Shown in pieces: positions 1-64,000 of a DNA stretch of 64,000 nucleotides; the stretch's first letter is position 1; every line of letters begins with the position of its first letter. The notes under the pieces are model-generated. The model ran no database searches, was not told where the DNA came from, and saw only the letters and a list, made by a program, of their open reading frames with translations. The stretch is from NCBI GenBank assembly GCA_019096195.1, contig JAGTXK010000275.1:124001-188000 (forward strand), read 5' to 3'. The DNA comes from Boletus sp. NGJ (lineage: Eukaryota > Basidiomycota > Agaricomycetes > Boletales > Boletaceae). The position numbers and the translations under genes are program-made.

Positions 1-87
1 CCCGAGCCACACAGGATGGAGCCTAGCGTCGATGGTACGCGTTCAATGCACCGTCGCCACCTCAACCCTTTTATCATTTCTTCGCAG

Positions 88-1424
88 ACGATCCCAATGC
101 TGCATTGACATCGCAGACGCTAAACGCCGACGGCACTCCTAAGCGACCCATGAACGCATTCATGATATTCGCTCGTCGACGTCGGCCACAGGTCGCTGCG
201 GAGAACCAATCGATGCGCACCGGGGAAGTGAGCAAGATTCTCAGTCGGGAATGGAACGGGATGACCATGGTCAGAACTTTGCTTCTACACGCTCATCATC
301 AGTTACTCACCGCCGATTTCGTGATCGTGCAGTCCGACAAACAGTTTTACCTCGATCAGGCCAAACTGCTCAAAGATAATTTCAATCAGAAGTACCCAGA
401 CTATGTGTACAAGAGGCGGCCGAACAACAGCCGGAAACGTCGCAAGACTGATCCCACTCCTGGTCTCTCCACGGACCAAGCATCCACCTCAGACATCGTA
501 GACGAATATTCCGGAAGTACAGATTACAATGACGTATCTCCCGTCGACGTAGCTGACATGGACGATTCCCGCTACGGCGGGCAGGACGCTCGTTATCCAA
601 GTTTGCCCGCGGAACCTTCGGCCGCAACCTACTCTACCACCCAGTCGAGAGCATCCAGTTACCAGCCTTCTGATGGTGTCCCCTACCGTTCCCTTGGTGA
701 CACGCGAGTTTCGTATATGTCTCGTCCGGGTCGTGTAACGCCTGACATCGGCCTGGCGTCGTCTATCTCATCCGCCTACCGCGGATCAGATCACGGCGCA
801 AATTACTACCATCCATACTTGCCTGCCCAACAACACCACGCGCAATCATCAACCTACTTCCCAGAATCAAGTTCTGCTGGGGAAGTGTGGTCAGGTTCAA
901 GGGACGATCAAAGTCGGATGCATTGGTCACAGAACAGCCAAGACCTCGGCGGGGATGACAGGCACCGTGGGTATCCTCAGCCTGTGTCATCGCATGCCTG
1001 GACCAATACAACTGCATCGGAAGGAAGTCCCCCATCCAGCTCCTCGGGAGCATCAACGGCTAACTTCGGCTTCCCGACGCTCAATTCACCATTCTATCCG
1101 CCACAGAGCAGTGCCCAGGAGGGCTTCTCGGCGTCTTCCATTCAACCTATTTCGGTTCCGTCTCAGCCTTATGGTGCTGTCGCGCCGATTCAAGGAAACC
1201 CGGTTTCAGGGCGATCATATCCAACCCTACAACAAGCATACACTTCCAGTTCGTCATCTACTACTGGTTCATACCAATCACAGACGAGAAACATTCCCCT
1301 CGCCCTCCCTCCCGGTCAACCTGCGCCTGTATACCCTCAGGTGCAATCGACCACCCCACCACCACCCCCCACCGGACCAGGGGGAGACCCTTCGCAAATG
1401 CGGTACTGGCCAAGGGAGAGATAA
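88..1424 (+). CDS. HMG-box transcription factor (5' part lies outside the window)
   Basis: The protein is a DNA-binding HMG-box factor, so probably a nuclear regulator. The box runs from about 138 to 405 (Pro-Lys-Arg-Pro-Met-Asn-Ala-Phe start, then EWN and the K/R-rich NNSRKRRK tail). A pyrimidine-rich stretch ending in CAG at 87 reads as a 3' splice site and the frame is open from there. No ATG lies in frame before the box, so the first exon is outside the window. A 63-nt intron at 270-332 falls inside the box; it keeps the frame and has no stop, but removing it restores the normal HMG helix spacing. The rest, about 300 residues, is Ser/Pro/Gln-rich and probably disordered, as in activation regions. 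The box resembles basidiomycete sexual-development HMG factors (pcc1-like), but that assignment is inference. The stop is TAA at 1422. Confidence 0.85.
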
Positions 1425-3991
1425 ATCGCCTAGAAACAGGACGGTAGTTGTCATATAGATTTTTGGCACTGGACAATCCCATACTCTGATTGTCACTGAG
1501 CATTCCGTGTTTTGTTTTTCCTTTTACTGCTATCGTTACATCGTCACGTCGCATCCTCATCGATACCGCTTTCTTCCTCTATCCTGCAACTGTATTTTAA
1601 ACGCGTCAATATATAATCCTGTCGTGATCTAGTTGTTCTGCTTCACGGAGTTTTTTTTTTCTTTCTTTTCTTTTCTGCACGATCATGCGCTGACCTTCCT
1701 AACAAGGCGCCGATGATCGGGCTATGGATTCAAGTTTGAGCGCGAACGACAATCAGGGGTGAGCGGCAACCATGTAGCGTTTCAACACTCGTGTAGTCCT
1801 TCCTCCGTGTGGATGACGACGAGCAGACGCTACACCTCCCCTTCTATCGCCGGTGGGTTTCGATGTTCGAGACCCATCGTTGCTCGTTGCGCCTTCATCA
1901 AGAAGATTAAAAAATTGCGGTTGGGTGTAGTCATATGAACCGTGCTTCGAGATCAAGGTGGATGCACGACAGCGGCTCCAAAGGACCCTAGGCTAAATAT
2001 GCCGACACGAGGTCGGCGGAAGGTAGTATTAATGCTGTGCCTGACGGCCACCATCGCCGTGGGCACAGCCGGCACACACCCTCTGCGCGACGGAATACAT
2101 GGAGATGAAACTCGGCCGAGAGAAAGACGGGCCCCCTTCTCTATTTCACGGTGGCCCACACATTTGATGTTACGTTTGGCAGGGTCCATGACTTGGAGAC
2201 GTGTCGATTTAGAGGCGAGAATAATAATAATAATAAAAGAAGGGAGGGAGGGGAGGGGAGGAGGAGGAGGAGGAGGAGGGATGGCTTGTCGCACGCACGG
2301 GTAGAATTCGCCTTGCCATTCTCTGAGGTGCACATCTCCTCGACTACGCAAGAATGGAAATGCCCTAGAATCACCATGATCCGGGCCTGCAATGCCGTCC
2401 CAGCCTGATCCTTATCGATGAGTTTATAATTGGTCGTGTTCTTTGTCCCCGTGCGGTAAAATCGGGCGCGAAACGTGGGCTTCATGGGCCGCTGTGCACG
2501 TAATGGGTTGAGCCACACGACCATCCACAATATTGGCTCGTACGTCTTTCCCCGGGTGATCCGACAACGAGTGGGCGTGACACTACTCCACCGGACAGCT
2601 AAAATCATGAAAGATGGCTGTTCCATGTTGTCACCGAACGGCAACGCCACGATCAAACCCTCTAGACATTAGGAGCTTCGAGACACGAGGCCTCGTGCTG
2701 CGGTCCTGTCTTTTCCTTTCTTCTTGCTTTTTTTTTTTTTTTCTGAGATTCGGATTCCGCTTCAGTCAAGATGGCAGTACGTGATAGAGGTCAAAGGTTC
2801 GTATTGAAGAGATGAACGTTGTCGAGTGCGCGTGTGCCACCTGACGAAACGCCGGGATACGTTGCCTTGAACCGAAAAAAAAATAAGCGGATGGGAGACA
2901 GCATATGGGCAATGATATTCACTTCACCAAGCAGGGAGACGGAGTCGAGCATAAGCTAGAGTATACACGTCCTTGGGCCACGGTACCGGGAGATCACTCA
3001 AGCCTCGAACGGGTAAACAACAAGCTGTGATGCTGAGATGTTGGTGAGAAGCAAGCTTTGTGAGGGGGAAAGGATGCGGCCGTGACCAGCACTCTGGTCC
3101 GCGGGCACACCCGTGTCTGCATGTGTCTGGCCGCATCAAGAGATCAAACACTCGTGGAGTATGTACCTTCATGAGTCAGCGGGTCGCTGAGACAAAAAAA
3201 AAAAAAAAAAGGGTCGGAGCAAGTAATGGGGGTTTCGCGCGCGGACAATTGAATCATTGTTCACAGCGCACGGCTTCCCTTGAGCGCTTGAGTGCAACCA
3301 GAATATTGAAAACTGGAGAAATGAAAAATCAAATTGGATTTTTCAGTGCCATTTTCAGAACTTGAACTCAATCCGTGACATGGGCGGTCGGTATCTCCTG
3401 GAACAAGGTTTGAAGCTTGGAGGAACAAATAGACAAGCACACCTTATACCCGACTCCGATTGTGTCAGTGAATGGGATAAAACAATTCAATGGCTACGGC
3501 ATGACTGACTCTTGCGCAAGTTACCGATGTCATGGTTGCCGGAACGGTACTTACCATCCAGACTGGCAGCAGCCTGTACGGTGCCAAGGAAACGCGTGTC
3601 CTTACGCCGAGTCACCGACAGTATCGGGCGTTTGCGTTGATTGATCACAAGCCGATGAGAAATCATGGTTTCGAAACTATTTACCAACGGCTGTCCGACG
3701 AAACCAGTCAACTGCAGAATCAAAGCGACACGTCGTAAGAACATTCACGACGCGATTCCATGATGTATTAGTGCTTGTAATCCTTTCTATGACCTTACGG
3801 CGGGAACATAGCTATCTTTTGTGCGTAGAGGGATGACTGCACTGGACAAAAACTCCAAAAACGCAGAAGAACCTACGTGGGATTGGGTCAGCGATTCTTG
3901 TGGATCGGATGGATGTGACACTCACATTATGAGTCATGGTGCAACGTTCGCGTTAGGCCCCAGTGGACACTGCCACCTGACTGCAAACTAG
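1425..3991. other. Intergenic region, no supported gene
   Basis: This stretch of 2.6 kb holds only short open frames in all six frames, none with a recognisable domain or a convincing splice chain. It contains several A or T homopolymer runs (for example near 1651, 2728 and 3196) and a purine-rich microsatellite at 2219-2280. It presumably holds the 3' flanks of the two converging genes, HMG factor and TOM6. Confidence 0.6.
2219..2280. repeat. Compound microsatellite (ATA)n then (GGA)n
   Basis: About six ATA units (2219-2236) are followed by a nearly pure purine tract of GGA/GGGA units to 2280. The long open frames across it on both strands are low-complexity artefacts. Confidence 0.9.
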
Positions 3992-4216
3992 TTATGCAGG
4001 TACTAGAAGGTCTCCCCATGTCCTGACAGCAAGCACTCCAGCCGCAAATACGCCCACTGCCGTGCATATATTGATGTTTCCCATGACCTTTTCTGGTGCA
4101 AATACTTCCTCCCGGATGAACCGGGAGAACGCGGACTCGTTGGGGTCGTTGAGAGCGCGTCGTGGTGGAGGTACGCCGAACATTGCGGCATTTTGAGGAG
4201 GTGCGCGGCGTGCCAT
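3992..4216 (-). CDS. TOM6: Mitochondrial import receptor subunit TOM6-like
   Basis: This is a single-exon protein of 74 residues. Its C-terminal half carries one hydrophobic helix that ends in a Leu-Phe/Val-Phe-Ala-Ala-Gly-Val type stretch followed by Arg-Thr-Trp-Gly-Asp-Leu-Leu-Val-Pro-Ala. The same layout is seen in fungal and animal TOM6/TOMM6: a short cytosolic head, one tail anchor and a Gly-Asp-hydrophobic-Pro end. Such proteins stabilise the TOM translocase of the outer mitochondrial membrane. The first in-frame ATG is at 4216 and an internal Met at 4183 (MFGVPPP) is an alternative start. The gene converges with the HMG factor and diverges from the fasciclin gene, about 400 bp between starts. 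Confidence 0.7.
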   Translation of the reverse strand: MARRAPPQNAAMFGVPPPRRALNDPNESAFSRFIREEVFAPEKVMGNINICTAVGVFAAGVLAVRTWGDLLVPA

Positions 4217-4614
4217 CGAATGATACAACAACGGTTCAAGGTTTTTTTGCTAGAACTGGAGCTTGTGAAGAGCGGCGTGTGACTGGTTAAGCAAAATCCA
4301 CTGCGTCGCGGCAACACGACCTATCCGGCATTTGCCGCGTGTGGAGTTCGCGGACCGTGGGCGGTTTGTGTCGGGCCGCCTCGCAAATCGCATTAGCCAT
4401 TCAACCGTCAAGCTTTTGGAAACAAAGGAGTGGCTTCCGCTCTACTGGAGGTAATGCACGTCTCCTACATGAATTTGTGTCTGATTCAGTAGCTCGGCGA
4501 GTCGTTGGATTATATGACCATGGTCCCCTAACGACCTGCATGTGAAATGGGTTTCACGACCCCCACTGCGCATTGCGTCATCAAGAGAGGGGGTTTGTGA
4601 TCTCTCAAACGACC

Positions 4615-5950
4615 ATGTTCATCGTCGTAGCCTTAGCCTTTATTCCCGCCGTACTCGCAGGCGGTTATCTCAGTGGCCTGCTACACGCTCTTAATGCAAG
4701 TGGTCTTGATCAACTCGTCCACGCCGCGTTGTCCTTGAACGGTACCACTGCTGGCCGACAATTACTCATTGAACTATCTCAAGGAAACCAGACCATCTTT
4801 GCCCCCACAGATAGCGCTTGTGTGTTGCTCTTAAAGGATCAGCTATTCTTCTTACCCTGTTTACAGTGTCCTCCATAAACCCTGCCACCATAAACAACCA
4901 GACTACCTTGGCAAATCTTATCTCGTATCACATCGTCTCGGGTAACTACGTCAACGAGACTCAGACCTATCCAAATGTGACAATCGGACGCACTCTACTC
5001 AACGACCCGACTCTTGTCACGCTCGAAGGAAATCAATCTCAAGTTCTGATTTGGTCCAAGTGTGATACAAATCGGTCACTTTTTGTTATCAACCAAGGGT
5101 GATTATTGTTGTCTCGCTTTTGTTGTCGCTAATTTCCCTGATTTCAGGTCAAATGTCACGGTCGTGAATGCGATAAGCTACAACACCACCGCAATTTTAG
5201 CAATCGACTCTGTGCTGACGCCCCCGCCCGATGTCTCTACCATATTGAACAATGCGTCGTACGACCTTACAGATTTCGCAGCTATTCTAAATTCTACGGC
5301 TCTCCCGAATGGTCCCTCCCTTCTCGATGAATTGCGCTCGGCCCACGGTTACACGTTGTTTGCACCGGACAATGCAGGTGTACAAGCCGCTCAAAATTCC
5401 CTTTCTGGTCTTTCCAATAACGCAACAGCACTTCTAAACGTTCTCTCCAATCACGTCTGTCACTCTCTTTCGTGTTGTCGATACATGGCCAAGTAATTAC
5501 GTCAAACAGTACATTAACGGAACAACAGTCTACTCGACAGAAATAACTCCCAAGACCACTCTTGTATCAGCAGGTGGTCAGGTTTACGTTTTTTCCGCCA
5601 ACTCTACAGGATATTATGTTTCCGTCGGAGGATCCAACCAAGTCGAGATCACGGAGACGAATGTATTGTCATCAAACGGCGTCATGCACATTGTCAATGG
5701 TGTGATGCTTGACGCAAGTTCGAATGCTGCAGCCGCCAGCTCTGCGTTAGCCTTAGAACATATACTCGTTATAACGTGCTCATGACATGACAACAGTTTC
5801 GCTTCTGCGACGTCTGCCGCAGCTCATGCTACGCAGAGTGGTGGCGGAACAACTCCGTCGCCTGGGCGAGCGGTGCCGGTGAAGGGTGGAGCCAACAATT
5901 GGAAGCTGGGGGCGTTGACGGGCATGGTTATCGGGTTCGGGTTCCTTTGA
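4615..5950 (+). CDS. Secreted fasciclin (FAS1) domain protein
   Basis: The predicted protein has 377 residues. It begins at ATG 4615 with a signal peptide (hydrophobic to about residue 18, Val-Leu-Ala-Gly) and then has two FAS1 units. The first contains TIFAPTDSAL and a SYH motif; the second contains YTLFAPDNAG and LSNH. Many Asn-x-Ser/Thr sites are present, and the tail is Ser/Ala/Gly-rich and ends in a weakly hydrophobic segment that could be a GPI-anchor signal. FAS1 proteins act in cell-wall adhesion. Five exons give one frame: 4615-4819, 4867-5098, 5148-5454, 5510-5745 and 5797-5950, with introns of 47-55 nt. The last donor (GTTAGC at 5746) is the weakest call. Confidence 0.85.
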
Positions 5951-6344
5951 TCTGAGGAACAAGGATGATATACATTTATCTTTATCGTTCTATTTTCTGC
6001 TGTGTTAGATTTTGGTTCATTGTATCGATAACGATTTTCTTTCTCTGCGTCACGTAGAAGTGTATTTTTGATTTTCCACAGCTGTATCCATCCTGTAGTA
6101 ACAGCAATTTCATATCTGATAAGATATGCGAGATCGCCATGCTGTGTTGTCATTGTGTTGCTGTACTTGTTGATTGTAACAATTGCAGAATTGGTATTCT
6201 TTGTCCCACTCCACTCATCCTGCGAACTGGTCATTTGAACACAACCACTCGTGTTTTGACGACCTTCAGGTCTTCTCAAGGAACCCGTATCCACACAAGG
6301 ACTGCGCTGGACAGGTTTACTTGTGACACTCTAACATCCAAGAC

Positions 6345-8548
<2,204 letters not shown>

Positions 8549-8560
<12 letters not shown>

Positions 8561-8911
8561 ATTTCTGACCTGATCTACTGTAACTGTTTGCTGTTGTCTC
8601 TGAATATGTATTAATCGACTCGTTATGCTGTCCTGTTCAACATTGTTCGAGTTGCTCAGCGGCAACTTGTCGACCCACCCACTACTATGAATTAAGATTC
8701 GGGAAAAGGTGACTGCTTCATTTAAGTTAGTAACGATTCCGACGGTAGACTTGGTTGAACGCTCCAATTTACTAATCAGCCTGTACACAAGCAAAAAGTT
8801 GCGAGCCACGGGGTCGAGTTCTGCGCCGCGCTCTGCAAAACTCGCGATCCGAGCGGGTGACTTGCGGTCCAAAACGTTACCGACAAGTTCTTCAGCGACT
8901 CCTCACCAGCA
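8549..8911 (-). CDS. Unrecognised small gene or exon between two plus-strand genes
   Basis: An open minus-strand frame of about 120 codons lies between the kinase and the flavin monooxygenase. It contains helix-like sequence with good amphipathic spacing (for example RNFLLVYRLISKLERSTKS) and no low complexity. A TGA closes the frame upstream near 8911, next to a CTGGTGAG that could be a splice acceptor; upstream exons near 8920-9000 are possible but I could not settle their phase. The 3' end overlaps the kinase stop by about 12 nt. I recognise no family. It may be a real tail-to-tail gene or a chance frame. Confidence 0.3.
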
Positions 8912-9112
8912 CCCGACGGTACTGCAATTTGTAAAGCACAAGACAAATGTCGGGTATGGTCCGGGTACGTTCAAGCTGGCATTTGTGTAGCTTAATGACC
9001 TGAACCGAATCAGGTGGATTTCTGGTTATTACGGCGTCGGCCCTATGATACTCCAGGTGCGTTCTGATGAAAGCTGTGTCTTACTATCTCCGTCTTTTCG
9101 CCAAGCTCGTCC

Positions 9113-10685
9113 ATGGCAAACCCAAGGCGGGTTCTGATCATTGGAGGAGGTCCTTGTGGTCTTGTGACCCTACGAAACCTCCTCGAACGCGGCGAGTTCG
9201 ACGACGTGCAACTAGTAGAACGGCGAGACAACATCGGAGGCGTATGGTCAGTCCAAGTACCGAGTCTCAACCACGAAAAATCTGATACGAATAGGTGATC
9301 GCTGCATATTTTCAAGGTATCAGCCTCCAGATCCACAGACAAGTGTTGAGAACGAACGAGTGAAACGGCATCACGACGATCAATCCCACGAAGGTTGGCC
9401 GTCGCCGGCGTACCCCGCCTTGATCGGCAACGTGATTCCTGAGTTTCTCTCCTTCTCAGGGAATCCGTTCCCTGCACCACCAAGACAGGACCAGCCGTTC
9501 CCGACGCTCCGTGAGACGTATGAATATCTCGCCACGTTCGCTCGCCCTCTGCTTGAAAGCGGAAAGATCAGGCTCCATCACGAAGTAATCGATGTTGCAG
9601 AAATCCAAGCCGAAGAGGGTGGAGGCTGGAGGGTTGTGATGACCGATCGGAGCCAGGTTGGAACTGGCGTCAGGATGGAGGAGCGATGGGACGCGGTCGT
9701 CATCACGACGGTGTGGTACGACAACGAGTATTATCCAGACATCGAGGGTCTCGACGACCTCAAGCAGACGGGTAGAGTTCGCCACGCAAAGACATGGAGG
9801 GGTCCAAGTGGCTACGAGGGCAAGGTATGATCTACGTCTTCGCTCGCGATCTTGCGTGTTTATATCTTCTCCGCTCGGCAGCGCGTCGTTGTCATAGGCA
9901 ACGCCAATTCAGCCAACGAAATGGCAGCTCAACTCGCGCCGGTCGCGCAGCTTCCAATTTATCGTTCGGCGCGCCGTACATCTATATTCCCGTCCCTCCC
10001 CGACGACCGAATCCAGGATGTTGGCCCCGTCTTGCGGTATAGCCAAAATGCGAACGAGAATATCGTCGTTCATCTAGATGACAGGACCATCGACGACGTT
10101 GACTACGTCTTATTCGGAACTGGGTACTATCCAGACGTGCCCTACCTCCGGATACTGAGACGCGCTGCGACCTCTGAGAGAGCAGCCTCATGCTCATTGG
10201 TCCCTCTCACCGATGGGTCAAGCGTGCGGCCCGCTCGCGTCCCTTCGCTCTACCGACACGTAGTGTATGCGCGTAACACCTCTCTGGCGTTCATCGGCGC
10301 TGTGCTGTCCTTTATACCCTTCGCAATGGCAGATCTCACGAGCACATGGCTCGCATTAGTTTGGTCGTCTCCAGGCGGGATCGACATACCACCCACGATC
10401 GAGGAGAGACTAGCGGACGAACAAGCTCGACTGCAAACTCTCCACCAACTCCGATCGGAGACAGATAACCCGTCCAACCTCGTCTCGTTTCATTTCTTGC
10501 AGCGCTATGAACTGCCGTATGCCAAGGAGGTGCGAGCGGAATGCGTCCAAGCGGCACCGGCGCTCGGGGACATCGTCGCGCGATGGGATGACGAGCAGGA
10601 CGCGAGGCGGTTTGCAATGTATGGGACCAAGTTGAACAGTTTGTACGCCCTCGCTAGTAATACTGCGACGGTGTCCCGCATGTGA
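9113..10685 (+). CDS. Flavin-containing monooxygenase-like oxidoreductase
   Basis: Three exons (9113-9246, 9317-9824, 9882-10685) encode 481 residues. An FAD-binding Rossmann motif (VLIIGGGPCGL) lies at residues 7-17 and is followed by an acidic residue and NIGGVW, typical of class B flavoprotein monooxygenases. The GRVRHAKTWRG segment matches the position of the FMO signature FxGxxxHxxxY/F only loosely. A second, NADPH-binding Rossmann turn (VVVIGNANSANEMA) has Asn-Ala in place of the usual Gly-x-Gly. FGTGYYPDVP near the C-terminus fits the family's ATG-like motif. The likely reaction is NADPH- and O2-dependent oxygenation of a small molecule; the substrate cannot be told. Start at the ATG that directly precedes the Rossmann fold. 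Confidence 0.85.
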
Positions 10686-11331
10686 ACGTCTCGCGGAGCA
10701 ACCTGGATGTTTTCGTATCTAACCATTGGAAAAAGCTTTGCAGAGCATATCGACGTGCGGGAACAAAAAAACACGCGTCCGCGTCCGCGTACTCATCGAA
10801 AGACAGCCCAGCGTAGAATCGAGGAGGTTGATGATGTTCACCGCGTCCCCTTGCGCCGCCGCCAAGATCCAGCGTATCCGGTGTGGCACACTTGCCCAAC
10901 GGCAGACATCTTCAGGAAACATGCTTTACGACTGCACGACGCGAGATAGATCTTTGCTCCACGACGTGCGTTCATCGTCACGCCCCGGACGTGTCCCCCG
11001 ATGGAAGTCAGTCGCTGGCGTCGCTTTTATATGGAACACGACGGCCGAAAGGTGGCACGTCCAAAAGTAATCGACTCACACGCGCTCGTTCATTCGTTAC
11101 CGTGGCTTGGAGACTTTCATAAAGGGGGCAGGTCCGTTCGGTCGACTTTCAGCTATGAAACCCAAATTAGTAGTCAACTTGGATTGTCAGTGTGTATGTG
11201 TTTGGAAGGAACCGTGGACTTTATGTACTGCCACTTCCGAGTAGCACGTTGTACACTGCTGCTGATTCCGATATGCTCACCTTCGTATAACATCTCGGCC
11301 GTCCATTCAAACCACCCTCTAATTAAGCTTT
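10686..11331. promoter_or_regulatory. Intergenic region upstream of MED12
   Basis: No gene is visible in these 650 bp. Short frames on both strands have no recognisable content. The stretch must hold the terminator of the monooxygenase gene and the promoter of MED12. I see no clear TATA box. Confidence 0.5.
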
Positions 11332-14300
11332 ATGACGAAGAATAACACGAAACACGATAACCCGCCTCCCATATACGACTCACGTCCACCCGCATGGGTG
11401 CCACCATCTCACCAGTCAGCTGACGTTGGCAAGTCTTGCAGTTTCAAATATCAAAACGTACCCGAGCTAATGCAGGGACTCTCCAGGATATCTTGGTTTC
11501 CATCCTCCATATCCTGGGCAGGATGAAGATGTTTTGTCCGAAACCAATGTCAAGAGCGGGTTTATCCTCAGCCCATATGTCCAGGCATGTACAACGAATG
11601 CTCTCTAATGACATCTTCCTCACTTCTCACCAGTCAGAGATTTCTGGTGTCACGGAAGCTCTGTGTTCCCAATCGAATGCTGAGCAGGACCGTATCTTCG
11701 ATCATGTTGCACTTGTGCAGTTAGAAAACATAATGAATGAGATATTCGCTCGTCGTGCTGAGAATACCCCCGTCGTTCCGTGAGTTCGCTTCTTTACATT
11801 CTATCGGACATTCCATTCATGACGTAGACAGTTCTTGGACCTTCAAGATGCCATCTCGTGTTACTCTTAACGAGGCAAAACGTCAGGCTTGGTTCGCAGA
11901 CCTCGCAAATGATGATGTTCCGTTGCACAAGCTTGGAAAGAGTGTGCCGCACGGGGCGAAGGGACACGACCTTCTCGACTTGTTGCAGTCTAACAACGTA
12001 GCAATCCCCCGTGCCGTATGGTTTTTACGAGTCCTTGGTGCAAACGAGACGGTATGTTGGTAGATACCTTAGTAACTCGTAGCAACTAATCCTAATCTCT
12101 TATTATAGGTGGGTCTGCGGAACAAGCCAAACTATAATCCCACGCAGTACAGCATCGACTGGGCGAACGTCGTGACGAGCTACCTCAAGAAACAACTCGC
12201 CGAGATTGCACTTCCTAGCGCTCCTCGTCTCGGACTGAATATTAAACAATCATTTAAAGGCGTACTGTCAGATCCGGACACTCGTGATCGATGGGTTTCG
12301 CGTTTCACTTATTGGTAGGTTGTCAAACATAACACCATCTATGTGCTGATCCAGGCTCGACAGTCTCCAACTACTTCGACCATTTTATGTAGATGGTCTT
12401 GTCGACAGACGAACGTTTCTCTTGTGGCTAGTCCAGCAAATGGTGACATGCAATCTTGCGCAAGCTGGCTTCGTGGCCCATCTTGCGGACGAGTACTTAG
12501 ACGGCATGCTCGCCAGCCGTGCGCTCACCAAGCCATTCGCTGACGCGTGCGTTGCCAAACTTTCAGAGGTCAATTGTTTGGTTGTTGTTCACTATGAGCT
12601 CCCTCCCATTCCTTTTGGCAGATTCGGTCATCAGCGCAGGGACAGCTCGTCCAGCTGGATGCATTGTTAGTAACCCTCTTACAAGTGAGTGTAACGTCCT
12701 TAGTTTTGTCGCGTGCTTACCTCTTCAGCGAATCTGCCTCACCATTCCGGATGCTCTTGTCAGTCCAAATACTTGGGCTGGTCACTCTTCATCATTAACC
12801 TCAGCTTTGTCTGGAACTGTTGGGGACCATTCACTGCCTGGAGACCAGCGACAACGTGAGATACAACAGTTGCTTCTCGAAAACCTCTCGGATATCCAAA
12901 GAAGGAACGATGCGATGCTGTTCCGGAATCTTCCTCCCCGTGCTTTGGAGCGCCTTGGATCAATGGTTGTCGATATCCAGGTGAGTCTCCTAAACCGACG
13001 CTTGGCCCAGTTAGCTGTATCGTCTATTACAGAAACTCAATTCTATATCTTGTACAACTGACATGTCAAAAATCGGTTTCTTCCCGTCGCCGTCATGTGA
13101 CCCTTCGTCGTCAGTTTTCACCGAAAAGCTTGACACGCTCCTCACCTGGGCCGTGACATCCCTTCAATTTGGACCGCATCGTCCCTTGGCTGCTGCGACT
13201 CTTCTAGGTCAATATTGCAAACGCACAGCATCCCGAGAACTATCCTGTGCGACTTTGCACGACTACTTATTCGATTGGCTCGACACAAGTGATGTGGCTG
13301 CCGACAGCGCTAACCTCAGATCTGTCTCGGCTCTTTTCGGAAAGCTTGTCAAGGATAGCCTGTTTGACTATGCAACTTATATCCAAAGACTTGTTGCACG
13401 CAGTGAGCCAGGTCTTTCATGTTCCGAGGTAAGCCATCAGGAGTCCTGCTGTAGTTGTTTTTGACTGGCTGCAACAGCCAGCCGAGTCAGCCTCGAAACA
13501 CCGCGAATTCCTGCGTTGGATACCACTACACAACGTCACAACGTCATTGTTGCATCAACGCAAGTTGATTCTATATGGTGCACGCGCACGCGAAACGCCT
13601 GAAGATGTCTGTGAGAGAGAGATGAGACGGGAGATTCGAGCTGTTCTGCCACTTGTATTTGGGGGTGTGTTATCTATCAATGGGATCGTAACGTGTGCTC
13701 ACGCAGGTGACTAACTCAGTGACACTACCTCATCCATTCACCTCTTTGTCGGCTTTGCATGGCATGTGTCACACAACTATCCACGCTCCGCGTTTCGAGC
13801 AAGTCAAGATGTTCAAGGAATGGCTTTTGCCAAACTACAAGAAATTTGCCAGCTCGTGAGTCGCTGCTTCGACCGTTTTCGCGCACCCTTTTTGACCTTT
13901 GCAGATCTGATACGTTTGACGAGGCGGTCGTTCTTCAAACGTATAGCGTGCTAGTAGAGTTATTGCGCTGTACATGTTGTTATGGTTCGCTGCTGGAGGT
14001 ATATTTGATCCAGCAATCGGATGTGCAGCACAGACTGAGTTTTCTTCTTTTCAGCTGAGCCTCTCGGTATTATCCCAGACCTCACATGCAGGCGTCGTCG
14101 CGGCAGTCGGCGAAGTATTCCATCGCTTCGCCACTGTCTGGACCTCGATGAACGCGACGAGTGGTATCACAAACGCCCTTTATTCTTCTCATGTGGTTTG
14201 GAGGAACCGAGGGATGCAAGTAAAATCACTTCTTGCTCTTCTCGTTGAGATGGACGGAGGTCGCCACCTGGATGAATCTGCAAGGGCTCTCGTAGCGGCA

Positions 14301-17081
14301 GATATATCTTCATTTGCTCACGTGAGTTTGTACGATAAGCCTGGCGGATTCAACTCTGATCTTTATTAGGCGCTTGCTCCGGAAACGGCTATGGGCGACA
14401 CGGTTCCTCTGGTTTTACCAGAGATCTTACTGCTTGCAGAGGATTCCAAACCAGATGCCCCTTCGATCCTTGCTAATAGTTTGTGGTACAAGTATCGAAC
14501 ATCGTTGGATTGGGGTTGGAAGGTTTGGGACAACACCGTGGCTTCGCTGCGTCAAGTGCCACTCATGACGGATGATGTTCTCAAACGGCACATGATTGCA
14601 CTGCAATATGCGCAGTTCCTCTTGCACGTCGACCAGCACCTCCCTTCGGGCATTGACGAACAAGTACTCCGTTGGTTCCTCGGCACTGGAAAAGGCGAAA
14701 TATTGGCGCTCACAGTCGATGCGTGGGATGTATGCACCGTGGTATTACTTTTCTTGTGCGCCCACGGGGCGCTCCCATCCACGACTATCCTCCGAGGTCT
14801 TGTCTACCCCGCATGGACACAACTAGCAAAGATCATGTCTGAACATGCTCAATCACTGACAACTTACATCCAGTCGGCGAACGCCTTGTTCGACTGTTTG
14901 ATTCTGAGAGCAGAGCCTCAGATATCGTCTACACTTGGGAATACCCTTTTAGACGTCCACCGATTTTATACCCGTCGACAAGACGCGTTTAGCGAGCTGC
15001 ACTTTAGCTTCCTTGCTGCCGAGATGCCTACCCTCGTGTCTATCGAGCACAACGTGTTCGTTCCACAACACCTTCGAGACATGGCTAAGGACCTCCGGGT
15101 AAGAACTTGCGAGAGTCGACAGTTCCGTTTTGCTGCATACCGTGATTTGGACGTGATACGGAGGGCTTTCGAACAACCTATCCAGTCTGGATCTATTGAC
15201 GAGACGCTCTTTGAGCCGCTTGTGAATGCACTCAAGGTGATTCTGAGCGACTCGAGTGAGGGTAAGTGTTTGGTTTCTTCTTTCCGTGCCTCCATGGTTG
15301 CTGAACTATAAATGCAGGCACAGATGTGAACACGTTTTTGAATAGCGGGATCTCATCCGTGCTTAGTCCCTGGCGTCTTGCCGCCACTGCCGTTCAACTT
15401 CAGTTCGGACTACGACAGTTAGGTCGAGCCATGGCGAACGATTCGACGAAACAAGCCGCCAGCGCATCCTTGGACAAGATGACTTCTGTCCTATTTCATC
15501 ACTCGATTGCTTATGAGGAAGCGTGTTTCATCGCCGAGATGGTCAAGGAGATCGACAGTGCTGTGGCTGAAAAGGTTTATTTGTTCACTATACTTGATGA
15601 ACCACTCACTCATCGATTACCATTGCAGTTCGTGAATAACGGTATGGAGAGCCTTGTCGAAATTCTCGTCCGTCCATCGACTCCCCTGTCGTCTGAAAAC
15701 ATCGTAGAACATATTGATCGTGCAGGGGAGATCTTGCGTCTCCTATCGCATGTGATGGAACCCTTCCGTACGAAAGGGTCCATCTTTCAACTGGATGCCA
15801 GCTGTCAGGAACGACTGGGCAAGGGTATATGCGAGACCCTCTCCGCCGTGGAGACGATGTTTACTGCGACGGGTGGGGAAGAATCGAAACGATTGACGCA
15901 GAGCATCCTCTTTGTTGCGCGCTTGCTGCAATTTAAACTAGGATTTGGCGGAACGTGGACGACTGCTGTCCGCGAGCAGCACGAGATGCTGTCGTCGACA
16001 CTTTTCCGCTTGGCTCTGGTATGTGTACGTGCCAAGGATAATCATGAAGATGCTAAAAACATCATGTGGCAGATGCACGCGTCCGGGTCATCTATTCTTG
16101 ACTCAGTGGCGTACCCATTGCTCGTTGATACGTTGTACTTTGTAATTGATGGTATATTGCATGATCATTTACCCTATACATCTTCTGACGTGTATACCGG
16201 TAGAGCTCCACTCGCAATCCAAGTCGAGCACGTCTGACCTCTTCAAATACTACCCCAACATCTCCGAGCAAGAACTCCGGACCGACCTTCCATCTGAATA
16301 CTATCGACAACTATGTACTCTTCTTCCACACCTCCCTCCCAATGGCGTCGTTATGAATCTTGTGCATGCCCATCGTGATGCATCTGGTCACCTAGTGTGT
16401 GGTGCACCCGTCCAAAATCGACCTTGGGAATGGGTGGAGAACCTAGGGGAGCCAGCCGTGGAAGAAGACGCGCACCGATGGCGGGAAGGACCGTTCAAGA
16501 ATGCGTCTTCGCTCTCCCTTGAGCTCTTTGAAGTGTGTCGAACAGGGGAGCATATCCCCCGCACCAATCCACTCCGTGACGACGACCATGAGGACAACTA
16601 CATGCGCCTCGAGGGCGACGTACGATCGTTTGAAGGTGGGTTATCGGCGGAGAGTATCTATAGACGGGATTGGCGCGAGACGAGGCTGGAGGCGTACCGT
16701 GATGGACAAGCAGATGGTGGCGTATCGTTGACGGGCAAAGGTGATGGGTTGGACGAGGTGGGTCTGTTGCCTGTTTTTCCGGCGCAGAACCGCTCTGGTT
16801 CGACGGGAGCGGGATCGAGAAGAGCGTCGCCTGCGTCATCGGTCAAATCGAGGGGATCCGCTCATGGGACCGTGTCGTCGGTGCGGCAGAGCCCAGGTTC
16901 GACGAATAAGACGACGGCGAGCGATGTGACGGAAGAAGGGAGCACGAGTATGAGATCTGGTGCTAGACACAAGAGAAAAGCAAATTCGGACGACGAAGTC
17001 GAGATCGTCGAGGGGCCGTTGCCCACTAAGGCGGCTGCCAAGAAGGCAAAAAGTGCCAAGGCACTGGGGAAGAGACGGTAG
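11332..17081 (+). CDS. MED12: Mediator complex subunit 12 (Srb8), CDK8 kinase module
   Basis: This is the longest plus-strand gene, about 17 exons and roughly 1640 residues. The N-terminal Med12 domain is plain: IYDSRPPAW, then VTLNEAKRQAWFADLAN, LHKLGKSVPHGAKG and NNVAIPRAVWFLRV, which are hallmark blocks of fungal MED12. The long middle (exon 14370-15261 and neighbours) is helical, and the last 250 residues are charged, ending in a Lys/Ala-rich basic tail. MED12 links CDK8/cyclin C to Mediator in the nucleus and represses or tunes transcription. Clear splice points include 11780-11831, 12052-12108, 12315-12354, 12981-13032, 14322-14369, 15262-15317 and 16152-16203. The first intron (11429-11486) needs a GC donor (GGCAAGT) to join SADVG to YLGFHPP. 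The second (about 11585-11633) also seems to use GC, less certainly; the junction near 13665-13719 has two possible solutions. Confidence 0.93.
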
Positions 17082-17949
17082 TAGCTGAGATCACTTGCCC
17101 ATGCACCGTCATTTGTCATTGCGTGATGTCGTTCAACGACCTTCTTGTTAACATTCCCATTTTGTTGTATCTTGCTACGTGTTGTATCATCCCGCCGCCG
17201 TACAGTTTATGTTGCATAACTTTGTTGTAGTCAACGTGCGTCCTCGAGATTCGATTCCGAATTTCCGTCAGCGTTCCCTCCGATACTTGTGAGTCTTTCA
17301 TATCTTGTAGCATCTTGTCGGTACCTAGTTTATTCCCGTCTACTAGAGGTTAGCATCTTCAAAAATTTCAATCCGCAGTCCTACCATCTCATTGACGACA
17401 CGGCCAGTGGGCAGTTTCAAAAAAAAAAAAAACGTTCGACATGCAGACGGCGAGGCACATGATCGTGAACTAGATGACGAGATATTTTTTGATTAGACAG
17501 AGGAGGTGTAACTATCTCGAGCTCCGAGTCTTTTTCCTTCTTTGAACACGCATCGCGAAAAACGAGGTCAACGAAACAAGAAATAAGCGTTGGGGTCTCC
17601 AAAAAAAAAAGCTGGCTATATCGTATGCACACAAGTTTATTTAAGGTATTGGTATCATGGATTTGCAGAGGGTCATCGTTAAATGTATGGGGGATAAAAA
17701 AAAGGGGGGGATACTCTTTGTTGGGATGCTTAAGTGCAAAAAAAAAGCGACGAAAACAAGAATGAGAGGCGAGAAGGAAATAATAAATCTTCTCGAAGGA
17801 AACAAGGCAAAAATGCCTTTTTTGAGGAGGAGTGAGGTGGGTTTTTTTGACAACGCAACATTCATCATACAGAAAAGCATGCTTGCAAAACAAGACAAAC
17901 ATACATACACATACACTTGGAGGCATGGGTGGCGACATCGTGCGGCTCG
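17082..17949. other. Convergent 3' flanks of MED12 and the TBC gene
   Basis: The MED12 stop (17079-17081) and the TBC gene stop (17950) face each other. The stretch is rich in A/T homopolymers and has no domain-bearing frame. A long minus-strand frame that crosses it is a read-through of the last TBC introns and is not needed once those are spliced. Confidence 0.6.
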
Positions 17950-20900
17950 TCATGCCCTCGGAAGTGATATCGCAGCGGTCTGCACGATCGACAAACCGTT
18001 TGGAGGTCGCGCTTGCGTCGTCCTCTTGAGTTGTTGTTCCATTTTGACCCGCTGTTTCCGGACGTCGTCGTCCTTGAGCTTCACGTTCGCGGCAAGCACG
18101 AGCAACTCCGTCGCTGAAGGTAGACATGCAGGAGGCGGGCGAACGAGGTGTGCCAAGGCTGCTTCCTCCGTATCCGCTTGCAGCAAAAGATGGCGCACGC
18201 AGTTGACCACGACCAGACCGACACGGAACAAGTACGGTATGCCTACGAGGGTCAACCGTCAGTCTTTGACGACATTTCAAAGAACATGCCCACCCACCGT
18301 CGTAGAGAAATATATCCCACACTCGGTGCAGGTGATCCACCGAAAGGCTTCCAACGAACAACGTAGAAAACCTGAATCATAATGAGAGACGGCACCTCGA
18401 TCCATTTTGAGGGAGAAAAAAATACTCACCACGGTCGCGTGATGCTCGCGGGGGCTATCGACAGCTGCATGTACAGTTTCTTCGTGAGCACGGGATCGAT
18501 GACTTCGAGCGCTCTGCTAAACAGAGACGCATCGATCTCGATCTGGACGGTGTTCGTCGAAAAGTAAGTACGCAAGTGCGCATCCATCATCGAAGTAAAG
18601 ACCCAAAAGGCATCCTCTTCGGGAGCGAGCAGTAACAAGTGACCAGCGATAGACGTCAGCCCTGGAAAAAGGTGAGCCTTGGCGAGTCTACGGAGAAGCA
18701 CGTATAAAACATTACCACTGCAATATTGAATGTCGGGCACCATACTCAGATACGCTTGGAGAAGCGAGACAATGGGTCCTTGCGCCGTATGAAGCTGAGG
18801 CTGGTCAGGAAAACCCTCCGCCGCATCCTTCTCGATCTGCGAAAACGCCCAAACGGGGGGTCTCTTCCCCAACTTGGAATACACCCCAGGTAACGCCCGC
18901 GCCTTGCTGTCCGTGAGATGGCACCAGACGAGGTAACGAACCGAGGAAGGCACCCCTTCTTGCAGCAATTTTCTCACCTTTTTGTTCTTGCGGGCTTGCG
19001 ACGGAGGAACGGTGGGGAACAACGCCATCCATTTCAATTCGCGTTGCCGATGTGCATCAATAGACTCGGCATATTCCGTGGGGGCAGGGGCAGTAGGGAC
19101 CAGCGGCGACCTTGGCGCACTGGAATGCATCGAAGCCGCGTCGCCCATAATAGGAGACGTGTCAGGCTTGGCTGTGTCGACATCGCGACTGGTTAACGTC
19201 GATTCCTGACTCGTCCGACCCGTCACCTGGGGGATAGAAGGCTTGACAAGCTCAAAGTCCATGTCTTGTACCTGAACCGTCTCGTTTTCCCCACTCCCTG
19301 GGAACGATACCACACTGACAGCGTCGTCCACCTTGGACCGTATGCTCGCCTTCATTCGAAGCGCTGGGAGACTGAGTTTAGTCCTGAGGGTGAGCTCGTG
19401 CGTGAGTGGCGAATGGCGTGTGCTTTGGGAGGCTGCCTCAGGGATCGGAGGAGGGGAGGCCAACGAACGTGAGTCGCTCGAGTCAGAGCTTTGTCGCGGT
19501 GGTCCCTCGACTGAACCGTTTCGAGGAGGCGCATCCGACGATCCCTGCCGCCCTGGCATCGTCGGGCGTGGTGACGTTGCGTTACGAGGGTCCGACGAAG
19601 ACAACGATGTTCTGCGCGTCACCCCCGAGGGTCCCAATACAGGCGACACGTCCTTGTCCCTATCTGAGCTGTTCGCAAAGGGGGAGCTCACAACCGGGCT
19701 AGCGAGTAGTCCATTCGCATTTGCGACCTGCGTTGCATCGACAAACTGCGGAGAGTACGTACGAGGATCTTGCGTGAACGGACTCGGGGGTACTTTGATT
19801 GGCGTGCTTAGACCGGGTGATTGTATGACAGGGTTGCCGTCCAGCCCGCAAACGTTGTTGTTGCTATGCAGAACAAGCGGAGACGGAGGGTGTCGAGGCA
19901 ACAGCGCAGGTGGGAGTGACCCTTTGCGTGGTAGGGCAGTGACACTGGCAACACCCTGCACCTTCATCACAGGCTCTTCCCGACTGAACGAACCAATTCG
20001 TCATGAGTATTCACGAAACCAATCACGCATACGATGGAGTAGACTGACCTTTTTCTCCCTTGCGGCGTAGGGGCAAGGACATGGGCACCAAACGAAGAGA
20101 ACGACCTCGACCGCGGACGAGCGGCGCCAACCTGGGGTACGAATCCCTCTCTAGGGATCGGTAAAGGTGGCGACGACGGACCCGCATCGATTCCTTGGGG
20201 ACCACCCACGCTCGTCACAGCCTTCGCTGACCGTATTGGTAGTCGCAGCATAGTCGAGTCCCCAGCACCTGAATCGCCCCCCTTCGGAGGCACAACATCA
20301 CCGCCACCTCTACGTGCAGGCGCAGAAACAGTGGCCGCTCTCGTAGGCGTCATATTTGCCGGATATGGTATCCCCATGCCACCTCCCACTTTCATGTGTG
20401 GATTCACTGGTGCCGTAGGCAGTGGTGGAAACGGGTCTAGCGAAAACAGGATCGGCACGGGGCCCATGCTTAAGTTCAAATCGGGCTGGCATCGCGCGAA
20501 CAGCGTCATCACTGGTCTCCTCGCCGGGCCTTGAGATGTCGCAATCGACACGCTGCGAAGTTGGTGAAGGATGTGTGTGGAAAAATACGTCGTGCCGGGC
20601 GGTATGGACGGGTGCGTTATGCTCTCCGCGACAGGTCCTGAAGGCACCGGATAAGCGTACGTTTGGGGAGCCGTTCGTCCGTACATGGGCCCTTGTGATT
20701 GATAGACTGGTTTGGGCGCGTTCGGGTGCGGAAGAAATAGGGACGTCCGAGCAAAGGGATGAGGTGACAGGCTGGATTGGGGACGCGGTCTTAAAAAAGG
20801 GCTCTTCTCTGCGTCTCCCAGTTGTTCTGCTGCAGGTGCTGGGTCCGTGGTGACCGTCGTCTGAGCCACGCTAGAAGTCTGCACGGACGGTGTAGGCAAG

Positions 20901-23900
20901 GGAGATGCTACCTCAGTCGCCAAAGTGGAATTGTTGATAGTAATATTGATGCCGGTTATATCTTCGTCGTCCACGACGATCGCACGCGACCCTGGTTTCT
21001 CTCTCGATAAAGAATCGGGGGCAGGCGCAGATACAAGAAGGGATGGTGCAGTGACAGACGACGGAGCACGTTCAGCCTCCATCCTTGCCCTCAACGCAGA
21101 CGCCATTCCTCCACCATCAACCGGCGACTTGGGCGGTCCCTCAGCAGACGACACCGTCGACTTGCCCGATTTGTTGCTATACCTCCGCCAATGATCTTGA
21201 TCCGATCCATCCTCATTGTCCGTAAACCTCGACGAATGCGGTGATCCAAACGTCGCATGCAATAGCGGCGAGAGCGCCGTGTTCGTGTTGACAGACGTAA
21301 GTTGTCTTCTCACATCGAATTCCTGACCTTGAGAAGCATCTTCCTCCGTCATATCGACCAGCTCGATGTTCAATCCAATCTCCCCAGTATCTTCCTCCGT
21401 GGACCCTTGCTCTACTTGCAACACTCTCTCCCCGTGATCATCATCACCTTGCATATACCCATCATGAACGATCCTCAGGCGCGATTCCGTCCGCACAGGA
21501 ACATGCGCCGGGACAGCTGGGAACTGGGCAGCCAGCGGCAACATGTTTGTCGCGTGGGTCGATTCGTCCGATGCCGACCGTGTCAACGAAGATCGCGAGA
21601 GCGGCATCGAGGCAGACATGGTACTCTCGAGGCTAGGCCTTGGATAACCACCCGACGCATCGCTGCCAATGCTCGGTCGAGGCGCATCAAAGCTCGGTCG
21701 ATTGGGTGGAACCGGCATGGGAGGTGCGTTCGCGCGTGCTTTGGATGACGCCTTGGAGGCGCCAGAAGCTTTGGACATGACAGAGACGCGCTTCGAGGAA
21801 ACGGAGAACCGCTTGGATGCGAGAGAGTGACGCGAGTACCGATAGTCATCGTAGATGTCGTCCCAGTAAGCACCGTCGTCTTCGTCTTCGTCTTCATCTC
21901 CCCCCTCACTTCCGCTTCTGTCTTCTTCTCCGGTTCGACGGTATCCATTCGGGTCCTGAGCCTTTATAGGTAATGTCGGCGTATAGCGCGTCCATGCCAT
22001 AGCCGTGGTGCCGCCGTGGTCACCAGAAATACCAGAGGCGTTGCCATTGACACCCTTTCCCACATCGCTCGCGCTCGACTCGCTGTCGTTGTTACCATGC
22101 ATCTTCTTTGTCTGTCCCCCATCACACTCATGGGTTTCATCTTCGTCGTCCTCACCACCCAACGCACCCATCAACGACAACCCAATCCCCACTTCCCCAT
22201 CAGAATGTGCATCCTCCTCCTCCCCCTTCTTATTCCCGCTCATTCTTGCCCCTCTCTCATCCTCCCTCTCACCTAACCGAAGTACATGCTCCTCGTCCTC
22301 CAAAGGATCCCCATCCCCATCCGCCAAATCCGCCGAATCGTCAAACCGTCGACGGAACTCATCGAGCGTCGACAAACACGTTGTGTCTTCTATCTCGTTC
22401 CATGGCCCGTCCCCAACCCCATCTCCATCGTGCCGCCCATTACGGTTATCGGCATACAACGTCCCCGACGCCGACGACGGTAACGACGACGAGGGTGCTG
22501 CTAATGGGGACGTTTGCCCACTCGCAACGGTTACTATCGCGGGAGGAGCACCGGGGGTAGGAAGCGCCATCACAGGGAACGCAGGCGGAGGCAACGATGC
22601 CTCCGGCAGAGGCGGTAGCGGCAAACTCGGTGGCGGTGAAAGAGGTGCACTGTGGGGTTGACCTGCACCGTAGGGAGACGAAGACACAGGTAGCGTGCGC
22701 ACTGCAAGCACATTATTATCGTTTAGATTAGGATTCGGGCCCACGGGTGGACTTGTTAAGGAGGGGGACGGGAGTGAACCGTACGGGCTCGTAAAAGACG
22801 AAGACGGATTCGGGGTGTTAGAGCGTGATCCAGACGGAAACGTGTACTGAGCATTAGGTCCGTGCGCGAACGCTGGTGAACGAAACCCAGGCGACAGAGA
22901 ACCTGAGCATGTGATAAGCGATGACGGAAGATTACGAGATGAAATAAAGGACAGACCTGGAAGACCAGGGGAGCGCTGCCCAGGCGCCAGCGAACCTGGT
23001 AAACCAGGTGGCAGAAACCCAGGCGAGGCGAGAGACGAAGAAATTGGTGGCCGCGGCGAGAGAGACCCGGATTTTCCAGGGGATAGCGGGCTGGGCAATG
23101 CAGGGGATATGGTTGTAGACCGTGGGTTTTCTCCAGACGTTGCGGGAGGCACAGGAAGTGGTGATGACGGAGGGAGACCAGGTGATGGTGTCAGTCTGGG
23201 TGACTTGCTCACTCGTAAGGGCGCAACTGCAGGGGAAGCCGTGCCATTTCTATTAGTACCTATTCCCAAGGGCGGCGGCGCGAGTACAAAGCCGGTCTGC
23301 GTCTCCGTACGGATGCCGAACTTGCTCAGGTCGAATTGCTTAGCCTCTAGCTCTGAGATTGACCCGACGGATCCAAATGAACTAGTGACGGAATCGGGAC
23401 TAATCGTCGAAGTCGAGGCAAAGGATGTACCCGACGTCGAGGTAGATGCCGATATTGATGTCGAGGTCGATACCGAAGGTGAAGGCATCGTATTCGACGT
23501 CATTGTGTCGGACATCGGACCTGATACAGATACCAGCCTCTGTGAATCCGAGGCTCCGTTTGCTTGCTTGACATCGACGTGCTCAGGCTCCCCAGAGACA
23601 TCCCTCTCGGTTTCGCCTGAACTGATGGAGTATATTGACCCATTTCTGGATTTCGTCCTCTCAGAAGCAGCGTCTGCACTCGAGTAAACGGACGTAGCAG
23701 TCGACGCTTCCGAATAAACTGATGCCGACCCCACCGAATAAACGGAAGCGCCCGATACTGAAGTAATCATCTGTGGGGGTTTGGCATGCCCGGATTTAGT
23801 GCTGGAGGCACGAACATCTTTGGGTGAAGTGCCGACCACGGTGATATCGCGAGAGTCGGGAGTAGCGGTTGCGGACTGATCCTCTGAATAGCGCGAATAA

Positions 23901-24794
23901 GAAGTTGAATAGGACTGCATCTGTGCATGCGACTTGGGATAAGAGGGTGAGGGTGTCTGCTTTGCCCTAGATCCTGGCCTCGAATTAGATGGTGATTCCG
24001 AGGCGTGCCGTGACCTTTCTTCAAGGAGTTCTGTTCTTGAACCCCTTCCCTCGACCAAAGAGATAGACATCCTGCTCTCGGGCCCGCCTGCGCCGACGGT
24101 GACGCTGCCTCTCTTTGCCATGACGGGCTTCTTCAACTTGCCATGAAACCGCACATCTTTCCCAGAAAATCGCCCAACGACGCCTTCGCAATGGCCCTAG
24201 TTTTCAACGTATAGCATTAGCGCTGATTGAAAGGGGAGCTCGAAAGTAGCAAGTGGGAATGGACATCAGAAGCAGAGCAAGCCGCCAGTGGGTAAAAGGT
24301 TAAATATACAACTCACAAGATAAACCCCGGGTTCGGGCAATTGCATCAACACTGTAATCTGGTCGTCCTGCAGAATAGCGTCACGTCAGTACCGCGCGAA
24401 CGAATTTCGATGCCATGCGTTCTGCAGGAAAGTCATCCAACATAGTCGGGAATACATTCCTCAAACCCTCGCTTGGTGTGCGTGACCCTCGACACACCCT
24501 CAGCTCCGCAACAACTGCTGGGACACAGACGAGCGGCCTCGCATGACCATCCCATCAGGCACACGACCAAGACCATCCCACCATCATTCCGGGACTATCC
24601 ATGATCTACGTCGAGTTTAACGTCGATCACAGTACTCGCTGCTCGACATAGGGACACGAGTGAACTGGACTTGCCTTCAAAAACATCAAGTCTTCCCCCA
24701 TCTCTTGGGCGATGCAATCCACAATCGCGGTGCATCTGCCAATCCCACCCTTTGCTGCGAATCGAGTCCACCGCGCGAGTTCGTGAGCGTCCAT
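17950..24794 (-). CDS. SH3 plus TBC domain protein (RabGAP-like), 2061 residues
   Basis: Seven exons read in one frame: 24794-24675, 24368-24318, 24196-20049, 19983-18716, 18661-18430, 18371-18298 and 18242-17950. An SH3 domain spans roughly residues 10-75 (GRCTAIVDCIAQ..EDLMFLKDDQITVL..GVYLGHCEGVVGRF, then LKKPVM), crossing the first two introns. About 1650 Ser/Pro-rich, probably disordered residues follow. A TBC domain lies at about 1775-1980 (GVPSSVRYLVWCHL; FVGSLSVDHLHRVWDIFLYDG), then a coiled tail. TBC proteins normally speed GTP hydrolysis by Rab GTPases. Here the arginine-finger position of IxxDxxR reads IEKDAAE and the glutamine finger of YCQG reads YCSG, so GAP activity is doubtful. 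The first intron uses a GC donor (AAGGCAAGT), and its length of 306 nt is unusual here. The 54-nt intron at 18662-18715 is in frame and stop-free. Confidence 0.85.
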
Positions 24795-26342
24795 CCCAAA
24801 CTGGAGAGAGCTTGTGCGTGACGGATGAAGTGGGGTATTCTGAATGCCAGGAGAGAATGGTGACGGGTGAGCGTAAAAAGCCTTGCGGAAGTGAGTCGAC
24901 GATCGACGATACAAAAGGTTGCGCGACGATGTTCTCCTAGATGGTGAACGAAAATCGGATGGCTTGTGGCGTCGCGACGACAGGCTCAGAGGATTCGACG
25001 AGTGACGAATTCGTGACCTGTTCTACACCACCCGGGCGCGATGGCAACAAGAATTAGTGGGTGTTGCTGCGGAGGGCAATAATGAATGAAACGGAGCGCG
25101 GGGAATGTTAATGAAGAATGACAGGGCATGCACGACGCGCGGTGATGTTCGTTGCAAGTGTGCGCTCCCTCGTCCGGCGGTGCTTGAAGAACCGTAGACG
25201 GGATGAAAAACGCCGTGTCCTGCTCTGAAAATTGCCAAGTCACACACCCAGAGAGAAAAAAAAAAAAAAAATGGAAGCGAAGGGCCATAGCCAGGCCGTT
25301 GAAGGGTCGAGGCACATGGGCGAGGGCGGGAAATGGAACAAAAGTACTCACCTCGGCACTGATACTACCGAGTCAATAGATATTTTTGATTGATAGGCCG
25401 GAGAACGAATTATTAAAACCTTGATAGACTGAACAAGTGTCGAACGGAACTGAACAAGACAGAACGGAACCCGTTCGAATGACTGACAGCGACACCTGCG
25501 AGCGCCAGTGGCACCGCTAAAGAGCCACTAAAACCACCAGAACTTTTTCCTATGCCGCCGCCTCGGCACTGTCCCTGCACTGACCACGTGCAAGTTCAAC
25601 GCTGCCAGTCACTCACACTCTAACTTCTTCTTCCTCTTCTTCTGCTTCTTTTTCTTCTTCAAGATGTGGGCGTACCGAGCACCGGAAACGCAGACTCGGC
25701 GATCGACATGAAACTGATATCTTGCTCATGTTTCATCTCCCAATTTCGGCGAATGCGGGGGATCATCACCCTGGCATCCTGTGGAGGCTCAGGCTGGAGA
25801 TGGGGACACCCACGCTCGCTGGCGCGTGTAACAAAAGGCAGAAAGTTTGTGCTTCTACAATCCTGGCCCACCGTGATCGCAAAGGCAGCGTGTACAGCAC
25901 AGTTGGTCACGATGACAGAGCAACGTTGGGCGCTTGCGGGTCTCATTTCCGACCAAAATCCCTGCTGATATCTCATAATGCATGGCCTCAATCTGGTGAG
26001 ACTACACTGCCCTGGTTCTCATCGCTATCGACGGCGAAGCGGGAGATAGCCGAAATCAAACTGTTGACTGAAGCAACATACCCAGCTCATGCCAACATGC
26101 AATGTAAATATTGAAAGATCCATATATAAAATACACTGGACCGCTTGTAATCGCCGAATCCTTGATCATGCTCAACGTACGTGCAAAACGGGGAGGGGGG
26201 GATGATAAACCGAAAAATTGCAAGAGTGACGAACCTTTTTGTGTCATAACAGTCAAAAGAAAAAGAAAAGAAAGAGAAGAGGTATAATATGAAGACAGAC
26301 TTTGAGAATCATTTGCTTCGTTGTCCGATTCATCCACTGGCT
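24795..26342. promoter_or_regulatory. Intergenic region between TBC start and RING-ligase stop
   Basis: The first several hundred bases (minus strand) should hold the TBC promoter and 5' UTR. A run of about 14 A lies near 25256-25270, and a CT-rich tract at 25620-25660. Short frames at 25660-26110 on both strands show no domain and no convincing splice chain. No gene is called. Confidence 0.5.
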
Positions 26343-29300
26343 TTACGGTCTCGAGCTCCCACCCTCCCCACTCCCCCGCATCGTCGGCTCCTCCTCGTAA
26401 GGATACGCATGCCCCACTCGACCTCTACGAAGGTTCCATCCAAACATATAATCCTCGAACGCGCTGTCCTCATCGACAGGAATCCGATTCGGCACACCCA
26501 TAGGCCGAGGTTGCGACACAGACACCGAAGAAGAAGACGAACGCGACGCCTCCACGTTGAACAGCGCATCATACATGCGTGCATTCCTCCACTCCCTCGA
26601 AGACTCTGTCGAGTTCGAAATCACCACAGTCGGTGCGTGTCCGTGTCCGAGCGCATCGAAACTCGACTGTTGTGGCGGCGGGGGTGGTGGTGGCGGCGGC
26701 GGCGGCGGAGGCACGGGACCACCCACACCAGTGAACGTGCCAGAAGACGGCGGCGCAAACGGAAATAGGGTCTCTCTTCGCTGCATCGTCGGCACATCGA
26801 AGAACGAGCTGGACGCGGATCCCGACCCGGAACCTCCACTCGTGCCTGCCATCGAGTGACGACCACTCGTCCCATGCCCTATACCAACTTCGTCAACGAC
26901 CATGTTCGAGCTCGAGTTCGTACTCATGCTTGAATCCGACCCTTGTCCACGCAACATCGACACGAACCCAAACGGTCGCACACCGGGCCCGTCCGTCCCA
27001 CCCAATCCAACGGCAGCTGTTGGACGAGACGAGGACGACCCAGGTTGACCCGTAGGCGGTGCGCGGAAATGGTAATGCAGTTCGTGTGGAGGAAGCGGAA
27101 TATACCCATCGTGATAATCGTGTGTATGAGGTAGCTGGTGTGGCTCGCGCGGTTGTTGGGGCTGCTGCTGAGCACGTACACGCTCCAGAAATACAGCACG
27201 CGCATCTCGTGTTGGTGGGGGGACTTGAGATGGGGAAGACGACCACGATTCATCGTTTATCAACCGGTCAAACGCTATCGCCGCAAACGACACTGGTCTC
27301 CCATTGTTCGACTGTGGGTTTGTATGCGGGGGCCTACCGCTCGAATTATTTCCGGCAGTGGAACTGCTCGCGCCATGATGCGTCTCAGGCAGACCAGAAA
27401 GGTTCCGGTGTGGACGTCTCCGGGCGGGCGCGGGCTTGGGAGACGCCTTGACTTTTTCGCGGCATACAGGACAAGTATCGGCTGTCCTCAACCATTGCTG
27501 TACGTGGACAACGTCATTGAACAATCGCATGAAGAGAGTAGTCTCCAATATTACCCACCTCCAAACAGTTCTTGTGCAACCAGTGTGGACACTCTATTAG
27601 TTTCGTGACGACATCCGAAGGCTCGTACTATTTGGAAAGAGCGACCGTCAGCCAATGTGACGAGAGAGAGAGAAGGAATAGTACTCACGTCGTCCAAGCA
27701 AATAGGACACCTTGTCTCACTGTCTTCCTTTTTCCAATCCTTGAACGTCCCAGTCGGAAGGGACGCAATCACCTCCTCTGGCGTCGCCTTAGAACGAACT
27801 TCGCCCAACATGCTCGACAACGACAACAGCGCCTCGTATGAATCGTCAAACAACTCGTCCGGCTAAGAGATGACCATGAGCGCAACTCAAACCAAGCATC
27901 TGGAATCGAGAAAGACCACGTACCACGTAATCACCAAGATTTCCTCTCCTCCCAATCGCAGCTCTCAACATACCAGGTCTAAAGACCCGCATACCCTCGC
28001 CACCCCTATCCAACTGTAGCCTCTGCCGAAGTGTCCGTAAACGCGATCGCTGCTCCTCTACTCGAGTAGCCACTTCCGCAATCTCGGCCCGCGCAGAACC
28101 ACTTGCAGACGGAGGCGGGACGAACGAGCTGCGGTGACCAGACGGAACACGCCATGGTGCATCTCGCGTCATCACTGGGGGCTCTGCACCACCGGCGTTC
28201 ACAGCCCAATGTAGCGGTCCCGATACATTACGTGCGTCCGGGCGGGGCTCTTGCTCGAGCACATTTGCACTCGTGAAGACCGACGACACCCTCCGATGTT
28301 GTTCCGCCACCTGGGGGCGGGCCCCGACCGGACGGGAGGGCGATCGTTGTCGCGATGGCGATGACACGTCCACGGTATTCGAGGACGACTGAGGATTCGC
28401 AAGTCGCGCAAGCCGAGAACGTATGGAACCTCCCAACCCGAGCGCACTCCTCCTATTTTCTCCCACAACCTCGGTCCCGGTGCGACCTCCGTTCCCGTTC
28501 CCGTTCCCGTTCCCAATCGCGCTCCGAAGTCCACCTACGACATCATTCCGTTCATTCCGGGAAACAGGATTCGAAACTGATGCCAATGCATGAGCTTGGT
28601 TAGAGGGATGTTGTGAGTGATATGGCTGCCCGGTCCCGGCTGACGCATTTCGTCGCCCGTCCTCGTGTGAACGATAGAAACTCTCGAGGATCCTCGCTGG
28701 CAGGAATCGATCGCGCTCCGTTCTTTCCACTGGTGCGGACCTATTGTTGTTCTCGTATGAAGTTAGTCTCGTTGGCCCAGAAGGTGCTTGCGGTATAGGC
28801 CGAGTGACCATTGTTGTATTTCGGTTGGGAGGTTGGGTGCGTCCTTGAGAGTCGTAGCTGATAACACTGCCTCTACGCAATACAGACAAGCCGGGTCGGA
28901 GACTGAAGTTACGGGGCGGTGGAGAATAATCGGGAGGAGGAGTACGGCTAGAAGAAATCAGAAAAATGAGCGTGCTACGATGCCATGCTGCAGGTATCTT
29001 ACCCAGCATAAGGATGTGGCCGAGACCATTCTGGGGAGGGTGGACGCTAGGGGGAAGTTGCTGTCAGACTCGTGTCACGGCATCGTCGAAACATTACGTA
29101 CCGGGCGCACAAAGTCATCCAAATCCATTTCGCTTCCACTGTCATCCAAACCGAATTGTGAAGCAGCGCGAGACTCCTCAGTGATCACAGAGGGCATCCC
29201 AGGTCCAGTCGAGGAGAAAGAGGCATTGTCTACTTCTGCATTCCTCCTCAATGAGTCCCTGAACATCCCAGATTGGAATGACGACAGATTCAGGTTGGTG

Positions 29301-31805
29301 TACGAGTACTGTTGGCCGTTGTTCGTCGCCGTGGTCGTTGGGGTTACATTCGGGGTCGCAGTGTTTGGCCCAGCCCCAGATTGTCCCAAAGACGACCGAG
29401 GTGGCCCTGACAGAGCGGACACAGGGGGGTGGGAAGATTCCTCTCTCGCCGAGCTCGTTGAGGCCAGGCTCAACCCGGAAGCGAAACTCCTACTTCGGAC
29501 GTCTTGACTCGACCGCTGGCGCTCCCGCTCCCTTTCCCTTTCCCACTCCCACACTCTTTCTCGTTGTCGTTCCCGATCTAACTGCCTTTCCCGCTGTCGT
29601 TCCCGATCTTGCTCTTGTCTTTCTTGTTCCACCACCCTCGATGCGTCCCAGTCGAGTAGCCAAGCCCCAGCCCCTTCCTCCCTCGCAATCCTCTGTGTCT
29701 CCGCAAACACCTCCGAGAAAGAACGTTGGAACGACGTCGATGTCATCGGCTCTGCCCTGTTCGTCGCTGACAGCGGCGCACGCGCAGCGCCAAACGGGGG
29801 GAAGTGCGAGCTCGTTCCAGTCCCTGGCGCACTCTCCACACTCGGACTCGGTGGTACAGGTGATGCAGCGCCCAGATCACGACCACTCTCGCGCTCACGT
29901 TCGCCTCGCGAGCTGCCTGACCACCGACTATCCGACTCGTCGTCCCCATCAAAACTTGATCGACGCAGCCGTGCGCGAAACCGCTCCAGAGCAAGAGCGT
30001 GTCGTCGCTCGGATGCACTTTCCGACATCAGGGAGTTGGATGACGGAATGGATGTCCACGAGGAGGAGTGGAGGCGGGTGGGGAGGTCTTGTGGAGGGAG
30101 TTGATTAGCATCGGCCGTCCTCGACCTCTCGTTATGGCTTCCGGGTGCACGTGCGGGTACGGGTTCTGTGTTATTACTCAGTTTGCAAGCACAAACTCTC
30201 AGTTGCGGTGTACGCACCTGTGATAGAGGTACATCGGGATGCAGCTGGTTCTCGGACGGGGGATGACCTGTTTCGGTCCTGGGAGGATTCACCAATGTTG
30301 AAGACATCGAATACTGAGGGAACAGATTCCCGCTCTGTGGAGTGCTCCCTGATCACTCTAACACGATCACCAAGCCGACTGTGCGATAACAATCCTGCTA
30401 CTAAATGGTCAGGAAATATCTGAGTGCCAAGAAGCGAATACTTTACGTGGTTGCTCGCCCACATGATCTTCCAGACGGGACGACAAGATCTCACGGTCCT
30501 GGCTCGGAACTGTGCTATCGACACCCCGTCTGTGCGATCGGCCATTGACCAGATCCCTATCGCCGTATGATGTGCGATACCTGTGTAGGATATCATCAGT
30601 AACGACGGATGGTGTTGACGAAGACGGATCGGGGGGAAACACCAGCGGGGACAAGCTCCTGCGCACGTGTCTTATATGGGAAGCGGAAGGGGAAGCGGAT
30701 GGCCCGACAGGTATTGACGATCTGGTGCCCACTCGTGTGATATTTTCGTTGGATGAGGGTCGCATGAAAGCAGGCGTCGAACTGGAGGGGATCGCATCTC
30801 CCACGCGCCCATGCGTGGCAAGCGATGAAGAACCACCCACAGGGGGGCGATAAGACGGATAGGGCGGATATCGAGAGATATTACTATAAGTGGGAGAGAA
30901 CGATGCAGAGGGGATACTACCGGATGCAGTCGAGGTCGCTACTGTTACATTAGCAATATCTGAAAACGAGGGATGTCAATTGAGTCCGGCTGGTCTAGAA
31001 GTGTGGCGTACTAACCGTCGGAAGATGCAAAGGTGGATAATGAATTGAGGGTTTCACTCGGTGAAACAGCCACAGTGGATGAGGCATGCAGGTCTGTCGT
31101 AGTGGAATGAGATGGGCCAGAACTGCTATTAGAAAGAAAATTTGATGAATTAAGATGCCATTGGCTATTTGAAGGGGTTGGATCGCCGTCAACGGAAGGA
31201 CCCAAAGGTGGCAGTGGTGGGGAACGTGTAGCTGCGAGGGAAGTACGGAGAGCCGCGATTTGGCGGTCAAATTCTGCGAAACGCTGTAAAGAACTACGAA
31301 GGGCATCTTCTGGGGTTGGAGGAGTGGGAACATGGGTACGCTGAGGTTGAGTGGGCAGAATTGGGAGATGCAAATCAGACATGTGGACATCTTGGGTGGT
31401 AGCGAAGGGAGGTGGCGAGGCCACAGGATGGATTGGGCAATCTACCGCGTTTGTAGGCAGCGCAGGCGGACCATCGGAGGAGATATCGCTGTGTGAGCTT
31501 GACTGTGCGGTGTTGTAACCACTCGAGGAGGACGGATTGGAAGAAGTGTCATCTGTACTGGTGGAGCTTGTACTCCGAGCTCTCTTATTTCTTGTCTCTG
31601 GGTTATGTAGACCGGTCGATGAAGTTGTAGTGGAGAAGTAATTATTATTCGACGAGGACGAGGTGCCACTGGCTGTGGGCTGGATGGGCATGGAGTTGTT
31701 AGGATCTGAATCATACCCTCCACATTCTTCGAACGGGCGCTTTCCATGCGAGTGCAGATTGACACGGTGCAGATGAGGCGGTGGATGGTAACCCGAGGAC
31801 GACAT
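26343..31805 (-). CDS. Large RING-H2 E3 ubiquitin ligase
   Basis: Nine exons (31805-31016, 30959-30463, 30419-30218, 30165-29102, 29046-29003, 28947-27924, 27862-27689, 27627-27559, 27497-26343) keep one frame and give about 1672 residues. The RING is assembled from three of them at about residues 1258-1305: RCPICLDD, then LIECPHWLHKNCLE, then QWLRTADTCPVCRE. The Cys/His spacing is C-x2-C, C-x-H-x2-H-x2-C, C-x2-C, a C3H2C3 RING-H2 that recruits an E2. The rest is low-complexity: a Ser/Thr-rich N-terminus, an Arg/Glu-rich helix (coded near 29520-29630) and a proline run (26669-26712). No membrane segment is seen. Start is the first ATG of the frame (MSSSGYHPPP). The donor at 30462 is the least certain junction. 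Confidence 0.85.
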
Positions 31806-32143
31806 CTGGTAGACCCGCGGGGTCGATGATGGTGGAAGAGAAAGAAGGAGAAAAAAGAAACAACGTTGAAACTGATTCTTTTTCAACTTGAAATAATGTC
31901 CCCCGGGAGGAATATGAATGAGCTCCGAGTTGGCAGCGCGGCTCTTAACTCGCTCCCACTGCCACTCACAGTGACTTGGTAAGGCTCGCTCAGTGAGGCT
32001 CAGTTGGCTGATTGATTCAAGCTAGGGTCTGCCCAAACTTATTTCGCAGCACTGTCAGGATGGTTCGCCAGTGCCCCAAGGACGCCTGAGAATCCGCCCT
32101 CGGCCTGCGAGAATCTCACTGGTACGTATGCTACATGTGGACA
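31806..32143. promoter_or_regulatory. Promoter region of the RING-ligase gene
   Basis: These 340 bp separate two minus-strand genes. They contain the region upstream of the ligase ATG and the 3' flank of the membrane-protein gene. No specific element is recognised. Confidence 0.4.
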
Positions 32144-33107
32144 TCACGCTGGCAATGCCGTGCGCCATGATGGGGATGCACGCGTTCCACTGTAACGGCC
32201 AAGGCTATAAACGGTGTCTGACGCAATGGACGATGGAGAGGTGGAAGGTTTCGGCATTGGCCACATCTCCTTGGGTCTCGCCTGCACCGTGCGTGGTGGT
32301 ACTAGACCAGCCCTGGCTTGTCCCTTGTTCATCTGTTCCATGGCATCTTCGAGCGACACTCTCATTCTCTGAGATGGGTCGTCGTCAGCAAGCTTTTCGT
32401 CGTTGGCGTCGATCAACTCACTCTCAAAAACCACAGGGACGTACAGCTACATCCCAGCACAGCTGCCAACAGCAGCGCCACCGTGACCATGACACCTACG
32501 CTCAGGCTGTTTTCCCCTCCGATTGTGATGTTAACCACGCCCCCACTCTCGTTGTGCGCCTGAACGCAAGATTTCATATCGAGTCCCGTGATCGTATTCC
32601 CATTCGAGTCCACTGTGAACAGCCAGTGTCACAACACTATGTCGATATGGTCCGACCAGCATTTCGAGCCGAAAACCCAACTCACCCTGCATGTTCGGAA
32701 CCAAAACCCATCTCGATCCGCTTAAAACAGGAGGTTCTGCTCCTATCCCAGTCGGGCTTACGTTCGACGTTTCAAGAGTTCTTGTCGCTGTCGGTAGGGA
32801 TGCCTCGTCAGGATCGACGTTTTGCACTCTGTAGTCAACACCCGCGGAAACGGCGTGCGGTCATCGGCATTTTAGTGTTCCTTCAACCTGTCAACCTGCA
32901 TGCCACGTACAATATAGTGCCCGTACGTGCACTCTCCGACGGCCATGACTTCTCGGTGACCAAATATGTCGTGTCCCTGGTCCTATGTATCTCCGTCGGC
33001 ATTGGTCTTCCAGCGTGGTCCGACCTCATTTCGGAAGTCGGTGCAGCAGACGTTGCCGCGAGTCCAGTGATGGCGAGAATGGACGCCGATAGCCGAATTA
33101 CTCTCAT
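32144..33107 (-). CDS. Single-pass type I membrane protein of unknown function
   Basis: Four exons (33107-32911, 32828-32686, 32612-32422, 32368-32144) give 251 residues in one frame. The N-terminus is a signal peptide (MRVIRLSASILAITGLAATSAA). A lumenal or extracellular part of about 120 residues follows with few cysteines and an Asn-glycosylation site, then a membrane helix (LSVGVMVTVALLLAAVLGC) and a cytosolic tail with an acidic/amphipathic stretch (MRVSLEDAMEQMNKGQAR). The layout resembles fungal surface sensors, but no domain is recognised and no function is proposed. Each junction joins GT and AG sites in phase, which is why this was chosen over the long plus-strand frame that overlaps it. 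Confidence 0.65.
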
Positions 33108-36040
33108 GGTGACCTCGCCGTTGGAGGCAATGCGTCGATGTTTCGCTGAAATCCTGGAGCTGCGTTGTCGGCGTTTGCTCGTGGCCTCCAAGGGCCCTTC
33201 CGCCGGACCTCTCTTCCTAATAAACCTCGATGACGCAGCTGCTGGGGACTAGGTGTATGTGCATGGCAGGATACTAGCTCGTGTACTGGGAGGGCGCCAC
33301 ACTACTATCTGTTTCATCCATGCGTGTCAAATTTCGTACAAGAAATTCCGCAGTAATATTTCGGCCCCGTCCGATCTGGTTATGTATAGACCACTCGGCA
33401 TTGACCAAACCACTCTTGCGCTACGACATACAATACATGCTTTCATATCCATATCTTCATCATTCAGAGAGGGAAGGAACCGACGAACTTGCGCATCCAC
33501 ATCAAGTTGACGCCGCTCGGCATCACTGGATCTTTCGTGATACGGCGGCTACTACTGGCACCGGCGTGAGCGTCCGGGGAAAGCTGTACGGCGCATGGCG
33601 TCCCATCTGATCGAGAATATCCCCGTACTAGTCTTCGTGATCCCTCTCAGCTCCATATGCCGAGCCCGTTGCGCTTTTGGACGTACCATGCTGTAGACCT
33701 CCCAGACTGTTATACACTGGTTATGTATGTAACAGGATCAGTGGGTTTGCCATCGAAATGGAATGGACCCGTTTACGCGGATGTGGCAAAGGGTGGACCG
33801 GGCCGCCCACATATACTGGGGTCCTGTGTGCATGTGCCTCTTATCTTTCTATCATAGCGCTTGTTCGTACGTACTAGTCTGAGCCCAGATCCCCTGCACG
33901 ACCCACATACGGTCAGCGCATGATGCACATGTGTCAGGCGGTGAGGCGTAAGCACCGAGACTCCAAGGTCGAGGACAATCGGCGCAGCTGCGATGGCTAA
34001 TCAGAAATTGGTGCATCCCATTGCCCAGCAACCCATTTCTCCCTTTAGCGAAACGTTCACCAGGATCATTTGCTCTAGGGAATCCTAGAGAATTCAGTCT
34101 AACCAATAACAGACAAGAGCTCACGCTGCCAACAATTTGGCATGCTTTGCGAGGTCCGGATCCTATGGTAACCGATTAATTCATTCTCCCAGAGAGCAGT
34201 ATTATAAGCAGACGCCCACCTATTAGAAACTCTTCGCCGAACTCCTCGCTTTCAATGGTCACAATCGATAGGCCTGTATGTGTCACGAATATCGATGGAT
34301 CAAGTTCCAGTTGAAAAAATGACAACAGGCGGCGCATGAGTTGTGCCAGAAGGACGCCGATGCGGCCGCCAATGATTGCACCATTTCATCAAAGCGACTG
34401 CGCAAAGTGTCACACATCATACAGTGGATTGCGACTCCGACCCGCCGAGCGAAACATTCGTATGCGCTGATCAAAGGACGATGGGTAATATGATATTCAG
34501 GTTGTTGCTTATCCTACTACCACGAGCTATTTGCACCAGCACGAGCCTATGTTCGTGTTGTGTTATGTAGGTTGTATGACAATCGTATCCAATATGCTCA
34601 CCAAGTCCTCAGGCACGTTGTAGTAAACCATCCGATGGCCGGCAATAATGTGCTTTGCCTGAAACACTTTGATTCTGAAGCTCGGCGTCTAGTCCGCTTC
34701 GCCCATCACGAATGACACTGATTGATCCAAGGCTGACCACTGCCTTCCACTTCTTGTCATCATGATTGCGTTACAAGGTCAAGCTCGTCATATCAGCTTT
34801 TCCTCACTGATTTCCAGTCGGTCGAGGTGACGTACTCATGATTATCATCCACGTATCATCGAGAGATGTCAGCGTGGGGTGGTCATCTGAATGAGATCAA
34901 AAGAGCCATGCAATTGACACGACGTCCCCGGAGACTGCAGATCACCTTTGGGTCTGCGGGCAGAGGTCCGATATGATATATTCCCCAGTTAACATCCTAG
35001 ATGCGAGTGTCCTGACCCAGGTTGGACACGGAGCTAGCTGAGAGGAGAGATCTTGGAGAAGGGGGAGGATCCAACTAGGTAGCGTCATTCATATCAGAAT
35101 CGTTGAAAGGCCCGGGCTTAGCGCTTAATGTTGAGCCCACACTCTGCGTAACTCGTTCACCCTATAAATCACTTCGGGGTTTCATGTACTGGCGACCAGT
35201 GATCTGGGGATGCTTGACTATCCACGCTCTGGCCATAGCGAGTCCACCGGATCCCCGTCCAGCAATGCATTCGGAGTGTTTCCAGGCATCGTTGCCCTAG
35301 CTCGAAGATACTCAGCTACAACCGAGATGTCCATTCTGGCTTAACAAGTTGGTAACGATTCGGTGCCACAGAATGTTATGAAAATTGATGTGAACTGCCA
35401 TAAACGATTGGGTCAGTCACTGCGTGATCTAGAAGACGAGAAGCTGCACTCACCAACTAATCGACTATAGTAGATCTTGGGTCTGCCGCTACAGTTGTGG
35501 TCGATGCGGGTGTCAATGTAGAGTTGTTGTAAAGTAAACAACACGAGCTCAACTTTAGTAATTACCGTGGGAATCAGGTGGTCAGCACAGCAATTCAACC
35601 ACGTGACGCTTTGGCATCATCGAAGGTACCATCCGGACGATTCCCGGGCCAGCCTTCGTGTCCATCGAGAAATATAGAGAAGAGAGATGCGGTTACCCTC
35701 ACGAAGGCTCGTATTTCCTGCTCTTCAGAGGCTAACATTGATCAACCACTTCGAATACACAGTGTCCCTCTCGCCGAGAGTCGGGTGAGTACATCGTCGA
35801 ATACACTGTGGTCTAGGAACATCAGTCGTCATAACCGAGAGGCTTGCTTTGTCAACGTGCGGAAAAGATGTAAAATGAAAGTCCACCGTCATGTCTTTTG
35901 TGACGCTTTGATCGTCTGTGCCAATTCCGCAAAGTACGTGCCCCCGCTTTGAGCTGATGTCGGACTGGACAAAAGACGCGAGAAGTCAAAGACACGTCCA
36001 CAATATGTCCACACCATCTGACAATGGGGGACACGAAAGT
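33108..36040. other. Gene-poor stretch, nothing recognised
   Basis: In 2.9 kb no frame exceeds about 130 codons and none shows a domain, a splice chain or a transposon signature. No tRNA-like clover leaf was found by eye. It may be decayed sequence like that further right. Confidence 0.5.
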
Positions 36041-36046
36041 TATAAA
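36041..36046 (+). promoter_or_regulatory. TATA box of zinc-finger paralogue A
   Basis: TATAAA lies 139 bp before the ATG. The surrounding block (GGGACACGAAAG, TATAAA, then GACAGGTTGG) recurs in front of paralogue C on the other strand (45219-45225), which supports a shared promoter. Confidence 0.6.
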
Positions 36047-36184
36047 TGCGACAGGTTGGTATAATCCCTTCACTCAACGCATTTCCCATCATCTGCGAGA
36101 ATCTGGTCATTCTCTCGATATACCCAACACCTCTCTGCCTATACCCTGTTCACACTTCAAGTACATCGGATTCATCTGTAAATC

Positions 36185-37233
36185 ATGGGCAAGGTACGTT
36201 CCCAGCCTACCTCATCGAACTTGGAACTGATCAATTTCTGCTAGACTTACTCCTGCACAATTCCCAACTGTGGTGGGATCTTCTCGAAAGCTTATGAGCT
36301 AAAAAAGCACAAAGTCGCTCATGAGGACCCCGAACAGGTGTGTGCGGGTATCTTGGTGACTGACTACCGTCTAACTGAAACGATTATCCATAGTGTATAT
36401 AATTGCTCGCAATGCAACTTTTTCACCCTTCAAAGGAAGAATCTTGTGATCCACGTCGCGAAACAGTGAGCCTACCATTTCACGACATATTTACACAACA
36501 CCGGGATGTTTACTTCGTTCCCCTTCAGCACCGGCGAGAAGATCCACCATTGTCCTCAGATGGTCAACTCCATTGGTTCTGCCGGGTCACCGGCCAGTGA
36601 AGAGCGCTGCGAGTACAAAACGAACGACCCCGCAGCTCTGACGAGGCACCGGAAGAAGGTCCACGACTATATACCACCACCCAACCGCTAGTCGGCGCTC
36701 AAAGGCTGCTCCTGCTGCTCCTCGCAAGCCTCGCAAGCCTAGGCAAAAGCAGGACGGAAATGTTGCTCAACGCCGTCGGCCTTACCAGCGCCCTGCCCCA
36801 GTTCTCGTCTCGCAAGCCGGCTCATGTGTCCCGCTTGGCCAACCCTGCCAGTAGTGGCGCTGGCTATACGCCCACTTCCGCCCAGTCACAAGAAGATTCC
36901 TGCCCCTTTCTCTGGGGAAACGCCTCTGACATGTCCGGTAGCTTAACGCTGGTTGTTCCCGACGAGGAAATAGATGTAACCACCCTTTACGACCCTTCGT
37001 TGCATTCTGGTTGGATGGCGAAGTACGAGATGGGCTACACCATGCCCGATGTGACTGGAGTGAGGTATCTCCCAGAACCTCTCCATGCGGCCTTCCCATC
37101 TCCGGCTAGTCACGACTTGCAGACCGGCCGGGAAGCATGTCTTTGCCCCGAATGGATGGTTGAAGCCGGGATCGAGGGTTGGGACCAGTCTGTGTTGGAG
37201 ACTCACAAGGAGCTGTACGTGCTTGATGCATGA
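36185..37233 (+). pseudogene. C2H2 zinc-finger family, paralogue A (decayed)
   Basis: Exon 1 is three codons (ATG GGC AAG, 36185-36193), then exons at 36245, 36394-36465 and 36529, exactly the layout of paralogues B and C. Finger 1 (YSCTIPNCGGIFSKAYELKKH) and finger 2 (NCSQCNFFTLQRKNLVIH) joined by a TGEK linker are readable. Relative to C one extra C at about 36330 shifts the second exon; use of a GT two bases downstream could compensate. After HDYIPPPNR a TAG at about 36691 ends the frame. The downstream frame (36760-37233) still matches the C-terminus of C, with the block CLCPEWMVEAGIEGWD and a longer end, so at least one more shift separates the parts. Best read as a pseudogene, perhaps able to make a short three-finger protein. 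Confidence 0.7.
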
Positions 37234-39631
37234 GCGCTTGGGCTGTCATGCATCGATTCTCTTTCTCCCTTGCATTTGCATCTATCTAATTCTGGACCTC
37301 GTCACTTAATATTCTTCCCGTCATCCTACTCCCGCTCGTTTTAAATTCCTTCACGTTCTCATCATGTATCCATTCCTAATATTTATAAATTCTCGCTCAC
37401 CTTGCTTTAAATTGCATCAGATCAAACGTTGAGGATCGACGACTCGCTGGGCTCGACTGCGGCCACTAGTAAGTTACTGACCAGCAGATATGGTCGCTAT
37501 CTGCTTAGCGAGGATTCGAACACGTTTGGGACTGGAAGCATGGCCGGGCGGACGACTCTGGCGAAAACTAGCCGTCTATGCCTGCAAGGTCGCCTGGAGC
37601 GATACACACCAATGGGTTGTCCAGAGCCTGAGTGGCAAGAGTACGCCGGGATTTCTGTGAGTTTGACCCTGTCCACTACTGTTCGACATGGTTAAAGAAC
37701 GCCCTCTCGACAAACTGATCAACGACGGCAGACGAATTCGCAAGAGGAAACTATAAGATTCTTCTCGAGTTGGCTGTGGAGCATCCCGATGGGAAAGTTA
37801 GGTCCCTTGAATGCGCGGTACAACGTGTGGTGGTAAGATCCCAAGTGGGCCGACAGGAAGTCATGTTTGATACAGAAACTCGAGGAGGCGTGGAGAAGCA
37901 AAGAAGTCCCAATCATGGAGTTCGGTGACCTTTGCTTGAACGTTACATGATAGACTACTCCAAGCTCCAAAGCGAACACGTACGTTCATATTCATATCAA
38001 TACGAAAAGCAGCCTGACCCTCACACAGTATCTTGGGTGTCTCTGACGTATCTATTTTGTTGCCAATGCTTATATCCGTCTCCTATGCTTCACAGCTGCC
38101 TGGCCATCTTGGACCGCGAACTACAAGGAGAGTCGAAGAAGCTCCATTTGTCTTGCTCGCCCGTATTTCCAGACTCAATGTCCACGTCCCCACAACATCC
38201 TACCGCCCCTCAACCTTCTCTAATAGTGGATGATTATCATGCAAAGTACACTGCCATTACTCAGTCTTCCGAGACAGTGATATCTAGGTGGTATTATTGC
38301 ACACAGAGAGTAACATCTAAAGATTTCCCTCGCCAGGCTATCCCTGGTGAATCGTGATTACGAGGCGCTTCTTCTTTTAGCCTTGCGATACTGAAAGTTA
38401 GAATCCCTCAACCGTGCTTGTGCATTTCTTCATGGGGTTTTTGAGACAAGATTAATGGTGGAGGATACAACTCGTTCTCTCAATGGTCGTATTGACAGAG
38501 CACACCCGGCAGCCGATCAAATCAGAGTTGGTATAATGCACAGAATGACTGCCCCTCGTCGGAGTGAGTACCGCATAGGCTTCTACAAGCCTGAGGGAGC
38601 TATGCCAAGGCGAATATGAATATGGTACGTGCCACATGATGTTCAGTTATTTCTCTTTCAACCGGGAACTTGACAGCTCCTCGAAGAGTACGAGTCACAT
38701 ACAAAGTCTTACAGTCACATTTTAGGAGAAATACCAGACATATGAATAGAAGAATTGAACAAGACATTCAGTGCTCTTCTCGGCGCGCCACTCGTCCTTG
38801 CCGATCGTCACAATCGCACGTTTTGAGTATACAGAGCTAAACCATCGGAATGGTAGAATGTACACCGATATAAACCGAGGGCCCCGGGACACACAAGGTG
38901 AACGGACGAAGATGAAGGTGAGTATCATTGGAAATACAGGGGCAGATAATGTCAATGTCCGAAGGGGCCCATCTTCGAGGTCGACGCGTGCGGCGTGCGT
39001 AGATTCCTCTAGGCTCTAGTTGACTCGAGCTGATGGGTGGATATAGCTTTCCCTCGTGAGCTTTCGGACTCACGAGGTCTGTTGTATACACTCAGACGGC
39101 CGATTTGCATTCTTCGATGCGGGTCATCCATCGAGCACAAAGATACCACTCGTGGTGTGTCGAGCGGACGAAATCGTCTCGTTCATTAGTGTGCTCATCG
39201 GCGCGGGGTCTGACCGGCCACAGGGTGTGCTGTAGTCTTCAATCCAAAGCGCCACCCGGTTGAAACGAAAGTAATCCATAGGCCGTTTGAAGTCCTCGCT
39301 GAGCCGCCGGCTTTTCCATGACTCGACGTATCCTTTGAACATGACTCGTGAAAGCAAGAGTCATAAAGTGTGAGGTGAGTGGATCTATATTATCGACTCA
39401 CAACCCATTGTTTGGCTTTCCTGGCGTAACGGAAAATCACGAGAGAATTCGAGTTTGATCGACTTGGATAAATCGAGCGAAAGCCAGGCAGGTGTTTAAT
39501 AAATTTTTCCCTCAAGCTATAGGTATAAACGTGTGTGGAATCGTAGCTTTTGGGTGAGGGTGGGATACATAGGAAGAATGAACACACGACATCGTAATAG
39601 ACTGGGAAGATAATGTTTTTCGGCAACAAGA
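37234..39631. other. Gene-poor stretch with possible coding remnants
   Basis: No complete gene is supported. Two short pieces look protein-like: plus strand about 37728-37840 (a frame with NYKILLELAVEHPDGKVR) and minus strand 39124-39340 (a frame with KRPMDYFRFNRVALWIEDY). Neither matches a family I know, and each is isolated by stops. They may be remains of lost genes. Confidence 0.35.
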
Positions 39632-41000
39632 TCAAATGTAAGTATGTGAGTTGTATCCCCCCCAGAAGTAATCCCAGGTAGATGCATCCCAAGCCGTTAT
39701 ACCGGGTCTGTCATGACCGGTCATCATCTGGAAACCACCTGTGGCATAGGTATCCGTCTGGAAGTTTGACGTGGACGACCCAGCAAAACCATCTGTGTAC
39801 AACCACGACCAGTCATAATCTGTAGGTGGATTGAAAAGACCTCCCGCAGAAACGTCTTGGTTGGGAGCGACCAGCGTGTGACTACTGCTGGATCCGCCTG
39901 CGTGCGATGTGGACACATCGAACGACTGCCCATGGGTGTCCAAGGAAACGCCTTCGTTGGGAACGACCGATGTGGTACCGCCAGAACCTGCAGAAAGGGT
40001 GCTAGTCGCGTCCGGCGACCCTACATAGGCTTGCTGTCCATATACGCCCAGTAAAGCGTGTTCGTTGGGAACGAGTGATACGGCGCTGCTGGAACCGACA
40101 GAACTGGAACCAGTCGCATCCGGCGACTCGACATGGGCCATCCGTCCATGTTCGTCGACACCCTCCTGCAAAGTAGCAGGGAATGAACTGTCGAGCTCCT
40201 CGTGCTTAACGTTGGTGGAATCATCGGCTTCGCCAGCGACATGCGTACGGGAGGATTTCGGACGCTTCGTACTAGTGGCATTCCGTTTTTTGGTTCGCTT
40301 TGGCTTCGAGTTGGTGACACCAGAAGTCGTATTTTCGGTGGCGACGGATGACGGTACTGAGTAGGGGATGAAGATGACGGCCGCATCACGCTGAGGGGAC
40401 GCACATCGGCGCGGGTTGGTGACACCAGAAGCCGTGTTTTCAGTAGCGGCCGGTGATGGTGCTGCGTATGGGATGAAGGTGACGGCCGCATCGCGCTGAG
40501 GGGACGCGCGCCGGCGTGGTACGTATTTATGGACTCTTCTGCGGTGTTTCGTCAACAAGGACCGGTCGTTCGTCCGGTACTTGCAGCGTTCTTCGACTAA
40601 AGACTCAGAACTTGAAGGCTCGCACACTTTGATCATATCGGGGCATGCGTAATTCTTCTCGCCAGTGCTGGATGAACGAAGTGAACACTGAGTGAAAACA
40701 TTGGGGAAGGATAGACTTACTGTTTGGCGATGTGGACTTCGAGATTCCTTGGATCGAGAGTAAAGAATTCGCAGTATGGGCAGTGGTGTAAACTATCGAT
40801 AGTCGTCAAGTTTGACACTGGTCATATCACCAAGATACTTGCACGTACCTGCCGGGGTCGTCGTGACCGGCCTTGTGCTTCTTCAGTTGGAACTCTCGCG
40901 GGAAGACTTGGTCGCAGCCCTCGAACGTACAGGAGAAAGTCTACAAGAAGTCGATTAATTCCGTATACGATGAGACGAATGGAAAACATACCTTTCCCAT
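39632..41000 (-). CDS. C2H2 zinc-finger protein, paralogue B (intact)
   Basis: Four exons (41000-40992, 40940-40849, 40792-40721, 40667-39632) give 402 residues. Finger 1 is FSCTFEGCDQVFPREFQLKKH, finger 2 is CPYCEFFTLDPRNLEVHIAKH, then a TGEK linker and a long, irregular third unit ending in CKYRTNDRSLLTKHRRRVH. The first exon is only nine bases, as in A and C. The C-terminal 290 residues are Ser/Thr-rich, with two sets of tandem repeats (105 bp and about 108 bp), and share little with A and C. The TGEK linker and basic spacer point to DNA binding in the nucleus. A TATAAA lies 112 bp upstream of the ATG. Confidence 0.75.
40311..40520 (-). repeat. Two tandem 105-bp repeats inside paralogue B
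   Basis: The units 40311-40415 and 40416-40520 each encode 35 residues (shared core RRxASPQRDAAVxFIPY). A second in-gene repeat with a 108-bp period (core SPDAT) starts near 40005 and 40113. Both periods are multiples of three, so the frame is kept. Confidence 0.8.
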
Positions 41001-41111
41001 ATCTACGATTGTCGTGTTCGTGAAGTCGGAACCCAGCCGTGAGAAGGAAGTATGAAAGACTGGGTTCCCGTAGCCAGATGGAGGTTTAGATATTGCCCCA
41101 AGACACTGGGA

Positions 41112-41117
41112 TTTATA
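41112..41117 (-). promoter_or_regulatory. TATA box of zinc-finger paralogue B
   Basis: TTTATA on the plus strand reads TATAAA on the coding strand, 112 bp before the ATG at 41000. This is the same distance class as in paralogues A and C. Confidence 0.5.
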
Positions 41118-42301
41118 CACATGACGTCAAACTGTGGAGATTTCTTTCAAGCTGATCTGCTTTTGTCAAGCTCGAAAGAGGTTGAAAAGGAGAAGTGCGC
41201 ACACAAAGCAGTGGACATTCGCACAGGGCGAAGCGGCATATATCCGAGATGTGAAATGCACAAGGGATGCAAATTCGGGAGGTGGAAAGTACGCTCGTTT
41301 ATTCGGTGTTGGGACGGTGGCTCAGTACTCAGTATCCACATTCAAGTTGCCGGGAAAGTTCGAGGTCCTGGTAAAGCACCGTCGATACATGAGAATGCAT
41401 CTCTCGGGTTGCACATACCTAATACCCGTTACTGTAGTAGCTGGACTAGTATTTCGTACTAGCCAACCTAGGATGCTGGTTCTCCATGGTACGACGATGT
41501 CAGACAACGAAATCCGGCGCAGTGATCCAGTTGGCTCACACTCACAGCTACTAATCTCCCGTGGGCAGAGCCGAGAGACTTGACAAAGGACGATAGTCTG
41601 ACGATGAACTTGAACTTGAAAGGCTTCCCCGAACGACACGAACCGGATTTGCCAACTGTGTGCCGTAATGCACCGCCACATATATAGTACTCGTCCACAC
41701 CAGTCACAGAGATCGGCGGTTTGATGCCAAAGCGCACTGTAGCTATCCGAGTTGCAGCATCACCGCCGTGATGCACTTGATCTCGTGCATCCCTTTTTTC
41801 TAACATCCACACCCATTGTTTCTCCCAAAAGTGAACGTCCACCCCGATATTTGCCGTGACACCTGGTCGGCGTCTTGTGCAGATGACTCGGGCAGTGTGA
41901 CGCCCCTTGCTCTGCTTTGTGCGTAGTAGAGCAGGACAATTCCGGATGCGCTTACGCCCTGTCTCCAAGATTCGATCCCGATGCACAGTATGTCGAACTT
42001 CGTCATCTCGCAGTCCTCTAATTATTCTCTTAGAATACCCAACCCCTCCTATACACGTATCTGGGAACTCGCCAGTCCGTTCTCCGCTTTACTTCATCGG
42101 AGCTCAGGCCGACCGATTCATTTCCCTGACGTACTTTGAGGGGTTCATATGTATTCAACATAAAGACCCCAAGAAGTACGTCAGGGTTTCATAGTGACAC
42201 GGCGAGTGTCGAACTGGCACGCCGATCTTATAGATACTTATCGTTGCTCACATAACTAGCTTGTCGCTACTTGGAACGTCAAAGGCGCGCCCAACTTGCC
42301 C
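41118..42301. other. Gene-poor stretch, nothing recognised
   Basis: Frames up to 170 codons occur on the minus strand but are not protein-like and overlap frames of the same length on the other strand. Nothing is called. Confidence 0.5.
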
Positions 42302-42354
42302 GACGATCCACCTGAGAAATCTTGGGTGACCCAAGACTTCTCAGGTGGATCGTC
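42302..42354. repeat. 53-bp near-perfect palindrome
   Basis: Arms of 26 bp (42302-42327 and 42329-42354) pair with a single mismatch (42319 against 42337) around one central base. The arm begins GACGATCCACC and ends TCTTGGGT. It lies just upstream of the decayed zinc-finger copy D. It can form a cruciform or RNA hairpin. Confidence 0.95.
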
Positions 42355-42379
42355 ACCTTACAAGTTACAGCTCCGGTTC

Positions 42380-43531
42380 CCCGTTCCTCCCAAAAAAAAA
42401 AAATTCGAGCAATTGTGGTGTATCTTACTCCTCCAATTACAGCTCCGCCTGCCGTTACCTCTCCACCTTGATATCCATGGTACAGCCCTTGGACAACAAT
42501 CACTACTATCACCGGACGCCCGTTATGGCGAGGTATCGAATAACAATCCATATGACCTCAAGCTGGCCGCGAGCTTGATTGATGCAAACTCGTCGGTCGC
42601 ATCGCAGAGCAACTACACCCATCATGGTGTTTCTGCATTGGCATTCCCGATACTCCAGAATAGTCCTGCCACGGCGTTGCGTAAAAATTCATTCTACTAT
42701 CCCGAGCCGCCCCACAACGTCGAGCCCAAGTAGACCCGAAGCAGAATCGACCGATTCGGATCCAGTTGCATACTGGACTGCCGGCCTGAGCTCTTACAAC
42801 TCCGAGTCGGAAGGTTCATACGATGCCTTTGCCCCCGGACCCGCGGAACTACCCTTTGACAAAAGGCTTTCTGCCCACCTGGTTCCCCTTCACTACTATG
42901 AGGCATCGAACGGCAATGCATTCGCCTTCGCACAGGAGTCGACCAATGCAAGCTCGGCGGCTTCTTCGCAATACTCTGCTTACACTAATGGCAGTGTTAC
43001 TCCCTCACAGCCTGACGGTCGCATCGCGACTTCGAGTCGTTCCATGATTCGATTCACACATATCCCGATCCTCCCCACTCTGCCACTACCCTTCCTTGGC
43101 TAGAAGAGCCGATCATACCCGAGACAGAATCAACCGATTCGGGTTCAGTTACTTCTTACACCTCAAACCACGGCTCTTGGCGGAATTCATCCGTTGCGTT
43201 TCCACCCTCACCGGCAGCCGTGGAAATACCTTTCGACGACAACGTTTATATTACTTAACGCAAGCTCATCGGTCGCTCAGCTGGACCATCCCGCCGATCA
43301 CGGTATTGCGCTCCCGGCACCATCCCCGCCTCCTACCCCGGAAACGCTCGTAGACAGCTTTAGTTCATCCGGTGCGACGACATCCTTTTTTCAGACTTTG
43401 AGACCACGATTAACACAGACGAAATCTTCTTCCGGGGGGACTTGTCGTGAGGGTGTCCTTGCCCCGAAATGATGATCAGCGACGGCGTCGAGGGATGGGA
43501 CGCGTCTCTCTTGGACACACAGCTGCTGTGA
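42380..43531 (+). pseudogene. Remnant of a fourth zinc-finger family member (paralogue D)
   Basis: The family is recognised by its C-terminal block: 43454-43531 reads CPCPEMMISDGVEGWDASLL, like CLCPEW..GI.GWD in A and C. The codons for the preceding Arg-Glu-Gly are in another frame, so the copy is frameshifted. Upstream, three diverged tandem segments with NASS/ANSS and (E/T)ESTDS motifs are spread over more than one frame (about 42450-42730, 42750-43100 and 43110-43400). The zinc-finger half is not visible. Thus a truncated, repeat-expanded relic of the same gene family. Confidence 0.55.
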
Positions 43532-44044
43532 CACAGTCTGTAATACTACAGCTACTCTCGCGCCTGATCCTGTCAACACAAAAGGCCTTTTCGCTCGCTA
43601 CATCGCTCATTGTAGTCTCATTCTCTTTCATCTATGCTTCGCTCTTCTTGTGCACCGCCACGTGCAAGTTGGTGTTCCTCACGAAGCCACAGGATGCACC
43701 GCTGGACTTGGTGAACTTGACTAGCTTTCATTCCTGGTAACCCGCTAAAGTGTCCTGACGAACAGATCCGTCGTCGTGTCGAACTTTGGCAGCCTCTGGT
43801 AGCAGGGCGAGCCGTATTACTGTAATATGGATCGTGTCCACCTTTGCCAGGAACATTATCATCTACAGCAGTCAAGGATAGAGATGGTAACTAGCGATAC
43901 AGTAGAGATGCATGACGACGAGGTGACACAGTGTCGAGATCCAAGGATTAGCAGATACAAATGCAAGTATGAAAAAAAAGTCCATTCATGACGGGCAGCT
44001 CAGGCATCCAACACATAGTAGTCCTTGCGGGTCCCCAATACAGA
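43532..44044. other. Intergenic region between paralogues D and C
   Basis: No gene. The part next to 44044 (about 43994-44044, minus strand) still encodes the lost 16-residue tail of paralogue C beyond its TAG. Confidence 0.6.
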
Positions 44045-45077
44045 CTAGTCCCAACCGTCGATCCCGGCATCGATCATCCATTCCGGGCACAAACATCCAT
44101 CCCGACCGATCTGCACGTCGAAGCTAGCCGGGGCTAAAGAGGGTACCGCATGGAGAGGTTCTGGGAGATGCCTCATTCCAGTAACGTCGAACGTGCTGTA
44201 GCCTTCCTCGTATTCTGCCATCCATTGAGAACACAACGAAGGGTCGTCAAGGGTGTCCAATCTCATTTCTTCGTCGGGACCAACCAAAGTCGCCCCAGCG
44301 GAATCGTAGCTGGACCCTTCATAACAATATACATCCATCGGGTCTCCGATCACGTTTACCTGACGGAGAGCGCAAGTGGAGTATTTTGGTGACTCGGCAA
44401 AAGTGCACGGATAGTTGGGGCCGCTGCTGAAAATGTTTGCCTTGCGGGGGACGCAGGATAACTTGCGACGTAACACTGCGGCAGGACGCTGAGAATGCCG
44501 GCGATATCGAGAAGCTTTTTCGTCCCTCTTTTGCCGAGACTTGCAAGGATCAACGGGAGTAGCCTTTGCCATCCGAGTACGGTTGGGTGGTGGTATATAA
44601 CCATGGGCTTTCTTTCGGTGTCTCGACAGGGCCGCAGGGTCGTTCGTTCTGTACTTGCATCGTTCTTCACGTACTGGCGATCCAGAAAAGTCAACAAAGC
44701 TGATTATATCAGGGCACTTGTGAATCTTCTCGCCAGTGCTTGGAGGGAATGAAGTCGACATCTCGATGAATGGTGAATATGTTGCGACAGACTTACTGTA
44801 ACGCGAAGTGGATCGCGAGGTTCTTCTTTTGAAGAGTGATAAAGTCACATTCCGAGCAATAAAATACACTATTGATAGTCGTTGAGGTCGACGGTGGTCA
44901 TATCACCAAAATACCCGTACACACCTGTTCGGGTCCTCGTGAGTGGCCTTGTGCTTTCTCAGCTCATAAGCTTTCGAGAAGACCTTGTCGCATTTGGCGA
45001 AGGTGCAGGCATAAGTCTGGAACGAACCTGTCAGTGCCAAGTCGGACGAACTGAAGCAGAAAACGTACCTCGCCCAT
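44045..45077 (-). CDS. C2H2 zinc-finger protein, paralogue C
   Basis: Four exons (45077-45069, 45016-44925, 44868-44797, 44738-44045) make 288 residues in one frame. Finger 1 is YACTFAKCDKVFSKAYELRKH, finger 2 YCSECDFITLQKKNLAIH, followed by HTGEKIHKCPD and a third irregular unit ending CKYRTNDPAALSRHRKKAH. A basic, Lys/Arg-rich segment and the family C-terminal block CLCPEWMIDAGIDGWD follow. The frame ends at a TAG exactly where paralogue A has CAG; beyond it the sequence still encodes a tail like that of A before a TGA. The role is probably DNA binding; the target is unknown. The 9-bp first exon is conserved among A, B and C. It diverges from the GGA gene, 580 bp between starts. Confidence 0.75.
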
Positions 45078-45218
45078 GATTTATAAATGATTCTGTCGTA
45101 CGAGAAGTGAGAGCAAAGGTGTATGTAGGAGGGTATCAGCTATGTCGAGGAGAATGGCCAGATTCTCGCAGATGGTTGAACAATGCGTTTGACTGAAGGA
45201 ATCACCCAACCTGCCGTG

Positions 45219-45225
45219 TTTTATA
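45219..45225 (-). promoter_or_regulatory. TATA box of zinc-finger paralogue C
   Basis: TATAAAA on the coding strand, about 145 bp before the ATG, in a block shared with paralogue A (GGGACACGAGAG before it, GGCAGGTTGG after it). Confidence 0.6.
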
Positions 45226-45656
45226 TCTCTCGTGTCCCTGATTGTTGGAAGGTATCGGGCCATGCTGTCGCTTTCCGAGTCTTTGTCTAGCTCGACAGGA
45301 GCTCAAAGCAGAAGGCAAGGCGATTTGCGGAGTGGCTCAAATGTTCCAAGCGTCACAAAATGTATTGCTTGGACCCTTCATTTTAGACCTTTTGCGCACG
45401 TGGACAAAGCAAGCCTCGCGGGTACGACGACTGGTGCTCTTGGTACATAACCTGAGGGTATTCAGCGGGTCAGAGCGTGCATTCAAAGTGCTTGACCGAC
45501 ATGATTTTGTACAGCAAGATTAGGGCAATTCGTTGATGGATGAGGACCAAAGTTCGGTCGCAGCCAAAGCATCAGATCCCAGGAAGATGAGATTCCCACG
45601 GGCGGACTGCTCGACATCGCCATCGGCGACTGTGTCAGACTTGCAGCTCTTCCATC

Positions 45657-47461
45657 ATGCTCCCTCAAACGACGCCATGGTTCAAAGTTTCAAGACTCGA
45701 GGTCTTGATCACAAACGCCTGCGACCCATCTCTCCCAGAACCAAACTACGCCCACCATCTCGAAATCGCAGACTTCATAAACACCAAGAAGGCCAATACG
45801 TGAGTACAGGGTCATATCTCGGGTCGTTTGATCCCGTGTACTGACTCCCGCTCCATATGCAAGGCCCCGTGAAGCCGTCATGATGGTTGCCCGGCTAGCA
45901 AATCATAGGAATCACCATATCGCCATATTGGCTCTAGCCCTGCTCGACACGCTCGTCCAGTCCTGTGGATACCCGCTGCATCTCCAGGTCGCGACCAAGG
46001 AGTTTTTGAACGAGCTCGTCCGTCGATTCCCCGAACGACCGCCACCATTCCCTGGTCCCGTCATGTCGCGAATATTGGATCTCATCCATAGCTGGAAGGA
46101 GGGGATCTGTGCTGATTCGAGGTGGAAAGAGGATCTGGGAAATATTAGGGACATGCATCGTTTGTTGACATTCAAGGGGTATCGGTTCAGAGACCTGCAC
46201 AGGCAAGACCTTTCGGACAACACGATGGTAGGCGTTGGGTCGTTTGGACCTCATTGCTTAACCCGGAATGCGCTGACTCGTTTTCATAGACTATCAAAAC
46301 CCCTGAAGAACTGGAGAACGAGGACAGAGAAGCACAATCTGCCAAACTACAAGAACTTATCCGACGAGGAACACCGCGCGACCTGATTGCAGCACAGGAG
46401 CTGATGAAAACACTCGCAGGGGCAAACCCAGATGCGAAACCAGACTATCGGAGCCAATCACTGTCGGAGCTTGCGAAACTGCAAAGCAAAGTGGTGCTGC
46501 TGAACGAGATGCTAGATAACGTGGACACAGCAAAGGGCGAGCATTGGGCAAGGGGGGACGTGTATGATCAAGTAGCAACGATTCTAATGGGGGCGCGCCC
46601 AAAGTTGCAGAAATGGGTATCCGACGCAGAAGCGGATGACCCAGAGTCTCTGAGTGAGTGGAGCATATGGTACTCCCTACACGGTCGTTAATCCCTCCCA
46701 TAGATGCCTTCTTGGAAGCCAATGATCAAATTAATACAGTATTGGCGCGATTCGAGGCGTTCCAGGCGGGAGATTTTGCAGCAGTAGCGTCGATTCCAAC
46801 GACAATCGCATCCGGGTCCGGAGCTGACGGATATGGGACTTCGTTGATTGACTTCGACGACGGATCGGCAGACGCTTCCAATGGGTCAACCAGCGGAAAC
46901 ACGAACCCCGTTGATGATTTGATGAACTTATTTTCTCAACAGCCTCCTCAACAGCCTCCCCCTATCAACACCACGACGCGACCTTCACTGATATCCTCCC
47001 CATACCCGACAACAGTGCAGTCACCGCCCCAATTCGGATCGATCATGCTCCCTGGGACTCCTACTCCTTCGAACGGGTCATCCAACGGATCTACAGGGCG
47101 AACGACATCTCCACCCGCGAATTTCGGACCAGGGTCCTCGTCTCCCGGTCTATCCATAGACTCGAGAATACAACCGCAGTCCCAAACCGTCCCTGCCCTG
47201 GGATCAGCGCAATTTACAAGCATGATGCAACAGAAACCCCAGAACCAGTTTTTGGGCTCAGGGGTTGGCGTGTCAGCTGCTGGTGGCCCACGCTCCTCGT
47301 CCCTGGGTGCTGCAACTCCACCCTCGGGCCCCGCGACGCCGCCAGGCCTTGGAGGATTCCACTCCCAGACAGTAGGCGCCACAGCTAGACAGCGGGCGCA
47401 GACACAGCCGACCACAGCCCAAAACAAAGACCCATTCGCCGATCTCGCTGGACTCTTCTGA
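45657..47461 (+). CDS. GGA-type clathrin adaptor (VHS and GAT domains)
   Basis: Four exons (45657-45799, 45864-46227, 46290-46653, 46704-47461) give 542 residues. The VHS domain fills about residues 10-165 (LEVLITNACDPSLPEPNY, HHIAILALALLDTLVQSCG, LLTFKGYRF) and a GAT helical bundle about 190-300 (IRRGTPRDLIAAQELMK, LQSKVVLLNEMLDNV). VHS-GAT proteins sort cargo at the trans-Golgi network by binding ARF-GTP, ubiquitin and clathrin. The last 240 residues are Pro/Ser/Gly-rich with acidic DFDD-type and LMNLF motifs that could bind clathrin or adaptor ears. No gamma-ear (GAE) domain is present; the protein ends in DPFADLAGLF. Confidence 0.85.
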
Positions 47462-47971
47462 TGGTGGATTTGGCGCGAGGGGATGTGCTGGATGTATCTC
47501 TGGGACTGTCTTTAGGTTTTGACGGGGATGGACGCTTTGTCGGAAGAGATCTACGGCTATGGACGACGGCAACGTAGTACTTGGTGATGCAGACCAGAGT
47601 CCGCGGATGGACCTTGCCTTGACTCCAATATTTTTGGGGCACTGGGCGTTTGGATGATGAATGTGTACGTTTCTTCTTTGCATCAATCCCACTTGCAATT
47701 TGGGGCCTTGGACGGCCGGGAACGATTTGGCGAATACGCTTACGTGCCATGCTCTATCTACGTCGTCGAACAACAACAACAACCTGGATCCAGGTAAGAC
47801 GCGACGATCAGCGGGGGCCTCGTTCTCCAAAATTTTTCCCAGCACATCTACCAAAAGATCGTGCAAAGACTGACAAAGTGTTCCTGCGATAATGCACAGT
47901 CGATGATCCTCACGTATTCTAGCGTCCATCGACAAAAAAAAAAACAAATTGTGCAACCCCCCCATGACTAT

Positions 47972-49202
47972 TCAGCTCAACCAAGTCGCCCACGCACTGA
48001 ATTGACCACTCGTGATAGCAGCAATTTCCCGTGCAAGTACTCTGGCCGTCTGCTGCGAAAAGTGGAGTTCGTCGTACCTGGGCGCAAACGAATCCATACC
48101 CCTCTGTCAGACACACCAACGTTCGACATGACGGGCCAACGTACCACATGAAGCTATCTTGAGCACTCCCTTGGGCGACGGTGCAGTTGCCGGTAGCGCT
48201 CGTGCTCTCGTTGAGTTCGTAGACGCACGAGTTGATGCAGCCGGTGACGTTGAGCGGCGCGGTGCCGTTGAGATAGTTTCCGGGGTTGTTGTAAACGTCG
48301 GTGAAGAAGCCGTACGAGTCAAAGGAAGCTTTGGTTCACATCGCGTAAAGGTGAGCGTGTTTCCAAACCGTGGGGAGGTGGACCACCTACCGATGTGGGC
48401 CCCGGGCAGGGTGGGAGCGAGCGCCTGGAGCTCCAACGACGTGATCTGGTTCCCCGCATGGACGAGCTCCCGCATGTAGACGTTCCACTCCGTCGTGTTG
48501 CGCTGTGCGGTCCAGTACTTGTTGGTATAGGAGTTGTTGGAGTACAGGATGGTGAGGTCGAGAGGGATGATCTGCCAAATCGTACGGGGTGAGCGTTGAT
48601 CATTATATGCATGTGCGTTTTGAATGAACGGGACTTTTTTTTCACATACGTTTTGCATGATAAAGTTGCGTGCGCCGCTTTCGTAAAGGCGTTTCAAGAC
48701 GTCGATGGCACATTGCCTGACGGGGACGATGGAAACGCCAGGCGCATCGCTGCCTGTCAAGAGCGCGTTGGCGCCGAGATCGTTGGTCCCGATCCAAATC
48801 GTATACATCGTCTGCTGAGCGTTGAGAGCAAGGGTACCATTGTAGGTCTCGTTTAAGTATGCGGGAATCTGCCACTCCATGATGGGAGGGAAGGGACGGT
48901 AAGTGAGGAAGTTGGAGCAGGTTGCGCCGGACCTCGCGAACCCTGGTGGATTCAGGTGAGCGAGCGATCTATACTCACTGATTGCGTTCTGACTGACCAT
49001 GGAGGTTAAAGGGACCATACTCGGCAACCCAGGTTGGCCACTGGTACCCGCCATCCGCAGAAGGGTAGTACGAGGAATCAGTATACGAGTCACCAAAGGT
49101 GACAAAGTTTTTGATCTGGCCTGGTGCAACGCCGAGCGCGATGGAGGGGGTGACGAGCGTCAAGAGCGCGGATGCGATCTTCAAACCCCAAGGAGAAACC
49201 AT
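47972..49202 (-). CDS. Secreted GDSL/SGNH esterase (CE16-like)
   Basis: Five exons (49202-48998, 48942-48650, 48571-48391, 48328-48145, 48077-47972) make 322 residues. A signal peptide (to about Ala-Leu-Gly, residue 24) is followed by block I FVTFGDSYTD with Ser39, block III with GTND at 120-123, and Asp290-x-x-His293 in YDELHF near the C-terminus, completing a Ser-Asp-His triad. Several N-glycosylation sites are visible. Family members remove acetyl groups from plant cell-wall sugars; the substrate here is inferred only. The gene converges with GGA, 510 bp between stops. Confidence 0.88.
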
Positions 49203-50194
49203 GGCTGGAGGGCTATGCGATTGTGATCCCAGAACGAACGTTTCGACGAGAGGGCCTTCTTATACGCCTATCCCGATAACACCTAATAATGGTCCAACCA
49301 TTTTCCCCTCCCCCCACACCGGCATTGCCAACGGGAACGTACGGAGAAATATCGTATCACAGGATACACGGCTGACCGGGGAAATCGTCGCATACCACAT
49401 TCCGTCGCGAAACCCGCGTTCAAGGTGTGCAGTCACGCGTCCATGATTGCCGAGACGACGCCACGACTGATCCTCTTCGAATAGAACAGTCGGAGCCCCC
49501 GGAGCCCCGGATCATGTACTGGGGACGGTCATCCCCCCGCTGGTTTGAACAGATATGGAATCATAGTGTCGCTCTGCGGCGGAACACATCCGACTATCAT
49601 CCTCGGCGACCGCACAGGACCCGGCGTTGGGGGGGGGGAAATACACAAAGGCTAGCCCACGGACGAGTCGCGTGTACGCTTCGAAGTTCTATCGCACCTG
49701 AAATATCAAGGCTGGTGCGACCACGATACTTGTGATATGGGAATTGTGTCGAAGCGTTGCACCGAGTTCGTCTGCAGTCCTTGGGTTATATGTATGCGGC
49801 GCGGCCTGCGTGGGGGCCCTCCTCAGCGCAAAAATAGACAGTGTTTGATGTTCTTTCCCCATGATGAGAAAGCGATGAACGGGGAGACGTGACGATTCTC
49901 GTCCTGTGAGCGTTACTAGAGGCGCATTAGAGTCTTGCAATGGATTCCATTGACAAGGTCCCTAGGGTTTCAGTCTCATCCGCGCATAAAATCTAATAAC
50001 GAAGATCCACTCGTGTCCTTGTACCCACATAAAATATACCTACTCTGACAACAACAGCAATTCCTCCGTGATGTCTCAAGCAAGTCCACAATAAACGAAA
50101 AAAAAGAGGTGTCCTGATACGAATCAATTTATTCTGCTTAACGAAAGTTCTTCTTTAAAGGATGGATGGGGATAATGCTAACAAGTTGTGAATC
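49203..50194. promoter_or_regulatory. Intergenic region upstream of the GDSL esterase
   Basis: No gene is visible in these 990 bp. It should contain the esterase promoter (minus strand) and the 3' flank of the AIG1-like gene. A run of nine or ten G lies near 49630. No further element is recognised. Confidence 0.5.
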
Positions 50195-51260
50195 TCACGC
50201 CGGGGGGTCCTTGGGCGCTACCACGTCTTGCCATTCCTCGAATGCTTCTGTATTCGGCTGATCTTCGAATCTTCCATACCGGAGGCTGAGACGCCGGCGT
50301 TGCAGGCAAACGACCTTAACGATGCTGAACACCACGCAACACCCGACTCCTATCCCAATGACATATGCTGCCAGCATGCCGTGTTCCGTGGAAGGGTCGA
50401 GAAAGGAATAAGCTAACACCATCCATCGTCATGCTCAGTCGTTGCTTTGAATCGGGGGTCAACGTACTGTAAAAGCCTTGGGTTGCATAAGTGATGTACG
50501 CGATACCAAGGTAGGCCCCAAGGATGATAAGGAGTATGATGAGGTGACTCCATGGGCTAGGTTCGCTGTGCGTGAAGAGGATCTCAAAGAGCGCAAATCC
50601 GGTATTCATCGCATGTTGGGAGATGTTGGACCAACCTGAGGCCCGGCTCAAGTCAGCAATGACACGGCCAGAATGTCACCAATAGAACGCACTGTAATAG
50701 GCTGTCTCAAACGTTGCCGGCGAGGAGAGGAGAGACCAAAACACGGCCGTGACGATTATGGCTAACCGTTCATTTCGTGTGAGTAAGAAACCATAGTGAC
50801 AAGGAACAGACAAACTCACGGAATACGACGACAGTGGAATACAGCAGGGCGTGTAGCAGCTGAAGGGACCGAGGCCAGGTTTGCAAGGGATAACTTTTCC
50901 GCCCGTGAAGCACGAAAGCGATCGTCTGGACACTCGCGGCCCAGAAGTAGGCGACTAATCCGATGTAGGACAAGTCTGTAAAGTAGGTTAGGTACCTGCA
51001 TGAGAGAAATGGTAAGCTGGTTGCCATGCATCAACACCAGCGGTCCGGACTGACGAATTCGCATCATGGAGTACGAGGGATTCAAAGGCGAGAACGGTAA
51101 TGGCTGTGATCAGTGCATATACTGCAAAGAGCAAACGGAGAGCGCCGAGGATCATCGGTGAAAAAACTGGCGAGGTGACATAGTGAAAAGTCGGGTCGAA
51201 CGGCGATGAGACACCAAAGCCCTCAAAGGAGAGCCAAGCCGTCGACCGCATACGTTTCAT
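50195..51260 (-). CDS. FAR-17a/AIG1-like multi-pass membrane protein
   Basis: Five exons (51260-51055, 50995-50820, 50761-50693, 50635-50468, 50412-50195) give 278 residues with about six membrane helices. YLTYFTDLSYIGLVAYF, NISQHAMNTGFALFEILF (His in a helix after a loop) and GFYTYSFLDP follow the order of conserved blocks in AIG1/androgen-dependent TFPI-regulating proteins. Human AIG1 and ADTRP hydrolyse fatty-acid esters of hydroxy fatty acids using Thr and His in the membrane; here His is visible, while the Thr is less clear (Asn-Thr-Gly follows). Location is probably ER or plasma membrane. C-terminal tail is charged and cytosolic. Confidence 0.75.
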
Positions 51261-51683
51261 GAATGGTTAGTCTGGAAAAAAAAATGAGGCAAACGTTGTG
51301 GTCTGAACGAGCTCGGGGCTCTGACGTGATTGTTTTGGGCCACTTTCGCTTGCCGGCTATCCGGATCGGCGCCGGTCATGAGCCGAATCAATTCTAAATT
51401 ATTCCGATAATAATGAATCGGAACCGGCAAACAATCGAACTTTTATGCGGACCTTTCAAAACGGTGCAAGCGCTCCAATGAATCAGGCAGCAAACGAACT
51501 CGCAAGACCACCCAGGGATGGAAGAGGATTAAGTCGACGGATTATTTTGCGGAGTCGGCGATCCGGCTTCCGGCTGTGACAGGAGCAGACAAGCGCCCCA
51601 GGCAGAGTAACATTGGTAGTACAGCGGTGGAATATACAAAAAGGCTACACATGATTTCGAGCAGAGGCCATGATTATCGACAA
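51261..51683. other. Intergenic region
   Basis: These 420 bp separate two minus-strand genes and hold the AIG1-like promoter and the 3' flank of the aminopeptidase. No element is recognised. Confidence 0.5.
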
Positions 51684-54392
51684 TTACTGACGCAGTTCAG
51701 CGTTCAAGCCCAGATCCTGCAAAAAAGTCCGATGATCATACGACACCACCGAGCATCGACGAATACGACCGACATACCTGCTCGATGAGCTTGCGAGCAA
51801 TGGGGTGGAACAACGTTCGAGCACTGTAATATGCAGCGAGTGTCGCCTCGCGATCAACCTTGTTCACAGCCCTGAACAGCGGCCTGCAGAATTTCATCCG
51901 TCCTTGGATGATCCCAGTGTCTTTGCCGATGACCCAGTCAAGAACTTGTTGCGCGAATTGCTTGGCTATAGGGGAAGTGGGGTCTTTTAACATGACAAGG
52001 TAAAACGGCATGCGAATCTCGGAGTTAGTTGTCTGGGAGAACCCGTAGAGCGAGTCAAGGAATAGAAGGTGATCCAACGGGAGAGGTGGATAAGTCTCCA
52101 GGCGTTCCAGAAACACGGCTGCATGCACCATAGTCAGTTATATCAGAAACAGCGAGCTATCGCAAAAAGCAAGTTACTTCGTTGCTTGCTGTCGAGTGCA
52201 TCAATGTCAGAACGCTTAAAGTCCAACTCGCTCGGGTCATTGATATTGCGAGAGGCGTCCCAGCGATCCGCCAGGTCATTCGCAGCAGTGACAAGCGTCA
52301 AGTCGTACTCCAGCTTGGTCGGTAACGTGACCCCTTCGCCGTAAAACCATGCCTGCGTGATGTATGTATTTGTGCACCTCTTGAATAACACTCGAAACAC
52401 TTACGTCCCAATCGATGCTATCAAGGGCTTTGATCTTGTCCTCTCGATCACCGAAGAAGGAGTACAGATGATCCCTCCACTGTGTAGTTGTGATACTGTG
52501 GCCCATATAGGTCTTCACATACTCCCTGATATACGGAAGGAAGACATCGATACCTCCCAAAGTTCGTTCTGCGACAATTTCTTCAGTGCCCACACTAAAT
52601 GGATATATTCGTTCGACGCACCAAGGAGGAGGATGAAGTTTGCGCCCTTGTCGTAGGGAACGCGACTATAAGCAGCGTCTGGGTCTTCACCGACGTCGAA
52701 TCCAATGATGAGCCTTTGGTATTTTGGAGTGGGTCGGAACAGTTCCAATGCATCCACGAGATTTTTGTAACCAATGACATATGATAGACCACGGTGTCCG
52801 GGGGAGTGTATGAGTTCTTGTAAGAGTCGTTCAATGTAGGTCGTCCAGCCTTCATTCAGCCAAAAGTGTGAGGCATGGGCGTGACTGAAGGTGGGTCAAT
52901 TACTTGTATAGCTATGGCAAATGCAAGCACTCACGTCACCCCATTGCCGAACCAGGAGTGGGTGAGTTCGTGGATGACCACGTCCGTCAATGACCTGTCA
53001 CCGGTGATGAGTGCTAAAGGGGGATCTAAGCAAAGAATTTTATCGACAATGATGATTAACTGACTAGGAGTCATGAAGGATATGCAAGGATTTTCCTAAG
53101 ATGCATACATGAGATATTGCAGTGCGCACACCTAGCGGATGAATGTCCTACCATGCCACCATAAGGGAAGGAATGCGGAAGTACGAGTAAATCGTAAACT
53201 CCAAATTTGTACGGACCCGCGAGGCCCTCGGCAGCAGCAAGGTATCTGAAGTTAATACGGTGAGTGTTGTGCTGCCAAATACCCTCCAGAATTGAAGAGA
53301 TTACCTGGGAGTGTCGTCACAAAACTCATTGTAAGCGTCCTGCAACAACTCTGGCTCTGTCCAGACTCCGCTCTGCCACGTCCTGCCCTCTGGCACTACA
53401 AAAGGACGGTAACGTAAGTTGCCCGCAGCGATTGCTAGAAGATAGGAGGGAATAGGTTCGGTCTAGGGATTACAACATCAGCGCATATGCGATAGATATA
53501 CACGAGTCGGAGAGCACGCAGACCTGCTTGTATTCATATGTGACGGCGTCTTTTCCAATTACCTTGCCTCCGTGTGGTGGGCCATCCGAGGGTGGCGATA
53601 CGCGCTGGGCAGAAAGAAGAACTGGGAGGACAGAAATTACTTTGGCATCGTAAGTCTACTACGAAGGTGAACTCGGGCATGGCTGCATTCAAAGACCACA
53701 CTCGCCAGCTTCACGGACGGTGTATCTTGGAACGCGATGGTGAGCGGCGATCAGAACGGAGAGTCCGAAGCAAGTTACCTTGCAGGGGAGCCAAACTGCG
53801 CGCATAAATCGGTTGGCATTGACTGAATAAATACGAGAACTCCTTCCCTTCCGTCAGCCTGTAGATTGAGCCACGAGAAACACAACCGTGAGCGGCTGCC
53901 CGATGAGATCGATGGTCGACATACTCTTTTTCGAGCCACATCAAAGCGGGACATTTTTCCGTCGTCTCGTACGTGATCTTTACCGACACCGTTTCCTTTG
54001 CATGAGTGAGCGGCAGGGGGACATGGAGAGCAGATCCCATGACTGGATGCTCGGGATCCAGTCGCGTCTGAGTTGATCATGTCAGGATCGCTCGACGTGA
54101 CAAGATGAAAACGAACCTCGACAATCTTTCCTTCCACTTCCACCGATCCAATGTCCAGTGCATGCGTGTCGAAGCTGTCAACAAAGCCAGTCAAGCCAGT
54201 CGTCAAAGTAGCTGCAGGATCGGCATACATCACCTCAGAGACATCCTCTCTTGCGACTAGCTGGTGCGTTGCCGACCCGTAGATGTATCTCTTCTCAAAA
54301 TCGATCGTCCAATCCAGGGCCACGTTCGTCGTAGCGATCTTCGTGTAGTTGGATTGCGATGTAGGATCTTGGATGGGAACCTCAGCAGCCAT
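51684..54392 (-). CDS. Leukotriene A4 hydrolase-type M1 zinc aminopeptidase
   Basis: About a dozen short-intron exons cover the whole LTA4H family plan. The N-terminal beta domain has LDPEHPVMGSALHVPLPL and FSYLFSQCQPIYARS. The substrate motif is GGMENP, split by an intron (M before 53150, ENPC after). The zinc site is HELTHSWFGN (near 52960), with the third ligand Glu in WLNEGWTTYIERLL. The C-terminal helical domain ends GRMKFCRPLFRAV...FHPIARKLIEQ and, after a last intron, DLGLNAELRQ. Yeast Lap2 is the nearest known relative; it has aminopeptidase and epoxide hydrolase activity in the cytosol. Start ATG at 54392. Internal exon edges were not all fixed. Confidence 0.88.
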
Positions 54393-54602
54393 CGCGATTG
54401 AGATACGAGGTCAACGAATCTTCCAAGCAGCAGGACTCTCTCGTTGCCATTCTGATTTCCCCGATCAAACCTAGAATACAAGTTCAAGTTAAAGTTTGGT
54501 TTGGTTGGTAGTAACCCCCATTTAAACACCTTCACGTGATCACCCTCGCGTCGCGCACCCTTGCTCGACACCCCAGCACGCTCTTTCCTTCGTGGACACG
54601 AC
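54393..54602. promoter_or_regulatory. Divergent promoter LTA4H / MAD2
   Basis: Only 210 bp separate the two start codons, which point away from each other. Both genes must draw their core promoters from this piece. No TATA box stands out. Confidence 0.6.
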
Positions 54603-55429
54603 ATGGCGACATCGCAAGCACCGACCCGCCAGGCCATCACCCTCAAAGGCTCTACGAACCTCGTCACAGAATTCTTCAAATATGCAGCCAACACGTACGT
54701 GCATGCCCGCCACTGAGATGGACGTACACATCGTATCATTCAATAGGATTTTGTTCCAGAGGGGCGTATATCCTTCGGACGACTTTCACATGGTCAAGAA
54801 ATACGGTCAAACCGTTCTCGTCACACAGGATCTCGCACTGGAAAACTACCTCGATCGGTGGGTCTGATGGTCCTCAGCGACGTATCGCAACTGACTCTAC
54901 CCCAAGTATCTTGAATCAGGTCAATAGTGCGTCAGACATACAGACACTTTGGCGGCGGCTCACGTGCATGCAGAATGGCTGCTGACCGGGTCCGTCACGC
55001 AGCTGGTCCTCGCGATCATCTCAAAGGACACCCGGTTACCTCTCGAGAGGTGGGTGTTCGACATCAATCTCGTTGAGCCTCCTGCGGACTCCGCAGAACC
55101 GTACGTCTATCCTCCACATATGGGCGCATTTTGTGACGCGATCATGCCTCAGGCCACCCCCTAAACCTGAATCAGAGATACAGGCCGAGATTCGTTACAT
55201 CCTAAAACAAATAGTCTCCACGGTGACTTTTCTCCCGATCATCGACGATCCTACTGTCTTCAACATATTGGCCTATACTCATGACTCTGCTGATGTGCCC
55301 GCCGACGAGTGGGTAGACACGGATCCACTTGCGATCGAGGCAAGCAAGAGTCAACAGGTCAAGTTGCGCAGCTTCAGTACGGACGTGCACCGGATAGAAG
55401 CTATGGTCGCCTATCGGTATGAAGGGTAG
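54603..55429 (+). CDS. MAD2: Spindle assembly checkpoint protein MAD2 (HORMA domain)
   Basis: Five exons (54603-54694, 54747-54857, 54907-54926, 54974-55100, 55153-55429) give 208 residues, the usual MAD2 size. Family blocks are in order: ITLKGSTNLVTEFFKYA, ILFQRGVYPSDDF, VKKYGQTVLVTQD, WLLTGSVTQLVLAI with SKDT, LERWVFDI and a C-terminal safety-belt with FLPIIDDPTVFNILAYT. MAD2 binds MAD1 and CDC20 at unattached kinetochores and blocks the anaphase-promoting complex. Exon 3 is only 20 nt and its donor GTGCGT is needed for frame. Confidence 0.93.
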
Positions 55430-55603
55430 GGTGTCGTGCACGGTGTTTGACACTTGGTATCGCGCTTCATTAATCCTACGGTTGTAAAACCAGTTAAAAG
55501 TATCTGATGATGATACGATGTTGAAGCGTGCCACTACGTATAGTGTTTGAAACAGTTACATGAAGGTGCAGGTCTGGGAACAGGTGCTCGGAAAGTCATC
55601 AGA

Positions 55604-57114
55604 TCAAGCTCGTGAAAGACTTGTCACAAAATCTGCAACTTCCGTCCAATACCCCTGTTGGACGCAGGTATCATCTATAACAAACTAAGCTAGAGAACAC
55701 CAGGAAATATTCAAAGAGACGTACTGTGGGATCCTCCCGGAAATTCAACAAACTTGGACTTGCCACTTCCAACTTCCGTTACATTTTCCTTGGGCTCATG
55801 ATTTGTTCGAACCTTAGTGCCTTGTCGTCGAGTGATGATCTCCCACAGTTCTTGCATATGCTCGCGCGGAACAACCTCGTCCTGAACACCGCTCAACATC
55901 AAAATTGGGGTATTCTTGGGGATGAACGGTATTTTTGACGCTGAGTCCCACTTTTGGTGACACAAAAACGTCAGCGGCGAAAGAAGAGGAAGGGCATGCG
56001 GAACCAGTCGTGGAAGGTTTGTGAACGTATTCTCAAGAATGAGGGCAGCGATCTGTTGAAGAAAAGGAACGTGTTAATGCCAGATGCATTTAGGATAGAT
56101 GGGAAAACAGACCCTGGACGGATTCCGGCTGGCAAGGTGGATGGCTACCGCACCTCCGATCGATTGTCCGTATAGAATCTAGCAGAAATTTCGTAAACCC
56201 CACCAAGGCGCCGGAAACTGATGGTGAACCCACCACACTGGTTTTCTGGAGAAAAGGATGAGATGTAACAAAGTCGAGGGCAGTTTGCGCGTCTATACAT
56301 AAACCTGGTGAAAGTTGATCACTTCAGGTTATCCTGTACCTGCGGGTGTCTTACCGGCCTCTGAGGGTGAGCCCTCGGAATGGCCGTAACTATGAAGAAA
56401 AAGAGTGAAAATGGAACCACCCTGCACAGTCGTGGATACGCACCCTCGGTAAGATAACATGAGCACATTGCAGCGCATCTTGACGAAAAATATTCTAGCC
56501 AAGGGTATGCGGTGGCCATGATTACCCCCATTGCCGTGAAACATTATGACGGTAGGTCGCGTTGCCGCAAACTAACCCGGATCTGGCGATGAGCGTGATG
56601 AGCGCGAAGGTAAGATTGAAAAGGCGTACGTCTTCATTGGATTGGTCTTCGCTCCAATCCACCTGCAAGGCATGGGTGTGAGATATCTCCTTCCGCTGCA
56701 TAAGCAAGTAGGAGCGCAATGTGACTCCGTCCTCGGTGTGCAAAGGGAGGTCCTCGTAAACTAATCCATACTTGGTCGGAACCTCGACATCTGCGCAAAT
56801 TTGAGGGCTTTACGACCTGGAAGATAGTTTGGTAAAGGAGGCGACGGACCTGTGCGAGAGCCGGGAGGGAAAGCGGAAGGATATATGAGGTAGTTTTGAC
56901 CGTAGTAAAGCAGACCACATCCTATTTTGAGCAGATCGTTTCAGGCGGTTAAGCATGATTTGCGCGCTATACGCACCTATGGTGGTCACACCGGCTGCGG
57001 TCGCGATGGCGCCCTACAAGTGGTATCTAGAATGAATGTCACTGTGTTAATGTAGGAGATGATTGATTGACAGACCTTTGCGAAGCTCTCCAGCGATGGG
57101 ATGTATTTTGACAT
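55604..57114 (-). CDS. bem46: BEM46-family alpha/beta hydrolase (ABHD13-like)
   Basis: The start is ATG 57114 (MSKYIPSLESFAK), then a short intron and a membrane anchor (GAIATAAGVTTIG and on to YYGQNYLIYPSAFPPGSR). Family blocks follow: EDGVTLRSYLL, FHGNGGNHGHRIPLA (oxyanion HGNxGN), LMLSYRGYG.SEGSPSE, the nucleophile elbow YGQSIGGAVA, LENTFTSLP type, QDEVVPREHMQELWE with the acid Asp, and PGGSH with the His. BEM46 proteins are ER/plasma-membrane hydrolases linked to cell polarity in fungi. The last exon ends with TGA at 55604 after DFVTSLSRA. About eight introns of normal size. Confidence 0.85.
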
Positions 57115-57365
57115 GTCTGGACTTGCTGACGCCACGACGTTACTTGGCGCAGCGGATAGCACCTGTTTGCGCATGTTTACCCAAGATCACTTTTGTTATT
57201 CCAATCCACTCACCTGGTGTTCATACAGCGAAAACCTTGCAAGATATATTGTCGACATCTCTGGCCTGAAATGGAATCGCCGGGCCCGGACACAGTGTAT
57301 AATTTAAACTGCCTGCAAGTTCGGCTGTCCCAGGTGATCATTCAATCAAAAAGGGTGACAGCTGA

Positions 57366-57899
57366 TATCAGTTGCAGTTGACAGCGTCACGAAAGCGCGA
57401 CCTGGGAGGTGTCCTTCGATACATACCCACTGCTTGTGGGTCGGTGAGTGCATTCGTGATGGTCAATCTATCCCTTCTTGGCCCAGCTGCCACGAGAAAT
57501 TCAACCGTCCCGGCAAAGACGCTTACGAGCGGCGCGCCATATCCCATGGCTGCTACTTGCACAAATTTCTGTTACCCTTAACAAAGAAAAGCTTCGATAG
57601 GTTGGCTCGATCATAATGTTATCAAGCGAGAGATGACGTGAGTTTGTACTTATCAAGGATCTCTGATACGGAGAGTAAGTTCTACGAGTCACCTACTTGC
57701 GTTGAGGAGGGTTGAGAGGACACATCTTAGATTTCACAGTACCCATCACCCCATCAAGGATGTCGTTTATCTTGACCAAACAAGGTTGCATGGCCTCACC
57801 GATTATATTCCAACCAGTATGTCGTGCTGGCTCCACACCGTGTGTTCCAAACCCACCGTCTAGCCAAGGTATGTAACGGCCTGTCAAAAAACCATCCAT
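57366..57899 (-). CDS. Unrecognised small gene
   Basis: The first frame starts at ATG 57899 (MDGFLTGRYIPWLDGG) and is open for 68 codons to AACGCAAG/TAG near 57694, where a donor (GTAGGT or GC in GCAAGT) is possible. A further frame at 57562-57366 has a well-formed hydrophobic stretch (GYGAPLVSVFAGTVEFLVAAG) followed by PRRDRLTITNAL. A short exon may lie between (57660-57630). I could not settle the phases and recognise no family. The gene is divergent from the secreted-protein gene (212 bp between starts). Confidence 0.35.
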
Positions 57900-57997
57900 A
57901 TATCGAGTTCACGTCATGACATCCGGTTCCGGAAGTTTCTCTGAAATTTCTGAAAAATAAAAAAGGGTGATGCTTGGCCTCTGACAGACACCGAAGC

Positions 57998-58004
57998 TAT
58001 ATAA
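57998..58004 (+). promoter_or_regulatory. TATA box of the secreted hydrophobic protein gene
   Basis: TATATAA 114 bp before the ATG at 58112. A strong TATA box fits a gene that is switched on highly. Confidence 0.65.
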
Positions 58005-58111
58005 TCCCATCCACTGGTTGCTATTCCTCATCGACTTCTTGTCATATTTTGTCACTTTGCCTACTCAAATACCCCACCGTCTCACCAGACACCCCGACGA
58101 TCCTTTCAAAA

Positions 58112-58996
58112 ATGCACTCGTTTGCTCCTGCTTTGATCATTGCCGCTATGGCTACCCTCAGTAGCGCTGCTCCCGTTGGCCTACCCTCAACTAGCCTTAC
58201 TGTCAGTGTGCCAGTTCCCCTTCCCACCAACCTTCCTTCGGTTCCCCTTCCCACTGGAACCACTTTACCAGTTAGTGAGGGTGAAGCCAAATCTGCCATA
58301 GGAGCTGTTCATGCCCGCCATGTCATCACCGCCATCAACTCCATTCAGTCAGACGTTTCCGACGTTCGCGTTCGTACAGCTACACCTTCTCTTGCTGTCA
58401 TCTTCGACACCATTTCGACCGAAATCCAACCTTACACTGAACAATTAAGTATGTTGGAAAGTATCCATATGATTCACTTCTGACGTGCTATGACAGCTTA
58501 CCTTGTTCCCTCCAACTCCACGATCACCGAGATCACCAGCATTATTGGTTCGATCAAGGCTCCCATTGTTGCGGCAATTCCTCAGCTTCAGGCTCTCGCT
58601 GGTCAGGAAGCCAGCATTATCTTGGCTTCTGTTGACGCTGTTGCCGGCGACGCTGGGTTGACCGTCTCTCAAGTTGCCGGTATCGTCGGCGGCCACGTTG
58701 ACGTGCGTCTTGATACAACATTACCGTGACTCAAGCCTGACATGTATTTGTAGTTGGTCCTTAGCGCCGCAGGCAATGTCCTCAACGTTACCAGCGCTGA
58801 AGGCGGCGACATTGTTGCTGATGTCAAAGGCGTCCTCACCGACCTCGGTTACATCCTTACAAGTCTTGTTGGTGCTACTGTCCCTCTTGTCGACGGTCTC
58901 TCTGCTTCCCTCACCTCAGTGGTGACACCCGTTGACTCCGTGATGTCCGACCTTGACTTGATCGACTTAGCTATTCTGCTCGACTTGAGTATCTAA
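58112..58996 (+). CDS. Secreted hydrophobic surface protein (HsbA-like)
   Basis: Three exons (58112-58448, 58497-58702, 58754-58996) give 261 residues. A signal peptide (MHSFAPALIIAAMATLSSAA) is followed by a Pro/Val/Leu-rich linker with a repeated VPLPT motif and then long helices with few charged residues and no cysteine (VITAINSIQSDVSDV; IVAAIPQLQALAG; LGYILTSLVGATVPLVDGL). The amphipathic helical layout resembles hydrophobic surface binding protein A (HsbA) and related galactomannoproteins, which attach to hydrophobic surfaces; this is inference from pattern only. It carries a TATA promoter. Confidence 0.75.
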
Positions 58997-59238
58997 ATAT
59001 GTGCACTTTACTTTTTATGTCTGTGAGAAGCTGCATGTACATAGACACATCCTCAATGTGTAGGGTCTGTTTCAACGCCTTGCCATACCTACGGAATGTC
59101 ACAGATGTTGCTTTCCAGTTGTATGTTGGGATGTGGCACTAGTATTCTGTTGTTTCAAGATCTCTTCAACCATCAAACAATGGGGAAGCTGGATGTGTTC
59201 ACAAGTAAATCATGATTATCAATCTGATTGAAACAGGT
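58997..59238. other. 3' flank and start of an AT-rich island
   Basis: Base composition drops here from the roughly even GC of the genes to clearly AT-rich and stays so to about 62490. No gene is seen in this first part. Confidence 0.5.
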
Positions 59239-60232
59239 TTAGATTGAGATAGTTCTGGTTGACCTGAGCAGATGGTGTGAAATGAGGTTCATTAGCAAAA
59301 TATTCTTGTAGCTACAATAAGGTCCCTGGTTATATGTTGTCATATAGTAAAGTTTGGAAAGATATACATATTTCATGATTGCAACTCTGGTGCATATGCC
59401 ACAGGGACCCATAATATCAACTACTAGTATGGCCAAGCAACAGAAGCTTGCAGCTTTCATGATATACATACATACAGTAAGTACATAGACACATGCCAGT
59501 GGGATGGATCTTGTGCATTATAGGGTTACTGTATGTCTTTACCATCAACAACTGCACTCTTGACATTGGTTTACCTAACCTGCATCTCTGGATTGCACAT
59601 TATTTTGTTATTCAATATCCAATCCAAGCCCTCCAACTGCCTTATGTTATTGGAAGAAGGAACTGCAAAATCTACAAGTCATGACATCTAGCCTATGCTG
59701 TAGAATTAGGTTAGTATATGAAAAATCATGTCATTTCACAACCTACAAAAAGAATGCTGCAAGATTATATCCATAACAAGCTTCTCTTTTTCTTTATCAC
59801 TACTGGCAGCAGAATATTTGACAAAGAGCTCATGCTGTTTCTTGGATACTTGAGTAGATATTCCAGATGCCTTATATCTTTGTACTGCTAGTTCAAAGGG
59901 GTCATCAGATTTGTTTTGGGCAAGAATGAAGGAACATTGAAGAAGCAATATCATGTCTATTAAAAAAGATATAAAAACTGTCAAAACTTGAAATTAATTG
60001 ACTTAACAATGCCATTATGAAGGATCTTTTTCCATCTATCGGCTTTCTTTATAGGCTAAAATACACAAAGATGAATATATCCCTATTATAACTGTACATA
60101 CTAGTACACATACCATGGATATTGCCTTGGTTGTTTGAACAGAAACCTAAAAAACTGGTTTTTAGCAGGCATCTGGTATACATAATTAGAATATAAAAGT
60201 TTTACTGGGTGGGACTGAGACTCTGTGACAAT
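59239..60232 (-). CDS. Candidate ordinary exons downstream of the microexon array
   Basis: On the minus strand several open pieces flanked by splice signals follow the array: 60232 to about 60116 (begins IVTESQSHPVKLLYSNY), 60055-60008 (PIKKADRWKKILHNGI), 59956-59747 (contains DDPFELAVQRYKASG and KEKEKLVMDII), 59662-59580 (NNIRQLEGLDWILNN) and a frame to 59239. They look like real protein in an AT-rich setting, and the 59956-59747 to 59662-59580 join is in phase. The join between 60008 and 59956 is not in phase by any simple donor, so the chain may be two genes, decayed, or misread. No family recognised. Confidence 0.35.
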
Positions 60233-60280
60233 CTGAAAAACATTAGTTATAACATATAGACTTTGAAGATACAAACTGAC

Positions 60281-62474
60281 AGTCTGTTCAAATCATAAAG
60301 AAGAATACTAAATAATCACACAGATATCTTACCTGCTGAATGACAACAAAGGTGGAATGTAAATAACATAGGAATAAATATTGCATGGCAAACCAAACTT
60401 ACATCCTATAGCAATATCAATGCATAAATAAACAATTTGTGGAAAACCAAAATAATACTTACCAGCTAACCATACAAGAGTTTAAATAATAATACAATCA
60501 TGCCAGATTTGACAATAAAATGAAAAATTCAATAAGCAGAATACAGATTTGCATTGTATGTGAGACCACTTACATTCTATTGTGAAGAAAGCATTAGAGG
60601 CAAGCATTGGAGTATTAGTCCATATTATCAATACATATATACATATTTTTCACCTGCTGTGGAAATAAAAGTTAATGTTAATGATGAGTCATATTCTTGC
60701 TATATTTTGGAATTACAATACATACTTGCTATCAAAAGAAAAGTGGTAAAAGACATGGACATGAAAGGATCAGCAGCTAGCCCAGTATTATGCATACAGT
60801 AGCACTTACAAACTATCAGCAGAATAGTGATGGCACCAGAAAGGATGGAAAGCTATTTTCAGCAGTATTTTTAATTTTTCAAGTCCACAGCAGACCACTA
60901 ACTTCCTATCAATGGGAGAAGAGATGCATTTCCATCAGCAAGAAACATCTTTCAAATCCATATCAAATCACTTACATTCTATGAATGGGGGAGTAGTAGG
61001 ATGCATTTCCATCAGCAGGAAACATCTTTCAAATTCACACCAAATCACTTACATCCTATTAATGGGGGAGTAGTAGAATCCATACTTGTTAATAGAATTT
61101 TCATTTCAAATTCACATTAGACAACTCACAAGCTATCAATGAAGAGTAGCAGAATGCATGCTCATTAGCAGGATTCTCATCTCAAAGCTACATAAAACTA
61201 CTTACTGCCTATCAAATGGAAGAGCAGCAGAATGCATGTTTATTAGCAGGATTCTCATTTTCAAGCTACATAAAATCACTTACTTCCTATCAATGGGAGA
61301 GCAGTAGAATGCATGCTTATCAGCAGGATTCCCATTCAAATTGACATCAAATGACTTGCATACTATCAATGAAGGAGCAGTAGAATGCATGCTCATCAGC
61401 AGGCTTCTGATTTGAAAGCTACTGTAGTACTATCAAACCACTATCCAGTTTGTACATAGGATGACTTACTGCCTATCAATGGGAGAGCAGTGGAATGCAT
61501 GCTCATTAGTAGGATTCTCATTCAAAAACTGCAGAGGCACTTACATCCTATGAACAGAAGAGCAGCAGGATGCATGTCCATCAGCAGAATTCTTATTTCA
61601 AGGCTATAGAGCCACTTACATCCTATCAAGGGAGAGCAGCAGGACACATGTTCATCAGCAGGATTCTCATTTCAAAGCTACAGAGGCACTTACATCCTAT
61701 GAATGGGAGAGCAGCATAATGCATGCCCATCAGCAGGATTCTCATTTCAAAGCTACATAGAACCATCTACTATCTATCAATGTGAGAGCAGTAAGATGCA
61801 TGCTTATCAGCAGGATTCTGCTCCCAAGTCCACATCAGACTACTTACATACTATTAATAGAAGACCAGCAGTAGTTAGATTCATTAACAGTGTTATATCC
61901 TCATTGAAACACTTACAAGCTATCAATGGAAATCACAGAACATAAACCTGTCTTTAACACCTTTTACTCAAATTGTATACATGATCACTCACATGCTATC
62001 ATTTGAATGGTAGTTATAGAGGTGAAAAATTTGTTGTCAATAAAATTATATTTTTTATTCACATTTTCACTTACTTTCTTTACATCCAATGATTGTTGCA
62101 GGAATAAATATGAAAAGCTTCAGTTTGTGTCTTTCAGATATAATCAGACTACCTACCTCCTATCATGTTATATCAGGCATGAACCCATTACTACCATGCT
62201 AATTTGCATGTATTCCTATACAACTTACCTCCTTTGAATTCAAACAATAATAAACATGAATTCATTAGTAATACTCATTCAAGGATTCACCTGATTACTC
62301 ACTTGCTATGAAGGCAAGAGTGGTAGAGGATGTCAAGATGAACATTAACATTATTTGTTTTAATGAGCCACCTACATACTATTAAGATAAAATATATCAG
62401 TTTATCATCATTTCAATGTATAATATATTACATACTTGCTTCAAGGAAAGAATAAAATGTAAGTTCTTTGTCAT
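60281..62474 (-). CDS. Array of single-codon microexons (28 AG-NNN-GT modules)
   Basis: A first exon starts at ATG 62474 (MTKNLHFILSLKQ) and ends at a GTATGT donor after 62436. From there to 60281 the minus strand shows an acceptor, exactly three bases, then a donor, again and again. The triplets begin (low coordinate) at 62376, 62303, 62229, 62157, 62075, 61993, 61917, 61848, 61771, 61694, 61620, 61545, 61470, 61360, 61284, 61206, 61130, 61053, 60976, 60903, 60810, 60726, 60654, 60574, 60463, 60403, 60333 and 60281. Typical form is ATTGATAG, triplet, GTAAGTG. Introns would be about 50-110 nt, mostly 70-75. Donors are GTAAGT, GTGAGT, GTAGGT, GTATGT, GTCAGT and one GC (GCAAGT at 61359). No triplet is a stop; 15 of 28 encode Asp, Glu, Asn or Gln. 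Then an open exon of about 39 codons begins at 60232. Whether the cell splices these is unknown. Confidence 0.5.
60895..61860 (-). repeat. Tandem duplicated intron-plus-codon units, period about 75 bp
   Basis: In the centre of the array about twelve units share the intron interior as well as the splice sites: on the plus strand CTTAC, triplet, CTATCAATGGGAGAGCAG, then AATGCATGCTCATCAGCAGG and a TTCTCATTTCAAAGCTACA-like end. One unit near 61381-61460 is irregular (spacing 110 bp). The units on either side of this block keep only the splice-site core. Confidence 0.85.
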
Positions 62475-62489
62475 TTCTGAAAGAAAGAA

Positions 62490-62841
62490 GACCTTAATAT
62501 CTCAAGAGTCGCAAGCGCGATATTCGAGGGAGAGAAAAGGAATTCCAAGATTGAGCTAATACAGGTGTTGTGGCGCTACTTATATACTAACTACTGGCGT
62601 GAGCACGGACCAGCTTAGGGCCGGTCGTGGAACCTACTAGAATGTTCCGTACGACGTACGGTGACGTAGTGGGGTCTAGCCTGTTCTATGGGTATGGGGT
62701 TGTGACGTAGGCTGACTAGTGTGTGACGTATGGTCTAGACGTAAGGTCTAGGCATAATGGTAACTACGTAAGTGCGTTCGTGGGGTCGTCAAGTGTTAGC
62801 TAACTACGTAAATAAAGGCGAAAACGTCCGAGTTCGTATCA
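62490..62841 (-). repeat. Probable 3' LTR of the chromovirus
   Basis: On the minus strand a purine-rich tract (GAAAGGGGGTAA at about 62842-62853) directly follows the pol end, and TGATACGAAC begins the LTR. The other end is placed at about 62490, where GC content falls to that of the AT-rich island. The second LTR is outside the window, so edges and age cannot be fixed. Confidence 0.55.
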
Positions 62842-64000
62842 TTACCCCCTTTCTAGCCATCGAACTCCCGGTCGATGATGATACCGGTGAGGTTGACGTC
62901 GCTATGGGGTGTGGGGATCTCGAAGAGTTGGTCGGGGAGGCGGTTTAGGGAGGCCGCGTACGAGCGGAAGGACGGGTCGTCGAATAGGGGGGTTCCGGGG
63001 AACGCGCAGGTTGGGCAGTCGCACTCGCCGTCGGCAAGGGTGCGGATGGCGGTGGGGTTCTCTCGGTGGAACTTCTCGATCGCCTGTGGGGCGTTTGAGA
63101 CGTTCTTTTTCGGTTCCCATGTGCGTTCCTCGCGGGGGTACCCTTTCCACTGTACTAGGTACTCGGTTCTGCCGCGTCGCTTACGTGAGTCGGCGACGTG
63201 CTCCACTTCGTACTCTTCTTGTTGCTGGACGATAACCGGGGGTGGCGGTTTCGGTTTCGTCTGGGAGGGGGATGTGCCCGGGTGGTAGGGCGTAAGAAGC
63301 GACTCGTGGAATACGGGATGAATCCCTTTCCACGTGCGCGGGAGGTCCTAGCTCGTAGGAGGCCTCGCCGATCTTACGCTTCACCTTGAACGGGCCGTGT
63401 CGTTTGTCGTCGAACTTCTTGGTCGGGCGATCGGTCCGAACGTGGGTTCCTTCGAGTAGGACCTGCTGGCCGACCGTGTATTCGACGGCGGGGGATGCAC
63501 GTTTGTCGTGCGCCTTCTTCATCGCTTCTGCCGCTTTTTCCAGCGCGTCCTTGGCCGTGTTGTGGTGGGTTTTCATTGTTTCGGCGAAGGAGGCGGCGGA
63601 TTCGTTTCTCACTTCCACTCGCTTGTTCGGTATGAGCGGCTGTTGCCCGTAGTTGAGCAGGAAGGGAGAGACGCCGGTTGCGCTGGTGGTCTGCGAGTTG
63701 TGGGCGAACTCGGCTAGGGGTAGCCATTCGGCCCAGTCGGTTTGGCGATGGTTGACGTAGATGCGCAGGTATTTCTCCACCTCTCGGTTGATGCGCTCCG
63801 TCTGCCCGTCGGTCTGGGGGTGGTAAGCGGTAGACGGGTTGGCTTGGATGCCGAGGAGGGAGTAAAGGTCGCGCATGAACGACGACACGAATTGCGTTCC
63901 TCTGTCGGAGATCACCTTGCGGGGGACACCGTGGAGCTTGAAGATCTGGTCGCGGAAGATTGTTGCGACCCCTTGGGACGTTATGGTGTCCATAACCGGT
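62490..64000 (-). mobile_element. Ty3/gypsy LTR retrotransposon, chromovirus clade (3' end)
   Basis: The visible part, read on the minus strand from 64000 down, is the end of pol: integrase catalytic core and its GPY/F-like tail (to about 63200), then a chromodomain (about 63200-63080, with the YLVQWKGYP and TWEP aromatic-cage signature), a C-terminal extension, polypurine tract and 3' LTR. The chromodomain marks the chromovirus clade, which fungi carry commonly and which targets marked chromatin. The element continues beyond the right edge. The visible coding parts lie in more than one frame, so it has perhaps one or two breaks, yet little decay otherwise; it looks fairly young. A single LTR gives no date. 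Confidence 0.9.

What the first reader, a model, noticed from the sequence alone, without database searches (positions are those of the whole stretch)
60281..62474. A gene apparently cut into single-codon microexons
Twenty-eight AG-NNN-GT modules follow one another on the minus strand at a spacing near 75 bp, each offering an acceptor, one codon and a donor, all in phase 0 and none a stop codon. They begin after a plausible ATG exon and lead into an open exon of ordinary size. Outside the central block the units share nothing but the splice sites and the three-base gap, which is what selection for splicing would leave and what decay of a satellite would not. Arrays of consecutive three-base exons are, to my knowledge, not a described gene form in fungi; microexons of 3-30 nt are known singly and in schistosome MEG genes.
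Basis: partly seen in the sequence, partly recalled or inferred. Interest (0 to 1): 0.92.

Follow-up and report, generated by a model that had tools for sequence, protein, structure and literature searches.

The report
Tandem array of single-codon exons
In what looks like a fungal genome, a stretch of DNA carries at least 29 intron-like units in a row separated by exactly three bases each, as if a gene had been chopped into one-codon exons, and its front end seems to have been cut off by a jumping element.

Summary
The array is real and far beyond chance. AG-N3-GTRDGT occurs 23 times against 0.21 expected; gaps 1-2 and 4-12 never occur. A hallmark not used to find the array agrees: the last 24 nt before the 29 acceptors hold 1 AG against 16.7 in shuffles (0 of 500 as low). 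The joined codons are open only in frame 0 and lead into a 43-codon exon open in that frame. I conclude that these are tandem short introns separated by single codons, spliced by intron definition. Correction: the 'ATG exon' and promoter lie in the inferred 3' LTR of a Ty3/gypsy chromovirus that landed in an array intron, so the gene's 5' part is outside the window and 29 is a minimum. The central 12 introns are tandem duplicates (0.71 identity), yet their codons change about 2.35 times faster. No relative, RNA evidence or protein family was found in the collections offered. Expression and translation are unproven.

The parts
62856..63993 (-). 3' part of the pol region of a Ty3/gypsy chromovirus retrotransposon (integrase core, Tf2-type SH3, chromodomain); the reading frame shifts between integrase and chromodomain; runs off the window
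   Evidence: Pfam rve 1.4e-05 and SH3_Tf2-1 1.9e-06, both below the curated cut-off; Chromo 1.5e-17 on 63218-62856; frames seen
   Evidence: sequence; the second LTR is outside the window, so the boundaries rest on the polypurine tract, TG..CA ends and the composition break
62439..62468 (-). remnant of an array intron cut by the LTR: 30 nt with CTTAC (near the branch consensus, not YTRAY), pyrimidine-rich stretch and AAG acceptor; the first 5 bases after the LTR (AAGAA) would be one copy of a target-site duplication
62436..62438 (-). single-codon exon 1 of those kept, CAA
62376..62378 (-). single-codon exon 2, TAT
62303..62305 (-). single-codon exon 3, CAA
62229..62231 (-). single-codon exon 4, GAG
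62157..62159 (-). single-codon exon 5, GAG
62075..62077 (-). single-codon exon 6, AAA
61993..61995 (-). single-codon exon 7, CAT
61917..61919 (-). single-codon exon 8, CTT
61848..61850 (-). single-codon exon 9, TAT
61771..61773 (-). single-codon exon 10, ATA (weak donor GTAGAT)
61694..61696 (-). single-codon exon 11, GAT
61620..61622 (-). single-codon exon 12, GAT
61545..61547 (-). single-codon exon 13, GAT
61470..61472 (-). single-codon exon 14, GCA
61360..61362 (-). single-codon exon 15, TAT (GC donor)
61284..61286 (-). single-codon exon 16, GAA
61206..61208 (-). single-codon exon 17, GCA
61130..61132 (-). single-codon exon 18, CTT
61053..61055 (-). single-codon exon 19, GAT
60976..60978 (-). 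single-codon exon 20, AAT
60903..60905 (-). single-codon exon 21, GAA (donor GTTAGT)
60810..60812 (-). single-codon exon 22, TTT
60726..60728 (-). single-codon exon 23, CAA
60654..60656 (-). single-codon exon 24, CAG (weak donor GTGAAA)
60574..60576 (-). single-codon exon 25, AAT
60463..60465 (-). single-codon exon 26, CTG
60403..60405 (-). single-codon exon 27, GAT
60333..60335 (-). single-codon exon 28, CAG (donor GTAAGA)
60281..60283 (-). single-codon exon 29, ACT (donor GTCAGT)
60906..61847 (-). core of the array: introns 9-20, tandem duplicates with 0.71 mean pairwise identity in their interiors, YTRAY site 29-34 nt before the acceptor in 12 of 12
   Evidence: TRF
60101..60232 (-). likely terminal exon of ordinary size: 43 codons and a TAG, open this far only in the frame that continues the single codons (a GTATGT donor at 60115 offers an alternative ending)

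Best explanation
This is the 3' part of an AT-rich, probably fungal protein-coding gene in which at least 29 consecutive exons are one codon long. Each is separated from the next by an ordinary short U2-type spliceosomal intron (median 73 nt) with its own donor and acceptor and, in most, a recognisable branch-like site and pyrimidine tract. Each intron is recognised on its own (intron definition), probably removed one after another, so that each step adds three bases to the growing exon and exposes the next donor; the last step joins the string to a 43-codon terminal exon (inferred). The array grew, at least in its middle, by tandem duplication of a codon-plus-intron unit. Such growth adds one codon in frame each time and is therefore tolerated, while selection removes units whose splicing fails, because retention of almost any intron brings a stop or a frame shift (inferred). 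The codons themselves drift or diversify. A Ty3/gypsy chromovirus later landed in one of the array introns, cutting the gene's 5' part off from this window. Shown: the anatomy and its statistics, and a chromovirus directly upstream. Inferred: the exact LTR ends, transcription, splicing, translation, and how the array grew.
For: Gap of exactly 3: 23 against 0.21 expected, gaps 1-2 and 4-12 all 0. AG exclusion: 1 AG in 29 x 24 nt before the acceptors against 16.7 in shuffles, 0 of 500 as low; in the 17 units outside the core 1 against 7.2, 1 of 500 as low; pyrimidine fraction 0.73 there against 0.49 upstream. YTRAY within 9-45 nt of the acceptor in 12 of 12 core introns, mean 7.0 and largest 10 in 200 shuffles; over all 29 units 23 against 15.5, largest 23; the core variants (CTGAT, CTAAT, TTAAC) all keep the consensus. 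Donor columns in the 17 non-core units: +5 G in 16, +6 T in 15, -2 A in 13. Joined codons open only in frame 0; the 60232 exon is open for 43, 9 and 14 codons in its three frames, the 43 in the same frame. 28 of 29 introns carry a stop or a frame shift if retained; 1 of 29 is a stopless multiple of three. No conserved fold in 11 of the 12 core introns (0 of 3 predicted pairs with changes on both sides, -0.22 kcal/mol) and no Rfam family.
Against: No RNA evidence. No relative of the locus found, but the collections on offer are viral, plasmid, phage and prokaryotic. Absence of stops in 29 codons is weak (chance 0.12) and the 43-codon exon alone is weak (0.04). Outside the core, branch-site enrichment is not significant (YTRAY 11 of 17, shuffle mean 8.7, largest 15; stricter CTRAY 7 of 17, mean 3.5, largest 8), and in the core the stricter CTRAY (11 of 12, mean 4.7) is equalled by the largest of 200 shuffles. 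No Pfam or PDB match for the joined 72 residues (0 families; best E 0.77). Several donors are poor (GTAGAT, GTGAAA, GTCAGT, GTTAGT, GTAAGA, GCAAGT). The gene is interrupted, so this copy may be dead. Core codons show no correlation with intron relatedness (Mantel r -0.003 and -0.106), so nothing shows that their identity matters.
Confidence: 0.7

Rival explanations
1. The array is spliced as described but is not protein-coding: a non-translated transcript, or a gene already dead after the LTR insertion, whose one-codon spacing is only inherited from tandem duplication.
For: No protein family or homologue. Core codon columns vary more than introns (0.44 against 0.71 identity). The core is plainly built by tandem duplication. 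The retroelement breaks the gene.
Against: Frame 0 alone is open and joins an exon open in the same frame, though the joint chance is only about 0.005 by my arithmetic. Spacing is 3 in units 23 and 26-29, which have no detectable similarity to the core. 29 of 29 AG and 28 of 29 GT are intact, so any loss of constraint is recent; units with lost sites would have been missed, which weakens this.
Confidence: 0.17
2. One long intron with recursive (ratchet) splice points: the modules serve stepwise removal of a 2.2-kb intron and the three bases do not matter.
For: AG and GT lie close together as at ratchet points; progressive 5' to 3' splicing is the natural route for such units; the authors on the Arabidopsis APC11 1-nt exon suggest intron definition combined with recursive splicing (PMC4674806, passages).
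Against: Classical ratchet points are AG|GT with nothing retained (recalled). Here 0 of 29 codons begin with GT, so a used module must retain its three bases (2 of 29 begin with GC). A 2.2-kb intron would be far outside the 48-108 range of the units.
Confidence: 0.06
3. LTR-driven gene: the 3' LTR of the retroelement is the working promoter, and the ATG at its end is the start codon of a new gene made from the array.
For: TATATAAG in the LTR, an ATG in its last six bases, and ATG...CAA is in frame with the array.
Against: The 30 bases between LTR and CAA look like an intron tail, with CTTAC, a pyrimidine-rich stretch and AAG, so the array existed before the insertion. An LTR that ends in ATGACA is a plain LTR end (recalled).
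Confidence: 0.05
4. A decaying satellite or a cluster of protein-binding sites (for instance GATA-type WGATAR in the frequent TGATAG) that mimics splice signals.
For: Tandem repeat of 75-77 bp in the middle; 13 of 30 acceptors, the terminal exon's included, end in GATAG. Cyanobacterial repeat arrays show that ATAG-NNN-GTAAGT can recur at about 72 bp in organisms without spliceosomal introns.
Against: AG is kept in all 29 introns while GATA is not; AG exclusion and the pyrimidine tract have no reason in this reading; in the 21 bacterial loci with the GGA form the three bases never vary, here there are 15 different codons among 29.
Confidence: 0.02

Closest known systems
Microexons, single or in small groups (human RPS24: consecutive 3, 18 and 22 bp exons, PMC12686416; 1-nt exon of Arabidopsis APC11, PMC4674806; 1-nt exon of Fusarium CYP621A, PMC12940212; 2-10-codon exons in Phanerochaete P450 genes, PMC1184071; Trichoderma Xlr2, PMC11121469)
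   Same: Exons far too short for exon definition, flanked by complete introns; fungal examples exist (passages read)
   Different: As far as the passages show, those are one or a few microexons within otherwise ordinary genes; here at least 29 consecutive exons of exactly one codon each
Microexon-rich effector genes: aphid bicycle and megacycle genes (PMC9168663, passages), schistosome MEG genes (search listing and recall only)
   Same: Many consecutive small exons, fast-evolving coding sequence; one aphid gene has more than 100 microexons
   Different: Animal genes, bicycle exons nearly all of phase 2 and larger than one codon (recalled); here phase 0, one codon, introns of about 73 nt; no secretion signal can be assessed because the 5' end is missing
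Introner-like elements of fungi and intron gain by tandem duplication (PMC4457414, PMC4974935: search listing and start of abstract only)
   Same: Families of related introns; tandem duplication as a source of introns
   Different: Introners sit at scattered sites (recalled); the related introns here are found only in one tandem row, with no copy elsewhere in the 64-kb window
Stwintrons (PMC8469720, passages)
   Same: Several intron units in a row removed by successive U2 splicing reactions
   Different: In stwintrons an internal intron interrupts a splice element of an external one; here each unit has its own donor and acceptor and is separated from the next by three bases

Membership tests
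Microexon (internal exon of at most about 30 nt) | Length between acceptor and donor | tested here: met
   3 nt in 29 of 29 modules, a gap far above chance
Microexon (internal exon of at most about 30 nt) | Inclusion in mature RNA | not testable with these tools
   No RNA data; splice signals only
U2-type spliceosomal introns | GT/GC donor, branch site, pyrimidine tract, AG acceptor, no AG shortly before it | tested here: met
   branch-site enrichment significant in the core only, and there only for YTRAY, not for the stricter CTRAY
Introner-like element | Near-identical intron copies at many unrelated insertion sites | tested here: inconclusive
   BLAST of the AT-rich region finds no copy elsewhere in the 64-kb window; the rest of the genome was not available
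Stwintron | Internal intron interrupting donor, branch site or acceptor of an external intron | tested here: not met
   Each unit has its own donor and acceptor and three bases between
Schistosome MEG / aphid bicycle-type effector gene | Short secreted product with signal peptide; many small symmetric exons | tested here: inconclusive
   Many symmetric exons: yes; signal peptide unknown, 5' end cut off by the LTR
Satellite or CRISPR-like repeat | Conservation of whole unit or of a fixed repeat, letters within the motif constant | tested here: not met
   Three bases vary, flank interiors diverge, splice columns stay; 21 bacterial GGA loci keep them constant
Host gene of intron-encoded structured RNAs (snoRNA and the like) | Conserved RNA structure or family match inside the introns | tested here: not met
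   No Rfam match at gathering score or at E up to 2; no covarying fold in 11 of 12 core introns
Ty3/gypsy chromovirus (the neighbour at 62469-63993) | Integrase, chromodomain, polypurine tract, LTR with TG..CA ends | tested here: met
   Chromodomain clear; integrase and SH3 matches below Pfam's cut-off; polypurine tract and LTR ends by eye
Ty3/gypsy chromovirus (the neighbour at 62469-63993) | Two LTRs and a target-site duplication | not testable with these tools
   The other end lies outside the window

The most novel reading that the evidence does not exclude
The array is a splicing-based generator of protein diversity: because every exon is exactly one codon, any subset can be skipped without shifting the frame, so one gene could make a very large family of peptides; the codons, which change about 2.35 times faster than the introns around them, are the part under diversifying selection, and unequal crossing-over changes the number of codons.
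Probability: 0.1. Interest if true: 0.96.

Novelty: new variant of a known kind. Interest (0 to 1): 0.8.

Why it matters
Microexons are known singly or in groups, and their splicing is thought to need special help. A run of at least 29 exons of one codon each would be close to the limit of how finely a gene can be cut, would show that intron definition alone can cope with exons of three bases in series, and would be a natural test of stepwise splicing. It also suggests a path by which introns can multiply without harm: a codon-plus-intron unit that duplicates in frame. Standard gene finders and read aligners would probably miss such a gene, so others may be hidden. The core, where codons vary more than introns, turns the usual pattern round.

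Tried and rejected
Relatives: protein of the downstream AT-rich stretch against viral contigs, 14 pattern stretches, 0 confirmed; core intron motif against viral contigs, 0; whole AT-rich stretch against plasmids, none. No eukaryote collection was offered and no genome is held for the window, so orthologues could not be sought.

Pattern of two ATAG-NNN-GTAAGT modules 50-80 apart: 3 viral and 37 bacterial stretches. 21 of the 37 bacterial stretches, all with titles of cyanobacteria (some genera placed there by recall), carry the letters GGA in every copy at a period of about 72 bp, with closely similar flanks in the two copies printed; they look like CRISPR arrays, by recall. The other 16 bacterial stretches hold pairs or runs of 3-9 copies, some at short spacing; the 3 viral ones hold pairs. 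A useful warning that the pattern alone proves nothing; rejected as relatives.

Structured intron RNA: rejected. Similarity of the 3' exons to known proteins: none; weak hits (Ig_VWDE E 0.036-0.043, far below its cut-off; four PDB chains at E 0.77-1.5) ignored. I tried to extend the gene beyond 60101 by hand; the frames need joins that I could not justify, and open frames of this size are to be expected by chance in such AT-rich DNA (my estimate, no call), so I left 60100-58990 unassigned.

They are unverified candidates from GC-richer DNA, so I give this little weight.

Diversifying selection on codons: the codon positions need 11 changes on the intron tree (13 if each codon is paired with the intron before it); random triples of interior columns reach that with frequency 0.003 (0.0001). 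But 3 of 59 interior three-column windows are as variable by identity, and 1 of 59 (0 of 59) by changes. So suggestive, not shown.

Papers: 10 searches listed no array of consecutive one-codon exons; two of the lists were cut (15 of 32; 12 of 492), and most subscription papers are not in that library.
Full report
What is there. On the minus strand between 62440 and 60285 lie 29 modules of the form AG-NNN-G(T/C). Between them are stretches of 48 to 108 nt, median 73. The codons in order are CAA TAT CAA GAG GAG AAA CAT CTT TAT ATA GAT GAT GAT GCA TAT GAA GCA CTT GAT AAT GAA TTT CAA CAG AAT CTG GAT CAG ACT, that is QYQEEKHLYIDDDAYEALDNEFQQNLDQT. They run into an exon that begins at 60232.

More than chance. 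I counted AG-Nx-GT[AG][ATG]GT for gaps 0 to 12 on the minus strand of 62464-60231 and in 500 dinucleotide shuffles. Gap 3: 23 against 0.21, largest shuffle 2. Gap 0: 2, both being GAG codons that also count at gap 3. All others: 0. On the plus strand gap 3 occurs 0 times. Restricting to the two flanks outside the tandem block found by TRF gives 8 against 0.075 and 5 against 0.028 in 1000 shuffles each. The other 6 of the 29 modules have donors outside that strict pattern.

Independent signs of splicing. Three tests did not enter the definition of the modules. First, functional introns tend to avoid AG just before their acceptor (recalled): the 24 nt before the 29 acceptors hold 1 AG, shuffles 16.7 on average, none of 500 as low; in the 17 non-core units 1 against 7.2, 1 of 500 as low. 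Second, pyrimidines make up 0.73 of positions -22 to -6 against 0.49 further upstream (0.67 against 0.51 in the non-core units). Third, a YTRAY site lies 29-34 nt before the acceptor in 12 of 12 core introns (positions; within 9-45 nt, 200 shuffles give 7.0 on average, 10 at most), with changes CTGAT, CTAAT and TTAAC that keep the consensus. The stricter CTRAY is found in 11 of 12, which the largest shuffle equals, and outside the core the result is not significant (YTRAY 11 of 17 against 8.7, largest 15; CTRAY 7 of 17 against 3.5, largest 8). Eleven of the 12 core introns were folded together and have no conserved fold; no Rfam family matches. Of 29 introns only 1 is a multiple of three without an in-frame stop, so retention would nearly always be harmful.

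Frame. Since each exon has three bases, the phase is set by what follows. The joined codons are open in frame 0 and hold one and six stops in the other two frames. The exon at 60232 is open for 43 codons in that frame and 9 and 14 in the others, ending in TAG at 60103-60101. Neither fact is strong alone: background stop frequency 0.071 gives 0.12 for 29 codons and 0.04 for 43. Together they favour a coding reading; they do not prove it.

The start is not a start. The minus-strand frame 63993-63181 matches integrase core and Tf2-type SH3, both below Pfam's curated cut-off; the stretch 63218-62856 in another frame matches a chromodomain at 1.5e-17, well above it. After the stop codon follow AAAGGGGG, TAA, and then TGATACGAACTCGG..., ending ...GAAATGACA at 62469. 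This is the layout of the 3' end of a Ty3/gypsy chromovirus: pol, polypurine tract, 3' LTR (layout recalled). TATATAAG at 62586-62579 and the ATG at 62474 belong to the LTR. The next 30 bases, AAGAACTTACATTTTATTCTTTCCTTGAAG, look like the tail of an array intron, followed by CAA and GTATGT. So the element landed in an intron of the array, the array is truncated, and 29 is a minimum. The LTR ends are inferred: the second LTR is outside the window, no second copy lies in the window, and LTR edges are also places where assemblies can be joined wrongly.

How it grew. Introns 9-20 (61847-60906) are tandem duplicates with 0.71 mean identity in their interiors (61 columns). Units 1-8, 21, 22, 24 and 25 are weakly but detectably like the core (z 2.2 to 10.7, weakest for units 1 and 5 with 2 and 3 of 200 shuffles as high); units 23 and 26-29 are not. 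Pairs among units 1-7 and 23-29 are at background, 0 of 91 above z = 3. Within the core the last four intron bases ATAG are invariant, the donor columns have identity 0.83-1.0, and the three codon columns 0.35, 0.45 and 0.52. On a tree of the introns the codon sites need 11 changes, 3.7 per site against 1.56 in the interiors; the ratio is 1.87-2.64, median 2.35, over 60 trees (the full-data tree and 59 bootstraps). Codon likeness does not follow intron likeness (Mantel r -0.003 and -0.106). Some interior windows are as variable (3 of 59 by identity; 1 of 59 by changes), so I call this suggestive. It means either that the codons are under diversifying selection or that they are simply free while the introns are held or homogenised.

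How it most likely works. Short introns of fungi are recognised as units (recalled; compare the discussion in PMC4674806, passages). Each unit here has a donor and an acceptor of its own, and the set as a whole shows the other intron signals. After one intron is removed, three bases have been added to the exon and the next donor stands ready, so stepwise removal is natural. In the 17 non-core units the base at -2 of the donor is A in 13, and GTAAGT, which I regard as a strong donor, is used in 16 of all 29, as would be needed when the exon offers so little. None of the 29 codons starts with GT, so once both sites of a module are used its three bases must stay (2 start with GC). Duplication of a unit adds one codon in frame.

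State of the locus. 29 of 29 AG and 28 of 29 GT are intact. By my arithmetic 116 free sites with at most one loss would mean less than about 4% divergence since loss of constraint; but broken units would not have been counted, and intron 14 (107 nt) contains a stretch, GATAG-TAC-TACAGT, that could be such a relic (sequence). The three 1-kb bins 59001-62000 have 33-39% G+C, while the bins below 59000 have 45-59%; this may point to a different origin or to a lineage-specific gene. No database match helps.

What is known. Papers seen by passages: RPS24 with 3, 18 and 22 bp exons in a row (PMC12686416); 1-nt exon in Arabidopsis APC11 (PMC4674806); 1-nt exon in Fusarium CYP621A, called by its authors the first for a fungal gene (PMC12940212); exons of 2-10 codons in Phanerochaete P450 genes (PMC1184071); Trichoderma Xlr2 (PMC11121469); aphid genes with many, in one case over 100, microexons (PMC9168663); stwintrons (PMC8469720). 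Seen as listing and start of abstract only: introner-like elements in fungi and tandem-duplication intron gain (PMC4457414, PMC4974935). Ten searches listed no serial array of one-codon exons. I therefore file it as a new variant of a known kind, the microexon gene, with expression unproven.

Organism. That the source is a fungus, probably a basidiomycete, is my inference from gene density, short candidate introns and the chromovirus; no call names it.

Noticed in passing
window 62469-63993 minus: Ty3/gypsy chromovirus with a shift of reading frame between integrase and chromodomain, so this copy may be degraded.
   Followed up: partly
window 58990-62468: AT-rich island (33-39% G+C in the three full 1-kb bins) in a roughly 52% G+C region, with edges at the LTR and at about 58990.
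   Followed up: partly
window 61363-61469 minus (intron 14): 107-nt intron whose extra part holds GATAG-TAC-TACAGT, possibly the relic of a module whose donor was lost or of a partial duplication.
   Followed up: no
window 62640-62840 minus: The LTR carries repeated TACGTAGTTA and TACGTCAC motifs upstream of its TATA box, possibly sites of a transcription factor.
   Followed up: no
window 57974-58990 plus: Gene next to the island that by eye resembles a hydrophobic-surface-binding (HsbA-like) protein; the open frame 57974-58480 gave no Pfam hit, so the name is recalled.
   Followed up: no
L004, L005, L006, L009, L016, L031 and 15 further cyanobacterial loci: Repeat arrays, CRISPR-like by recall, whose repeat contains ATAGGGAGTAAGT and recurs at about 72 bp, a chance likeness to the splice module.
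   Followed up: partly
window 40310-40507: Tandem pair of a 105-bp unit, 86% matches, inside an open frame.
   Followed up: no
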